Shown in pieces: positions 1 through 64,000 of a DNA stretch of 64,000 bases. The notes below the pieces were generated by a model that did no database searches, was not told where the DNA came from, and saw only the letters and a program-made list of their open reading frames with translations. Made by a program: the position numbers and the translations under genes. Numbering within the stretch: position 1 is the stretch's first letter; each line of letters starts with the position of its first letter. The DNA comes from Hybos culiciformis (lineage: Eukaryota; Arthropoda; Insecta; Diptera; Hybotidae), in NCBI GenBank assembly GCA_964007475.1, contig OZ023273.1, forward strand, positions 48,857,525-48,921,524, written 5' to 3'.

Positions 1-83
1 GAGCTGTATAACAAATTTTATTAATGTTTTGTATACTGTTTTAATGTGCATGTGGAGGTAGTTTCAAACAATACATTTGCAAT
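1..83 (-). repeat. Partial copy of dispersed palindromic repeat (family of 42.5 kb)
   Basis: The first ~75 bases match, with divergence, the stretch near 42660-42735 (GTATAACAAATTTT, then ATACTGTTTTAATG, then GAGGTAGTT). The match then stops. Sequence resembling the next part of the same repeat resumes near 930. This looks like one copy of the family, cut by the window edge and split by about 860 bases. The 11-mer ACATTTGCAAT occurs at 73-83 and again at 946-956, on both sides of the intervening DNA. Confidence 0.55.
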
Positions 84-945
84 GCAAGATATAAACGAAA
101 GTTCAAAATGAAATAAGGAAATAAAATTTAATGAATACGGAAGTGTGTGGATAAAATTTTCTTAAAAAAATTTATTCTAGAAATGATTTCAAACCGGATG
201 ATTTAAGATCAGCTAATGCCTAAAATATTAAAAAAAAAATTAATTTCCAAAAAAAAAAAATATTCATTTTCTTTTTTACAAAAAAAAAATCGAATAATTT
301 TTTTTGGAAAAATTACTAATTTTTTTTAAATTATTTCAGGAATTAGCTAATCTTCTTAAATTTTATTTAATTTTATTTTTCATTATTAAAAAAAATAATA
401 ATTATTTTATAATTATTTTTTTTTATAATTAAAAATAAAATTAAATAATTAAAATTATAATAATTTACAATACATTTTATCCTCCTTGTTGCTGCAATTT
501 TCCTCATTTGTTGATAAAAAAAAAAAAAAATTCTTACTTGACATTTGACAATTGACAGCAAACTTTATAATGCCAGACAATTATTTTTTTCAATACTTTC
601 AAGGTAACCATTGTTCTATTTTCATTCATTTTGTTTTTTGAATAAAATAAGTGCAATTTTCGAAGTACTAAAATCCAACCACACTCGCTTGAAAATTTAG
701 TAGTAGAGGTTCCTTTAAAAATAGAAGATTGAAACAAATGTTAAGAAAATTCATCGACTGATCGACTGGCCGCTTTTTAGAAAAAAAAAAAAAAATAGCC
801 GCGTATTTTTTATTGGTTCTTTTTTGTTTTTTTTTTTTTTGTTTGCTCAGAGGGAAAATATAGATTAGCTCAGAGGGAAAATATAGATTTTTAGCATTAT
901 AAACTAAGCTTCGTTTGACATTGATATGATGCATGTGAGAGGTAT
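84..945. other. AT-rich segment separating two halves of a repeat; no gene
   Basis: The segment is bounded by direct repeats of ACATTTGCAAT (73-83, 946-956). Inside, 190-362 is roughly an inverted repeat: TTTAAGATCAGCTAAT on the left and ATTAGCTAATCTTCTTAAA on the right, around A/T homopolymers. At about 846-893 a ~23-bp unit (GCTCAGAGGGAAAATATAG) is tandemly duplicated. No coding potential is evident. It may be an insertion or a rearranged element. Confidence 0.4.
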
Positions 946-1160
946 ACATTTGCAATTTTTTTTTTTTTTTTTTGTATTTGTCTGTATTGAAATATTGTGA
1001 GTGTGAGTGATATTATTTTTGTTAATAGTATTACGCAGTTCAGTAAGTAAATACAATTTACTTGATAGGGAAATGTAAATAAAATTGTGTATTGATGATA
1101 AAAATAAACTGTCCGACACATTAATCATGTTATTTAGTTGAATTTCCATATTGTAGGACA
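930..1160 (-). repeat. Second part of split dispersed repeat
   Basis: TTTGTATTTGTCTGTATTGA followed by AATATTGTGAG matches the 42.77-42.83 kb portion of the dispersed family, which also occurs near 31.45 kb and 55.54 kb on the other strand. Divergence is clear, and the tandem TTTAGATGCATC units seen in the other copies are absent here. Confidence 0.5.
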
Positions 1161-1964
1161 TAAATTTTTAATTCTTTGGGAGACATTTTTATATTAAAAA
1201 AAGTATATTGGTAACTCGGACTATCCACACTTTTTTTTTTGAGTACGATTATATGCACCTTACAAAAATAAAAAATTAAAATTGACTGAATTTACACCGC
1301 ATTCCATATTATCAAGTTTTATATGTAATTTCATTCAATTTTTATTTTACAGCCCAATAGATTTAATTCCGTTTATCAACATACATTCAAAGTATTTAAA
1401 AAAAAAGTTTTTTTGTCAATAATTAAGGATTTTCTATATTTTCAGGCTGACTTATTATTTTCTACTCAATTTCATTTCACATCAACTATAAAAATATACA
1501 CGTATGAAAAGCGAAAATAGTAGAGCAATATTGTAAAAACATAATTTTGTCATATAAGAATATTTATATAATAATTTATTCAATTTATTGGTTTAGATGC
1601 GATTCTATATCAAAATAAATACAGGTACATATATTTTATATAATTTTTTTTTTTGCCTGGTTAAGGTTATTAAAATTAATTTATCATAATAATTTTAATT
1701 AGGTGTATATAACCTCACTTAATATCCCGGAAAATTGTCTAAACAAATAAAATTCTTTGTTTTCGTAAATTAAATGCCAAACAATAAATGTTTTGATGAT
1801 AAATTCACATTTCATTACCAGAAGTGTAAACGATGTAATTGTAATGTAAATAGTATGAAAAACATAAAGTTTCTGTGTGGGTTTGTGCATTTCATACACA
1901 TAATATAATGTAGCATAATATACAATATTACAATCATATATATATGCAACGCATCATACACATT
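1161..1964. other. AT-rich noncoding sequence, nothing recognised
   Basis: No convincing ORF, repeat boundary or RNA gene was seen. Short frames here are low-complexity. Confidence 0.6.
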
Positions 1965-2426
1965 CCCGATCAACCATTCTTTATATTTCTTGAAGAAGAA
2001 GAAATTTTGTAAATAAAAGTCGATAAATATATTTAAAAAATCGATAGTAATTTAAATTTTACTTTTGATTGGCAAAAATTAACGTGGGATGTAGCTGAAT
2101 GGCTAAGATTCTAACAACATGAACATAAGGGACGCAGGTTGAAACCCCGCGACAGCGGTGCAAAAAAAAATTGTATTAAAAATGTAATTAAAATAAATAT
2201 TAAATAAGAAAAAAAATTTATAATAAAAAAAAAAATAAATAAATAAATAAAAATTTTTTTTGATTTATTTGGAAAAATATGTTAAAAGATTTTTCGATAC
2301 CGATCGATACTTATTTGTGACTGCACAACTTTTAAATCCCACATCGATTGCTAACAATCGGTAAAGGCAAATACTCGTGATTTTAATAAAGATTCTTCAC
2401 GTAAGTATAAAGAATGGTTGATCGGG
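1965..2426. mobile_element. Short TIR element containing a tRNA-like head
   Basis: A 21-bp inverted pair bounds this 462-bp segment. The left end at 1965-1985 begins CCCGATCAACCATTCTT, and its exact reverse complement is at 2406-2426. No transposase is present. A tRNA-like stretch lies inside at 2084-2161. The right end falls within the first 35 bases of the downstream tandem duplication, so this TIR is found again near 3816-3836. I saw no clear target-site duplication. Confidence 0.6.
2084..2161 (+). pseudogene. tRNA-derived sequence (SINE-like head or tRNA pseudogene)
   Basis: A possible A box TAGCTGAATGG is at 2092-2102 with a D-arm-like AGC/GCT pairing. A B-box-like GGTTGAAACCC is at 2137-2147, inside a T-arm-like stem GCAGG/CCCGC with one mismatch. 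The acceptor stem is not convincing, and an A-rich run follows at once. This arrangement suits a SINE head or decayed tRNA better than a working tRNA gene. Confidence 0.5.
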
Positions 2427-2513
2427 TTTGGTTCGGTTTTAACTTTTTTTTAACAAAAAAAAAATTTTATAGGTACGTGGGAATTTTTGATGTCAATAAA
2501 ATTTCTGAGTTTT

Positions 2514-2831
2514 ACCAAAAAGCATGTATATAAAGAGGAATCAGTCCCATACAAAAAAAAGAATTAAAATAGTGAAACAAAAAATCCATATCACAACCCC
2601 ATGAGCTTTTTTTTTTTTTTTTGAGAATTCACTCTCACAAAAGCTTTTAAAACGTTCAAAATTGTATAGAACTGTTGTTATTTTGAAAGTTTTAAAAGCT
2701 TTCGTGAGAGTGGAATTCTCAAAAAATACAAAAAAAAAGCTAATGAGGTTGTGATATGGAGTTTTTGTTTCACTATTTTAATTCTTTTTTTTGTATGGGA
2801 CTGATTCCTCTTTATATAGATGCTTTTTGGT
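2514..2831. mobile_element. Foldback/MITE-like inverted repeat, ~318 bp (copy 1)
   Basis: Two ~140-bp arms face each other around a short loop near 2653-2687. Landmarks are ACCAAAAAGCAT at the left end and ATGCTTTTTGGT at the right, GAGGAATCAGTCCCATAC against GTATGGGACTGATTCCTC, and GAGAATTC against GAATTCTC. Fragments of this family recur near 29.04-29.14 kb and 35.77-35.91 kb, so it is dispersed. Confidence 0.8.
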
Positions 2832-2930
2832 TTTACATTAAATATTTATTTTGTTTTAAAATATGTGCAATTTTTGCATGTATAACGCATAAATAATACT
2901 TAATGCATTTATCTTTATAATAGAATTAGG

Positions 2931-3698
2931 TTAAGGGGGTAGATGCACTCAGAAGCGTAAAAAAAGGCATATTTTAAAAAAATTATTTTGTACAGTAATT
3001 AAGTTTATTTTTCAAAATAAATTATACAGAGTTTTTATACAATGCTTTAACTTAATATTTATGAAAAAAAAAAAAAAAAAATACATATTATTTATTAAAA
3101 TATCGCCATATCGGTTGGATCCTCTCCCGCGAGTAGTACTTCGCGGTGACCATCACAACAGCCTTCTGGATCATCTGAATTCGAAAAACCAAGGTGAAAT
3201 CTCTAGTTTAATAATAAATCCAGTCTTTAATCGAAGCTTTTTTTTTTTTTTTGAAAATTTACAAAATGGTGGCATTCGAAACTTTGGACTCTGATTTTCG
3301 ATAAAATGTTAAAAGTTAATTGTTTAAAAAATATAGTAATTGTTAACAAAAATCAATATCCTTCGATTAAAGACTAGTTCTTAATGCCAAAAAGATAATA
3401 TTAAAATTTCATTGAGTGGTTTCGACCATTGACCATTGAGTGGTTTTCGAGTTATATTGGTCACCGAATGGAAAAACACAGTTTTGATAAAAACGCGTTT
3501 AAAGTTTTTTAAAAGTAGATCTTGTTTAATTTTGGTGTTAAGAGGTTGAATGTTGCTTCAGTAATTACTAAATATCTTGAAAACTATTCATCGGATTGAC
3601 TTGAAATTTTCAGAGAATATTCTTGAAACATCATACTTTAAGAAAATGAAAAAAAAAAATCGATTTTTCAAACATTCTAAGTGCATCTACCCCCTTAA
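2931..3698. mobile_element. TTAA-flanked TIR element, ~768 bp (copy 1)
   Basis: The left end reads TTAAGGGGGTAGATGCACT and the right end is its exact reverse complement, AGTGCATCTACCCCCTTAA. TTAA at both edges fits the piggyBac-type TTAA target, with a 15-bp TIR beginning GGGGGTAG. No transposase frame is present. The piggyBac-superfamily assignment is an inference from TTAA only. Confidence 0.65.
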
Positions 3699-3923
3699 TG
3701 ATTTTTAAATTAAATTTTGTAAAAAAAAATAACATGAATATAAAATTGTTTTTATTTTTAAATTCTAAATCCAAGTTTTTTTTTGTTCTAAAGCAAGAAT
3801 AATTCTTCACGTAAGTATAAAGAATGGTTGATCGGGTTTGGTTCGGTTTTAACTTTTTTTTAACAAAAAAAAAATTTTATAGGTACGTGGGAATTTTTGA
3901 TGTCAATAAAATTTCTGAGTTTT

Positions 3924-4242
3924 ACCAAAAAGCATGTATATAAAGAGGAATCAGTCCCATACAAAAAAAAGAATTAAAATAGTGAAACAAAAAATCGATA
4001 TCACAACCCCATGAGCTTTTTTTTTTTTTTTTTGAGAATTCACTCTCACAAAAGCTTTTAAAACGTTCAAAATTGTATAGAACTGTTGTTATTTTGAAAG
4101 TTTTAAAAGCTTTCGTGAGAGTGGAATTCTCAAAAAATACAAAAAAAAAGCTAATGGGGTTGTGATATGGAGTTTTTGTTTCACTATTTTAATTCTTTTT
4201 TTTGTATGGGACTGATTCCTCTTTATATAGATGCTTTTTGGT
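3924..4242. mobile_element. Foldback/MITE-like inverted repeat (copy 2)
   Basis: Duplicate of the 2514-2831 foldback carried by the tandem duplication, with the same arms and loop. Confidence 0.8.
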
Positions 4243-4341
4243 TTTACATTAAATATTTATTTTGTTTTAAAATATGTGCAATTTTTGCATGTATAACGCA
4301 TAAATAATACTTAATGCATTTATCTTTATAATAGAATTAGG

Positions 4342-5110
4342 TTAAGGGGGTAGATGCACTCAGAAGCGTAAAAAAAGGCATATTTTAAAAAAATTATTTT
4401 GTACAGTAATTAAGTTTATTTTTCAAAATAAATTATACAGAGTTTTTATACAATGCTTTAACTTAATATTTATGAAAAAAAAAAAAAAAAAATACATATT
4501 ATTTATTAAAATATCGCCATATCGGTTGGATCCTCTCCCGCGAGTAGTACTTCGCGGTGACCATCACAACAGCCTTCTGGATCATCTGAATTCGAAAAAC
4601 CAAGGTGAAACCTCTAGTTTAATAATAAATCCAGTCTTTAATCGAAGCTTTTTTTTTTTTTTTTGAAAATTTACAAAATGGTGGCATTCGAAACTTTGGA
4701 CTCTGATTTTCGATAAAATGTTAAAAGTTAATTGTTTAAAAAATATAGTAATTGTTAACAAAAATCAATATCCTTCGATTAAAGACTAGTTCTTAATGCC
4801 AAAAAGATAATATTAAAATTTCATTGAGTGGTTTCGACCATTGACCATTGAGTGGTTTTCGAGTTATATTGGTCACCGAATGGAAAAACACAGTTTTGAT
4901 AAAAACGCGTTTAAAGTTTTTTAAAAGTAGATCTTGTTTAATTTTGGTGTTAAGAGGTTGAATGTTGCTTCAGTAATTACTAAATATCTTGAAAACTATT
5001 CATCGGATTGACTTGAAATTTTCAGAGAATATTCTTGAAACATCATACTTTAAGAAAATGAAAAAAAAAAATCGATTTTTCAAACATTCTAAGTGCATCT
5101 ACCCCCTTAA
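4342..5110. mobile_element. TTAA-flanked TIR element (copy 2)
   Basis: Duplicate of the 2931-3698 element within the second tandem unit. Both 19-bp ends are conserved. Confidence 0.65.
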
Positions 5111-5213
5111 TGATTTTTAAATTAAATTTTGTAAAAAAAAATAACATGAATATAAAATTGTTTTTATTTTTAAATTCTAAATCCAAGTTTTTTTTTGTTC
5201 TAAAGCAAGAATA

Positions 5214-8200
5214 ATTTATATTATTCGGTATCGCACTTGGACCTTAAAACTTACCTTGCTAGAAGACAAATAAAATCAGATTGCAGAAAAATAGCTTGCG
5301 GGCAGAAAACTTGAAAAGAATTTCTTAATTTTTGTCCAATTTCACTTTTTTTTTGTGTTTTCGGTTTATTGGAGCTGTTATTTTTGATTTAAAATAACAA
5401 ATTGAAAAATAAAACTTTAGAATTAAAATTTAAGAGCAGATAGCCTATTCCTGTTAGATTCATTCTCATCAACCATTTCCTAGCATGTAGCATTACTGAC
5501 ACATTTGCTTTATTCAAAATTTAAAACTTATTAAGAACCTTAAGTTTTTCTTAGAAATTGTACATAAAGAAAAATTAAAGATTTGATGAAATTTAGTAAA
5601 GTGGAAACCTTTGAAATTCGTTATCCGAAATATGATTTTTTGCCCTTGTATATAGGATGCTTGACTAATTTTAAAATTGAAACAATTTCGAATACACTAA
5701 ATCAAAATGTAACTTTTTTTATAAAACTAAATTGACCATATAATTTTCAGTTCAATATGTTTCTATTATTCATAAATTATAAAACAAATTATAAAAATCT
5801 TTTCCAAAATACGTATTTCCTAATAATAATTTTAATAATAATATTGTAGATTTTGACCGCAAAAAATGTCACTCACAATAATTAATTAATTTATAATGCA
5901 CAAAATATTTTATTTATTTATTTATCTTGTAATCGCGGATTCATTTCACATTTGAATAATTTATAATATGCTCTGTAAACTGGCAATATCAAAATACGTA
6001 TAAAACTTCTATCGCTAAACAGTTGTTGCCTTATATTTCATTCCAATGTAAAATATTATCCTAATAAATCTAATATTCTTATTATATATTATATATATTT
6101 TCATTTCCCAAAATGTTGATGTAACAAATAATAAGTAGTTCAAATGTATTATGTAATATTTTATGTGCCATGGTGGAAAATCGTATGAGCTCAAATCTGT
6201 AATTGTATAGTTAAAAAGACCTCTGAATGTATCCTGACTTCCTAGATAATGGTTTTTCTATTATATTATGTACAATTATATCATTCCTTCTCTTTAATGT
6301 TTTTTTCTGTTGTCAAAATAAATTATAGAACAAAAAATTGGAAAATATAACTGGTCATAAACACATTAACTTTTTTAATCCTCACTAATTAAACATATAT
6401 TAAACAAAAAAGTAAGTAATGTGGGCCATCATTCCAAATGTAAATTATCGAAACTATTAATCAATCATGCTTTCAAAATGAACTGGGACTTCGTTTACAA
6501 ACATTGCAAAACGAAAAAAAACATTATCAAATTTTTTTGCTTCTCATTTTTGGCAACAAGTTTTCCATAAACATTTTTTAATTGCACAAGATTTTAATTC
6601 TTTTAAAACTCCTCTGTTATTCTTCTATTCATGTTATTTTTGACCATGACTATTTTATAATGAAATTGAATTTTCGGCTTCAATGGTTTAATATAATGGA
6701 AAAAATAAAATTAAAAAAAAAAAGTTCCAAGATATTCATATTTAATCTAGAGAAATATTATTCCTTTGCATATATTGTAGGGTCGAAAAATGTTAATACA
6801 CAAAGCAGAAAAATTGAACACTGAAATGCATAGTTTTCTATTTTTATGCTTGTTTCAATTTAAAAACAGTTCATTATTTCGATCAGAAGGTTACAAAATA
6901 AAGTTGATAAAGTTGCAGCTGCAGGAACCAATAAATGATCTTATCTTTTCAAAATGCCTAATTTTAGTATCTTAAACGCATTTTTATTTTTACATTTTCA
7001 CATACATATAACATACATTTGACTAATAACGCATTCTAATAACGCATATACGTTTTAAACATTTTCGGTGTATGATACTTTATTTTATAAAAGTACTTGG
7101 TCACAATTAGGATCTAAATATATCATACCATCGAAATCCAGATCACTGTTAGAATCCTTGGAAACAATAGCAGTCTAACAAATATATAAATTTTATATGA
7201 AAACTATTTTGACCCTTGGATGGTTAAGAACTCCTAACTACCAAATCAGAAATCATAGAATTTTGGCATTAAAAAAAATTAAATACAAACATAGAACCCG
7301 TTTTTTCAGTTTTGATGGAAAACGGGGATAAAAAAAGGCAACTTCTTCACTTATATCTATAGACAGTCGAAAAAATTATTAAAATTTTTTTTTTGAATTT
7401 GGTAGAAATAAATATTATAAGAATTTAATTAAATATTTAAATTTCACGATTTAGTCTATGATTGCGGATTTAATTATAAAAATTTCAATATGAATATTAA
7501 TATTTTATAAAAAACATTTAATAATTTTTTTTTTCAGTGAATCCCCTTGTTTTAAAACAAATTTTATATTTCTTTACCATTTTGTTCATTCGCATAGAAT
7601 ATGCATATACATTAAGCATAGATCTATAAGTAAAGTTAAAAAAAAATAGATATGTATAATGTAAACAAAAAAAAAAAGAAAAACAAAACCTGTGAGATTT
7701 ATCCAGGATATCCTCTGAAAAGGAAATATGCAGATTTATCTATCGATAATATAAGAGAAACCAATCTTGGGTATTCGCAATAAGTATATTATGCAATATT
7801 TTAACTGTGTAAGCTTGAAAAAAAAACTAAACTCTCTCAATAAAAAAAAAATTAAAGAAAGTCAGCATAATCTGAAATGCAAAAACGAAAAATTTTTCTT
7901 TATATTTTTTCATTATACCTAGCAAAATAAATTTTTTTTTTTTATCATTATAAATTGTAGCTGATATATTTATTTCTTTATAGTAAAATGGTGAAATATT
8001 AAAAAACCAATCATTAAAAGAAGTTTCATGAAATATTGGATATTTATTTGTAACTATATATAAATATTATGTTCAATGTTAGTTAATATATTCACAAATT
8101 CTAATTCTTTGAATTTAAATACTTAAATTGAGTAAGATTTTATTTGGGGATGTAAATTTCGTGTCATTTTTTCATTTAATGAGATCTGAATAGCAAATCA

Positions 8201-10046
8201 AACAAAATTATACGTAAGTTCTGATCTAACAATAATTATCAACAGCATATGCAATTGAGTCTTAGTTTGATAATTAACTAATTTATCTATGTCTAATTAA
8301 TTCAAAATGAATTATTTTGATTTTTTTGTTAAATTCTTTGTTGTTGTAACACTATTTTTAAACTTTGCAACGTGAAAAACTTTGCATATTCATCACTTTT
8401 TTACATACCTTATTAATATATATTTTTTTAAATATACATCCTCTCAAGTTGAATACAGAACAGACTCAAACTTAATTTAAAAATTCAAATTTAGTGGTTG
8501 TTGTCTTGTACTTGTATGTATAAACAATAAACTGATTTATGTTAATAATAAACTTTTTTTGAACTATAAATTTAATAGCTTCATGAAATTTTTTGAGCTA
8601 TGCTGTTAAGAAAACAAAAAAGAAAAGTATGTTTCTAACTGAAAAAGAAAATTCAGTTTTGAATAAATTTTTTTTTTTCCGAATTTTTACAATTTAATGC
8701 CGCAGAGAAAAGAAATGTAACGTTTTCATATTATAACATCTGATGTTAGAACAGAAGTTTCTGCAATTTTTCCATAACCATACAATTTTTTTTATCTATC
8801 ATTAATTGCATTTTCTTGTTATTAAAATATGAAATAAATTATTTGAATTCTTGGTTGAAAAAGGAATTCAATCACTGTGAAATTTTGAATGACAATGTAT
8901 ATGTTAATGCATAACTATTATGGAATACATTTTTTTTAAAAAGAAAAATAACTTAAATTTTATAAAGTAATACATATATTTTGTATTTATTATCATATCT
9001 TTTTCGCGTTCGCAAAATTTACGATATTATCTACATTGTTTTAATCTTGGAAAATTGGAATCAAAGGTAAGTATTATTTTGTAGTTATACATTTCTTTTG
9101 TGGTTTAATAGTGTTTTAAAATAAATATAAACAATTTTTACATTGAAGATAAACAAAAGCTGTGAGATAAATCCAGAGATATAACTATACTCTATACACT
9201 TTTAGTTCTATCAATCTTATATAAGTTCTGTGTAAAATATATTTTAATTTTTTTTGTACACAGTTTTTTCTGGTGATGAATGACAAACCATTTCTAATCT
9301 TTTAATATTACGAATTGTAGTTGTACATAGTTACATTTTAAATGTTTTTCCTGTTAGATTTTTTTTATTAATCTTTATTGCAGGATATACTTTTTTCTAT
9401 AAATTAATCTTCGCAGATTATTAAGATTAATGGAAATGAGCTTTATTATGTTTCAATGTTTCAATGTTTAAAAATTATAAATTCTTACATACATACAATT
9501 GTGACACTGATTCTTCGAAGTTTTTGAATATTTTTTACAGCACCATTACAAATAAGACGCATATTTCATAAAATTTTCTGTCAATTAATTATTATCATTA
9601 CATTATCAAATTGCATATTACTAAGCTCTCGATTCAGAATTTTTATATTTCTTGTTTAGTTATATTAAATCTATAACATATAGGAGTAAAAAATATTTAC
9701 GTATACTTTGGAACAAGGATTTCCATTGAAAAAAATATAATTATTTATTTAACTGTTGTAATTACTTAATTTATAGTGGCGGAATAATAAATAAAGATTT
9801 ATTAGTATTATTGTGTATAGAAGGATGTAGAACAAAAACATTTTTATTTTATTTCTGGATTAATGGTATCCCACTGAAGCATCAATATCAATTGTTGTTT
9901 TAAATCGGTGAGCGCAAACAATTAATCAATATAGGGACACCTATAATTTAATTGTTATTAGTAAAGTTTACAAAATTGTAAAAAGTTTTAAATGAAATAA
10001 AATTAAACATTAAAGCATAAAACACATCTTATATATATAGAAATAA
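5214..10046. other. 4.8 kb of AT-rich DNA without recognisable genes
   Basis: Only short, low-complexity frames occur. A diverged short direct repeat (CTGTGAGATTTATCCAGGA near 7690, CTGTGAGATAAATCCAGAG near 9162) is the only structure noticed. It could be an intron or intergenic DNA. Confidence 0.6.
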
Positions 10047-10292
10047 CACAAAAATTTTAAAGCAGTACCTCGCTAAAGAAGTATAACTTCAAATCTCTAC
10101 CCCTGAGCGCGTAAAAATAGCCGTTTCCGTTTTCAATTTTCAATCTTAATCATATATTTTTATTTATTATAATAAATAAAAATATATGATTAAGATTGAA
10201 AATTGAAAACGGAAACGGCTATTTTTACGCGCTCAGGGGTAGAGATTTGAAGTTATACTTCTTTAGCGAGGTACTGCTTTAAAATTTTTGTG
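10047..10292. repeat. Perfect ~246-bp palindrome
   Basis: The first arm begins CACAAAAATTTTAAAGCAG and the second ends CTGCTTTAAAATTTTTGTG. I read continuous complementarity between the arms through the centre near 10169/10170 (TTTATTATAATAAA), with essentially no spacer. The arms include a GC-richer block, GAGCGCGTAAAAATAGCCG. It may be a hairpin MITE. No clear target duplication was seen. Confidence 0.85.
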
Positions 10293-12001
10293 ACGATAAA
10301 GAAGAAATTATTCAGAGAGTCAAGGGAAAAATAAAAAGCGGGGAAATTTGAGGTAGTATAGCATGAAGCTACTTACCAAAATAATAGCGATACTATTTAT
10401 ACCAAAATAATATCGAGTAGGTAGAAAATTTATAAAATATAAAAAAAAAGAATTTAAATTTAAATAAATTAATATTTGATAAAATTATTTTAAAAATACA
10501 CATTTTTCCACAATTAAATTTTGAAATTTACTATTTTTATAAAAACTATACTTATTTTCAAGGGTTGTGTCACAATTACTATTTTTATAAAAATATATCT
10601 GAGAAACTAGACGTGGTAGAGAGACAGGAAAAAAGATTGCGGCCTCATTTTATTAGTACTTTCGAATTAAAGTCCAAAACAAATCGAAGATCATTTACAT
10701 AATAGTGTTTGTTAATGTGAATTATTCGTCATACGTTATTTCAACTTTTAAATAATTTTCAATCCAATACCTTGATAAAATTATTTCCCAAAAATTTATT
10801 TTCGAATTTTTTATCTATTAGGTATACCTACCTTAAATTTTTTTTCTAAATTAATTTATTTTGTTGAATGAAGCAGACAAAAATCTATGAAAGGTGAAAA
10901 TCCTTGAAAATAAAATATAAACACAAATAAAAATCTGTTATCTTCTATATTAAAAAAAACAGTTCTACCATATTTCATTTCTAAAATACAAAAAATAAAT
11001 AAAAAATTAGATTTATGAATTACTAGAGTGTAAAATAATTTTATTTTATTTTCAATATTTTTCATACCAATATAAATTATTCAATAATAAAAAATAACAT
11101 TTTATATAAGCACAAGATAATGTCTTTTCTAAGAGACAAAATTTGTTAAAGAAAGCATTCTATAATTTTCCAAGAAAAAATTACAATGGATTTCATTAAA
11201 TAACGTTATTCAGTTTCCGTCTATTATTTAGAATGTATGTCAGAAAAAATAAAAGAATCTATTGCTAACTAAACTATCAACCATTTATGGGTACAATAGA
11301 TAAAAACTAGTTCACCAAGTATACGATGTCGTATTAGTTCGTATATATTTTTATTATCACTATCTTCTTGATTTCTAAATGTAACTAGCTAATGTGTGTT
11401 CAAACTAAATTTCAGATCAAACTAAATTTCATATTCACTTTACAATATTTAAGCTTAGTTATTTTATTTTTGAGCTTCCACTGTTTTTCATTTTGTAGTA
11501 GTTTTAAGTTTAATAAAATTATCGATCTAGAAATAATTACTTAAAAAAAAATCAACATTTTTACGTGATAACCAAGTACCTGTTCATGTTGTATATGTAC
11601 ACACAAAACATATTCAATGTATTGTTAGGTCTTTTAATGCTAATTTTATTCTTTTCAAATAAAAAGCTTAAAATCGTAGAGGTTTTTATACAAAAGAAAT
11701 ATAAAAATAAATTGATTATTTAACAGTTTGGTTACAATTCATTTATTTAATAAGTATTTTGAATTCTTTGTTACTTTTAATATTATGTTTATCTCACCTC
11801 ACAGAAATATGCATACATATTTATATGGGAAATTATCAAAGCTTATGGACAAGACAAGATACCGACTAAAGTTGACCTTTGTTTTCCTAATGAGAGGATT
11901 TTTTTTTTCAAATATAATTTGCAGAGAAAGAAATCGCTAATGGGTCGCGTAATTAAATAAGATTAAGGCTATCTTCAAGTAAGAATAATTTAATTTCTTA
12001 T
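10293..12001. other. AT-rich DNA upstream of the retrotransposon; no gene seen
   Basis: No convincing ORF or repeat was seen. The last four bases, TTAT at 11998-12001, are the 5' target-site duplication of the LTR retrotransposon. Confidence 0.6.
11998..12001. repeat. 5' target-site duplication TTAT
   Basis: Four bases directly before the 5' LTR, matching the four directly after the 3' LTR (24615-24618). A 4-bp duplication is usual for many Ty3/gypsy integrases. Confidence 0.75.
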
Positions 12002-12069
12002 TGTTACCGTGAAGTTTGAATAGCGTTTTATAACTGAACAAATTCTTTTCACATTTTTTAATATTTTTT

Positions 12070-12105
<36 letters not shown>

Positions 12106-12611
12106 ACTTATGAATTTTTTTTATGACCTTAAATCCTTTAAAGACCCCTAATAAACTAAAATTAGTTTTTTTTCCCAAATGTTTAAAATTTCTTTACCTT
12201 AATTAAGTGCTATATCTTTTATATTATGTTAAGTACAGTATCTTTTATATTATATTAAGTACAGTAACGTTTATATTATATTAAGTACAGTATCATTTTA
12301 TGTTTTTGTAATAAATAAAAAGAAAAAAAAAAACATGCATAATATGACTAACATATTTTGGAAAAAAAAAAAAGAAAAAAAAAAAGAAAGGATCAAATTT
12401 TAATTGTTTTTTGATAATATTGTTTTTTTGATAATATTAAAACCATTAGAAATCATTACTAATTCCAATTCTGGGTTTTTCTTTGTTTTGTGTGAAGTTG
12501 TTGTTGGACTGGTTTTTTAAAAAACATATAAAAAGAAATGCATTTCCAATAGCAATTTCATACTGATTGAAAAACTGAAAGGTAAAAGAAATAGAGAAAA
12601 CTCATTCTTTG

Positions 12612-13172
12612 CTTCGGTTGTTCAGTTTTGGCAGGATGTACAACATCAGCCAAGACAGAACAACTGAGGATAACTCTTCCTTGTTTTCTTTAGGTACTAC
12701 AGTTGTGCGTCCGAGACCAAGTAAATTTATTTTACTGGCCAAGGACAACAACTGTAGTGGATTGTTATTAGAGCGGAGCAATTTAATGCTAGCTCTAATA
12801 ACAACCAAAATCCCAATCTTAGTGGAGGATTCTTGGGCCTATCCAAGAATCCGAAGCTAAGATATACCGATTACCACATGGATGCTCCTACGGGAGGATC
12901 CATACTACGTTGTGGTTTTATGACTGGCTCACCTGCCACTGGCGTGGAGGCAAGATCACTGAGCAATCATGATTTTGTATCCATTGACAGTGACAGAGGA
13001 GCACAGTCATAAGTGGACGGACGTTATTGATCGTTCCTTATCTCAACCAAACCGTGCGGTACCCGGTTGAGATAAGCTTCGAGTAAAACTGATCAATAAT
13101 GCTCCATCCGGTCGGTCAGGAGATGTCACTAGGCATCTGCTGCAATCCAAAAATTTATATGTCCATATAAAT
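12612..13172 (+). other. Array of about eight strong hairpins in the 5' LTR
   Basis: Successive helices: 12612-12632 with 12649-12669 (about 21 bp, one A-A mismatch, several G-U); 12696-12706 with 12748-12758 (11 bp); 12762-12774 with 12792-12804 (13 bp perfect); 12827-12836 with 12843-12852 (10 bp) extended by ATCTTAG/CTAAGAT; 12878-12888 with 12893-12903 (one mismatch) closing a UACG tetraloop on a C-G pair, inside ACCAC/GTGGT; 12918-12926 with 13004-13012 enclosing smaller stems; 13037-13048 with 13065-13076 (12 bp) nested in 13024-13032 with 13091-13099; 13153-13161 with 13164-13172. It is more GC-rich than its surroundings. It looks like folded RNA. Function is unknown. Confidence 0.8.
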
Positions 13173-13245
13173 ATAGCTTGGCTTACCTCAATAGCCATAG
13201 ATAGGAATTAGTTTTTTTTTTAATAATAATGATTAGGCTTGCCAG

Positions 13246-13286
<41 letters not shown>

Positions 13287-13957
13287 AATCAGAAGCAAAA
13301 TTGTGGATAATTAAAGTTTTAAATTTTTCAACAAAACAATTTTTTTTGAGTATTTTATCTCGAATTTGAGCATTTTTAATTTTCTTTTGGGAAATTTAAC
13401 AAACTTCATTTGGCAACCCTGCGAATATTCCATATAACATACAATGAAATTTTTTATATTAATAGCGAATGTATAGAAATTTTAGCATCCGACATAACAA
13501 ATTTTTATTCTTTTCTGGTTAAAACTTAAACAAAGCTAAGTAGGCGCAATAAAATACACTGAAGCTGTTCAATTTAAATTGGTGTGAAGCTAATGATGTG
13601 ACACATGCAGAAATTGCGATTCTACAAACTTTGCGAGAAAAGCTAATATCTTAAGTTTAAAAAAACCAAAATTAAACGAACAAAGATTCATAATTTTTTT
13701 AAAATAAAAATAAATTTCATTTTATAACTAATATGACTTTAAAAAAATATGCAAAACAAACATTTATGAATAAAAACGTAGTACAGTGCTTCCCAAAGAA
13801 GTACATCTGGCAATCCTAGGCTAGTAGAGGGAAATCAAGCTATATCTCTGCAACTAAAAACTAAAAAAAAAAAAAATATTTTCACTTCTTCAAAACTTAA
13901 AGAATTGGTTTTAATAAATTTTTTTTTATATATTTTTATTTTTCTTTAAAAATTTTG

Positions 13958-14034
13958 ATACTGATTGAAAAACTGAAAGATGTTATACTGATTGAAAAAC
14001 TGAAAGATGTTTTATTGATTGAAAAACTGAAAGA
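13958..14034 (+). repeat. 27-bp tandem repeat in LTR (three copies)
   Basis: ATACTGATTGAAAAACTG occurs with period 27 at 13958, 13985 and 14012 (third copy TTATTGATTG). An outlying copy sits at 12560-12581. The period is a multiple of three, so the frame reads a repeated LIEKLKDV-like peptide. There is no ATG start, so I treat it as noncoding repeat. Confidence 0.8.
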
Positions 14035-14385
14035 TTTGAAAACAAGAAGACACGGAAGACAGTTCAAAAATTTGATCATCAAAGCATCTAGCAAAAAAAA
14101 AATATGCAAACCTAACAGAAAAATTTCTTTATCATATAAGACATTTATGTTTAAATATAAAGACAAATAATTATAATTGTAAGAAAAATTCTTTATATGT
14201 CAAAAATAATTAGATTAGTTTTTATAAATTTTCACAATCGTAGGGTACTTTTAAATTTCTAAAAGTTATTTTTTTTATAAATAAATACTATGTAATTTTA
14301 AAGTAAAAAAAAAATTATGTTTCATTAAATCTTTCTCATAGGTCCTAGCGGAAAAAAGAAATGCTGATGTAAGGTCCAGCAATAG

Positions 14386-14629
14386 GTGGCCATAGCCACA
14401 AGCTGAAGAATGACGTCGTAGTCATTTAGGTGTAATTTTTTTTTAGACTTGGTCGGGGTTTCTTGAAATATCTTTTTTTTTTTCTATCTCAAATTTTACC
14501 TTCTTCCAAACATGACATCCTAAAATTTTGTTATGGACACTCTGGTGTTCACTGTCGCGTACCCACCCAACGACGAGCTTAGACCCGGCCTGTGAACAGG
14601 ATGTCTTAGACAGTGGACTCGGCACCAGA
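14386..14629 (+). other. Second structured zone of the LTR (U5 side)
   Basis: Hairpins seen: GTGGC-CATA-GCCAC at 14386-14399 and AATGAC-GTCGTA-GTCATT at 14409-14426. A nested structure pairs TCTGGTG (14541-14547) with CACCAGA (14623-14629) and CACTGTC (14550-14556) with GACAGTG (14609-14615), enclosing CCTGT-GA-ACAGG (14589-14600). This part also appears folded in RNA. The same structures recur in the 3' LTR. Confidence 0.65.
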
Positions 14630-14762
14630 TATATTTTAGCTAGTAAAGTTATTTTATTAATCTTTACTATAGCAAATTTCACTTGGCATAAATTTCTATG
14701 TTAAGATCTCGGTGGTTCTTTTTTTTGAACTAAATACTTTTACACAACCCTAATTTCGTTAC

Positions 14763-14897
14763 CTAACAAATGGATGGTACCCAATACCAGAAGTTTGTTT
14801 TTAACTCTCCTAATAGTTCTGTAACAAATGGCACAACATGGTGTCACAAGTTTGTTATATCTACATTTCAATTATTTCTCCTAATAAATCCGTAACA
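14763..14897 (+). repeat. Repeated LTR-end/PBS-like modules inside U5
   Basis: TAACAAATGG occurs at about 14764, 14822 and 14893. The last is the true LTR end plus PBS. The middle copy, CTCCTAATAGTTCTGTAACA followed by AATGGCACAACATGGTG, resembles the true junction CTCCTAATAAATCCGTAACA followed by AATGGCGCCCAACGTGG. The first two therefore look like decayed earlier junctions now inside the LTR. Confidence 0.6.
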
Positions 14898-14899
14898 AA

Positions 14900-14914
14900 T
14901 GGCGCCCAACGTGG
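14900..14914 (+). promoter_or_regulatory. Primer binding site for tRNA-Lys(CTT)
   Basis: TGGCGCCCAACGTGG lies two bases after the LTR end. From general knowledge it is complementary to the 3' end of metazoan tRNA-Lys(CTT), including CCA. It would prime minus-strand synthesis. Confidence 0.9.
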
Positions 14915-14938
14915 TAAGACTATGAGTCCTACCCTAAC

Positions 14939-15000
14939 AAAGAGTAGCAAGACTTTCGAGTCTCATGCTCTTTGAAAACTTGTAAGGTGAAGACCTTACA
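14939..15000 (+). other. Leader stem-loops after the PBS
   Basis: AAAGAG (14939-14944) pairs with CTCTTT (14968-14973) around AGACT-TTCG-AGTCT (14950-14963), which has a UUCG loop. TGTAAGGT-GAAG-ACCTTACA is a perfect 8-bp hairpin at 14981-15000. The position between PBS and gag suits dimerisation or packaging signals of LTR elements. That role is inferred only. Confidence 0.6.
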
Positions 15001-15166
15001 CAATGATTTTTTTTTTAAACTATGTTTTAAAAAAAAAAAAGAGAAAAAATATAGCATTTTAGTAATTTTAGTAATTTTTACACTACATATTTTAGAAACC
15101 CCAAGTCAAAATATTAGCTCTATAAAAATATTTTCCTTATAATATTTGAAGAAACTTCTCACCTTA

Positions 15167-15215
15167 CAGTGTGAGTGCAGTAGAAAAGTAGGCACAGTCT
15201 ACACTGTACATGCTG
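15167..15215 (+). repeat. Leader hairpin module, copy 1
   Basis: 49 bases starting CAGTGTGAGTGCAG and ending CACTGTACATGCTG. Fold: CAGTGTG with CATGCTG, then CAG with CTG, then an inner hairpin AGTAGG-CACAG-TCTACA. Outside the module a 2-nt TA bulge separates it from TCACCT (5') pairing with AGGTGA (3'). Confidence 0.85.
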
Positions 15216-15312
15216 AGGTGAAATTTTCTGAAAATATTTATTATCTGTACTCTAAACTATCAAACTTTTTTATTAATTCTAACATAATACAGTTCTCCTT
15301 TAATTTTTCTTG

Positions 15313-15362
15313 CAGTGTGAGTGCAGTATAAAATGTAGTCACGGGCTACACTGTACATGCTG
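15313..15362 (+). repeat. Leader hairpin module, copy 2
   Basis: Same 50-nt core with inner hairpin TGTAGT-CACGG-GCTACA. The outer stem is weakest here: TTTCT (5') against GGAAG (3') with wobble pairs and a TG bulge. Confidence 0.85.
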
Positions 15363-15424
15363 GGAAGTAGTTTTAGGATAAACTGTAGCAATCTTTTTCT
15401 TCATAAAAGAAGATTAACATCGTA

Positions 15425-15474
15425 CAGTGTGAGTGCAGTTTAAAATGTAGGCACAGTCTACACTGTACATGCTG
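15425..15474 (+). repeat. Leader hairpin module, copy 3
   Basis: Same core with inner hairpin TGTAGG-CACAG-TCTACA. The outer stem is ATCG (5') against CGAT (3') after a TA bulge, a sequence unlike the outer stems of copies 1 and 4 but still complementary. Confidence 0.85.
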
Positions 15475-15533
15475 CGATTTTGATTTTCAGTACTTGTTCC
15501 ACAAGTATAGTGGCGTTTCGTCTTTTCACCTTG

Positions 15534-15583
15534 CAGTGTGAGTGCAGTAGAAAATGTAGTCATGGGCTACACTGTACATGCTG
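15534..15583 (+). repeat. Leader hairpin module, copy 4
   Basis: Same core with inner hairpin TGTAGT-CATGG-GCTACA. The outer stem is TTCACCT (5') against GGGTGAA (3') after a TG bulge. The T-A pair of copy 1 becomes T-G here. Confidence 0.85.
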
Positions 15584-15993
15584 GGGTGAACAGGCGAAAT
15601 AAAACAAAAATTTTCTGTTTATAAACTATCCACCTTTTACTAAAAATAGAGCTAACTAAGATTTTTTTTTTTTTCTTCTTCTCTAAATTTTTTCTATCTA
15701 TTCATTTTATATTTACTTTACATCAAGCATTTCTGTTGACCAAAAGGACCAAATTCAATGTAAAAAAAAAAAAAAACAAATAACAAAACAAACTATGATT
15801 TGTTAACAGCATATTCTTTAAAAATTTTTTTTATGAAACATATATATTCTATTTATATTTTATTTCATTTTATTTTTAATTTATTCAATTAACAGCTTAT
15901 TAAACTAATTATAAGTTATTTCGATTTTATTTTTTTAAAATGTATATAAACACAATTTCTCGTTAGGAACAAGAAAATTAAGAAATAGAAAGC
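15584..15993 (+). other. 3' part of retrotransposon leader
   Basis: AT-rich untranslated leader with T- and A-runs and no clear structure. GTATATAAACAC near 15943 is a TATA-like string, with no evidence that it is used. The gag ATG follows at 15994 in GAAAGCATGACAG. Confidence 0.6.
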
Positions 15994-17583
15994 ATGACAG
16001 ATAAAAACTTATATATAGCGCAAGATCACTTAGAAATAAGTGAATACGAATACGAATACAACAGAAATAAGATTCCGTTTTCAGACCTAGAATCATATAA
16101 AGAACTAGAAGATTTAAGAAGATTTAGAGAAAAATGGGCACACAGAGAACAGGCACAGATAGAACAAGGAGTAACAGGATTCTCGAAAAGCAGTTTCCCT
16201 CCGAGAAGTCGAAAGAATACCTTAGAAATAGAAGGATTAGGAATACAGGGAATTAAAATGAACCACAAGGTCGGCCACATCAACAAAGGACCAAATCCAC
16301 CCTCAAAAGCATGTAAAGAGAAAACCAGCGAAACCGAAAGAAATTTAAGATTCCCCGCACAGCAGAATCAACCAGGGAATACGGCAAATGGAAAACCTGA
16401 AAAAGAAGATAAGAACGCAATGGCTAGCTTACTAGCCATGATAGATAAATTGGACAAAAAAATAGAGCCGCTCGTTACCGAACGTCAGTCAAGACAGAAA
16501 GAAGCAGTAAACTCTGATAGCGGAAGTTCTCGTTTTACAACCTCAGAGAGTTCCGTTGAAAGAGAACAGTCAAGACCAGTCTGCTCAAGCACTAGAGCAC
16601 GAGACTCCACTCCATCAAACAGATATACCGAACGCAGACCGAATTACCAACATAAACAAAGAGAAAGATGCGATTATGACCATGGACAACCAAGATACAC
16701 TAGAGAACTCGATCTTAAGAAAAGATTTGGACTTTTCTTTAACGGAAACGAAGTTGAGAATTTCGTCAAAGACGTGGATATTCAGCGAGTTGACCATAAC
16801 ATATCTGACAAAATTCTAATCAACAATTTCCACCAACTTCTGGACCCAACAATAAAAAAATGGTATTTCTCGTATTTCAGGTCACAAGACAAACAAACTA
16901 CGACCTGGAGAACATTTAGTACAGCTCTTATAAATGAGTACGCTGAAGCTCTTGAAGAAGATTTCAAAATAACTGAGCTCCTCAATAGGAAACAGAAATT
17001 GGGAGAAACTTGGCGGGAATATATACAAGCCATGACAGCGTTGAATCAAAAACTAGAAGAGCCATTGAATGAGATGCGTTTAACTAACAGGATTAAACAA
17101 AATGCCAAGAGAGAGTACAAAGAGCCACTCCGAGCAGTAGAGATAAGAGATCTTACCACATTAAGATCCAAGTTCAGGATGCTTGACAACACCAAAGAAT
17201 CTAAACCACCAAATCGGTCAGATTACGAAGACTTTAATTACTCAAGACCAGGTTACGACCGTAACAGGTATAAAGTACATAACAACGACCATGAGTATTA
17301 CGACGATTATAATGGATATTATGAAACTGAAGCTGTGCATAACACTAGTAAACAGCCCTACTTTAAGTCTTGCAATGTCAAGAGGAGATACGAGGAACAA
17401 TCAAGACCTGCAACACCAGAAAATAATTTACGCTGTTGGAACTGCGAAGAGCCCGGCCATGAATTCATAGACTGCCCAGCAGATTTCAGAAGAATTTTCT
17501 GTTATAAATGCGGGATGCGCAAAGAAGTGGCTCCCACATGCAAAAACTGTCATAAATCAATTCGTTTCCAGTCGGGAAACTAG
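15994..17583 (+). CDS. gag: Gag polyprotein of the LTR retrotransposon (529 aa)
   Basis: Structural protein that would form the intracellular particle and bind genomic RNA. The ATG at 15994 opens an uninterrupted 529-codon frame ending TAG at 17581-17583. Residues ~1-230 are charged and low-complexity (R/E/S/N-rich). Residues ~245-390 carry the capsid-like retrotransposon Gag region, with the hydrophobic W-Y-F-S-Y segment near 289 and W-R-T-F / W-R-E-Y motifs. A CCHC zinc knuckle, CWNCEEPGHEFIDC, is at 481-494, followed by a cysteine cluster (CYKC...CKNC) without the usual histidine, seen also in related insect elements. The frame is intact, unlike the downstream integrase. A GGGAAAC heptamer overlaps the last two codons, so a fraction of ribosomes should shift -1 into pol. 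Confidence 0.92.
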   Translation: MTDKNLYIAQDHLEISEYEYEYNRNKIPFSDLESYKELEDLRRFREKWAHREQAQIEQGVTGFSKSSFPPRSRKNTLEIEGLGIQGIKMNHKVGHINKGPNPPSKACKEKTSETERNLRFPAQQNQPGNTANGKPEKEDKNAMASLLAMIDKLDKKIEPLVTERQSRQKEAVNSDSGSSRFTTSESSVEREQSRPVCSSTRARDSTPSNRYTERRPNYQHKQRERCDYDHGQPRYTRELDLKKRFGLFFNGNEVENFVKDVDIQRVDHNISDKILINNFHQLLDPTIKKWYFSYFRSQDKQTTTWRTFSTALINEYAEALEEDFKITELLNRKQKLGETWREYIQAMTALNQKLEEPLNEMRLTNRIKQNAKREYKEPLRAVEIRDLTTLRSKFRMLDNTKESKPPNRSDYEDFNYSRPGYDRNRYKVHNNDHEYYDDYNGYYETEAVHNTSKQPYFKSCNVKRRYEEQSRPATPENNLRCWNCEEPGHEFIDCPADFRRIFCYKCGMRKEVAPTCKNCHKSIRFQSGN

Positions 17584-17628
17584 ATTCACAATCTGTGGTG
17601 AGGCCATCTGCAGATTGTGAAATAGGCC
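17574..17628 (+). promoter_or_regulatory. -1 programmed ribosomal frameshift signal, gag to pol
   Basis: The heptamer G-GGA-AAC (17574-17580) is in the correct register directly before the gag TAG. Slipping -1 gives GGG AAA CTA, which is the pol frame. Four bases later an 11-bp perfect stem begins: 17585-17595 (TTCACAATCTG) with 17611-17621 (CAGATTGTGAA). A loop GGCC (17602-17605) could pair with GGCC at 17625-17628 to make a short pseudoknot, but the 3-nt crossing loop makes that uncertain. The pol frame is open only from 17556, so the usable overlap is 28 nt. Confidence 0.88.
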
Positions 17629-20552
17629 AAAAAATTGAAATAACAAAGAACAATACTGATAACAACCAGGATTTGACAAAGGAACCTAATCAAGAGAGAA
17701 ACGAAAAATTAATAAAAGAACCTTATATAAAAGAAAGCGAAGAATTAAAAGTGGTTCAAATATTAAAAAGGACTGAAGAAATAGAGACTCCAGTAAAAGA
17801 AAAAAAACATTGGCCTCCCTATCATATCAGAAAACAAAGATATGATAGGAAGAGAGCTGAAATTATTACGTTTAAAAATGTCAGCGAGATGAGGCTAAAC
17901 GTTAATAAAATAATACAATCAAAAAAACGTAAAGAGAAATCTATAAGAGAAAATCAATATTATAGAGGAGTGAAGGAAGATAAGAGAAAAATTCTGTCAT
18001 CAGTTATAAAACTTCCTAACGACAATAGACCTTATGTGAAAATCAAAATTGGACAAAAATCATTAAAGGGATTATTGGATTCTGGTGCATCTATTTCGTG
18101 TTTAGGAAAAGATCAAAAATGGATAAGAGAAAATACTGATTTCAAAATACATAGAATAAAAGAATCAGTCATAACTGCTTCAGGTACTAAAACAGAAATA
18201 ATAGGATATATTTTAGTACCCATACTCTTTAATAAGATTTCAAAAGTTTTGAAAATTCACGTGGTGCCTAAACTATCCCAAGAACTTTATCTTGGAGTCA
18301 ACTTCTGGACCAACTTCAAACTAGCACCCCAAATTTTTAATCTAGTGTCCGAAATCTCAGAAATAGACCTGAACATTCACAAATTAGACTCTAATGAACA
18401 ATTAGAACTTGAAGCAATTAAAAGAATGTTTCCTTCATACACAGTAGAAGGATTAGGATGCACAAGTTTGGAACAACACATAATAGACACAGGAGACAGT
18501 GAGCCAGTAAAGCAAAAACATTATCCAATCTCCCCCGCCATTCAAAAGCTAATGTATGCTGAAGTAGACAGGATGTTAGAAATGGGCGTGATCGAAGAAA
18601 GCAACAGTGCATGGACATCACCAGTAGTACTTGTAAGGAAACCAGGGAAAAACCGTCTGTGTTTAGATTCAAGAAAAGTGAATGATCTGACAAAGAAAGA
18701 TGCGTATCCTCTGCCGAATATACAAGGACTTTTAGCACGAATTGACAAAACGAAATATATCAGCAGCATAGATTTAAAAGATGCATTTTGGCAGATTCCG
18801 CTTGAAAAGGAGTCTCGAGAGAAAACTACTTTCGCTATCCCCGGTAGACCTCTATATCAATACACCCGCATGCCGTTCGGACTCTGTAATGCATCTCAGC
18901 GAATGTGCAGATTAATGGACAAGGTAATTCCGCAACACTTAAAGGAGGAAATAAAAGTCTACTTAGATGACTTAATGGTAGCAACTGAGACTAAAGAACG
19001 TCACTTCCAACTCTTAAAAGAAGTTGCAATTGCTCTGAGAAAAGCCAACTTGACCATAAATGTTGAAAAATCAAAATTCTTCATGAAAGAAATCAAATAC
19101 TTGGGATATGTCATAGGTGCAAATGGTACGAAGCCAGATCCAGGAAAAATAACTGCAATTTCTGAATATCCTGAACCAAAATCTTTGAAACAAACCAGAC
19201 GTTTCTTAGGAATGACAGGATGGTTTCAACGTTTAATACAAGGTTATTCCACAATAGTTTCACCTATTACAGATTGCTTACAAATTAAAAACAGCGGTAA
19301 TAAATTCATTTTCACTGAACGGGCAAGAGAAGCTTTCACGAAAATTAAGGAAATCTTAATTTCGGAACCCGTGTTAGCTCCCCCTAATTACGACAAGCCT
19401 TTCTTTATACAAACCGATGCCAGCCAATCCGGCATTGGAGCAGTGATTTTCCAATTAGATTCAGAAAAAAACGAACACCCTGTAGCATACATGTCGAAAA
19501 AATTCAACGAAACACAAGCTCGGTGGGCAGCTACAGAACAAGAATGTTTTGCAGTTGTCGAAGCGATAAGGAAGTTTCGAATGTATGTAGAAGGCGTCAA
19601 ATTCACAGTATTAACTGATTGTGCAGCACTCAAGTGGCTAATGACTTGTAAAGATCACCACGGAAAGCTTTTTAGGTGGTCACTAAAGCTACAAGCGTTT
19701 GAATTCGACATTCAACACAGATCAGGGAAAAAGAATGTAGTAGCAGATTCACTTTCACGATCTTTTGGAATGGAAGAAATTGCTTTAAGGTGTCCAGACT
19801 TAGATTTAGAATCAGAAGCCTTTGAATCAGATAAATATAAAGAAATTCGTGAAGCAGTAATAGATAATAAAGACAGGCTTCCGGATCTTCAAATAGTTGA
19901 AAATAAAGTATTCAAAAGAGTGGAATTTAGAAAAGACCAAGAAGTATCAGAATGCAACCTATGGAGACTTTGGATTCCGGAAGAGCTAGTAAATGAGGTG
20001 ATTAAAAATAATCATGACCCTCCACACTCAGCACATGGCGGACTTGGAAAAACCCTCTATAAAATTAGAACAAAATATTACTGGCCTCAAATGTTTTCAG
20101 ATGTAAAGAGATACATTCAAAGCTGCAACATTTGTAAAGAAACAAAACCTAGTAATCAGATCCTTAGACCCCCCATGGGAAATAAACCAATACCATCACG
20201 CCCATTCCAAAATCTATACATAGACTTTTTAGGCCCATATCCAAGGTCTAGATCTGGAAATACTTGCATTTTTATAATACTCGATTCATTCTCTAAATAC
20301 GTTATTATTCGCCCATTACGCAAAGCCACTACAGCGAACGCAATTAAAGTACTGGATGAAGCCATTAGCTTATTTGGATGTCCAGAAAGCATTTTGAGTG
20401 ACAATGGGACACCGTTAGTTGCAAAAGATTTCGAAGCATATCTAAAAAATTACGGCATCGAACATAAATTAACTGCTTTCTACGCACCACAAGCAAATGC
20501 AAGTGAAAGGGTAAATGGGTCAATCTTAAACGCAATAAGAGCAACAGTATAA
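17580..20552 (+). CDS. pol: Pol polyprotein: protease, RT, RNase H, integrase (interrupted)
   Basis: Copies the element RNA into DNA and inserts it. It has no ATG of its own: the pol frame is entered by the -1 shift. Counting codons from GTG at 17595, an aspartic protease motif LLDSGAS has its D near 162. RT has D-S-R-K...Y-P-L-P early, F-G-L-C-N-A-S, and the catalytic YLDD at 456-459. RNase H has TDAS near 607 and HRSGKKNVVADSLSR at its end. The integrase HHCC zinc-binding segment starts near H807, and catalytic D877, D936 and E971 keep D-D(35)E spacing. The frame meets TAA at 20550-20552 just after the integrase core. The C-terminal part continues in another frame. The RT and catalytic residues are intact, so the break looks recent. 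Confidence 0.93.
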   Translation, partial: LDSQSVVRPSADCEIGQKIEITKNNTDNNQDLTKEPNQERNEKLIKEPYIKESEELKVVQILKRTEEIETPVKEKKHWPPYHIRKQRYDRKRAEIITFKNVSEMRLNVNKIIQSKKRKEKSIRENQYYRGVKEDKRKILSSVIKLPNDNRPYVKIKIGQKSLKGLLDSGASISCLGKDQKWIRENTDFKIHRIKESVITASGTKTEIIGYILVPILFNKISKVLKIHVVPKLSQELYLGVNFWTNFKLAPQIFNLVSEISEIDLNIHKLDSNEQLELEAIKRMFPSYTVEGLGCTSLEQHIIDTGDSEPVKQKHYPISPAIQKLMYAEVDRMLEMGVIEESNSAWTSPVVLVRKPGKNRLCLDSRKVNDLTKKDAYPLPNIQGLLARIDKTKYISSIDLKDAFWQIPLEKESREKTTFAIPGRPLYQYTRMPFGLCNASQRMCRLMDKVIPQHLKEEIKVYLDDLMVATETKERHFQLLKEVAIALRKANLTINVEKSKFFMKEIKYLGYVIGANGTKPDPGKITAISEYPEPKSLKQTRRFLGMTGWFQRLIQGYSTIVSPITDCLQIKNSGNKFIFTERAREAFTKIKEILISEPVLAPPNYDKPFFIQTDASQSGIGAVIFQLDSEKNEHPVAYMSKKFNETQARWAATEQECFAVVEAIRKFRMYVEGVKFTVLTDCAALKWLMTCKDHHGKLFRWSLKLQAFEFDIQHRSGKKNVVADSLSRSFGMEEIALRCPDLDLESEAFESDKYKEIREAVIDNKDRLPDLQIVENKVFKRVEFRKDQEVSECNLWRLWIPEELVNEVIKNNHDPPHSAHGGLGKTLYKIRTKYYWPQMFSDVKRYIQSCNICKETKPSNQILRPPMGNKPIPSRPFQNLYIDFLGPYPRSRSGNTCIFIILDSFSKYVIIRPLRKATTANAIKVLDEAISLFGCPESILSDNGTPLVAKDFEAYLKNYGIEHKLTAFYAPQANASERVNGSILNAIRATV

Positions 20553-21027
20553 CTGGGATGGTGACTTAGATAGTATAAGCACTGCTCTTAGGGCTACAGT
20601 ACACGAATCAACTGGAATGTCACCATACTACGTTCTATTCGGACAACAAATGATCACACATGGTAGCTCCTTTAAATTACTCAGGAAAATGCATATGATA
20701 GATGGAGAAGATGTAGAAATACTACCCCCGCCCGGATCGTTCCAAATCATAAAAGAGATAGTGCGGAATAATTTAGAGAAAGCTAAAGAGAAAGGCAGAA
20801 AGTTATATAATAGAAAGTGCAAAAACGTGAAATATAAAATAGGTCAAACAGTCTACAGGAGAAATTTTGCTCAAAGCGATTTTAGCAAACACTTCAATGC
20901 TAAGTTGGGAAAGAAGTTCATTCCATGTATAGTATTAAAAATAATTGGAAATAGCATATATGAAGTAAAAGACTTAGCAGGTAAAAACTCTATAGGTAGA
21001 TATCACGCCAAAGATCTGAAAGTTTGA
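20551..21027 (+). pseudogene. pol: C-terminal part of integrase, out of frame with pol
   Basis: From about 20551 the continuation of integrase is read in a different frame (NWDGDLDS..., then MSPYYVLFGQ, typical of the region after the DDE core), ending at a stop at 21025-21027. The following basic segment, with VYRRNFAQS and GRYHAKDLKV, resembles the integrase C-terminal SH3-like tail. A small indel near 20549 explains the break. Either this copy is defective or the assembly has an error here. Confidence 0.85.
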
Positions 21028-21332
21028 TTTTAGGAAAGAAAAGGAAATCTGATAGCTGAGAAAGAAAAATTTCAAAATAATAAAACAAAACAAAAAAATT
21101 TATTTTTCTTGTTCTTAAAGAGAAAATATATATATATATATGTTTTAATTAATATACAAATTATGTAATGAACAGAATTTTTTTTTATACAAAATTGCTA
21201 CTATATTTTATAAAAATATGCTTATGAAATATTACAATTTTATTATTAGAAAAATTAATAAATATAAAAAAAAAAAAAAAATATAAAAAAAAAAAAAAAA
21301 ATTCAATATATAGTTTTAAGATTTTATAAAAA

Positions 21333-21370
<38 letters not shown>

Positions 21371-21555
21371 TAAAAAAAAAAAAAAAAAAAATAATAATAA
21401 TAATATTGGTGAATATGTTTAGTTTTAAGATTAAAAATTATAATTCACAATGATACAAAATTTTTGTAAGAAAATCAAAATTAGTAAATTGATAAGTAAT
21501 ACATCCATAACATATACAGATATATATACATAATAACACGAAATTTGATCTGTTT
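21028..21555 (+). other. Retrotransposon 3' untranslated region, no env
   Basis: It contains a purine run GGAAAGAAAAGGAAA near 21033, a TA microsatellite near 21127, long A-runs (about 21268-21390) and an AATAAT repeat. No envelope-like frame was found. The purine run is ~670 bp before the 3' LTR, too far to be the normal polypurine tract. Confidence 0.7.
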
Positions 21556-21621
21556 GCCCGGCTAACTCAGGCGAAATAGCATGAGACTCTTTACCTCAGG
21601 GTCGGCTTCAAGCCCCAACTG
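21556..21621 (+). pseudogene. tRNA-Lys(CTT)-like sequence in the retrotransposon 3' region
   Basis: From GCCCGGCTAACTCAGG through AGCATGAGACTCTT and CTCAGGGTCG to TTCAAGCCCCA, this closely follows metazoan tRNA-Lys(CTT) as I know it. The 5' acceptor half, D arm and anticodon arm (loop CTCTTTA, anticodon CTT) are recognisable. The 3' part is short by about three bases, and the 3' acceptor strand is replaced. The B box is altered (GGCTTCAAGCC), so it is unlikely to be an active pol III gene. It is sense relative to the element, whose PBS predicts the same tRNA as primer. Confidence 0.85.
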
Positions 21622-21679
21622 AAAATATTTCTAGCTTTCAGTTATTACTTCAGACCCCTTACTTCACTGGTTTTCTAGC

Positions 21680-21712
21680 TTCAATTCACCGCCTTCGTCG
21701 GGTGTAATTGAA
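21680..21712 (+). other. Stem-loop just upstream of the 3' LTR
   Basis: TTCAATTCACC pairs with GGTGTAATTGAA (one bulged T) around GCCTTCGTCG. It sits eight bases before the LTR, where a polypurine tract would normally be. The bases touching the LTR are CCTATTT. Confidence 0.65.
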
Positions 21713-21719
21713 CCTATTT

Positions 21720-21787
21720 TGTTACCGTGAAGTTTGAATAGCGTTTTATAACTGAACAAATTCTTTTCACATTTTTTAATATTTTTT

Positions 21788-21822
<35 letters not shown>

Positions 21823-22961
21823 ACTTATGAATTTTTTTTATGACCTTAAATCCTTTAAAGACCCCTAATAAACTAAAATTAGTTTTTTTTCCCAAATGTT
21901 TAAAATTTCTTTACCTTAATTAAGTGCTATATCTTTTATATTATGTTAAGTACAGTATCTTTTATATTATATTAAGTACAGTAACGTTTATATTATATTA
22001 AGTACAGTATCATTTTATGTTTTTGTAATAAATAAAAAGAAAAAAAAAAACATGCATAATATGACTAACATATTTTGGAAAAAAAAAAAAGAAAAAAAAA
22101 AAGAAAGGATCAAATTTTAATTGTTTTTTGATAATATTGTTTTTTGATAATATTAAAACCATTAGAAATCATTACTAATTCCAATTCTGGGTTTTTCTTT
22201 GTTTTGTGTGAAGTTGTTGTTGGACTGGTTTTTTAAAAAACATATAAAAAGAAATGCATTTCCAATAGCAATTTCATACTGATTGAAAAACTGAAAGGTA
22301 AAAGAAATAGAGAAAACTCATTCTTTGCTTCGGTTGTTCAGTTTTGGCAGGATGTACAACATCAGCCAAGACAGAACAACTGAGGATAACTCTTCCTTGT
22401 TTTCTTTAGGTACTACAGTTGTGCGTCCGAGACCAAGTAAATTTATTTTACTGGCCAAGGACAACAACTGTAGTGGATTGTTATTAGAGCGGAGCAATTT
22501 AATGCTAGCTCTAATAACAACCAAAATCCCAATCTTAGTGGAGGATTCTTGGGCCTATCCAAGAATCCGAAGCTAAGATATACCGATTACCACATGGATG
22601 CTCCTACGGGAGGATCCATACTACGTTGTGGTTTTATGACTGGCTCACCTGCCACTGGCGTGGAGGCAAGATCACTGAGCAATCATGATTTTGTATCCAT
22701 TGACAGTGACAGAGGAGCACAGTCATAAGTGGACGGACGTTATTGATCGTTCCTTATCTCAACCAAACCGTGCGGTACCCGGTTGAGATAAGCTTCGAGT
22801 AAAACTGATCAATAATGCTCCATCCGGTCGGTCAGGAGATGTCACTAGGCATCTGCTGCAATCCAAAAATTTATATGTCCATATAAATATAGCTTGGCTT
22901 ACCTCAATAGCCATAGATAGGAATTAGTTTTTTTTTTAATAATAATGATTAGGCTTGCCAG

Positions 22962-23003
<42 letters not shown>

Positions 23004-24614
23004 AATCAGAAGCAAAATTGTGGATAATTAAAGTTTTAAATTTTTCAACAAAACAATTTTTTTTGAGTATTTTATCTCGAATTTGAGCATTTTTAATTTT
23101 CTTTTGGGAAATTTAACAAACTTCATTTGGCAACCCTGCGAATATTCCATATAACATACAATGAAATTTTTTATATTAATAGCGAATGTATAGAAATTTT
23201 AGCATCCGACATAACAAATTTTTATTCTTTTCTGGTTAAAACTTAAACAAAGCTAAGTAGGCGCAATAAAATACACTGAAGCTGTTCAATTTAAATTGGT
23301 GTGAAGCTAATGATGTGACACATGCAGAAATTGCGATTCTACAAACTTTGCGAGAAAAGCTAATATCTTAAGTTTAAAAAAACCAAAATTAAACGAACAA
23401 AGATTCATAATTTTTTTAAAATAAAAATAAATTTCATTTTATAACTAATATGACTTTAAAAAAATATGCAAAACAAACATTTATGAATAAAAACGTAGTA
23501 CAGTGCTTCCCAAAGAAGTACATCTGGCAATCCTAGGCTAGTAGAGGGAAATCAAGCTATATCTCTGCAACTAAAAACTAAAAAAAAAAAAAATATTTTC
23601 ACTTCTTCAAAACTTAAAGAATTGGTTTTAATAAATTTTTTTTTATATATTTTTATTTTTCTTTAAAAATTTTGATACTGATTGAAAAACTGAAAGATGT
23701 TATACTGATTGAAAAACTGAAAGATGTTTTATTGATTGAAAAACTGAAAGATTTGAAAACAAGAAGACACGGAAGACAGTTCAAAAATTTGATCATCAAA
23801 GCATCTAGCAAAAAAAAAATATGCAAACCTAACAGAAAAATTTCTTTATCATATAAGACATTTATGTTTAAATATAAAGACAAATAATTATAATTGTAAG
23901 AAAAATTCTTTATATGTCAAAAATAATTAGATTAGTTTTTATAAATTTTCACAATCGTAGGGTACTTTTAAATTTCTAAAAGTTATTTTTTTTATAAATA
24001 AATACTATGTAATTTTAAAGTAAAAAAAAAATTATGTTTCATTAAATCTTTCTCATAGGTCCTAGCGGAAAAAAGAAATGCTGATGTAAGGTCCAGCAAT
24101 AGGTGGCCATAGCCACAAGCTGAAGAATGACGTCGTAGTCATTTAGGTGTAATTTTTTTTTAGACTTGGTCGGGGTTTCTTGAAATATCTTTTTTTTTTT
24201 CTATCTCAAATTTTACCTTCTTCCAAACATGACATCCTAAAATTTTGTTATGGACACTCTGGTGTTCACTGTCGCGTACCCACCCAACGACGAGCTTAGA
24301 CCCGGCCTGTGAACAGGATGTCTTAGACAGTGGACTCGGCACCAGATATATTTTAGCTAGTAAAGTTATTTTATTAATCTTTACTATAGCAAATTTCACT
24401 TGGCATAAATTTCTATGTTAAGATCTCGGTGGTTCTTTTTTTTGAACTAAATACTTTTACACAACCCTAATTTCGTTACCTAACAAATGGATGGTACCCA
24501 ATACCAGAAGTTTGTTTTTAACTCTCCTAATAGTTCTGTAACAAATGGCACAACATGGTGTCACAAGTTTGTTATATCTACATTTCAATTATTTCTCCTA
24601 ATAAATCCGTAACA
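21720..24614 (+). repeat. 3' LTR, 2895 bp
   Basis: Repeats the 5' LTR, including all its hairpins (array at about 22328-22888) and tandem repeats, offset ~9716. Differences I saw are A- and T-run lengths only. It ends CCGTAACA and is followed by the TTAT duplication. Confidence 0.95.
22328..22888 (+). other. Hairpin array in the 3' LTR
   Basis: The same eight-hairpin region as 12612-13172, with no base change noticed in the stems. Confidence 0.8.
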
Positions 24615-24618
24615 TTAT
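24615..24618. repeat. 3' target-site duplication TTAT
   Basis: Matches 11998-12001. Confidence 0.75.
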
Positions 24619-25700
24619 TGAAACATATATTAAAATAAGAAAAATTATTTATTGTGTTAGGTTGTCTAATCAAAATGGATCAAGACTTATGGTTGGTTGA
24701 AGTTCGATCTTAATCGGATTTTTAGACTATTTTAGACTATACTTAGAAAAAAAAAACTGGATTTAAAATAAATATATAACCAAGCAAATATAATAGGTAA
24801 GGGTCAGAATCTGTTTGTTGTAAATCACACATTAATTGATATATTTTCTTTGGCTTTGGATAAAAAATTTAGCAAGCCTTCATAACATAATAGTGGTAAG
24901 TGGATTATTGTAAAGTTTTCTCTTAAACACATGTACATAAATGTGGTAAATTACAACAACTTGGTGAATATAAAAAGTGGTATCGTTTAAAAATTAATTT
25001 TTAAAAAAGTTTTATGTGTGTAAAAAAAAAATGAAATTGAAAAGAAGTATATTATCATTAACATAAGATATAGTTCTAATTTTAATATTTAAAACTGCAT
25101 TTTTCAATTCAATTTAATTGAAAGAAAAAAAAACATTTTTTCTTCTACTTTTGGTATAAGATTTAAAAAAAGGTGAATGTGTATGATTAATGTATTCATT
25201 TTTTAAGATAATTCATCAATTTGTCTTTTTTTTGAAGAAACATACCATTTTATATTATTTTCTTTTTTCAATCCAAACAATTTAAAAAACTATTACAAAT
25301 TGATAAATTTATATTGTGGCAAGGAAATATTACTATTTTAAACATTTCTTAATAAAATTAATAGTTTTAAATATCTTATAGATATAATAATTCCGATTAA
25401 TGAAAGAAATTAGATGAATATTTTAAAACGATCACCAAAAACTAAACCAAAAATTGCCAAACCAAAAAATGTACGTACACCATTCAGTGTACTATAATCT
25501 ACAAAAAAAAATGGGTACGAACATAATAAGATTCTGGAAATTGTTTAATTTCGAATAAAATTTCTAGAACTCCACAATATCATGCTCTGAAGAGAAAATT
25601 TCATAGTGAAAAGGAATTTATTAAGCAAATCAATCAATTAACATAGATGTACATATATGTTGACAAAATAACTTGAAAACATTATTGGGTAATTTTCTCT
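24619..25700. other. AT-rich DNA between retroelements; nothing recognised
   Basis: No ORF or repeat boundary was seen. Confidence 0.6.
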
Positions 25701-26029
25701 AAACAGCGACTTTCTATGTCCTTCGCAAAAATAACTCATATAAGCTTGCATTCTATAAATGATTATTTATACGACTTCAAAAACTCAGATTTTGATAAAA
25801 TTCAAACTTATTTATCAGAAAATTTCAATAATGAATTTTTTATGAACTTTCATTATTAGATGCATATAAAGAATTTGAATCAATATTATTTAATTCTTTT
25901 AAATTATTTGTTCCAATTAAAAAATTGAATTCTTAACTATTATTATATCCATGGAGAAATAAAAGACTTTCTGCTTTAAAAAATGCTCGAAATAAAGCTC
26001 ATAAAAAAGCAAAAAGTACTAAATTAATA

Positions 26030-26461
26030 GTGGATCGAATTGTATATGAGAGGATTAGAAAAGAGTATGAATTCTTGAATTCTTTTTTGTACAAGCAATA
26101 TATTATAACTATGGAATCATATATAAAAAAAGATTCTAGAGCCTTTTGGACATTTGTAAAAAACATGAAGAAATCTTCAGATTTTCCAATAGGAATGCAT
26201 TTTGGAAATAGAGAAGCTTTTGATATCCAATCTACATGTGATCTCTTTGCAGATTATTTTCAAGAAATTTATGTTGATGATGATCAATCGGAAGATCTAA
26301 ATTTCTCTTGTTATGATAAAATAGTTGATGTTGGAATCTATGTTTTAAATGAAGAAGAAATTCTAGAAAAAATTAAATTACTAAACAATAGTTTTTCTAT
26401 TGGATTAGATGGCATACCTTCAGCTCTTGTACGGTATTACTATTTCACTGTAAACCATTAA
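26030..26461 (+). pseudogene. Non-LTR RT fragment, N-terminal/linker part
   Basis: 143 codons: R-A-F-W-T-F-V-K-N-M (a segment typical of the region before RT in Jockey-like ORF2), then FADYFQEIY and GLDGIPSALVRYY, matching the conserved G-x-D-x-[IV]-P entry to the RT domain. It begins mid-protein (codon GTG, no ATG) and ends by frameshift. Related coding continues upstream from about 25.75 kb with stops. Confidence 0.85.
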
Positions 26462-27310
26462 CTTATATTTTTAATAAATCTCTTGCGGAAGGAATATTTT
26501 TAGATTGCTGGAAAATTTCAACAATAAAACCAGTTTTTAAATCTGGCTCTAAATTAGATATTGTGAAATATCGAAGCATAGTAAAAATCCCTGTGGTAAT
26601 GAAAATTTTTGAGTCTGTTGTCAAGGACAGACTTTACTTTCAAATAAAGAATTATATTCATTGGAATCAGCATGGTTTTATTAATGGTAGATCATGTATG
26701 ACAAATTTAGTAACATTTCTAAATTATACAGTTGATGCTATTGAGGAAGGTTTACAAGTTGATTGCATTTATACTGACTTTACAAAAGCATTTGATAGGG
26801 TAAATCATAAGCTGTTTTTGTCCAAAATGCATTCTATAGGTTTCCATTCAATTTTTATTCAATGGGTTAAATCATACCTGTCAAATAGAAAACATATTGT
26901 TAAAATAGGTGAAATTACATAAAAAAAAATAATTTATGTAAGATCTGGAGTTGGACAGGGAACACATATAGGCCCATTATTCTTTATTGTTTTTATAAAT
27001 GATCTATGTAATATTTTCGAGTTTTGTGAATTTAATTTTTTTGTTGATGACTTAAAGTTATACTCTAAAATTATTCTTGAGTCTGATATTTATAAAATTC
27101 AGAATGATTTATTTAAACTATCTGAGTGGTGTTGTAAAAATAAAATTAGTTTGAATATATCTAAATGTCATGTGCTATCATATTACAAAGCTAAAAATCC
27201 TGTGTTTTTTGATTACAGGATAAATAACGTAGTTATAGATAGAACAACTCAAATAATCTCAAAGATCTTGGGGTATTATTTAATTTTGATCTTTCATTTT
27301 CAAATCACAT
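26462..27310 (+). pseudogene. Non-LTR RT catalytic domain, broken
   Basis: In the 26563-26922 frame: IVKIPVVMKIFESVVKDRL, then HGFINGRSCMTNL and the first catalytic aspartate in YTDFTKAFDRVNH, then WVKSYLSNR. A stop interrupts at 26920-26922. Beyond it GVGQGTHIGPLFF (expected Q-G-x-x-x-G/S-P-L) and FFVDDLKLY, the x-x-D-D box, are readable at about 26949-27070. The degraded order fits an inactive RT. Confidence 0.85.
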
Positions 27311-27314
27311 TGAT

Positions 27315-27848
27315 ATGATAGTATCAAAAGCTTTTTCAATGTTAGGATTTATAAAAAGAAATACGAATGAATTTAAAGACCCGTATACTATAAAAAGTTT
27401 ATATATAAATTTAGTTAGATCAAATTTAGAATATGCAGTTGTAGTATGGATGCCATATTATGAATGTCATATAAAGAGAATTGAAACTGTGCAAAAAAGA
27501 TTTTTAAAGTTTGCTCTAAGATTTCTAAATTTTGAACCAAATGTATCCTCATATAATGATAAATGTAAATTAATTGATATTGAACCACTATTGTTTAGAA
27601 GAAAATTTATGAGCACAATGTTTGCTTATGACATTGTTGCAGGAAATATTGACTGCCCACATTTATTGAGTAAGTGCTCATTTGTTATTCCAAAATCTGG
27701 TTTAAGAACTTTTTCTTCATTTTATATTTCATTTCATAGAACAAATTATTGTTTTTATGAGCCCATTTCGAATTGTCTCAGAAACTTAAATTTGTGTCTT
27801 GATGTCATGGATTTTAATTATTCTAGAATTGCTTTTAAATATATATGA
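27315..27848 (+). pseudogene. Non-LTR retrotransposon C-terminal ORF2 fragment
   Basis: 177 codons: GFIKRNTNEFKDPYTIKSLYINLVRSNLEYA and W-M-P-Y, then IKRIETVQKRFLKFALR, as in the post-RT thumb region of Jockey/CR1-type ORF2. It ends about 170 bp before the AAAT tail. The minus-strand fragment at 38426-38734 aligns to residues ~55-155 of this piece, including HRTNY-FYEPIS. Confidence 0.85.
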
Positions 27849-28037
27849 TTGAATATTGTTGAATTTATGAATTTATGAATTTATGTATTTGATAAAATAA
27901 TAGAACAATAGTATGTGAATTTGAAAAATTATATAAGTTAGAATTTATTAGTTATTGTTGATTATTATGTATTATTTAGTTTTAAAAAGAGTTTGTATAT
28001 AAAATTCAGGATCCGTGAAGGATTAAACCTGGTGGAT

Positions 28038-28042
28038 TGAAA

Positions 28043-28081
<39 letters not shown>

Positions 28082-28082
28082 A
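28038..28082 (+). repeat. (AAAT)n microsatellite, 3' tail of the non-LTR element
   Basis: About ten AAAT/TAAA units directly after GGTGGATTGAAATAAAT. Confidence 0.9.
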
Positions 28083-28378
28083 AATTAAACGAATGCAACA
28101 ATATTTCAATTGCATGTCATTTTGTCTAGGGCACTGGAAAAAAATTAATTTTTATAACTTAGAATTTATAATTTATCTAAGAAATGTCATGTGTGTCCCT
28201 AGCTCAAAAACTACACAAACTAGCTTCTAAAAGTGAATTTAAAAACAATATATTTTGGATACCTGGGATTGAAATTATTAATTACTGTCGTATAAACCTA
28301 AAAAATTAACAATTGATGAAATACAATCATTTGTTTTTTCCGTAGATAAAATTTAAAGCTGTCCTTGGGTTTTCTTAT

Positions 28379-29010
28379 CATTCCCCTGTCGTAAAGAAAA
28401 ACTTATTATATTATATATCTGGCAACACTTATATTAGCTAGTATTACCATCTGATGATCACTTGTGCTACCAGAGACCCCATCTTGAATTGTTTTGTTTT
28501 CAGAAACAACCATGGACCTGTAAGATTTGTGATTTCCTCTTGTTTATTGGTAAGTATTTTCATTGACTGTCATTACCCTGTGTCTCTTATTGGCCTTAAT
28601 ATTGTACCAAATCATAAACTCAAAATTAAATATTGTTTTAATTGCGATTCCAAGGTAACTTTAAAATTAGATCATTTTGGTAAGTATGTGGTTTTGATAG
28701 TAGTCAAGGAAACCTTACCCTTTGTCATTCCCCTGTCGGTCATTCCCTTGTCATTTCCTTGGCAGGGGAATGACAAGCTATGACAGGGGAATGACATGCT
28801 ATGACAGGGGAATGACATGGAACATTGATTTTCACAACCTGTGAATATTTAACAGGGCAGCCAGATGAGAAAATTTTTCAATTTCCGGGGGCAAAAAAAA
28901 AGTTAAAGGAACGTTTGGAAAATATGTGATTGTCATTCCCCTGTCTCTTGTTGTCATTCCCCTGTCTCTTATTGTCATTCCCCTGTTGTCTATTGTCATT
29001 CCCCTGTCTA
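28379..29010. repeat. Clustered TGTCATTCCCCTGTC motifs in both orientations
   Basis: The motif GTCATTCCCCTGTC or its complement GACAGGGGAATGAC occurs about ten times: one near 28379, variants near 28565, a mixed-orientation group at 28722-28820 and four direct copies at about 28932-29010, spaced 16-25 bp. In the 28722-28820 group, forward copies face inverted copies, so it can fold. Confidence 0.85.
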
Positions 29011-29040
29011 CCTTAAATTTTAAATTTATTTTTTCTTGAA

Positions 29041-29140
29041 ATACAAAAAAAAAGCTCATGGGGTTTTGATATGGATTTTTTGTTTCACTATTTTATTAGC
29101 TTTTTTTGTATGGGACTAATTCCTCTATTTATGCTTCCTT
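29041..29140 (+). repeat. Fragment of the 2.5-kb foldback family
   Basis: Sequence around AAAAAGCTCATGGGG, GTTTCACTATTTT and TTTGTATGGGACT matches the right arm of the 2514-2831 foldback. Confidence 0.7.
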
Positions 29141-29689
29141 TATGGTTTAACTTATATGAAAAATGTTTTGGTTAAAATAATATAATTTAAATAAAATTTA
29201 ACGTTGTCTTTAAGTACATTTTAATGACGCATTTCAATTCGTGGATAAATAAATTTTATCTTCATTTGAATTATATATTATAATTGAGGTGATAAATCGA
29301 ATTATCGTAACTGAAGTGGAAATAGACGTAAATTAATTGAAAGATGCAGATTACATCATGTTACTTATTGTATCCCATTCAATTATGATAAATAAAAAAT
29401 AAGAAATAAATAAAATTTAAAGTACTTACAAAATTCAATATAAGTAAGCAGACAAGCAGATCCAAAGCCGAAATATTCAATCTTCCTATTTTTGTCGCTT
29501 CTAGGATTTAAGACGAGAAATTAACGTAGATTGAACTAAAGTAGAAAATTAACGTAGATTGCACTAAAGTTTGAAACGAAATTATAAATCGAAAGCAAAG
29601 AAAAAGCAAATATTTCACTTTTGCAACTTATTTTATAAAGTATATTAAAAAAAAATTTTTTTTGCACTCTTGCAACCCTTTCATTAATC

Positions 29690-30300
29690 CATTTTTGACT
29701 TTGACTTTATGTCACTTTATATCTTGATTTTATGTCACATTATAAAAACGAAATTAGCAACTGACTTTATGTAAATTTCAATATTTTTTACAAAGCGACA
29801 TAAAGTCAATTGACTTTATTTCACTTTATATCTTGATTTTATATCATTTTCCAAATCCATCATCATTCTCTGCATCAGATGAGTCAAAATTTTCTTTGCT
29901 TGAGTTAAATAAAAAATACTTTTATCTACAACTTAATTTAATATGTAATTTTTTTGGAAAAGTTCAAATTACTTACTTGATTTAAAGTAAAGATTGTTTA
30001 TCAAAATTAAAAGGAATTTCATTTTTTTTATTCAAAATTTCTTCGTTGATTTTAGGCCTTTTCCAAAAGGATGTTGTTCAAACAATTTTTTTTTTGAAAG
30101 TTTCGTACAACTGACTTTATGGCACTTTATATATTGACTTTATGTCACATTATAAAAGCGACATAAGGTCAATTGAATTTATTTCATTTTATATCTTGAT
30201 TTTATGACATTTTTAAAAAGCGACATAAAGTCAATTGACATTATGTCGCTTTTAAAAATGACATAAGGTCAATTGACTTTATGTCACTTGACTTTAAGGC
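29690..30300. repeat. Irregular array of GACTTTATGTCACTTTATATCTTGATTT-like units
   Basis: Units such as TTGACTTTATGTCAC, TATATCTTGATTTTATG and GCGACATAAAGTCAATTGA recur in both orientations. Related units, inverted, are found at 32325-32440, outside the right arm of the 3.1-kb element. Confidence 0.75.
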
Positions 30301-30335
30301 ACCCCCTTGAAAATGACATATGTACATATTTTGAA

Positions 30336-30505
30336 AAAATACAGTGAAAAAATACAGTGGAAAAATACCGTGAAATGAAAATACAGTGAAATGAAAATAC
30401 AGTGAAATAGAATACAGTACAATGGAAAATATAGTAAAATGGAATACAGTGAAATGGTAAAACAGTGAACTTCAAAAATACAGTGTAATGATACTACAGT
30501 GAAAT
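30336..30505. repeat. Minisatellite of (A)TACAGTGAAATG(A) units
   Basis: About eleven degenerate units of ~14-16 bp. The same unit forms the cleaner array at 32558-32735. Confidence 0.8.
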
Positions 30506-31205
30506 GAGTGGAGGACTAAATTCCAAAACTCAGTTTCACTATGCGGCTTAACCGCCAATCGTACAAATTGCACTGTTGAGAGGGTTAACTTTTCCAATAA
30601 TGAATTTCACTTTCTTCATCACACAAAAAAATTCATTAAGAGCTTGCATAAGAACTAGCTTTTGCCATATAAAAAATAAACATAAAAGAACTTGCATATT
30701 TTAAATTTATTATATAAAATGTTTAATTTTCAAAGTTTTTTATTTTATTACAAAAAAAAATTTAAATCATTCTTCGCTAATATTTTATGAGTCATAGTTT
30801 TTTCGGCAGGCTAGTCTTATTTGTATGAATAAAATTCAATAATATATTGCGACTTAGTTCCACCCTTTCTATCCAAATTTTTTTTTTATAATTTTTTTTT
30901 TTTTTTTTCAAAGCTGCATAGTAAGTGTTTTTCCATAGTTCTAGTCCTATGGGTAAAATAATTTGCCATTTGAATCGGTATATCATAAATAAATTAACAT
31001 TATACAAATAAATATGATTACCAAATTGTTATGCCGTATCTTATTTTCCTATAAACTGACTTTTACCTTTGCGCCATTTAATATATCAAAAAATTTAAAA
31101 TATTTTACTCACCACGAAAAAGTTATTAATATACATATATATGTATGTATATATATGTATTTATTAGTTTGTTTTTTTTTTTTTAAATGAGAGACAATTA
31201 TAGTG

Positions 31206-31705
31206 TTTTAATGCGTTGGGTATCGTTATGTTGTATTTAGTGCTATAGAATTTAGATCACTAAATGGAGTATTATATGCGTCAATACACATGCAATCATT
31301 TAGATGCATCTGCGTAAATAATGAAATAATTTAGATGCATCATCGTATATAATGAAAAAATTTAGATGCATCAGCGTAAATAATGAAATCATTTAGATGT
31401 TTCGTATTGAATATTACGTAATGCCTAAACAAACATAATATCTCTCACAATATTTTAATACAGCCAAATACAAAAAAAAAAGAGAAAAAATGAGAAGAAA
31501 AAATATTCTCTCTTTGCAACTACCTCTCCCCTACGCATTAAAACAGTATATTGGATATGTAAACAAAATTTGTTATACAACTCGTTCTGTATTTACACAA
31601 AAATACATTGACACTTGTATGTATTGACTCGTGTCAATGTATTTTTGTGTATACAGAACTCTTAATTAATAACAAATTTAGTTTACATATACAATAATCT
31701 ACTAT
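31206..31705 (+). mobile_element. Dispersed palindromic repeat, copy A
   Basis: It starts TTTTAATGCGTTGGGTATCG and ends CAATAATCTACTAT. It holds a tandem ~31-bp unit (ATTTAGATGCATCTGCGTAA, four copies, 31296-31400), then ACGCATTAAAACAG facing the start, then a palindrome with ~75-bp arms (about 31549-31705) centred on GACACTTGTATGTATTGAC. Copies: 42503-43037 (minus), 55337-55857 (plus), fragments at 1-1160. Confidence 0.8.
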
Positions 31706-32324
31706 TAAACATTCTATATAATATTTTATTACGTAAATAGCATTAAAATTAAACAATGATGTACAATAATTGTACATCTATTCATATTCATAATTAAAAT
31801 GTTAAGTGTAATCAATATTTTATAGAATTAGTTGTTTCTACAGATACAGCGCAAACAATTTTTAGAAAACATAAATAAGTTGCAAAAGTGAAATATTTGC
31901 TTTTTCTTTGCTTTCGATTTATAATTTCGTTTCAAACTTTAGTGCAATCTACGTTAATTTTCTACTTTAGTTCAATCTACGTTAATTTCTCGTCTTAAAT
32001 CCTAGAAGCGACAAAAATAGGAAGATTGAATATTTCGGCTTTGGATCTGCTTGTCTGCTTACTTATATTGAATTTTGTAAGTACTTTAAATTTTATTTAT
32101 TTCTTATTTTTTATTTATGATAATTGAATGGGATACAATAAGTAACATGATGTAATCTGCATCTTTCAATTAATTTACGTCTATTTCCACTTCAGTTACG
32201 ATAATTCGATTTGTCACCTCAATTATAATATATAATTCAAATGAAGATAAAATTTATTTATCCACGAATTGAAATGCGTCATTAAAATGTACTTAAAGAC
32301 AACGTTTAATTTTAAAGTCAATTG

Positions 32325-32440
32325 CTTTATGTTAATTTTCAAAGCGACATAAAGTCAATTGACCTAATTTCGTTTTTATAATGTGACATAAAATCAAGAT
32401 ATAAAGTGACATAAATTCAATTGACTTTATGCCACTTTCA
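32325..32440. repeat. GACATAAAGTCAATTGAC repeat units
   Basis: Inverted relatives of the 29690-30300 array. Confidence 0.7.
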
Positions 32441-32464
32441 ATATTTTTTATTGAAAAAAACTAA

Positions 32465-32553
32465 TTTGACTATAAATTTTCGCTGTAAACTTTTGGAAAG
32501 GTAAGAGCGCCTGGCACCTTTCCAAAAGTTTACAGCGAAAATTTACAGTCAAA
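32465..32553. repeat. 38-bp-arm hairpin
   Basis: Arms 32465-32502 and 32516-32553 are complementary with one mismatch (TTTGACTATAAATTTTCGC against GCGAAAATTTACAGTCAAA, then the rest perfect) around the 13-nt loop AAGAGCGCCTGGC. The minisatellite begins at its right edge. Confidence 0.85.
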
Positions 32554-32735
32554 TGAAATACAGTGAAATGAAATACAGTGAAATGAAATACAGTGAAATG
32601 AAATACAGTGAAATGAAATACAGTGAAATGAAATACAGTGAAATGAAATGCAGTAAATAGAAATACAGTGAAATGAAAATACAGTAAGGCGATATACAGT
32701 GAAGTGATATACAGTGAAGTTAAATACAGTTAAAC
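32554..32735 (+). repeat. 15-bp minisatellite ACAGTGAAATGAAAT
   Basis: Seven near-perfect units, then diverging units. The first variant, ACAGTCAAATGAAAT, overlaps the end of the adjacent hairpin. Confidence 0.9.
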
Positions 32736-32941
32736 GTACCCAACCCCTGCAATTTTTTTTTAAATTATAAAAATGCAGATTTCCATGATTTTTTTTTCGT
32801 TATTCAAATAACATTAAAATACCGAGAGCCATATTTTCTTCGGCTGGCGAAGAACGGCGCGATGAGCGGAGTCATTAATTGTAAGCAATTAAATAACATA
32901 GTCGGCTATACATTTTAATAAATTGAAGCTTACATATACCC

Positions 32942-33292
32942 CAGCGTTACCAACTAAGGGGTTTCCCCCTAGATTTAGGGTTTTTTTTGTTGACAAAGGG
33001 ATTTTTAGGGGGTAATTAGTTTCAGGGTTTATTTTAGGGGTATGATGTATAATTTTAAAAACAAATATTTAGATGACATTTTGAATATTTTTGGTTGCAT
33101 TTCATAAGATACCTTATCTGCTAAATTTATTATAAATAAATAATTTTATTAAACCATATAATTTACGATGTGCGTTCTTTATTTTAATTCAAGCATCTAT
33201 TTTAAATTGTCATAGGTATATAAGTATGGCTGTTATAATATCTATAAAAAATTTTTTTTAGGGGGAAACATTTGAAAAGGTTGGTAACCCTG
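32942..33292. mobile_element. hAT-like MITE, 351 bp, TSD ATATACCC
   Basis: Ends CAGCGTTACCAACT and GGTTGGTAACCCTG with subterminal TTTCCCCCTA / TAGGGGGAAA. The 8-bp ATATACCC is duplicated at 32934-32941 and 33293-33300. The 8-bp duplication and CAGNG end are diagnostic of hAT. No transposase. Confidence 0.88.
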
Positions 33293-33300
33293 ATATACCC

Positions 33301-36064
33301 TTTCTAGACAAATAAAAAAAATTACTTTATTTTATTTTTTTTCATTCACAACAACATTTTCAATAAATTTTTCCTAGAAGTGTTTTTCCATAAATATATA
33401 TATATATATATAATTCTAGTTCCTATGGCATTACCCGAATTCACATAAAATATTTAATATTCATACTATTTATATTAAATAAAAATGTCTCAAATAATAT
33501 TTTCCAACTCATATCTTTTACATATATAACATAATCTTAATTTTTTTTTTCAATGTAAATTAAAATTTGTCTTTTACTATTTCAAAATACCTTAAAAAAT
33601 AAATATTTAGTACTGCATGCATTATTATATTATCTTATCAAATGACAATACTTGCAGTAGAATATTTTAATTAAATTAGTAAATTATCATAATTATATTC
33701 ATATTTAAATAAGCCAACTTACCCTGTATAAAATATGTGTTTCTTTCTTTAATTAGTTTTATGTATAGTTTTCATGAAGATTCATCGGAAGAAAATTTTA
33801 AAATTATTAAAGTAAAAGAAGCAGAAAAATCAATAAAGTAAATTGAATAAATTTTATTAAAGATTATTATTAAATAATTTTAATTTAATTTTTTTTTCAC
33901 ATAATTTTTTTTGTTATGGGTACAATTGTAAAACAAAAGTTGTAAAACTCTATTCCTGAGAAATTTTAGATAAAAATGAATAATATGATCATTATCTAAT
34001 TTATCTTTATCTCATGTAAGGTAATTCCGCGCCTGCAGAACTTATCCTATATGAAAACGATCTTCAATAAAATCTGAGATTCGTGTGAAGTGAAACCAAG
34101 ATAATACTTAATTTATGTTGAATTCTTTTTAATAAATAATAAATATGTATAACAAAAAAAAATATTTGAAGAAAGAAAATAATATGATAAACAAAATAAA
34201 TATGATGATTCTAAAAATTCCTTACTTTTTTGAAGATTTTTTATTTATTATTAAATTAATAAAAATTTAGTGAAAATTTAATAAAGAAATAAATTCTATA
34301 AGGATGATATAAAGATAAGTTTGTTAAATAAAGAAAAGTTCAGGAAATGGAAATAAAAAATTTAGTTCAAAAGTCGTTGTAGATAATTTTAAAGTTTTAT
34401 TTAAAATACCTCAATACCTCTGAAGTTTACAGGTTTATAAACTTTATTATTCTAAAGTTAACAATAAATGTAAACGGAGTCGACTTGGGTTTGGCAAAAA
34501 ATTAAAAACTTTATAGAAAATTACAATAATTAGATATAAAAACGTATTTAATTTTGTTAGAAAAAAAGTTTAAAATTGAATTTTTTGAAAATTTAGAAAG
34601 AAATCTTCTTATTATTACTATGGTCACAAAAAAAATGTTGTACCTTTAGTGAGTTTATAATCGGATCAAATCATTTTGTTTCAAAGTTTTCAAAAAATTA
34701 AGGTCTAAAGTGATTTCATTCGCATTTTTTTATACTCGAAAAGATTTCTACCTAAATAGTAAATAATAAATTGAAACCCTCTATTTATATTCATTCCCTC
34801 AGTGCCCACACTCATTTTAAAAATTTAATTAGTTTGATTTGAATTCAAATAATTATACTTTCAAGATAAAGCTATTTTAATTTATAATGTTTATTCATTA
34901 TTTTTGAAAGAGTATTATAATAATGCTAAATTTCGTAATTTTAGTGTTGAGCTATTATCAGTCAGTCAAAAATTATTAAGAAATATTGCAGAAAATTATT
35001 CACCTTAGTACAATTTCATATATAATATATATGTACAATATTATATATATGGTTAATTACATAAATTAAATTATTTCACAATAAAATATTCTAACAAAAT
35101 TAAATTGTTATCTCTAAGTTTTACCAACATGTAATTTTTTTTCGAATTAAATTCATTTAACTTAAATTTGAGTTCAAAATAACTAAAATATACCATGTAT
35201 GTATGTTGTGCCATGAATACCAACATTATACATACAAAAAACATGTTGTATAATATATGTATTGTTAATTTTTATTCCAAATTATTTAAAAAAAAAGAAA
35301 AAAAAGAAGAAGATAAAAGCATTGTTATGGTCTTTTTAGTTAAAAAAAAAATTTTTAAATGCTATATTGCTATTATTGATTAGTTTTTTTTTTGGTTAAA
35401 AATTAAATCAAAAACGCAAAGCAATTTCATTTTTGTATTTTGCATTTATAATGGTTTACCTGTTTGCAAAAAAAAAAAGTAAAAAAAAATGTGTTAACAT
35501 TATATAAAAAAAAAATGTTTTTTCTAAAGCTTAACATTTTTGAAAATTAGGTATTTGATTGTACTTTTGACTAAAAATTTTTTATACAAGTACATGCATT
35601 TCCATACACTATATTTTGTTAGTAAATTCAACATTTAAAACAACATTTCAAGAATTTTAACAAACTGCAAAAATAAATAAATTTGATATTTTAATATTTT
35701 TTTTATAACTTAATCACATTTGATTATACCTAACATTTCGTATTAGAAATAAAAATAAAAAGAAATTTTAAGGAATTCAAAAAGTATACAGAACTGTTGT
35801 TATTTTTAAAGTTTTATAATCTTTTGTAAGAGTGGAATTCTCAAAAAAAAAATGGGGTTGTGATTTAGATTTATTGTTTCACTTTTTTTATGAAATTTTT
35901 TTGTATGTGATGGATCTTGTGGTTATACATACTCTTTGCTGCAGTTGAGTTAAATTACGCAAAGTGTTCGATATAAATTTGCTTTTTGCTACCCTCTATA
36001 ATTTAAGTTTAGATAAATTAGTCAGCCTTATATGAAAATAGTAACAATTATATTAGAAAGTTTT
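33301..36064. other. AT-rich DNA; one foldback fragment
   Basis: No gene is visible. About 35775-35905 resembles the right half of the 2514-2831 foldback (CAGAACTGTTGTTATTTT, AGAGTGGAATTCTC, TGGGGTTGTGAT), with divergence. Confidence 0.6.
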
Positions 36065-36486
36065 ATGCGTTGTTTATAGCTAATTGACCTATCTGAAAAA
36101 ATGGTACCGTAAAAACCGTTTTTGTATGTTATTTTTCTATTTATATTTAAGCAAATTTACTGAAAATGAAGATATTAATTTTATCTATTTTTCGTAAAAA
36201 GAATTTTTTAAAAATATTTTCAAATAACTAAGAAAATTGAATTTATTTTTTTTTGATATCTGAAAAATTTCATTAGTTCACAAAATTATTTTTTTGTTTC
36301 TTTTTCATTACGTTTCCTACCTATCATAATATTTTTTTACGATACCTTTCCTGTCAAACATTTTTTTTTGTTTTTTTTTATACTTTTTGCAGTTGATTTT
36401 TTACTTTCAGATAAAATTAGCTGTGAATAGGTTACCGGAACATTCCTCCAAAAATTACTTTACTGTGGTAGCTATAAACACCGCAT
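36065..36486. mobile_element. MITE, ~422 bp (older copy)
   Basis: Ends ATGCGTTGTTTATAGCTA and TAGCTATAAACACCGCAT pair with one mismatch. The interior is a diverged version of 36741-37165 (TTTTTGTTTCTTTTTCA, then CAGATAAAATTAGCTGT). A short frame inside is not a gene. Confidence 0.75.
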
Positions 36487-36740
36487 TAATATCATTTCAA
36501 AAATCACAAACACAACCAAGTTGGAAAACTGTGTGTTTTGATAAAATGAATATAGATAGCAAATTGGGCATATAATTTATATTAAAAAATTTCTATAAAT
36601 GCATTCATGTACAAACAAAATTTTCATTAGCAAATAATAATTCATTCTAGCGGACCAAAATAAGTAAATTTATTAAAATAAACCAAAAAAAATTGTTTAG
36701 TTCCAAATTGTTCTGTTTTTTATTTTTTTTGCCCCTGTTA

Positions 36741-37165
36741 ATGCCTTGAGCACAGCTAATACCGCAAAGCAATTTAGAGCTACCGTAAAAACGATTTTCT
36801 GCGTTATTTCTTAATTAATTTAAATAAGACTTATAAAAAACGCAAGATATTAATTTTATTGATTTTTTGTAAAAAGAATTTCTTAAAATTATTTCATAAT
36901 TAATTAGAAAACTGAATTTTTTTTTTTTTTGCTCCAGAAAGAATTGACTACGCCACAAAATAATTTTTTTGTTTCTTTTTCACACCGTTTCTTTTGCATC
37001 GAAATTTGGTTTTGCGACATTTTTCTGTCACAATCATATTATAAAAAAAACAAAAGCAGTTGCTTGCAGTTAATTATTTTTGCTTTCAGGTAAAATTAGC
37101 TGTTAACAGGTTTCCGGAACATTCCTTCAATAATTGCTTTGCGGTATTAGCTGTGCTCAAGGCAT
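36741..37165. mobile_element. MITE, 425 bp (younger copy)
   Basis: 34-bp perfect TIRs beginning ATGCCTTGAGCACAGCTAAT at 36741 and ending with the complement at 37165. Same family as 36065-36486. Target duplication unclear. Confidence 0.85.
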
Positions 37166-38125
37166 AAAAGCGTGTTAATTCAATTCACAAGTAATTAGAA
37201 TGTGTCGTTTTTTTGACAAATTCAATTTTTAGATACATATAATCTGTTTAAATTTTCATTATTTAGATTTTTTTTTGTACTGTCAAGTATATATATGTTT
37301 ATGTTTATACATATTTATGAAAAAAAAAATAATTAAAAAACAATAGTAAATAAAATATTTCCCTTAAAATTTAATTCGGAATTAAATAAAAATAAAAATA
37401 TTATTTTAAAAATCATTGAAAATAATGCTGCCACTATAAATAAAAAATTTAAATATATGAAAGAAATATTGTGAGGATTTTAGAAATAAATTAATATTTT
37501 TATTACGCTTCAGTGCTCATTTAAAAGAATTTGAGAAACATTTTAAAAAGCACGTCTTACGTATACTTTGCTGATTGAACATGAAATTCTTATTCCTTAA
37601 AGGTGTTCAACAAAGCGCAGTCAAAACAAAAAGAAAAATTTTATTTTCTATTTTTATTTATACTCCTTTGGAATTAATTTTTTTTGTATACACACTGGTA
37701 CAAAAATATTTATTCTGTATTATGTACTTGAATTATAATTTCTGCTATTTTTATATTTTCCCATTAAAAATATTAATAATTCTTGGATTCGATTGATAGA
37801 AATTTTCTTTATATAAAGCTATGAATACAGTTTTTGAAAAAAAAATAAAAAATTTATTAAAATATACTTTTTAAATTTTTAAGGCTAAACTAAGTAGTTA
37901 AGGCGAAATTATGATAAAAATCTCTTTATGCAACTGCTCAACTTATGGCTGATTCAAAAAGAATGTAATCATTGAATTGTGCCGATGTCTGGAATTCAAT
38001 TAAGGCATTGCAAGTGACTCGATTTTGGACGTATTATTTTTAAATTATGTATGTATAAGTGTTTAATAAATACTTGGCACAAAGTTCTATATAATAATAT
38101 ATATGGTAGAATTTTCTTTAATAAA
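37166..38125. other. AT-rich DNA, nothing recognised
   Basis: Contains low-complexity frames only. Confidence 0.6.
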
Positions 38126-38127
38126 TT

Positions 38128-38745
38128 ATTTATTTATTTATTTCTACCAGATATTTATAATCTTTACAGAAATTTACATCTTGACATTTTAACTTAAATT
38201 AAAGTTTGTAAATAATCAAATTCTACTATTAATATAACAAAATATCATATATTATATACAAAAATTAACATAACTATCATAATAGTAAGAAAACAATATA
38301 TGTTTACGTAATATAATTCACATTATCAATTACATTTTTATAAAACTCCCTTATTTTAATTTTAAATACTTTCCTTGAGAAATTAAAATCAAGTAAATCA
38401 AAACACTGATTCATATTTCTATCCTTCAGGAAATTGGTTCATAAAAACCATAATTTGTTCTATGAAATATTAAATCAAGCTGAGAGCATACTCTTAGATC
38501 AGATCTAGAGACTCTTGGACCAAAAAATTTTAATAATTGAGGACAGTTAATATTTGCTAATATTACATCATAAGCAAATGTAGCACTAGCTATAATTCTC
38601 CTATATTTTAGTAGTTCCAAATTTATCAACTTACATTTCGCCTCATAAGAAGACTCAGTAAATGTAAAATTACGAAGACAAAATTTAATAAATTTCTTTT
38701 GAATACCTTCAATTCTACTTTTTATGATTTTCACACCTGATTTAG
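38128..38745 (-). pseudogene. 5'-truncated non-LTR retrotransposon fragment
   Basis: On the minus strand, 102 codons at 38426-38734 (IEGIQKKFIKFCLR, KCKLINLELLKYRR, FHRTNYGFYEPIS) match the C-terminal ORF2 piece at 27315-27848. Past its end lies an AAAT tail (about 38128-38146 on the plus strand as TTTATTTATTTATTT). Only the 3' end of an element was inserted, as usual for target-primed reverse transcription. Confidence 0.88.
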
Positions 38746-38759
38746 TTGTGCACAGAATA

Positions 38760-39058
38760 ATTTTGTCATTTTAATTAAAATTGAAAATCATATAATAAGC
38801 ATACACATTGCACATATAATATTTTATTAAAGTAAATTAAATTTTATTTCGTTTAATATTAAATATTAGGTGCTATTTAAATTTATAATAATTTTTTTGA
38901 GTAAATATAATATAATCTAGTTTAAAATTATTTTTAATATTATTATAAGGTTTCAAAATCTGTAAAATAAAATTGGAAATTTTACTCCTAAAGCGCTGAA
39001 TCGAAATTAAATAGAGATGATTGTAGGGTACTAGAAATTTTAATCCAAAGCGCTGAGG
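38760..39058. other. AT-rich DNA, nothing recognised
   Basis: No feature beyond a short repeated phrase AAGCGCTGA near 38991 and 39048. Confidence 0.5.
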
Positions 39059-39066
39059 GGTTGAAT

Positions 39067-39445
39067 TAGGGATTGCAATACCGGGATCCCACAAGTATAT
39101 CTTCCGGTACTCAGTACCGATATTAAAGCTTTAATACCGCACAATTTCGGTATTAATTTTATTATCAGGAAACAAAAAATACGTGCATTTTGATAAAATA
39201 TTTAAAAAAATCAAAATATCATTTTTTGATGACTAAAAAAATTTTGAAAGAAATTTAAAAAAGATAAAATAATAGTTATTATTTTAAAATTATATCTATT
39301 ATCTATTAAAATTGTTAAAATTATTAGTTTAAATTTTTTTCTTAAGAGATGTTGGTTTCGGTATTGAATACCGGGATTCCGGTATTGAAATTTTAAAATA
39401 CCGAAATACCTGTATCAATTTTTCGTTCCGGTATTGCACTCCCTA
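39067..39445. mobile_element. hAT-like MITE, 379 bp
   Basis: Ends TAGGGATTGCAATACCGG and CCGGTATTGCACTCCCTA. Flanks GGTTGAAT (39059-39066) and GGTCGAAT (39446-39453) are an 8-bp duplication with one mismatch. Subterminal CGGTATT motifs recur in both orientations, as in hAT ends. Confidence 0.85.
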
Positions 39446-41800
39446 GGTCGAATCGCCTATTTAGTAGACTTGATGTTGGAAGGCCCCCACCCGATGTTCC
39501 AGAACCCTTGTAAATAAAATAAATTTTAAAATTTATGATTTCATACCACAAATGGACATATATATACGTATACATTATCATCTTAACCGGATGGCGCGAA
39601 GTTTGTAAATTTTCACTTCACATTTTGGGACAATCAATCAAAGCTAATGCTAATTTAATATAATAAAGGATTTTAAAAATATGAATTTTTTTGAAAAACA
39701 TTAAACTCGACTTTTTCCTTCCACATTATTATTAGATTAGATATTTTGAAGAATTATTTATTTTTTAAATCTGATAATATTGGATATAAAAATTCTTTGT
39801 TAATTCGTTGACTATCATTATCAAAATTTGTATTATAAATTTTTGAAGAGTTTCAAAAAGGTCATTAAATCTTCAAAATTATGACCTAATAAAACAGAAA
39901 AATATAAATAAAGGTGAAGGGCAAAATTTTATTTGATTGTAAAAAAAAAATCAAGAATCAACTTTGATCTTATTAAAATTTTAATATTTTTTAATATAAA
40001 CATATTATGCAGTCAATGTTTTGACTCAAGTGTCTGATGTTGAACATTGTACACAAACATCAACCAACATATTAATTTTATATGTACATACTAAACTCTT
40101 CTTGGATTTTAATTTAAATTTTTTATAAATTTCCATTTTCAATTTTCTTTTTTTTTTAAATTTATAACTTGATTTTTTCACTAGCAATTTTTCTTATTCG
40201 TCAATTTCATGAATTGATGCATTCTAATAAATATATGATAATCACCGCAGCTGTAGATATTCCTCTATGTATAAAAATTGTAATAGTAAAAAAATATTTG
40301 GTTTCATTGATTTTTAATACAAAACAAAATATTCTTAAGAGAACTTGCTTCGTCCCAAACATTTTTTTTTTCCAAAATTTGATTGAAAAGCCGTTTTAGA
40401 TTATTTTAAAGTTTAATTGTAGAAAAATAAATTCGTTCAAAACCTCCGGATGGTTTCATACTTTAAAATGGTATAAAACTATTTAGAATCAGTTAAGGCT
40501 AAGGTGCACGAATCTCTTCAAAACTATTTTATTTTTTTCTAAATTAAATTTAAAATAATCGAAAAAGGCTTTTTCATCAAAGTTTGGGGCAGATTTAATT
40601 TTAATTTAATATGTCGAAGGTATTTTACAGTAAGAAGTTTTTATAATGTCAAAGCGATACTGAAGTTAAACTAAATGAATAAAATAAATTTTTTAAAGGT
40701 AAGTGCATTGCATTGCATTGCATGTCTGTATTTGTTTCTATGCTCTGCACAGAAATTTATTATTCATGTAAAAAAAAGGTTCAATCTTTTTTAAGTATAT
40801 AAATAAATGAGAAGTACAGAGCTAAAAGTGAATGACATTGAGATCTATGTTATAAATCTTATATTCAAGATACTTTTGGTTCTACTTGAGTTCGTGATGT
40901 CGAAGTAGATATAATTGAGAAAAATTATTAATAAAAAATAGAAAATTGTAGTAATACACATATGTACTTTTAATTTATGTATTTGAATATTTTTACTTTT
41001 CTAGAAAAAGGTGTTTTGTTTTTAATAGTTAAAGCGATTGAAATAATCAGTTTTTTTTTTATTGCCAAGTGCATCGATACATAATTATTTCACTTTGTAA
41101 GAATACAAAAATTGATGGAATCTTTCTAAACGAACGCCAAATTATATGGTTATCTCGTTTTTACTCTGTTCGATATATTCTTTACTTACTAAATTTGACC
41201 TTATTTTTTCTCTAAAAATAAAATTTTAAACAATGAAATCTCAATTTTTCTATAAAAATATTACAAAAAAAACTTAATACTGCTATGTTCTGTTCTAAAC
41301 TTCAAGGTGGATGATTCTTCAATTAAATTCATTCGGACAATAATAACTTCTTTTGTTTGATTCTCATAATATGTTTAATTATGTTCTTTTTACTTTTTTA
41401 TATTCGTATTCCAGTATTATAGAATCTTGAATGTTTGTGGTGTGGCCATAATTTTCTACTTTTTTTTTTTAAATTAGGTCAAAATCCTTGCTAATGACCA
41501 TTGGATACATAGAAGTTTCAACAAAACAAAAGGATAATTTTGCTTTTGTTAGTTTTCATTAAGTTTTTAGAAAAATTAATCGCAATGTTTATTATTATTT
41601 TCAGAAAATGTTTAAGACTTGTTATAGGTACGGTCTAATAATGTTTTCCTTATAGTATAATAAAAAACCTGACAAGACAACTTAAAGCTAAGATTCACTG
41701 TTTTTGAAACTTACAAGCATTTATGACAAAATATTTGAAAAAATTTGTTAAAAAATTAGTTTGTGCGTACAAATTTGTTTTTTTAGGGTATTGTATTAGA
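39446..41800. other. AT-rich DNA, nothing recognised
   Basis: A small GCATT tandem run at about 40706-40722 is the only repeat seen. Confidence 0.6.
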
Positions 41801-41808
41801 CTGTATTG

Positions 41809-42365
41809 CAGGGGTGTCATGTGTCAATAACGTCGATCGCGATCTACCGGTAGATCGCGTAAGGATTTTAGGTCGATCGCCAATAAATATTCATGTTTCG
41901 GATATTTATTTCGTTTCAAATTGCCAATTTCAATTTCAAGAATCAATAAAATTTATATAATTTTCCAAACATGTTGGCGCAATTAAAAAGTTCTGCTTCT
42001 ACTAATTACGATGACAACATTACACTTGAAGCAGAAATTAGTACTTTACAAAATGATATTTATATTAAAGCAAGAGCTTTCAAAGATTAATTCTGGAAAT
42101 ATTTAGCAGAAGATAAATAACGGAATCTAAAAAAATATGCTGAAAATTACACGCCTGTTTTGGTTCGACATATTTTTGCCAATCAGCATTTTCACAAATG
42201 AAAATAATAAAGTCGGAATACCGAACTAATTTAACAGGCGAACACTTAGAATTTGAATCCCTAAATATTGCCTTCTCCTCTTACTCCTACTCTTGGAAAA
42301 AGTAGATCGCAGAGGATTTTTACTCCGCGAAGTAGATCTAATAGAAAAATCAGTTGACACCCCTG
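41809..42365 (+). mobile_element. hAT element remnant, 557 bp, TSD CTGTATTG
   Basis: Ends CAGGGGTGTCA and TGACACCCCTG. CTGTATTG is duplicated at 41801-41808 and 42366-42373. Near the left end is the palindrome CGATCTACCGGTAGATCG. The interior keeps scraps of a transposase: a plus-strand stretch reads EAEISTLQNDIYIKARAF before a stop, and about 42188-42270 in another frame reads SQMKIIKSEYRTNLTGEHLE, like the conserved hAT C-terminal dimerisation block. It is therefore an internally deleted coding copy. Confidence 0.9.
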
Positions 42366-42502
42366 CTGTATTGAATTACACTGTAAATGGTAATAAATGA
42401 TTCGGCAACAATTTTCCACAAAAACAAGTGTAAAATAGCAAGATCCGATAGAAAACTAGGAGCTTAATATAATATTTAAATCAGCTTAATTAATTCCTGT
42501 AT

Positions 42503-43037
42503 TATAGTAGATTATTGTATATGTAAACTAAATTTGTTATTAATTAAGAGTTCTGTATACACAAAAATACATTGACACGAGTCAATACTTATATCACGAG
42601 ACCGAAGGTCGAGTGATATAAATTGACAAGTGTCAATGTATTTTTGTGTAAATACAGAACGAGTTGTATAACAAATTTTGTTTACATATCCAATATACTG
42701 TTTTAATGCGTAGGGGAGAGGTAGTTGTAAAGAGAGAATATTTTTTCTTCTAATTTTTTCCCTTTTTTTTTGTATTTGGCTGTATTGAAATATTGTGAGA
42801 GATATTATGTTTGTTTAGGTTTTACGTAATATTCAATACGAAACATCTAAATGATTTCATTATTTACGCTGATGCATCTAAATTTTTTCATTATATACAC
42901 TGATGCATCTAATTTTTTTCATTATTTACGCAGATGCATCTAAATGATTGCATGTGTATTGACGCATATAATACTCCATTTAGTGATCTAAATTCTATAG
43001 CACTAAATACAACATAACGATCCCCAACGTATTAAAA
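42503..43037 (-). mobile_element. Dispersed palindromic repeat, copy B
   Basis: Reverse-complement relative of 31206-31705. The palindrome centre here holds TATATCACGAGACCGAAGG and its imperfect complement, then the 31-bp TTTAGATGCATC-type units (about 42845-42960), ending CAACATAACGATCCCCAACG. Confidence 0.8.
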
Positions 43038-44530
43038 TTAGTTATTTAAGTTATTTTTTGTGTAATGAACCACAAAGAAATTTAATTTTTTTTTAATAAA
43101 TTTTTCTATTGAATATGTTTTCAAAATAACAATCATACTCACACAAATATTATGTTAATGAATACCAAATAATACCCATTGCATTTTAAGAACGTTCATA
43201 TTGTATATAAGTATCAGTTTGTTGCCCTTTTCTTTTTTTTTTAAATAATGTTGATGTTGAAATTGGAGAGAATTTAAATAAGATAAAAAAACATATTTAC
43301 TGAATTTTATGTAGGACATTGAACATTTCTAGGGAATAATTATTTTTAATTCAATTATACAATATTAAATTATTAAATCATACGTCAGTCAACAATATTT
43401 TTTATATTTTCTTCTTTTCTACAGAAAATAATAATATTAAACATACTTTATCATAAATATAAACGGTAAATTAATTTCAAAATGCAAGATAAGCAGAAAA
43501 CTTTTGAATATTTTAAAATTTGATAAATTTTATGTATTTTGGCAAATTTATTTGATGATTTTACTTACAAACTTCGCAGACATTTTGAATATAAAAATCT
43601 TGTGATACAAAAAATTATTGGGAATAAAAAAAAATTTTCATCAAAGCAAGTTAAAATCTCAACTCGTTTAGTTAGATTTGGAAATTCCTTGAAATATCCG
43701 CCAGAATGCTGAATTCCGTTTAAAAAATATATGTTTTAAAAGGACGAGCTATTAACATCGTCATCAAATTTGAAAAAATAACCCCTTCTCAAGTCTTAGC
43801 GTTTGATATTGATTTTGAACGAATAAAACTCTATAGTATAGTATTATAATCTCTCGAAAATATGTCCGTTGAAAATTTAGAAATTGATACAGATGTCTGT
43901 ACATGAACATGCATCTCAAGTAAGCTTTCAAAATTTAATTTATTATTTTCTACATATATTTATTTAGATTTGTATTTTATATTTATAGTTACTTTCAGTT
44001 CTCTTCTTTTTTGTATTATGTGTTTCTTACGTGTTTTCAAGCCCTGAAAAGCAAATTTCATGTAGATTATAATTCTTAATCTCTGTACATTACATATATT
44101 ATTACATTTCACACTAGAAATATAATAAATATCTCATATTTCATTGAAAAAGAATTTTAGTCAATTCTAAAATATTCTCAATTTTTATCAGTAAGTATCT
44201 ATTATGTACATATAAAATACACTACATGTTTACATTCACTATATCCGCATACTTTATTATTAATTATTACTTTTGGAATTGGAAATAACATTCCAAAATT
44301 TAATAATACGATGCTATGAAAGTTTTCGTTATTAAATCAAAAACCAATAATTAATTGCACTATTTAAATTTCTAGTGATATTTAAAATTTCATAAATTTT
44401 TTTTAAACATTAACATGTACGTATATATGAATGAGGTAAAAAAATACAAATTTATAATAAAATGAGATATATTTCGCCAATGAAGAACTTGATTGTGAAT
44501 TTAGGATTTATTATCACTCGTATGTTATAG
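43038..44530. other. AT-rich DNA, nothing recognised
   Basis: No gene or repeat boundary was seen. Confidence 0.6.
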
Positions 44531-45181
44531 CATTGAGTAATAATATTTATAAGAGGGTCAGAATTCATACAAGTAAATTTCAGAATTTTTGAAGTTTATA
44601 CTTCTTTAGGCGCGTTGTATGATATAATTGAGTAATTCTGTAGGGGGTAAAAATTCGGTGCCATGCTAAAAAGGCTAACGAAATTAAACCTAATAGGTTT
44701 TATTTCACATTCAGATGAGAAATAAAGCCTAATTCGCCGATTTTATAAATTAGGTTTTATTTCTCAACTGAATGTGAAATAAAACATATTTATTTTTCAT
44801 AAACTTGAGTATTAAGGCCTAATTTTTTTTTTCACATAGGAATTCAAAAAAAAATCGAAATTGAAGAATTAAATATTGAGTAGCAGGTAAGTATGAATAA
44901 TATGTCTCTTTAGATTAAAATTGTATTGTTAGGTAATAAAACAATATCATATGTATTATGTAAGTATATTATATCGTGTGCGTTCTTTATACATGCATTT
45001 TATTTTTTGTTTTTTGAGACTAGTTTGAATAAAATTTTGAAGTGAAAAGTATTTGAGAGATCTTAATAAAAAAATATATTTAAATAAAAAAAAATGGACA
45101 GTGAAAATGTTTTTTTTTTTTGAATATACATTTATTCCGGGATTTAGGCGGAATAGTAATTTATTACGTGAGACGTGAGAC

Positions 45182-45634
45182 GTGAGAAAAATTAAAATAA
45201 TACAAACTCAAAACGACACACAATTCAGAATAATAAAATTTAAAGACAAAACTGACAATTACAACGACATACCAAGTGCAGGAAATGAATCAACATCACT
45301 TGAAGCAAACGAAAACGCTAGTTCAATGAGGGTTTCTCAAAAAACAATAATTCCTTTTCATGGATACTTCAACGGAAATTATCTCCCTTCAAATATACTA
45401 AAAGCAGGAGCTAACATAAATTTAATTAATGACATACTGAAACCACAAAATAACTTAAAAAGAATGGGAGTAATGACATTACAACCACAATTTTACCCAA
45501 ATTACACAACTGCAAACCAATATATAAGTCAAACATTAGAACTGTACTGCGAAACTTACACATATATACGATTTAAATTCAGTGGAATCTACCGGCGCAG
45601 TGAAATAAGGCCGCGGGAAATAAGGCCGCGATAG
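45182..45634 (+). CDS. Unidentified open frame fragment, 150 codons
   Basis: I do not recognise this product. The frame opens on a GTG, so its true 5' end is unknown. The first internal ATG is at the SSMRV position. It lies inside the 3.1-kb palindromic-arm element. Codons are A/C-rich and T-poor on the plus strand, unlike the surroundings, and the peptide is not low-complexity (IPFHGYFNGNYLPSN, NLINDILKPQNNLKRMG, YISQTLELYCETYTYIRF). It ends by running into the palindrome array (RREIRPR-like tail). It could be a relic exon of a transposon or viral-type gene, or chance. No signal peptide or known motif was seen. Confidence 0.4.
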   Translation: MRKIKIIQTQNDTQFRIIKFKDKTDNYNDIPSAGNESTSLEANENASSMRVSQKTIIPFHGYFNGNYLPSNILKAGANINLINDILKPQNNLKRMGVMTLQPQFYPNYTTANQYISQTLELYCETYTYIRFKFSGIYRRSEIRPREIRPR

Positions 45635-45890
45635 GTTTTTGTTGCGGTCTTATTTCATTTTGAAAAATGAAATAAGGCCGCGAAAAAATCCTCGCGGTCT
45701 TATTTCATTTTGAAAAATGAAATAAGACCGCATAAAATTCCTCGCGGCCTTATTTCGTTTTGAAAAATGAAATAAGACCGCGACAAAAAAAAAATTAATC
45801 GGAGGGCTAATTTCATTTTGAAAAATGAAATAAGGCCGCGAGGATTTTTTCTCGGCCTTATTTCATTTTGAAAAACGAAATAAGACCGCG
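45602..45890. repeat. Array of five ~40-bp palindromes
   Basis: After two direct GAAATAAGGCCGCG units (45602-45630), hairpin units occupy 45644-45682, 45693-45731, 45743-45782, 45805-45840 and 45852-45890, spaced about 10-23 bp. Each reads like CGCGGYCTTATTTC, ATTTTGAAAAAT, GAAATAAGRCCGCG. The fourth has a damaged left arm. Confidence 0.9.
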
Positions 45891-46328
45891 TAATCTTGTG
45901 AGGTGAGCACACAGGGCCGGGGGCAGCAGGGCGGCGGGCAATAAATTTAATTTAAATTCATCAAAATCCAATGTTCTGGTTTGGAACAAAATTTTTTTTT
46001 TTTATAAAACATTTCTTAAATTTTTTGTTTTATTTTTTTTTTTTGAATTTTTTTTTTATAATTACTAATAGTTTAATCTCGACTTAGCTTCGTTTTTTTG
46101 TTTAAAAAGGTAGTTTTTTAAGTTTTCGATTTAATTTAGAATTTTTTTTTCAATGAATGTACATATCTTATTTGTATTTTTTATCAAAAATATTTATAAT
46201 TTGAATTATGAACACAAGAAATAAAGTTCCAGTTGGCATGAAAAAAACACCTATTTATTTATTTTTATAAATTTGACTATTAGCCCAATTTTTTTCTCAC
46301 ATAAGAATTCAAAGAAAAATATCGACAT

Positions 46329-47560
46329 AAGAATTAACTGGTGACCACCACGAAACTGTGCATCTCGAAAGTGTGCATGCACTAGGGTGACCAGATCAAA
46401 AATATATTTTTGGGGTAGTATTTTATTGATGGTTTTTTTTTTCGTTTTTCACTATATAAAAATAAAACAAACTTTTTAATTCTCTGTAATATTTAATAAC
46501 TAACAAAAAAAAAGTTTAAATCAAAAACGAAAAACAAAAAACTTACATCGAACTACAACACAATTGAATTTTTTTTATTTTCGAATCTTATATGTAAATT
46601 ATATTTTTCAGTTTTCAGTTTCCTTTTAGTTTTCTTCCAAATAATATATATATATATATATTTTTTTTTTGAATAATATATTTTATATATTTTTAATAAT
46701 TTATTAAATTAATTTATAATGATAACGACATATCAGCAGAGTTCGAATTTTAAAAATCAAAACATAAAGGGAATTTTTTTTTTTTCCTATCCAAAGAAAA
46801 AGAAAAATAAAAAATCATTTGAAAAGAAAAGATTACTGAGTTTATGAAAGATTTTTTAAGTGATAAGAAAAACAGTGGAATAAGTGATATCTTTTTATCT
46901 TTCTTTACATTATCTGTTTAATTGATAATAATAAAAGTTGACCTCATAATGCTGAAATTTACTAGATATAAAAAAAAATATTTTAGGTGTTTTTGGGGTA
47001 TTTTTTCCTACCCCATTACAGATTTTGGAAATGGGGTATTTCAGGAAAATTCAATCAAAAATGGGGTAGCCTACCCCAGAATGGGGTATGTCTGGTCACC
47101 CTAGCATGCACGCACAGTTTCCGTATATTTTTCCATACATTTTGTGCGGCCAATTTTCTTTTCCACCCGATTTGACCTATTTTTTTAAATTTACTGAATT
47201 AACCTGAGCACAAAGTTTTGATATCTATAATTACTTACTTGATTTAAAGTAATATTTAATTTTTTTGGAAAAGGTAAAATTATACTTACTTGATTTCCAT
47301 TCTTTCTAAATTATGACAAGTTATAATTATAATAATCATAATTAATTAAAGATTGTTTATCAAAATGAAAAGGAATTTCATTTTTTCTTATTCAAAATTT
47401 CTTATTTCTTATTTCAAATTTCTTATTTCAAAATTTTATGCTTTTCCAAAAGAATGTTGTTCAAACAACCTTTTTTTTTAATTTTCGTACAACTGTCCCC
47501 TCTACACGCACAGTTTCCGTATGCACAGTTTCTTGGTGCCATGTCACCAGTTAATTCTTT
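46329..47560. mobile_element. Inverted pair bounding a nested element
   Basis: AAGAATTAACTGGTGAC with CGAAACTGTGCAT at 46329-46364 faces ATGCACAGTTTC with GTCACCAGTTAATTCTT at about 47521-47560. It encloses the hAT-like copy at 46383-47103. Confidence 0.6.
46383..47103. mobile_element. hAT-like element, 721 bp, TSD GCATGCAC
   Basis: Ends TAGGGTGACCAGA and TCTGGTCACCCTA. GCATGCAC is duplicated exactly at 46375-46382 and 47104-47111. Subterminal GGGGTA motifs recur (TACCCCAGAATGGGGTA). No transposase. Confidence 0.9.
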
Positions 47561-47872
47561 TTTATTTCAATATATTTTACTTTTTGGGAAAAGAATTATG
47601 ATTGAGAAATAACGCCTAAGGGCTTTATTTCACATTCAGTTGAGAAATAAAACCTAATTTATAAAATCGGCGAATTAGGCTTTATTTCTCATTTGAATAT
47701 GAAATAAAACCTATTAGGTTTAATTTCGTTAGCCTTTTTAGCATGGCACCTAAAAATTCATTTTTATTTTACTCATTCGACATTCGAAATCGAAAAAACC
47801 GACATGATTTTTGACGTTTCAATACTAAAAAAAATTAGTGGTCCACTCAATAATCATTTGTCATTTATAAAA

Positions 47873-48066
47873 ACAAAATAATTTGGCGCGAAAAATTTTA
47901 ATTCAAATTAATTTTAAAAATCTTTCGTTTACAAATTATTTAAAACTAAATTTTTTTTTCCAAAAAGGTAACAAAATAATTTGGCGCGAAAAATTTTAAT
48001 TCAAATTAATTTTAAAAATCTTTCGTTTACAAATTATTTAAAACTAAATTTTTTTTTCCAAAAAAG
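47873..48066 (+). repeat. Tandem duplication of ~97 bp
   Basis: ACAAAATAATTTGGCGCG through TTTTTTTCCAAAAAGG occurs twice in a row with one A-run difference. The second copy leads directly into the minisatellite. Confidence 0.9.
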
Positions 48067-48915
48067 GTAGCTCCGGTGAAATTAAGATTACCTGCCGAAA
48101 AATTTTTGGGCAAGGAACTACGGTTAGGTCGTGCCGGAGCAAAATATACAAAAAAATGTTTTTTTTCAAAACAGGTAGCTGCGGTGAAATTAATATTACC
48201 TGCAGAAAAATTTACGGTTAGGTCGTGCCGGCACAAAATACACAAACAATTTTTTTTTCCGAAATAGGTAGCTTCGGTGAAATAAAGATTACCTGCCGAA
48301 AAATTTTTGGGCAGGGAGGTACGGTCAGGTTGTGCCGACGCAAAATGTACAAACATTTTTTTTTTTTCAAAATAGGTAGCTCCTGTGAAATTATTATTAC
48401 CTGAAAACAATTTTTTTTTCCGAAATAGGTAGCTTCGGTGAAATAAAGATTACCTGCCGAAAAATTTTTGGGCAGGGAGGTATGGTCAGGTTGTGCCGAA
48501 ATAGGTAGCTCCTGTGAAATTATTATTACCTGAAAAAATTTTTAAAATTTTTTGGGTAGGGAGCTACGGTTAGGTCGTGCCGGCGCAAAATACACAAAAA
48601 AATTTTTTTTCCGAAATAGGTAGCTTCGGTGAAATAAAGATTACCTGCCGAAAAATTTTTGGGCAGGGAGCTGGTCGTGCCGGCGCAAAATACACAAAAA
48701 ATTGTTTTTTCAAAATAGGTAGCTTCGGTGAAATGAAGATTACCAGCCCAAACATTTTTGGGCAGGGAGCTACGGTTAGGTCGTGCCGGCGGAAAATATA
48801 CGAAAAAAGTTTTTTTCTCAAAATAGGTAGCTCCGGTGAAATTAATATTACCTGCCAAAAGATTTTTGGGTTGGGAGCTACGGTTAGGTCGTGCCGGCGC
48901 AAAATACAGAAAAAA
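48066..48915. repeat. Minisatellite with ~50-115-bp units (nine starts)
   Basis: Units begin GGTAGCTNCGGTGAAAT at about 48066, 48174, 48267, 48376, 48427, 48504, 48619, 48718 and 48826. Full units continue ATTACCTGCCGAAAAATTTTT, GGGAGCTACGGTTAGGTCG and GCCGGCGCAAAATACAC. Frames on both strands inside reflect the repeat, not genes. Confidence 0.92.
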
Positions 48916-48917
48916 AA

Positions 48918-49152
48918 ACACACGAAGCAGTCATAGAACTGCCGGCAGAAGTTTATACTTAAAAGATTTATTAAACTATGAAACAGTGGCTACAAATGAT
49001 GGGTTGCTCAGTACAAAATGTAAATTAAAATATTTTTATTTTCATTTACATTTTGTACTGAGCAGCCCATCATTTGTAGCCACTGTTATAATTTCATAGT
49101 TTTTAAATCTTTAAGTATAAACTTCTGTCGGCAGTTCTATGACTGCTTCGTG
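48918..49152. repeat. Inverted repeat with ~100-bp arms (foldback)
   Basis: ACACACGAAGCAGTCATAGA (left) faces TCTATGACTGCTTCGTGTGT (right). The centre is TAAATTAAAATATTTTTATTTTCATTTA. A few mismatches only. Confidence 0.9.
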
Positions 49153-49174
49153 TGTTTTTTTTTTTTTCAAATAA

Positions 49175-49784
49175 AGGTCGGTATTCAACTGGAGATAAAA
49201 TCAACTTTTTCAAACAAAATTTTATCTGAGATAAATTTTAGTTGAGTGAATTTAATTTATCGGTACCCAACTGAAGATAAATGGAAATTTATCTGAGTAA
49301 AAATTGTATGAAAATATTTTCACTCAAATAAATTTTATTTCAAAAATTTATCTTGCAAAGAATGTTTTGAATATTCTTTTCAAGATAAATTTTGACATTA
49401 GGTCGTGTAAAAAGAATTTGACGTTTGTTGTTTGAAGAAAACAAACAAAAATCAGAAAATTAAATAATATTGGTAAAATTAATTAAATAAAATGGATGAA
49501 AGTTGGGAGGTAAGTAAATTAAAAATAAAATTGTTTAGGTTGTTTTTATCAAAATATATTTTTCTATGCGGATTTTTTTAAAAACAATTTTTTGTAAACA
49601 ACCATTTTTCAATTTAGAAATTATGATTATGCTTTTTTTAAAATAATTATTGTTATTTTTAAAATCAAGTCAAGTGTCAAGTACATAAGTCAGAAAGTCA
49701 TGTGTCAATTTTTATCCCACTCAATAATGTTCCTTTTCAAGATAAAATTTATCTTGTACTTTATCTTCAGTTGAATACGGGCCT
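49175..49784. mobile_element. PIF/Harbinger-like element A, 610 bp, TSD TAA
   Basis: Ends AGGTCGGTATTCAACTGGAG and the complement of AGGCCCGTATTCAACTGAAG, flanked by TAA at 49172-49174 and 49785-49787. The interior holds ATGGATGAAAGTTGGGAG followed by GTAAGT at 49492-49515, which looks like a tiny first exon with a splice donor. The superfamily call rests on the 3-bp TAA and TIR style. Confidence 0.75.
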
Positions 49785-49819
49785 TAACTCAAAAATAATG
49801 ACAATGTGTTTATTCTTAA

Positions 49820-50316
49820 AGGCCGGTATTCAACTGGAGATAAAATCAACTTTTTCCTATAAAATTTTATCTGAAATAAATTTTAGTTGAGTGAATTTAA
49901 TTTATCGGTACCCAACTGAAGATAAATGGAAATTTATCTGAGTAAAAATTGTATGAAAATATTTTCACTCAAATAAATTTTATTTCAAAAATTTATCTTG
50001 CAAAGAATGTTTTGAACATTCTTTTCAAGATAAATTGTGACATTAGGTCGTGTAAAAAGAATTTGACGTTTGTTGTTTGAAGAATACAAACAAAAATCAG
50101 AAAACTAAAATAATATTAAAATTAAAATAATAGTTTAATTTAATTTAATAAAATAAAATAATATTGGTAAAATTAATTAAATAAAATGGATGAAAGTTGG
50201 GAGGTAAATATATTAAAAATAAAATTGTTTAGGTAGTCAATTTTTATCTCACTCAATAATGTTCCTTTTCAAGATAAAATTTATCTTGTACTTTATCTTC
50301 AGTTGAATACCGACCT
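49820..50316. mobile_element. PIF/Harbinger-like element B, 497 bp, TSD TAA
   Basis: Same TIR family as element A, flanked by TAA at 49817-49819 and 50317-50319. It has an internal deletion relative to A but keeps the ATGGATGAAAGTTGGGAGGT segment. Confidence 0.78.
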
Positions 50317-50472
50317 TAATACAATAATAAAAATAATAAAATTAAGAATAAACACATTTGAGTTAAAAAATTTTACTCAATACGTTAAAAATATTGTCAT
50401 AATTTTTGAGTTATTTAGAAAAAAATTTACTTGTATGAATTCTGTCCCTCTTATATATATTATTACTCAATG

Positions 50473-53400
50473 GTTATAATTATAGCTACAAGGACGAAGA
50501 AGCTGATTTTGGTATTCTGCCTTCTCTTTTTAAAACAAAAATCCTTCGATAACTGCTTTGATGTCATATTCAAATCACACTCGTTATAAATGAAATTCAA
50601 ATTTTTTTCATGAATAGACTAGCTTTCAGCTATAGTTAGTTCACCCAGTCAAGCATTTATGTACGTTTATTCATGACGGATATAATAAGTGAAAAGTTTG
50701 TTACTTACTTTAAAATCAATTTTAAACAGAAAAATTAAATTTATATAAATTTCTTTAAAAATTAAAAAGAATTTCAAACATCATAACTTGAGGGTAAACT
50801 CAAATTGACTCATTAAAATATCAAAAAAAAAAAAATATGTATAGTATATTAAAGGAAATTCTCAAATGAAAAGGTTAAAGAAAATTCTATTTGAATATTA
50901 GGTTGTTTTATACGTTTTAACGATATTCTTTCTTTGTCATTGTAATCTTACACCTTATAGATTTTATTACATTAAAAACTTAATTTTTTGCAATGGTCAC
51001 CAACATTCATATATTTCATAGTCCTACATATTCTTCAATTATATTTACTTAAATTAAATAAAATCCATCTACCCCTTTTAGTTGAATTTTAGTTAAATAT
51101 ATAAGTATTAGCTTTTACATCAAATTACTTAATGTACATAATTAATTTATATAAATAATCAATATCTTTTTGATTCTAGTTTGCAAAAATATTGGAATTG
51201 CAGTTTTTAGAAGGCTATTTTATTTATTATACAAATGGAAATATATATTATTAATACCATAAAAATATTTTTTAAGTGTAACGGAATTTATTCCATCATT
51301 AGATAAACTGAATAAATAAATTAAACAACCTAATAATATTAATTTGAATAAAAAAACAGAATAAATTCTTTATCTTCTACTTCTATTTATGAATTTTTTA
51401 AGAAATTTCATAAAATTGAAATTAATTTTTCTATTATTTGTACCTCCCGAGTCCCTTTATTACATTAACTTCATTTTTCTGCTTTTCTATTAAAAAATAT
51501 CAAAGAAATCTCAAAGAAATGCTTGTCTCTTTTAAAGTTAAAAATTCAAAATTCTATTAAAGTTGAATAGAAATACGCGGTACATGTACAATTTTATATT
51601 ATCAAATATATGTAAGTATGTATATCTACATAATGTAAATAGAAAATAGAATATTTCATAATCAACAAAATAAAATTTCATAAAATTATTTTCATTAAAA
51701 TTAAACCTATGTATTTGAGAATATATTTATATCTAAATTACTTTAAAAATCTTTTTAAAGAATAGAAAAGTTTTTGTACTAATGTAAAGTTTAATCATTT
51801 AAGTTGCATTTTCTTAACTATAGACCAACATTTTATATTTAATCGGTTGGTTAAATGCTAGTATTAAGGAATACGTCAGTGTGTACATCTGTCTGTCGAC
51901 AAAATAGTTTTAAAGGGATTGTCAAAATTTCCATTGCATAAAAATCGTCTAAACTTTCGACCGATAGTGTAGCATTATTATTTAGGTAACAGATAAATTT
52001 GCTGTCACACTGACATTGTTTAGTTATTTTAATTGATTCTGTAAGTTAAATAAATATTAATTTTGAACTTAGCGTACATATGTATACTTCAAATTAAATA
52101 TGTTAAATAAAAATAAATAAAATCAAATGAAAACTTCTTGGTTAAATCGAAATATTTTTAGCATCTTATTCATAAATAATAATTCTTTTTTTTGTATATC
52201 AGACACAAGCATTATGCCAAATTAATTTATTTTCTACCCAAAATTTTTATCTTAATTTCTTAAGATATTCATAACGAAGAAACATAATTCTTCAATTTTA
52301 TGTTGTTTTGTTTTGTGTGTACAAAATATATTTTAGTTTATGCTCAAGTTTTACTAAAAATAACCTTATTAAAAAATATGAAAGAAAAATAAATTAATTT
52401 TTTTTTTTTTAATCCTTTTGATCCCATAAAAAATTTGTCTTCAATTTAAAATTTTGTCCATAAAGCTATTATTCTTTAGATATATTCTGTTTCTTTTTAT
52501 AGTTCTTTTCATCATAAATTATTGGAAATATATTTAATATTTATATCATAGTTAAAATTGTGTACGATACACATGTATTATATACCTTTTCTACAAAAAA
52601 AAGAAAAGAAAATTAGTTCAAATTTAAAAATTAAGATGTTTCTAAATATTTGTATAGAATATGCTTTTGATTGAAAGTATTTACAATTATGTTTACATAT
52701 TTCACAACTTACATTTACATTTTCGTAATACACAATATTTTTATGTTTATATTTATAATAAAATTATGTTTCACATTCATATTTTTAATTTGTATCTTGT
52801 AAATAAGCTTGTGATTCAATAAATTCTGAATAAAAACCATTACCATAATAATGAATTAAATATAAAAAAATTCCATATAAGCAGAAAAAATGTTTGAAAA
52901 TTGTGCAAAAAAGTCGAAATAATTGTCAGGCACCGAAAGTAGTTGGCCAAGTGTCGTGAAAAAAAAACCATCTACGGAAAATAATCTTTCCAATTTAATC
53001 CAAATCCGAATCGGTTTATATAAGTGAAAAATGTTCATGTTTATAGATTACACACAAATGGACTTTCATTTATGCATACAATCATTTTCTTTTTCTTAAA
53101 AAAACAAAAATAGAGTGGCACTTATTATTTCTAATAACTTTTTAAAAATCCAAACTTTAAGAATTTTTATATAATTTGTGAATTTTTCAAACAACAAATA
53201 AAAAGTTAAGAATATATTCCACCGCTTTTTCTTTTATATTTTTATTTTTGTACAGTTCTCCAAGAATTATAAAAATTTATTTTCAACTATTCTTAAATTT
53301 CCAAAGTTATACAGTAATGAATTTAATGTCAGTTTTCTTTAAAGTTTAAAATTTAAGAAATAATATTAAAAGATATTTCGAATAAATATGTACAAATTTT

Positions 53401-55336
53401 TAGATTTTCAACAAAGTAAACGACAAGTAAATAATAAAAGAAAATGGAATAAAAATTTTTAATGTAATAAAACAATTGAATGATTAAAGATAAAAACAAT
53501 GTGTAATTTAAAATTAAATATGAAAAAAAAAAAGTTTCCGCAAGCTCTTTGTGTATATTTAATATATACAGTTCGATACCGTATATATAAAAAAAAAGTT
53601 TCACAAGATTAAAAACCTTTCATATGTAACATATTATTTCAATTTAAAAAGATTAAATGACGTGAAAATTACACATAACACACTTCAATGAAAGTCCTTT
53701 TTAAAAAAGATTTCATTTCATTCTAAATTGATATTTTTGTTATAATTTTTATTTTTTTTTAAGATTATACATTTTATTCTTTTGGGAAAGGGTTTATAAA
53801 AATTAAAGAAAAAAAAAACAAAAAAATAAATTGTAAAAGGATAAAATAATTTAAATGCTTTTAATAAAACCTGGTAAAAAGGTGTTCTACTAGATTATAT
53901 TTCCGATATCAAAAATAAATTATTTGGAAAATAATAAAGTTGTTATTCAATTAATTTAATTATATAGAATGAGGTACAACTTAAGGTGAATATTTAGGTA
54001 TCAGTGAATTGTTATAGAAATATTTATCAAAAAACAAAACAAAAAAATATATAAAACTTAATAAATTTATTTATTTGAGTTATTAAAGTTTTTGAACCTT
54101 GTTAAAAAGTTCATATTTCTCCTTTCGCTATACATACATAGTAAATCAAAAAATAAACGTTTTTTGAAAATTAAATAAATTTTCAACATGAAACTAAATT
54201 TAGTTTTTTTGGGTTTACAGAACTTACATTTTATGTATAAATTTGTTTCATATACGCGAGAAATGTAAAATTTGTTATTGTGTTGTCAGAAAAAAAAAAA
54301 ACCATCATGGGTTTTCTTGTTATTTAGATTTAGGGATAATTATAAACTAACAAAAATATGAAGATATATATATACTTTTCTGAACATACAAATTTCATAC
54401 AAAAAAGATAAATTTTATCAAACTTTTCATTGTAAACAAACTTTATAAACAAAATTACTTTACTTGAGTTCTTAAACAAATAAAAAATATATAAAAGTTT
54501 TCAAGCATGTTTGACCAAAACTTTATTTTTCTTCCATAAATATATGTACGTCAATATTATATTTTTTCTTTAATTTTAATTCATATGTAGTTGTACCTTC
54601 CTTTAAAAAACATTGAATATTTTTCTTGATTCTGAAAAATACTTAATATTTTATGTTCCTCATGATAGGAGCTATGCATATAGTTAGATACATATATATA
54701 AACCTCAATTGTTTTGTCTTTACCATAAATATACTTATTTAAAGATACATATATTTTCCATTTTATATAAGCAAGGGTGCTGAAATATTTAAGAAAATAT
54801 ATATTTAATATTATTTTTTCAACATGCTCTTAAAGAACACTGAATTTTATGTCTAAGGTTTAAATTTTTCATGAGTGGAAAAAAAATATTAAAGGGCGAA
54901 ATTTTTCTTTTTTATGAAGACAAGAAATTAATATAAATCTTTTTATTTTTTTTTACAGAAAAAGTGTTAACAACAAGACAATTAACACATAATTAATGTC
55001 AAAAATTATCTTATATATATTTCGAGAAGGAAATCTCTTAATAAATTACTATTATACATCATTGCTTCCAGATGTTTCCGGAGTTGAAAACTAAGAAGAA
55101 GAAAAAAATTTTTCGTTGTTATTTTATCTTTTTATGGAGTTGATTCTATTATAATATAGGATAGCCCTTCTCACTTCTGTTATGAAGTTTTATATAATTC
55201 GAAATTTTCCTACGCATTTTGTTGTCGTTAACAAAATTTATAAATATATTACCTAAAATATGTCAAAAAAACTCAATTCATCTAATTTACTTGTTAAAAT
55301 AAATGTTAAAATAAAAGTCAAAATAAATATAAAAAA
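50473..55336. other. 4.9 kb of AT-rich DNA, nothing recognised
   Basis: No ORF above background and no repeat family from elsewhere in the window was noticed. Confidence 0.6.
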
Positions 55337-55857
55337 TTTTAATGGGCATGTGGTCGGTATGTTGTATTCAGTAGAATAGAATTTAGATCGCTAAATGGAA
55401 TATTATATGCGTCAATACACATCCAATCATTTAGATGCATTAGCGTGAATAATGAAATCATTTAGATGCATCAGCGTGAATAATGAAATCATTTAGATGC
55501 ATCTGCGTGAATAATGAAATCATTTAGATGTTCTCACAATATTTCAATACAGACAAATACCAACAAAAAATGAAAAAAAAAATGTGTATATCAACTTTTA
55601 TTTATTTTTTTTTCATTGTAAATGTATAGACTTCAACTACCTTACACATGCACATTAAAACAGTATATTGGATATGTTAACAAAATTTGTTATACAACTC
55701 GTTCTGTATTTACACAAAAACACATAGATACTTGTCAATTTATATCACTTGACCTTCGGTCTCGTGATATAAGTATTGGCTCGTGTCAATGTGCTTTTGT
55801 GTATACAAAACTCGTAATTAATAACAAATTTAGTTAACATATACAATAATCTACTAT
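55337..55857 (+). mobile_element. Dispersed palindromic repeat, copy C
   Basis: It starts TTTTAATGGGCATGTGGTCG, has three ~31-bp ATTTAGATGCATCAGCGTGA units (55431-55530), then the long palindrome with TATATCACTTGACCTTCGG at its centre, ending CAATAATCTACTAT. Confidence 0.8.
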
Positions 55858-56088
55858 AAAAATAAATTGAAGCCCACGGCAAAAATGAGTTGTGCAACAT
55901 AAATTATGAAATCACAAAGCTTAACATAATATCAATATACTCACAAGTACGTAGTAATGATGTCATTTAATAATAAGCACCTGAAGAATCGAAGATATTT
56001 TTAGTTCTGTAAATTGTTTGTGGGTAGTTTGTGCTTTCAAATAAACATAAAAATATGTATGATTTGTTCAAATAATAAATTTTTTGTT

Positions 56089-57050
56089 AAGCTATGGTTT
56101 CCTAGGAAACGGTGCCGTAAAATTGCGGCCGTAATATTACGCTGAACATTTAGCGTAATATAACGGCCGTTAAAACGGCAATCACATACGGTTTCCTAAA
56201 AAAGCGTTGCCGTAATATAGCGGCCGTAATATATCAAATAAAATTTCGGCATCTTCGATTTTTAAATTTAAATTTAAATTTTTTGTGTTCATTTTTTTTT
56301 GGCGAAGTGCAATAACTCATCGGTACTTAACTCATCGGTCGATTTTGGATAAGTTATATCCATTTAACTCATCCGAAAATTGGCCGATGAGTTATATCCT
56401 TTGGAATGACATAACTCATCCACCTCAATGCTTATTTGTGACTTATCCCTTACTTATTCCTTGGCCGATGATTGGCCCCATTTTTGTGTTAGCAGTAGAG
56501 GGAGTGTCCCAGAACGAGAAAAGGGGGCGCCGCAAATCCCACTGACCAACCACCAGTCCGCCCGCCCGCAGCCCTCACCCTCCGCCCCCTTCTCGCGTTC
56601 TGGGACACTCCCAATACTGCTAACACAAAAATGGGGCCAATCAGGTCGGTAAATGTAATGTATTTATCTTATCGGCCAATGAGTAAATACCCAAGATTTT
56701 GTCACAAATCACAAATAAGCATTGAGTTGGATGAGTTATGTCATTCCAAAGGGTATAACTCATCGGCCAATTTTCTGATGAGTTAAAATGGATATAACTT
56801 ATCCAAAATCGACCGATGAGTTAAGTACCGATGAGTTATTGCGCGGACCCTTTTTTTTTTACCTCACCGTCACCGTAAAAAAACGTTGTATGAGTATTAT
56901 CACCGTAATTTTACGGCCGACATGAAATAACGGCAACCGCTATATTACGTTACGTTCATCACCAACGCTCTCTAGGAAACCATTATATAAAAATTATATA
57001 GCCAACGTTTTTTCTACTTCACCCACCGTTTTCCTAGGAAACCATAGCTT
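56089..57050. mobile_element. TIR element, 962 bp, with nested foldback
   Basis: Ends AAGCTATGGTTTCCTAGGAA and TTCCTAGGAAACCATAGCTT (26 bp with one inserted T). GC-rich subterminal motifs recur: GCGGCCGTAATATTACGC facing GCGTAATATAACGGCCG. It is split by the 56309-56842 foldback. TSD could be TA (Tc1/mariner-like) but is not certain. Confidence 0.75.
56309..56842. mobile_element. Foldback of AACTCATCGG units with a GC-rich core
   Basis: Arms of ~220 bp: GCAATAACTCATCGGTACTT on the left faces its complement ending 56842, with a few mismatches and an insertion. The motif AACTCATCGG or CCGATGAGTT occurs repeatedly. The core (56500-56612) is bounded by GGGAGTGTCCCAGAAC and its exact complement and is strongly GC-rich. 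Frames here are not genes. Confidence 0.85.
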
Positions 57051-60000
57051 TATCGACTGTCACTCGAGATACATTCCAATATTTTGTTTGTCCACGAATA
57101 CCTAACATATTGCTGCGAGATATGTAAACTATATTACACTCAGATTTTTTAATTTATTAGTTTCAATTCAAAAATGTTAATTATAAAAATTAAATAACTA
57201 TTATTTTGCTTTTTATTTAATTTTACTACCTTGCTGAATTAAACGATATAAATTTATTATTTATTTTACATTTATACTAATAGCATAAATAAATAAATAA
57301 AATCCTAACCAAAATTCAAATTAAATGTGTAGAACGTGCTTGCATTTATTTTCATCAAAAAATAAATCTTGGTTTCTGATTTTTTTTTTTTTGCTTTTTA
57401 GAGGTTTTCATCTTGGTAAACGATTTTCATCTTTTAAATGGAAATATTCAGATCTCTTCAAGCATTGAACATTAAAACGAAAAATTAACTGGCTTGATGG
57501 TGTTTTTTATGTGCATTATTGTTTAAAATCCAAAATTTCAAATTTCAAATGAGTAATAGTTTCGTATATAATTTGTTTCGAAAAAGATTTTCCTTAAAAG
57601 TTTCAGATATTTTGTGAATTCAGTTATTCAGTTATGTTTTTAAATGAAATTTTCGAGGTTTATGTACACAAATAACCAAACCAAATATTTTCTTACATTT
57701 TTGTTTATTTTTAAAGACCAATTTTGTTTTATAAATAAAACAAAATAAAACAAAAACAACATAACAAAATTTTATGAAATTTCATGTGTTGATGCATCTT
57801 ACGCGAGTAAAGGCTTGCAAAATTTCATTTGGCCGCGACTGAATTTTTAAATTTTTAACGAACAAAATTTTACAAAATATTTTTTTAAATTAACTAGAAG
57901 GATTCTATAATGTAAACTCCAATTCTATATATATATAACTTTTCGCGGATTTATACGAGAATTTTGCATTCTAGAAAATAAAAAAAATGAAAAATTGGAT
58001 AATATTTTGAAATTGGTTAGAAAAATTGGGAATAAATGCATTTCGAAAGTAAATGAATTTTTTTTTTCTTATTGATTGCCAGTTCGTATGGACAGCATTC
58101 ACATCAAACGATCCTGCATATAACATCCCTGCATATAACACAAGTAATATTATGAAGTATTTATTTTTTAATACTTTTGTTTCTAGTTATATTGATAGTT
58201 AAAAATTATGTTTCTACTAGAAGCAAGTTGTTTTTCTCTTTTTTTTTATTTAATAATAAAAAATTATTTTCTCTCAAATGTGAAAATAAATTTATTTATT
58301 TACAAAATTAGGGATGTCAATGTCAATTTATGATATCAATTTTTTTATATTTTTAATTTAAATATTTCGCAAGTTTTTTTTTCTATTAAGAACTAATTTA
58401 ATTTATACTAAAAATCAGAATGCTAATCGCTATCATAATTTTTATACATATTATTTTTATACATATATTTTTTATTACGCAAAGAAAAGTAGCTTAAACG
58501 TTTACTATTTAATATATCCGTTCATATACATAATTATATCAATATTCGATGTAAAAATTTTAAAAACACATTTTACATTTTTGTAATTTATTTTTACCTT
58601 GAAAAACTATAAATTAAAGTAGCAGCTTCTGCTACAATTCTATAAAATTTAAGGACATACTGCTAGAAAATAATGCAGTTTTAGATACAATGTTTATTCT
58701 GTATTTTATACTGTAGTTTTTTTTTAGTGCAAAACATCAACCCGTTCTTTCTTGTGTTGTGTATGAGCTGTGTGTGATTGCTTAATAAAGCCACTTTATT
58801 AAAATATTAATTTAAAAAATTATTATTATTATTATCATTATTAAAAATGAAATCTCACCCTCCTTTTTCCAGTATTTTCATTTACAATCAAAACATTTTA
58901 TGTGGAACAGTTGTGTTGCGATTATAAAGCGCAAACATTTTCCGCATATATTTATACGAATACGGTATACATACAGATTCTATCATGTACATTTCTAATT
59001 TATTGTCTGCAAAATAAAAACCTCTAACCTGTTAAATATAATTTATGATTTCCTTTTTTTTTCAAGGAAAAACAAAAAACTTCACTTGATTTGAAATTCT
59101 TCTTTGATTTAACTTGATGTTTTTTTCCTTGTTGATGATTATAAAAGTTTTGAAATAATTGATGACGGCTAATTAACTTCTCAATTAAGTCAATTTAAAC
59201 GAGCATAATTTTTTTTACTACGGCAATAAATTTTTTTTTTAACTTTTCTTAATTCCTTTTAAGCCCAGGAATATTAGAATAAAAAAAATATTATTTTGTT
59301 TACTAAGAAAAAAATGATATTTTATTTATTAAGAAAGCTTTACATATTTTTATAATGCAAATTTTTCCATAATTTTCCTATAATTCTTAGAAATAATAAA
59401 TTTTCTGCAAATAAGTTTTATCCATCGAATTTAGTTTTTAATATATTTTTTTTATTTCTTTAATTCGAGTTCATATACAAATTTTTTTCTCAATCTCCAA
59501 ATTAATTATCAAAAGTAAAACCAATTTAGTTCAAAAATTAAATACTTAAACTCAAACTTCCAGTCAAATAATTTCCTTGCAAATATCAGAGTTTATTATG
59601 ATTCAATCCAATAAAATAAAATATTTGAATCATAAATTTTAAATTAAAAAAACATTTAACACTTTTGTCCAAAACAAGCCCAAGTATTTTGTAAGTCAAT
59701 ATAATAATATAAAAAGGTTCATCACCTTATCATTATCCGAACAATGAAAAATAATTAATAAATAAACAAAAACAAAAAAAATAAATTAAGAAAAACATTT
59801 TAATAAAAAAAGAAAATTCCTGATATTTAAAACAAGTGCAATGAAGTTTCCACCCCAGTTATAACGAACCACAAAGAAACTGCTATCAAACATCAGGGGG
59901 GTTAGCAAATAATTAAAGGATTTTTTTTTGTTCACTTAATTAACAAAGGGGTGAAAACACGCAACAATAATAAAATAAAATATGTATAAAAAAAAACAAA

Positions 60001-60057
60001 AAAAGAATGAAAACATTTTCTTCTTAAGTGCACGTACAACATATACAACATACAAAA
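57051..60057. other. AT-rich DNA, nothing recognised
   Basis: A short tandem CCTGCATATAACA near 58113-58140 is the only repeat seen. Confidence 0.6.
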
Positions 60058-60060
60058 TAA

Positions 60061-60502
60061 GAGTCTGTTCACTTATTAGCGATTATTGAAAAAATTGAAA
60101 TCGGATTAATATTCCAGGTTTTCTAATTTGTGAACGACACGATTTTACTGCTGTTATTTAAAAAAATGAAATAATTTTGTTCTAAGGCCGTTCACAAACT
60201 CAATTTTACTAATATAAATTCTGCAAAGGGAAGTTTTAAATTTCCCATAACAAACTAAATTTGTAGGTCTACTTTTAAGTGAATTCAAAAACTAAAATTC
60301 TATAGAAAAGAAAAAAGCGGCAAAAATGGGTAAGAAAATTCGGTCGGTCACGTATTATTGTAAGTTTTTGATTTCAGTCAGCCGAATATTATTTTATAAA
60401 TAGTTGATTTTAGATTACGTCCTCAATTTAGAAATTGTGACATTTGTTTTACAGAAAAGGGAGATTTCTTTTTTTTCAATCGTTTAATAAGTGAACAGAC
60501 TC
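60061..60502. mobile_element. TIR element, 442 bp, flanked by TAA
   Basis: Ends GAGTCTGTTCACTTATTA and TAATAAGTGAACAGACTC, with TAA at 60058-60060 and 60503-60505. A 3-bp TAA duplication suggests PIF/Harbinger-like. No transposase. Confidence 0.78.
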
Positions 60503-63500
60503 TAAGTATATGATTAGGATATATTAACTAAAAACAACATACCATAAACCATATATATAAATCTCTATATACAATATAAATTCATAATCGCAAAGAAGCG
60601 AAATGAAAACGTCAGGAAACATTAAAGAAAATAATAATTCAACAATTTGATAACAATATTAAAGTAAAAATTTTACCAAATAATATTAACAAAGCATTAT
60701 GGAGGATTTTTCTTTTTTACAAAAAAAAAAAAAAAAATGGAAATAAATGATTATTTTTTATAAACACGGTCTTCTCTTTATAATATCATTTTTTGCTTAA
60801 CACGGAAAATCCTTTCAGTCAAAAGGTGAATACTGAATATAGATCTGCGTCTTGACTCAAAAAAGGTTAATCTCTTATCTTTTTTAAAATAATAATTCCT
60901 AGGAATTATGAGTCAGTTTGAATAAAGAACTTGAAATATATGTAGAAGAGAACTGATTATGTAACAAGTTTTGACAACCAAACTGACAATTTGTATTAAA
61001 TTTTTCCATATTTGTTCCAAATATAGATATCTGAAAAATTAGATAAGTCTGAAAAAAACAAATTAAAGAAAATATTTTAAAGTTATAAAATATAAATTTT
61101 TTTAAATTAAGTTTGAAAATTTTAAAAATCTATGAGTATGAACTTTTAAAATAATTTGGTTTTAAGTGGAAATGAAGAAATTTTCTAATTCATAATAAAA
61201 AAATTATATTTATATTATTGCTATTTTTATAGTTATTGTTTTTTTTCTTTTCTGATGCATTTTCTTCAGGTTTTAACAGAAATATTTATTGTACCTATAC
61301 ATAAACTTCTTGTATTTATAAAAAAAAATTAAAAAAAAATACAAAAATTTATGTTGAATGAGCAAATTGAAGATATTGTTGTGAAGATAAAAATACATTG
61401 GAAATGAAAATAATTTAATGGCACATACTTTTATTATTATTGCTTATTTTACAATTTCTACTATTAAAATTATACATGATGCTTTATTCATTTATGAAAT
61501 ACATAAAAATATAAAGTTCAATAAAATAGTTTCACATAACATTATTTTAGTTCCTCAGTATACCAATTTACATGTCCATTTCATTCTGTAAGCGTTTTTT
61601 ACTTATAGTTATAAGTAATGCACTTTTTGATTATAATTGGTAATTTTTGTTGTATCTCAAAGTTTAATATAAATTTCAACCCAAATTTGTATGATTTAAT
61701 GTTTTTTGAGAATAAATAATAATAAAACCAAACAGTCGAAACCAAATACTATTGGCAGAAAATAATAAAAAGTAAAAAAAATATTATTTAATTAAATAAA
61801 TTTCATTAATATACATTTATATATATTTCAAGTTTTTAAATTAAAAAATTTATATTTCGCTTAGTGAACAGAGAGAGCATCATCAAAGAAGAAAAATTAA
61901 TTTGTATGTCAATGTGGTCTTAAAAATTTAAATTTATCAGACCAGCAAAATTAGGGCTTAATTTAATATTACTTAAATTTTTTTGATAATATTTTAGTGA
62001 GTGCTGTACACTTCAAAAGTCTCAAAATTACGAACAAAAATTATTTTTATTCCTTTAAGTTCAACGAAAAACGCAGTGAATCTGAAAAAAAATAAAAAAT
62101 AAAAAATCAAATGATAAAAAATTAATTCGTTCTTTGATGTTTAATTTTTTTTTATTTTTGAGGAAACCGAAGATTCCTTTTATTCTTAGTTTTTTTTTTT
62201 TGTTAAATTATTTTATTTATTTTTTTTTGCACAGACTATGATTATTATTTTATATATGTATAACCTATATATATATAAATTTTTTTTAAATGCAAAAGTC
62301 ATACCCTTGTCTAGAATGTTTTATTTTTTTTTGTTTATTTTTTTTTTAATTCGCATAGAGAAAAATGAACGAGATTTTAATGAAAATATTAAGGAATGAT
62401 AAATACAACAGAAAAGTGTACAGGACGTTAAATGTTCATTAATTTTTTTACTTACCATTTCACCATTTATCGTAGAAAAGCATATTTTTATTTTTTTTTT
62501 CAAATAACCAGAGGCATTGTAATAATTCATATTGTTATATATAATCCAATCCAATCTTTATCTTGTTTCTGAAAATTTAAAGTTCGAAAGAACATAATCT
62601 TAATCTAATTTGAAAAATACAAGAAATGAAACTTCAGAAATTTAAAACCTTGTAGGACTCTTTTATGATCATTACAACAATAGCTTTAAAATATATTACG
62701 AACAATAACTTGTAGCAAGATTTATTTCAATACAAAACCGCTTGAAAAAATTTTCGTATTTGAAAATTTGATATTTTTAAAATTTGGAAAATTTAGCAAA
62801 AACAAAGTATTTAAAGCGGTTATTACTTATGAGTAATGCCCGTTTGTAATAAAGGCATATTACTATAATGACTAATATGACTATATGTATCTGGGAGAAT
62901 TGGTAATTTTTGTTCTATATAAAAGTTTAATATAAAATTAAGTCAAAATATAATAAAACCAAGCAGTCGAAACGAAATACTATTGGCAGAAAATAATAAA
63001 CAAGTTATTTTTTAATCCAAAAGCTATATGTGTCAAAGTACATAATATATAAAAGCTAATAAGAAAATTACATCAAATATATTTCCGACTTCTAAAACCC
63101 TTATTTAATCAAATTTTTAATTTGCGATCCCTAATTCATTCAATAAAATATTAATTTTTTATTTACAATCGAATTAACGTGAAAATTTATTAATACACAT
63201 TTTTACCTTTTTTTTTCTATTATCCAAGACCGCAATGTAGAAGCGTGAACAATATTATTTATTTCTAATTATAAATTCATTACATATTTCATTTTTTAAT
63301 ACCCGTAGGAAAAAAAAAACCGAAATTATAATAACGAAAAAAAAAAACGTAATTAAAAAATGGGGAAAAAAATTTCAAAATAAATAAATCAATTTTACAT
63401 TAGATTTGAATTATTCTGTGGAAGTCATCATATTAAAATTTAATTTACCATTTAAGACAAAAGCAAACTATGTGCCAGACGAAAAAGTTTTTTTTTTTAT

Positions 63501-64000
63501 TTAAGATCTTTTATAATGTCGCTAACCATATTATTAATACCTTCTTTTTTTTTTTTGTGATTTTTCTGTGGTATTTTGGTTCTAAGAAAAATCTTCCATG
63601 TTAAGGGTAATTTTTTTGTTTTTGTTAATTTCTATTTTACATAATGTTGTAAGAAGTCCTCCCTCGGGATATAAGAAGACGTTTACGTTTTGTTAAAAAT
63701 GTTTTGATAAAAAAAATTAATGCAGGAAGACATTTTTAAATGAAAATAAACTAGGTAATTTAAATCATTGGTAACTATGACATATTGTATACATATATAT
63801 ATTTACTTTCTTATATATAAAAAATGGAAAAAAAAATTAATTAAAAATAGTTATATAAAATAAATGCAAGACAATTTGATACTTTCTTGATTGCAAGGTT
63901 GAGCATTAGTAGATTTTTTTTTTTATATTCAGTTGTTTATTTAATAATAGTGTACAATAATAATTATATTTGTATTTATTATTATAACTCCAGGTAATGA
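60503..64000. other. AT-rich DNA with one diverged direct repeat
   Basis: About 61635-61772 and 62895-63005 share ATTGGTAATTTTTGTT, AAGTTTAATATAAA and ACTATTGGCAGAAAATAATAAA, a ~110-bp direct repeat of unknown nature. No gene was seen. Confidence 0.6.

Follow-up and report, generated by a model that had tools for sequence, protein, structure and literature searches.

The predicted fold of four hairpin modules, which lie between the primer binding site (PBS) and gag of a Ty3/gypsy retrotransposon in Hybos culiciformis, is well supported as a target of selection on RNA pairing. The element lies in a window of 64,000 nucleotides. The initial annotation of this window proposed that pairing, and not just sequence, is selected, and other copies of the element bear this out: when both bases of a predicted pair have changed, the pair is kept in 28 of 30 cases. 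Structured packaging (psi) RNAs are already known. An array like this one, with four covarying copies of a purine-bulged hairpin in the leader of a Ty3/gypsy element, was absent from the titles and abstract starts that searches of the open-licence PMC literature listed.

The element and its four leader modules

The element belongs to Ty3/gypsy (Metaviridae): it has LTRs, gag, a pol with the order protease, RT, RNase H, and integrase, and a 4-bp target site duplication (Table 1). The domains in gag and pol are Retrotrans_gag, RVP, RT, RNase H, and integrase. The 2.9-kb LTRs (2896 nt for the 5' LTR) are 99.9% identical by self-BLAST, with no mismatches and three gap openings. Given this identity and the TTAT target duplication, we consider the insertion to be young. 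For env, we found no ORF of at least 120 amino acids between pol and the 3' LTR. The PBS is presumably of the tRNA-Lys type, judging by its likeness to the 3' end of tRNA-Lys.

Table 1. Positions in the window of the element's parts and of the predicted leader hairpins
Feature	Position	Strand	Basis or remark
Target duplication TTAT, 4 bp	11998-12001 and 24615-24618		flanks of element
5' LTR (TGTTACC...GTAACA)	12002..14897	+	self-BLAST to 3' LTR; ends and flanks read
Primer binding site TGGCGCCCAACGTGG	14900..14914	+	2 nt downstream of 5' LTR; sequence read
Extended hairpin 1, core 15167-15215	15142..15237	+	single-sequence fold; slightly shorter by RNAalifold (12 leaders)
Extended hairpin 2, core 15313-15362	15288..15387	+	basal pairs covary AU/GC, CG/UA
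Extended hairpin 3, core 15425-15474	15409..15488	+	single-sequence fold, RNAalifold
Spacer hairpin between modules 3 and 4	15490..15508	+	one pair UA/CG/UG across lineages; columns 373-391 of RNAalifold alignment, also in single-sequence fold
Extended hairpin 4, core 15534-15583	15515..15600	+	outer pair UG/AU across lineages; variant register in RNAalifold
gag ORF, Retrotrans_gag	15994..17583	+	one CCHC zinc knuckle read by eye
pol ORF: protease, RT, RNase H, integrase, to in-frame stop	17595..20552	+	
Separate open stretch, end of integrase in other copies	20617..21027	+	sequence match
3' LTR	21720..24614	+	self-BLAST, ends read

Among the best 120 of 4320 matches, the named relatives of the RT are all flies (Ceratitis, Episyrphus, Drosophila pseudoobscura, and Hermetia; 57-60% identity). 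Gag gave a single distant protein, and neither the module pattern nor RT peptides matched viral contigs. The long LTRs, and presumably the type of the PBS, recall the Osvaldo lineage of Ty3/gypsy, which has LTRs of 997-2055 bp and a tRNA-Lys PBS (excerpts of PMC3286476). The LTR described here is longer than that range, and a comparable leader array is not mentioned in those excerpts.

As the annotation had it, there are four cores of about 50 nt between the PBS and gag (49 nt for the first and 50 nt for the others). With up to three mismatches allowed, CAGTGTGAGTGCAGT occurs four times in the 64 kb, always exactly (0.22 expected). The four modules share a minimum-energy fold in which every bulge is on the 5' side. 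From the outside in, it consists of CAGTGT/ATGCTG (6 bp), an unpaired GA, GTGCAGT/ACTGTAC (7 bp), a 6-7-nt bulge NNAAAAN, GTAGNC/GNCTAC (6 bp), and a 3-nt loop. The annotation was right that the four modules share a core fold, but its register, CAGTGTG/CATGCTG, is a close alternative to the minimum-energy fold. RNAalifold chooses this alternative for module 4, and all of the L068 modules fold this way (other places in the genome are given as L numbers, and their modules as m1, m2, and so on). In the main register GA is unpaired, and in the alternative it is half paired; AAAA is unpaired in both.

Outside the cores, the flanks were reported to differ in sequence and still pair, and they do, with runs of 6, 5, 4, and 7 pairs in copies 1-4. 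Random flanks from the leader reach runs of at least 4, 5, 6, or 7 with frequencies of 0.029, 0.012, 0.0054, and 0.0027. Copies 1 and 4 have the same outer stem, so there are just three independent outer stems, and that of copy 2 pairs a pyrimidine strand with a purine-rich strand, which is an easy pairing. The reported swap of an inner pair between G-U and U-G is real. Relatives have A-U and U-A there as well, and also the mismatches U-U and G-G.

We also compared folding energies to those of shuffled sequences. For window modules 1-4, the RNA z scores are -3.10, -1.43, -1.47, and -2.58, so two of the four are unexceptional on their own. The antisense z scores are -2.58, -1.32, -2.58, and -1.83, and the sense energy is lower each time. 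Of 58 distinct modules, 50 have a lower energy on the sense strand than on the antisense strand, but at position 3 just 7 of 15 do. Six modules from L065 and L068 have z scores from -1.96 to -4.65. On average, windows in the leader modules have z = -1.41, while the mean is -0.27 for gag and -0.28 for pol. Even so, stronger folds than those of the leader exist in the element, namely in the LTR, at the PBS, and in parts of pol. LTR positions 12600-12900 and 22200-22500 fold strongly (z down to -6.5 sense and -8.7 antisense); by eye, these are a row of inverted repeats. The lowest sense z among 250 windows is at 17751-17900, near the start of pol (-8.0; antisense -7.0).

Pairing in other copies of the element

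The leader as query gave at least 41 matches in the organism's own 342-Mb genome, from 40 copies including the window's (L041 and L021 denote a single place). We read 152 modules from these 40 copies; 32 copies have four modules and eight have three. A single-module query (40 of its 198 candidates were scored) added six places, L063-L068, for a total of at least 46 places with the leader, the window's included. Other copies have three to seven modules. The one with seven, L065, has two shortened modules: its fourth modules at 849-907 and 1177-1235 lack the apical hairpin, and a block of modules 2-4 appears to be duplicated. The L068 leader is identical to the window's at 375 of 471 positions (80%). 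When the window's copy is compared with three diverged lineages, modules are 85-99% identical and spacers 68-90%.

To look for selection on pairing, we took the fold of the window's copy alone (160 pairs) and tested it on one copy each of L022, L029, L031, L038, and L068. In the first four lineages, 18 pairs have changes on both sides, and 17 of these pair and one is broken. If partners are swapped within pair type, the means are 3.0 kept and 3.9 broken, and none of 5000 permutations reached the observed result. In L068 alone, 11 of 12 such cells pair (2.1 kept and 2.6 broken if permuted). Across the five lineages, 28 of 30 cells with both sides changed still pair, versus 5.2 kept and 6.5 broken for permuted partners (0 of 5000), where cells count sequences and not events, and some changes are common to related lineages. 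All told, 56 cells were broken in the five lineages, versus 89.1 expected. As antisense pairing, 24 of the same 30 cells are kept, so the strand preference is modest.

We also aligned 39 modules that were picked by lineage: 23 from loci of a larger alignment of 58 modules and 16 from loci added later. (This alignment omits the pair of shortened modules in L065, as well as L064 and L067, which have the same five full modules as L065.) In the 36 distinct modules, 95.1% of cells pair, as compared to 87.3% in shuffles. Both-side changes occur in 9 of the 25 module pairs, which one of 500 shuffles achieves, and the covariation score is 0.225, versus 0.097 if shuffled and at most 0.077 with slid partners. 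Compensations in the core include pair 37-47 from AU to GC (five modules, from L065 and L068), pair 18-58 from UA to CG (L030 and L065), pair 23-55 from GU to UA (L065), and pair 39-45, which is GU, UG, AU, or UA. Permuting partners in this alignment gave P = 0.021 for the core, P = 0.18 for the outer stems, and 0 of 4000 for all pairs.

Given 12 leaders, RNAalifold returned modules 1-3 essentially in the minimum-energy fold described above and put module 4 in the other register. It found compensatory changes in 12 of 138 pairs, as well as longer basal stems and a spacer hairpin. A covariance model scored higher than a sequence-only model on all 16 of the full-length modules that were held out, by 1.1 to 30.3 bits (mean 13.2; the effective sequence number differs between the models). 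The largest gain was for L065 m6. The covariance model scored lower on the two shortened L065 modules (27.4 versus 30.4).

Tests that consider one position or one pair at a time gave weaker results. On a tree derived from the spacers, single changes within one position kept the core pair in 11 of 32 cases (8.3 expected, P = 0.07) and the outer pair in 5 of 10 cases (4.2 expected, P = 0.33). On the same tree, pair 23-55 became U-U five times, and there were three both-side changes on single branches, all of which keep the pair. Individual pairs seldom reached significance: in a home-made test resembling R-scape, whose null was made by shuffling branches, 1 of 25 module pairs was significant, and 0 of 138 leader pairs. 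This test is underpowered, and slid controls yielded 0-2 significant pairs, so it does not discriminate. In the 58-module alignment, two of five measures (the number of both-side pairs and the number of pair types) were not above shuffles, and in the alignment of 39 modules, one of five (the number of further pair types) was not. Many copies are probably dead and decaying freely, which would weaken the within-position and per-pair tests. Also against selection on pairing, stems are broken in some copies: in m1 of L022, in m1 of L023-L025 and L027, and in the chimeric m2 of L066, where it is the outer stem.

These weak within-position tests would also fit a fold without function, in which modules are alike because of recent duplication or gene conversion and pairing is a by-product. 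Other observations agree with this: the four L068 modules have one inserted base in common, L066 m2 is a chimera of m1 and m2, and L065 has a duplicated block. The common insertion and the chimera imply that modules recombine, and the insertion indicates that homogenisation, and not selection alone, keeps them alike. But conversion copies sequence and does not yield joint changes on both sides of diverged stems or of the spacer hairpin, and 28 of 30 such changes keep the pair, so we think that a fold without function is highly improbable.

Both-side changes also bear on whether the array acts as DNA. It might hold sites for a chromatin protein, as does the su(Hw) array of gypsy, with an inverted repeat that reflects a dimeric protein. 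The modules do contain an 8-bp inverted repeat (TACAGTGT/ACACTGTA), and DNA folding parameters prefer it in modules 1 and 3. The su(Hw) array is also a multi-copy noncoding array at the same place in a Ty3/gypsy element (PMC4276936, in part). But the inverted repeat has no both-side changes, which rules it out as the selected fold, whereas the bulged RNA fold has many, including G-U to U-G. Also, the su(Hw) array has 12 repeats that act as DNA, whereas here it is pairing in the transcript that is kept. We consider a DNA-level array to be very unlikely.

Conserved purines and a putative packaging signal

The unpaired purines are nearly frozen. In the first 40 copies, GA and AAAA have 2 changes in 24 site-slots; the remaining unpaired sites have 35 changes in 32 (P = 4e-7). 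Among the loci found later, GA is replaced by TA in one module (L063 m2). Stems are also constrained: without the fast pair 40/46, which has 12 changes at 8 sites, they have 10 changes on internal branches at 144 sites, versus 64 at 162 sites in spacers (P = 1e-9). The flanks outside the modules have 545 changes in 537 sites. On terminal branches, stems have 20 changes at 144 sites and spacers have 65 at 162. The copies on terminal branches may be dead, so part of the difference is not due to selection in an active lineage. An upstream ATG in the 3' arm is ruled out as the cause of conservation, as this ATG is lost in lineages that keep the pairing. We also set aside the idea that GTGAGT in the 5' arm is a splice donor or U1 site: T18 changes to C jointly with A58 to G.

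We think it quite possible that the array is a packaging signal (psi) that is bound by several Gag molecules at once, and perhaps it is coupled to translation of the leader, which has 17 upstream ATGs. The one-sidedly bulged stems would present the unpaired purines (GA and AAAA) to the zinc-knuckle end of Gag. Four such sites would provide avidity, so that full-length RNA of the element would be picked over cellular RNA. Gag on the array could also stop ribosomes in the leader, with its many upstream ATGs, and the RNA would then shift from translation to packaging. Template switching between modules during reverse transcription may keep the modules alike. We suggest psi because of the array's place between the PBS and gag, the avidity that repetition could give, and the nearly frozen purines. 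Two observations lower our confidence: whether GA is bulged varies with the register, and the low rate in stems is also seen on terminal branches.

Selection on the pairing of a structured RNA between the PBS and gag is what we would expect for psi, and it is what we found. Rfam had no matches at the gathering cut-off and four chance-level matches at E ≤ 5, none of them to a psi family. Palindromes (at least 6 nt, with at least 2 G/C) within the folded stretch 15142-15613 do not lie in any apical loop, where one would expect a dimer site of retroviral type: TGTACA is in module stems, and palindromes at 14901, 15617, and 15801 are outside the stretch.

Psi of MLV consists of tandem stem-loops between the PBS and gag. 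In MMTV, a purine loop is a critical Gag-binding site for packaging (excerpts of PMC8096270). Like retroviral psi as described there, the array is in the PBS-gag interval of the sense RNA and combines stable stem-loops with unpaired purines. It differs in that it has four near-identical copies of one bulged hairpin, the host is a Ty3/gypsy element, Gag binding is putative, and a palindromic apical loop was not seen in the folded stretch. In the leaders of pararetroviruses, ribosomes shunt past a stem-loop on which there is a putative packaging signal rich in purines (PMC5902531, in part).

Such shunting raises an alternative: the array might bring ribosomes to the start of gag, past the upstream ATGs, by shunting or as an IRES, and Gag may be uninvolved. 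With 17 upstream ATGs in 14898-15993, and short uORFs within the modules, plain scanning to gag is unlikely. An IRES or shunt leader should combine many upstream ATGs with predicted structure ahead of the main ORF, and this leader does. There are precedents: gypsy has two IRESs (excerpts of PMC4276936), and pararetroviruses shunt past structured leaders with uORFs (excerpts of PMC5902531). But m3 of L031-L036 and m1 of L029, L030, and L037 have kept the pairing without the ATG of the 3' arm, and four near-identical hairpins are not in themselves required for IRES function. We find this alternative rather doubtful. The 5' UTRs of Idefix and gypsy, with their IRESs, resemble this leader in being long and structured; here, IRES activity of the array is putative. 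We know of no four-copy covarying module in either 5' UTR. Gag of Idefix reportedly acts on its own 5' UTR.

The constitutive transport element (CTE) of simian retroviruses also has a repeated bulged hairpin design; it binds NXF1 and is located at the 3' end of the genome. The array shares this design and might similarly be a nuclear export or stability element for full-length RNA. The export signal of gypsy is, like its packaging element, reported as unknown (PMC4276936, in part). But the array is in the 5' leader, it lacks an Rfam match at the cut-off, and there is no ORF of at least 120 amino acids between pol and the 3' LTR. If the element has no env (judging by ORFs only), then it has less need to export unspliced RNA. 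We think that an export element is unlikely.

The hairpins might instead be cut by Dicer into near-identical small RNAs, and they do have about 25 pairs each and near-invariant arms. But the one-sided bulges of 2, 2, and 6-7 nt interrupt the near-continuous ~22-bp arms that are expected of a miRNA precursor, and matches to miRNA families are far under their cut-offs (18.7 versus 60, on the minus strand, and 14.3 versus 52). Also, a small-RNA source would not need frozen unpaired purines, and cutting would destroy the element's genome. We regard this as most improbable.

To return to packaging, our joint reading, which we offer with rather low confidence, is a multivalent Ty3/gypsy psi: a repeated hairpin "address label" that would show the same unpaired purines to Gag, in a copy number that can grow from three to seven, with modules kept alike by template switching and with outer stems that diverge by compensation. 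If this is true, no packaging/translation switch RNA would have been defined earlier for an insect Metaviridae element. Little is known about how insect LTR retrotransposons distinguish their own RNA from that of the cell, and according to a 2014 review, neither the packaging element of gypsy nor its export signal is known (excerpts of PMC4276936). The array is short and suitably placed, and one genome holds many natural variants of it, so roles in binding, packaging, translation, and export are directly testable on natural leaders.

Other features of the element and its copies

A 62-nt stretch at 21556-21617, about 100 nt upstream of the 3' LTR, is 83% like a Drosophila tRNA-Lys (E = 1.5e-13), and this is the same kind of tRNA that the PBS seems to need. 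The stretch is present in the close copy L058 and was not found in the 3' stretches of the diverged copies L059-L062. No purine tract is visible directly before the 3' LTR (21700-21720), which is the expected site of plus-strand priming. Inside the 3' end of the 5' LTR, at 14762-14840, the LTR end together with the PBS start (TAACAAATGG) is repeated twice in degenerate form, which looks like outward growth of the LTR.

In the 3' stretches of four diverged copies that have kept their modules, just A-rich sequence matched the initial 1 kb of the window's LTR. We did not find a derivative that combines LTRs and the array with deleted coding sequence: 15 of 16 downstream stretches match gag or pol (for L042, 40 residues only). 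Four closely alike copies, L023-L025 and L027 (G000:C1:89280000-89306000), are spaced about 7.7-8 kb apart. Downstream of L023, module 4 and gag are absent and pol follows directly.

Near position 16100 in gag, several copies hold about 500 nt more after residue ~38; the window's copy, L002, L009, and L014 are without it. Split matches might suggest an intron in gag, but this is ruled out: L019, L043, and L051 carry extra gag-region sequence there, which we read as a longer gag.
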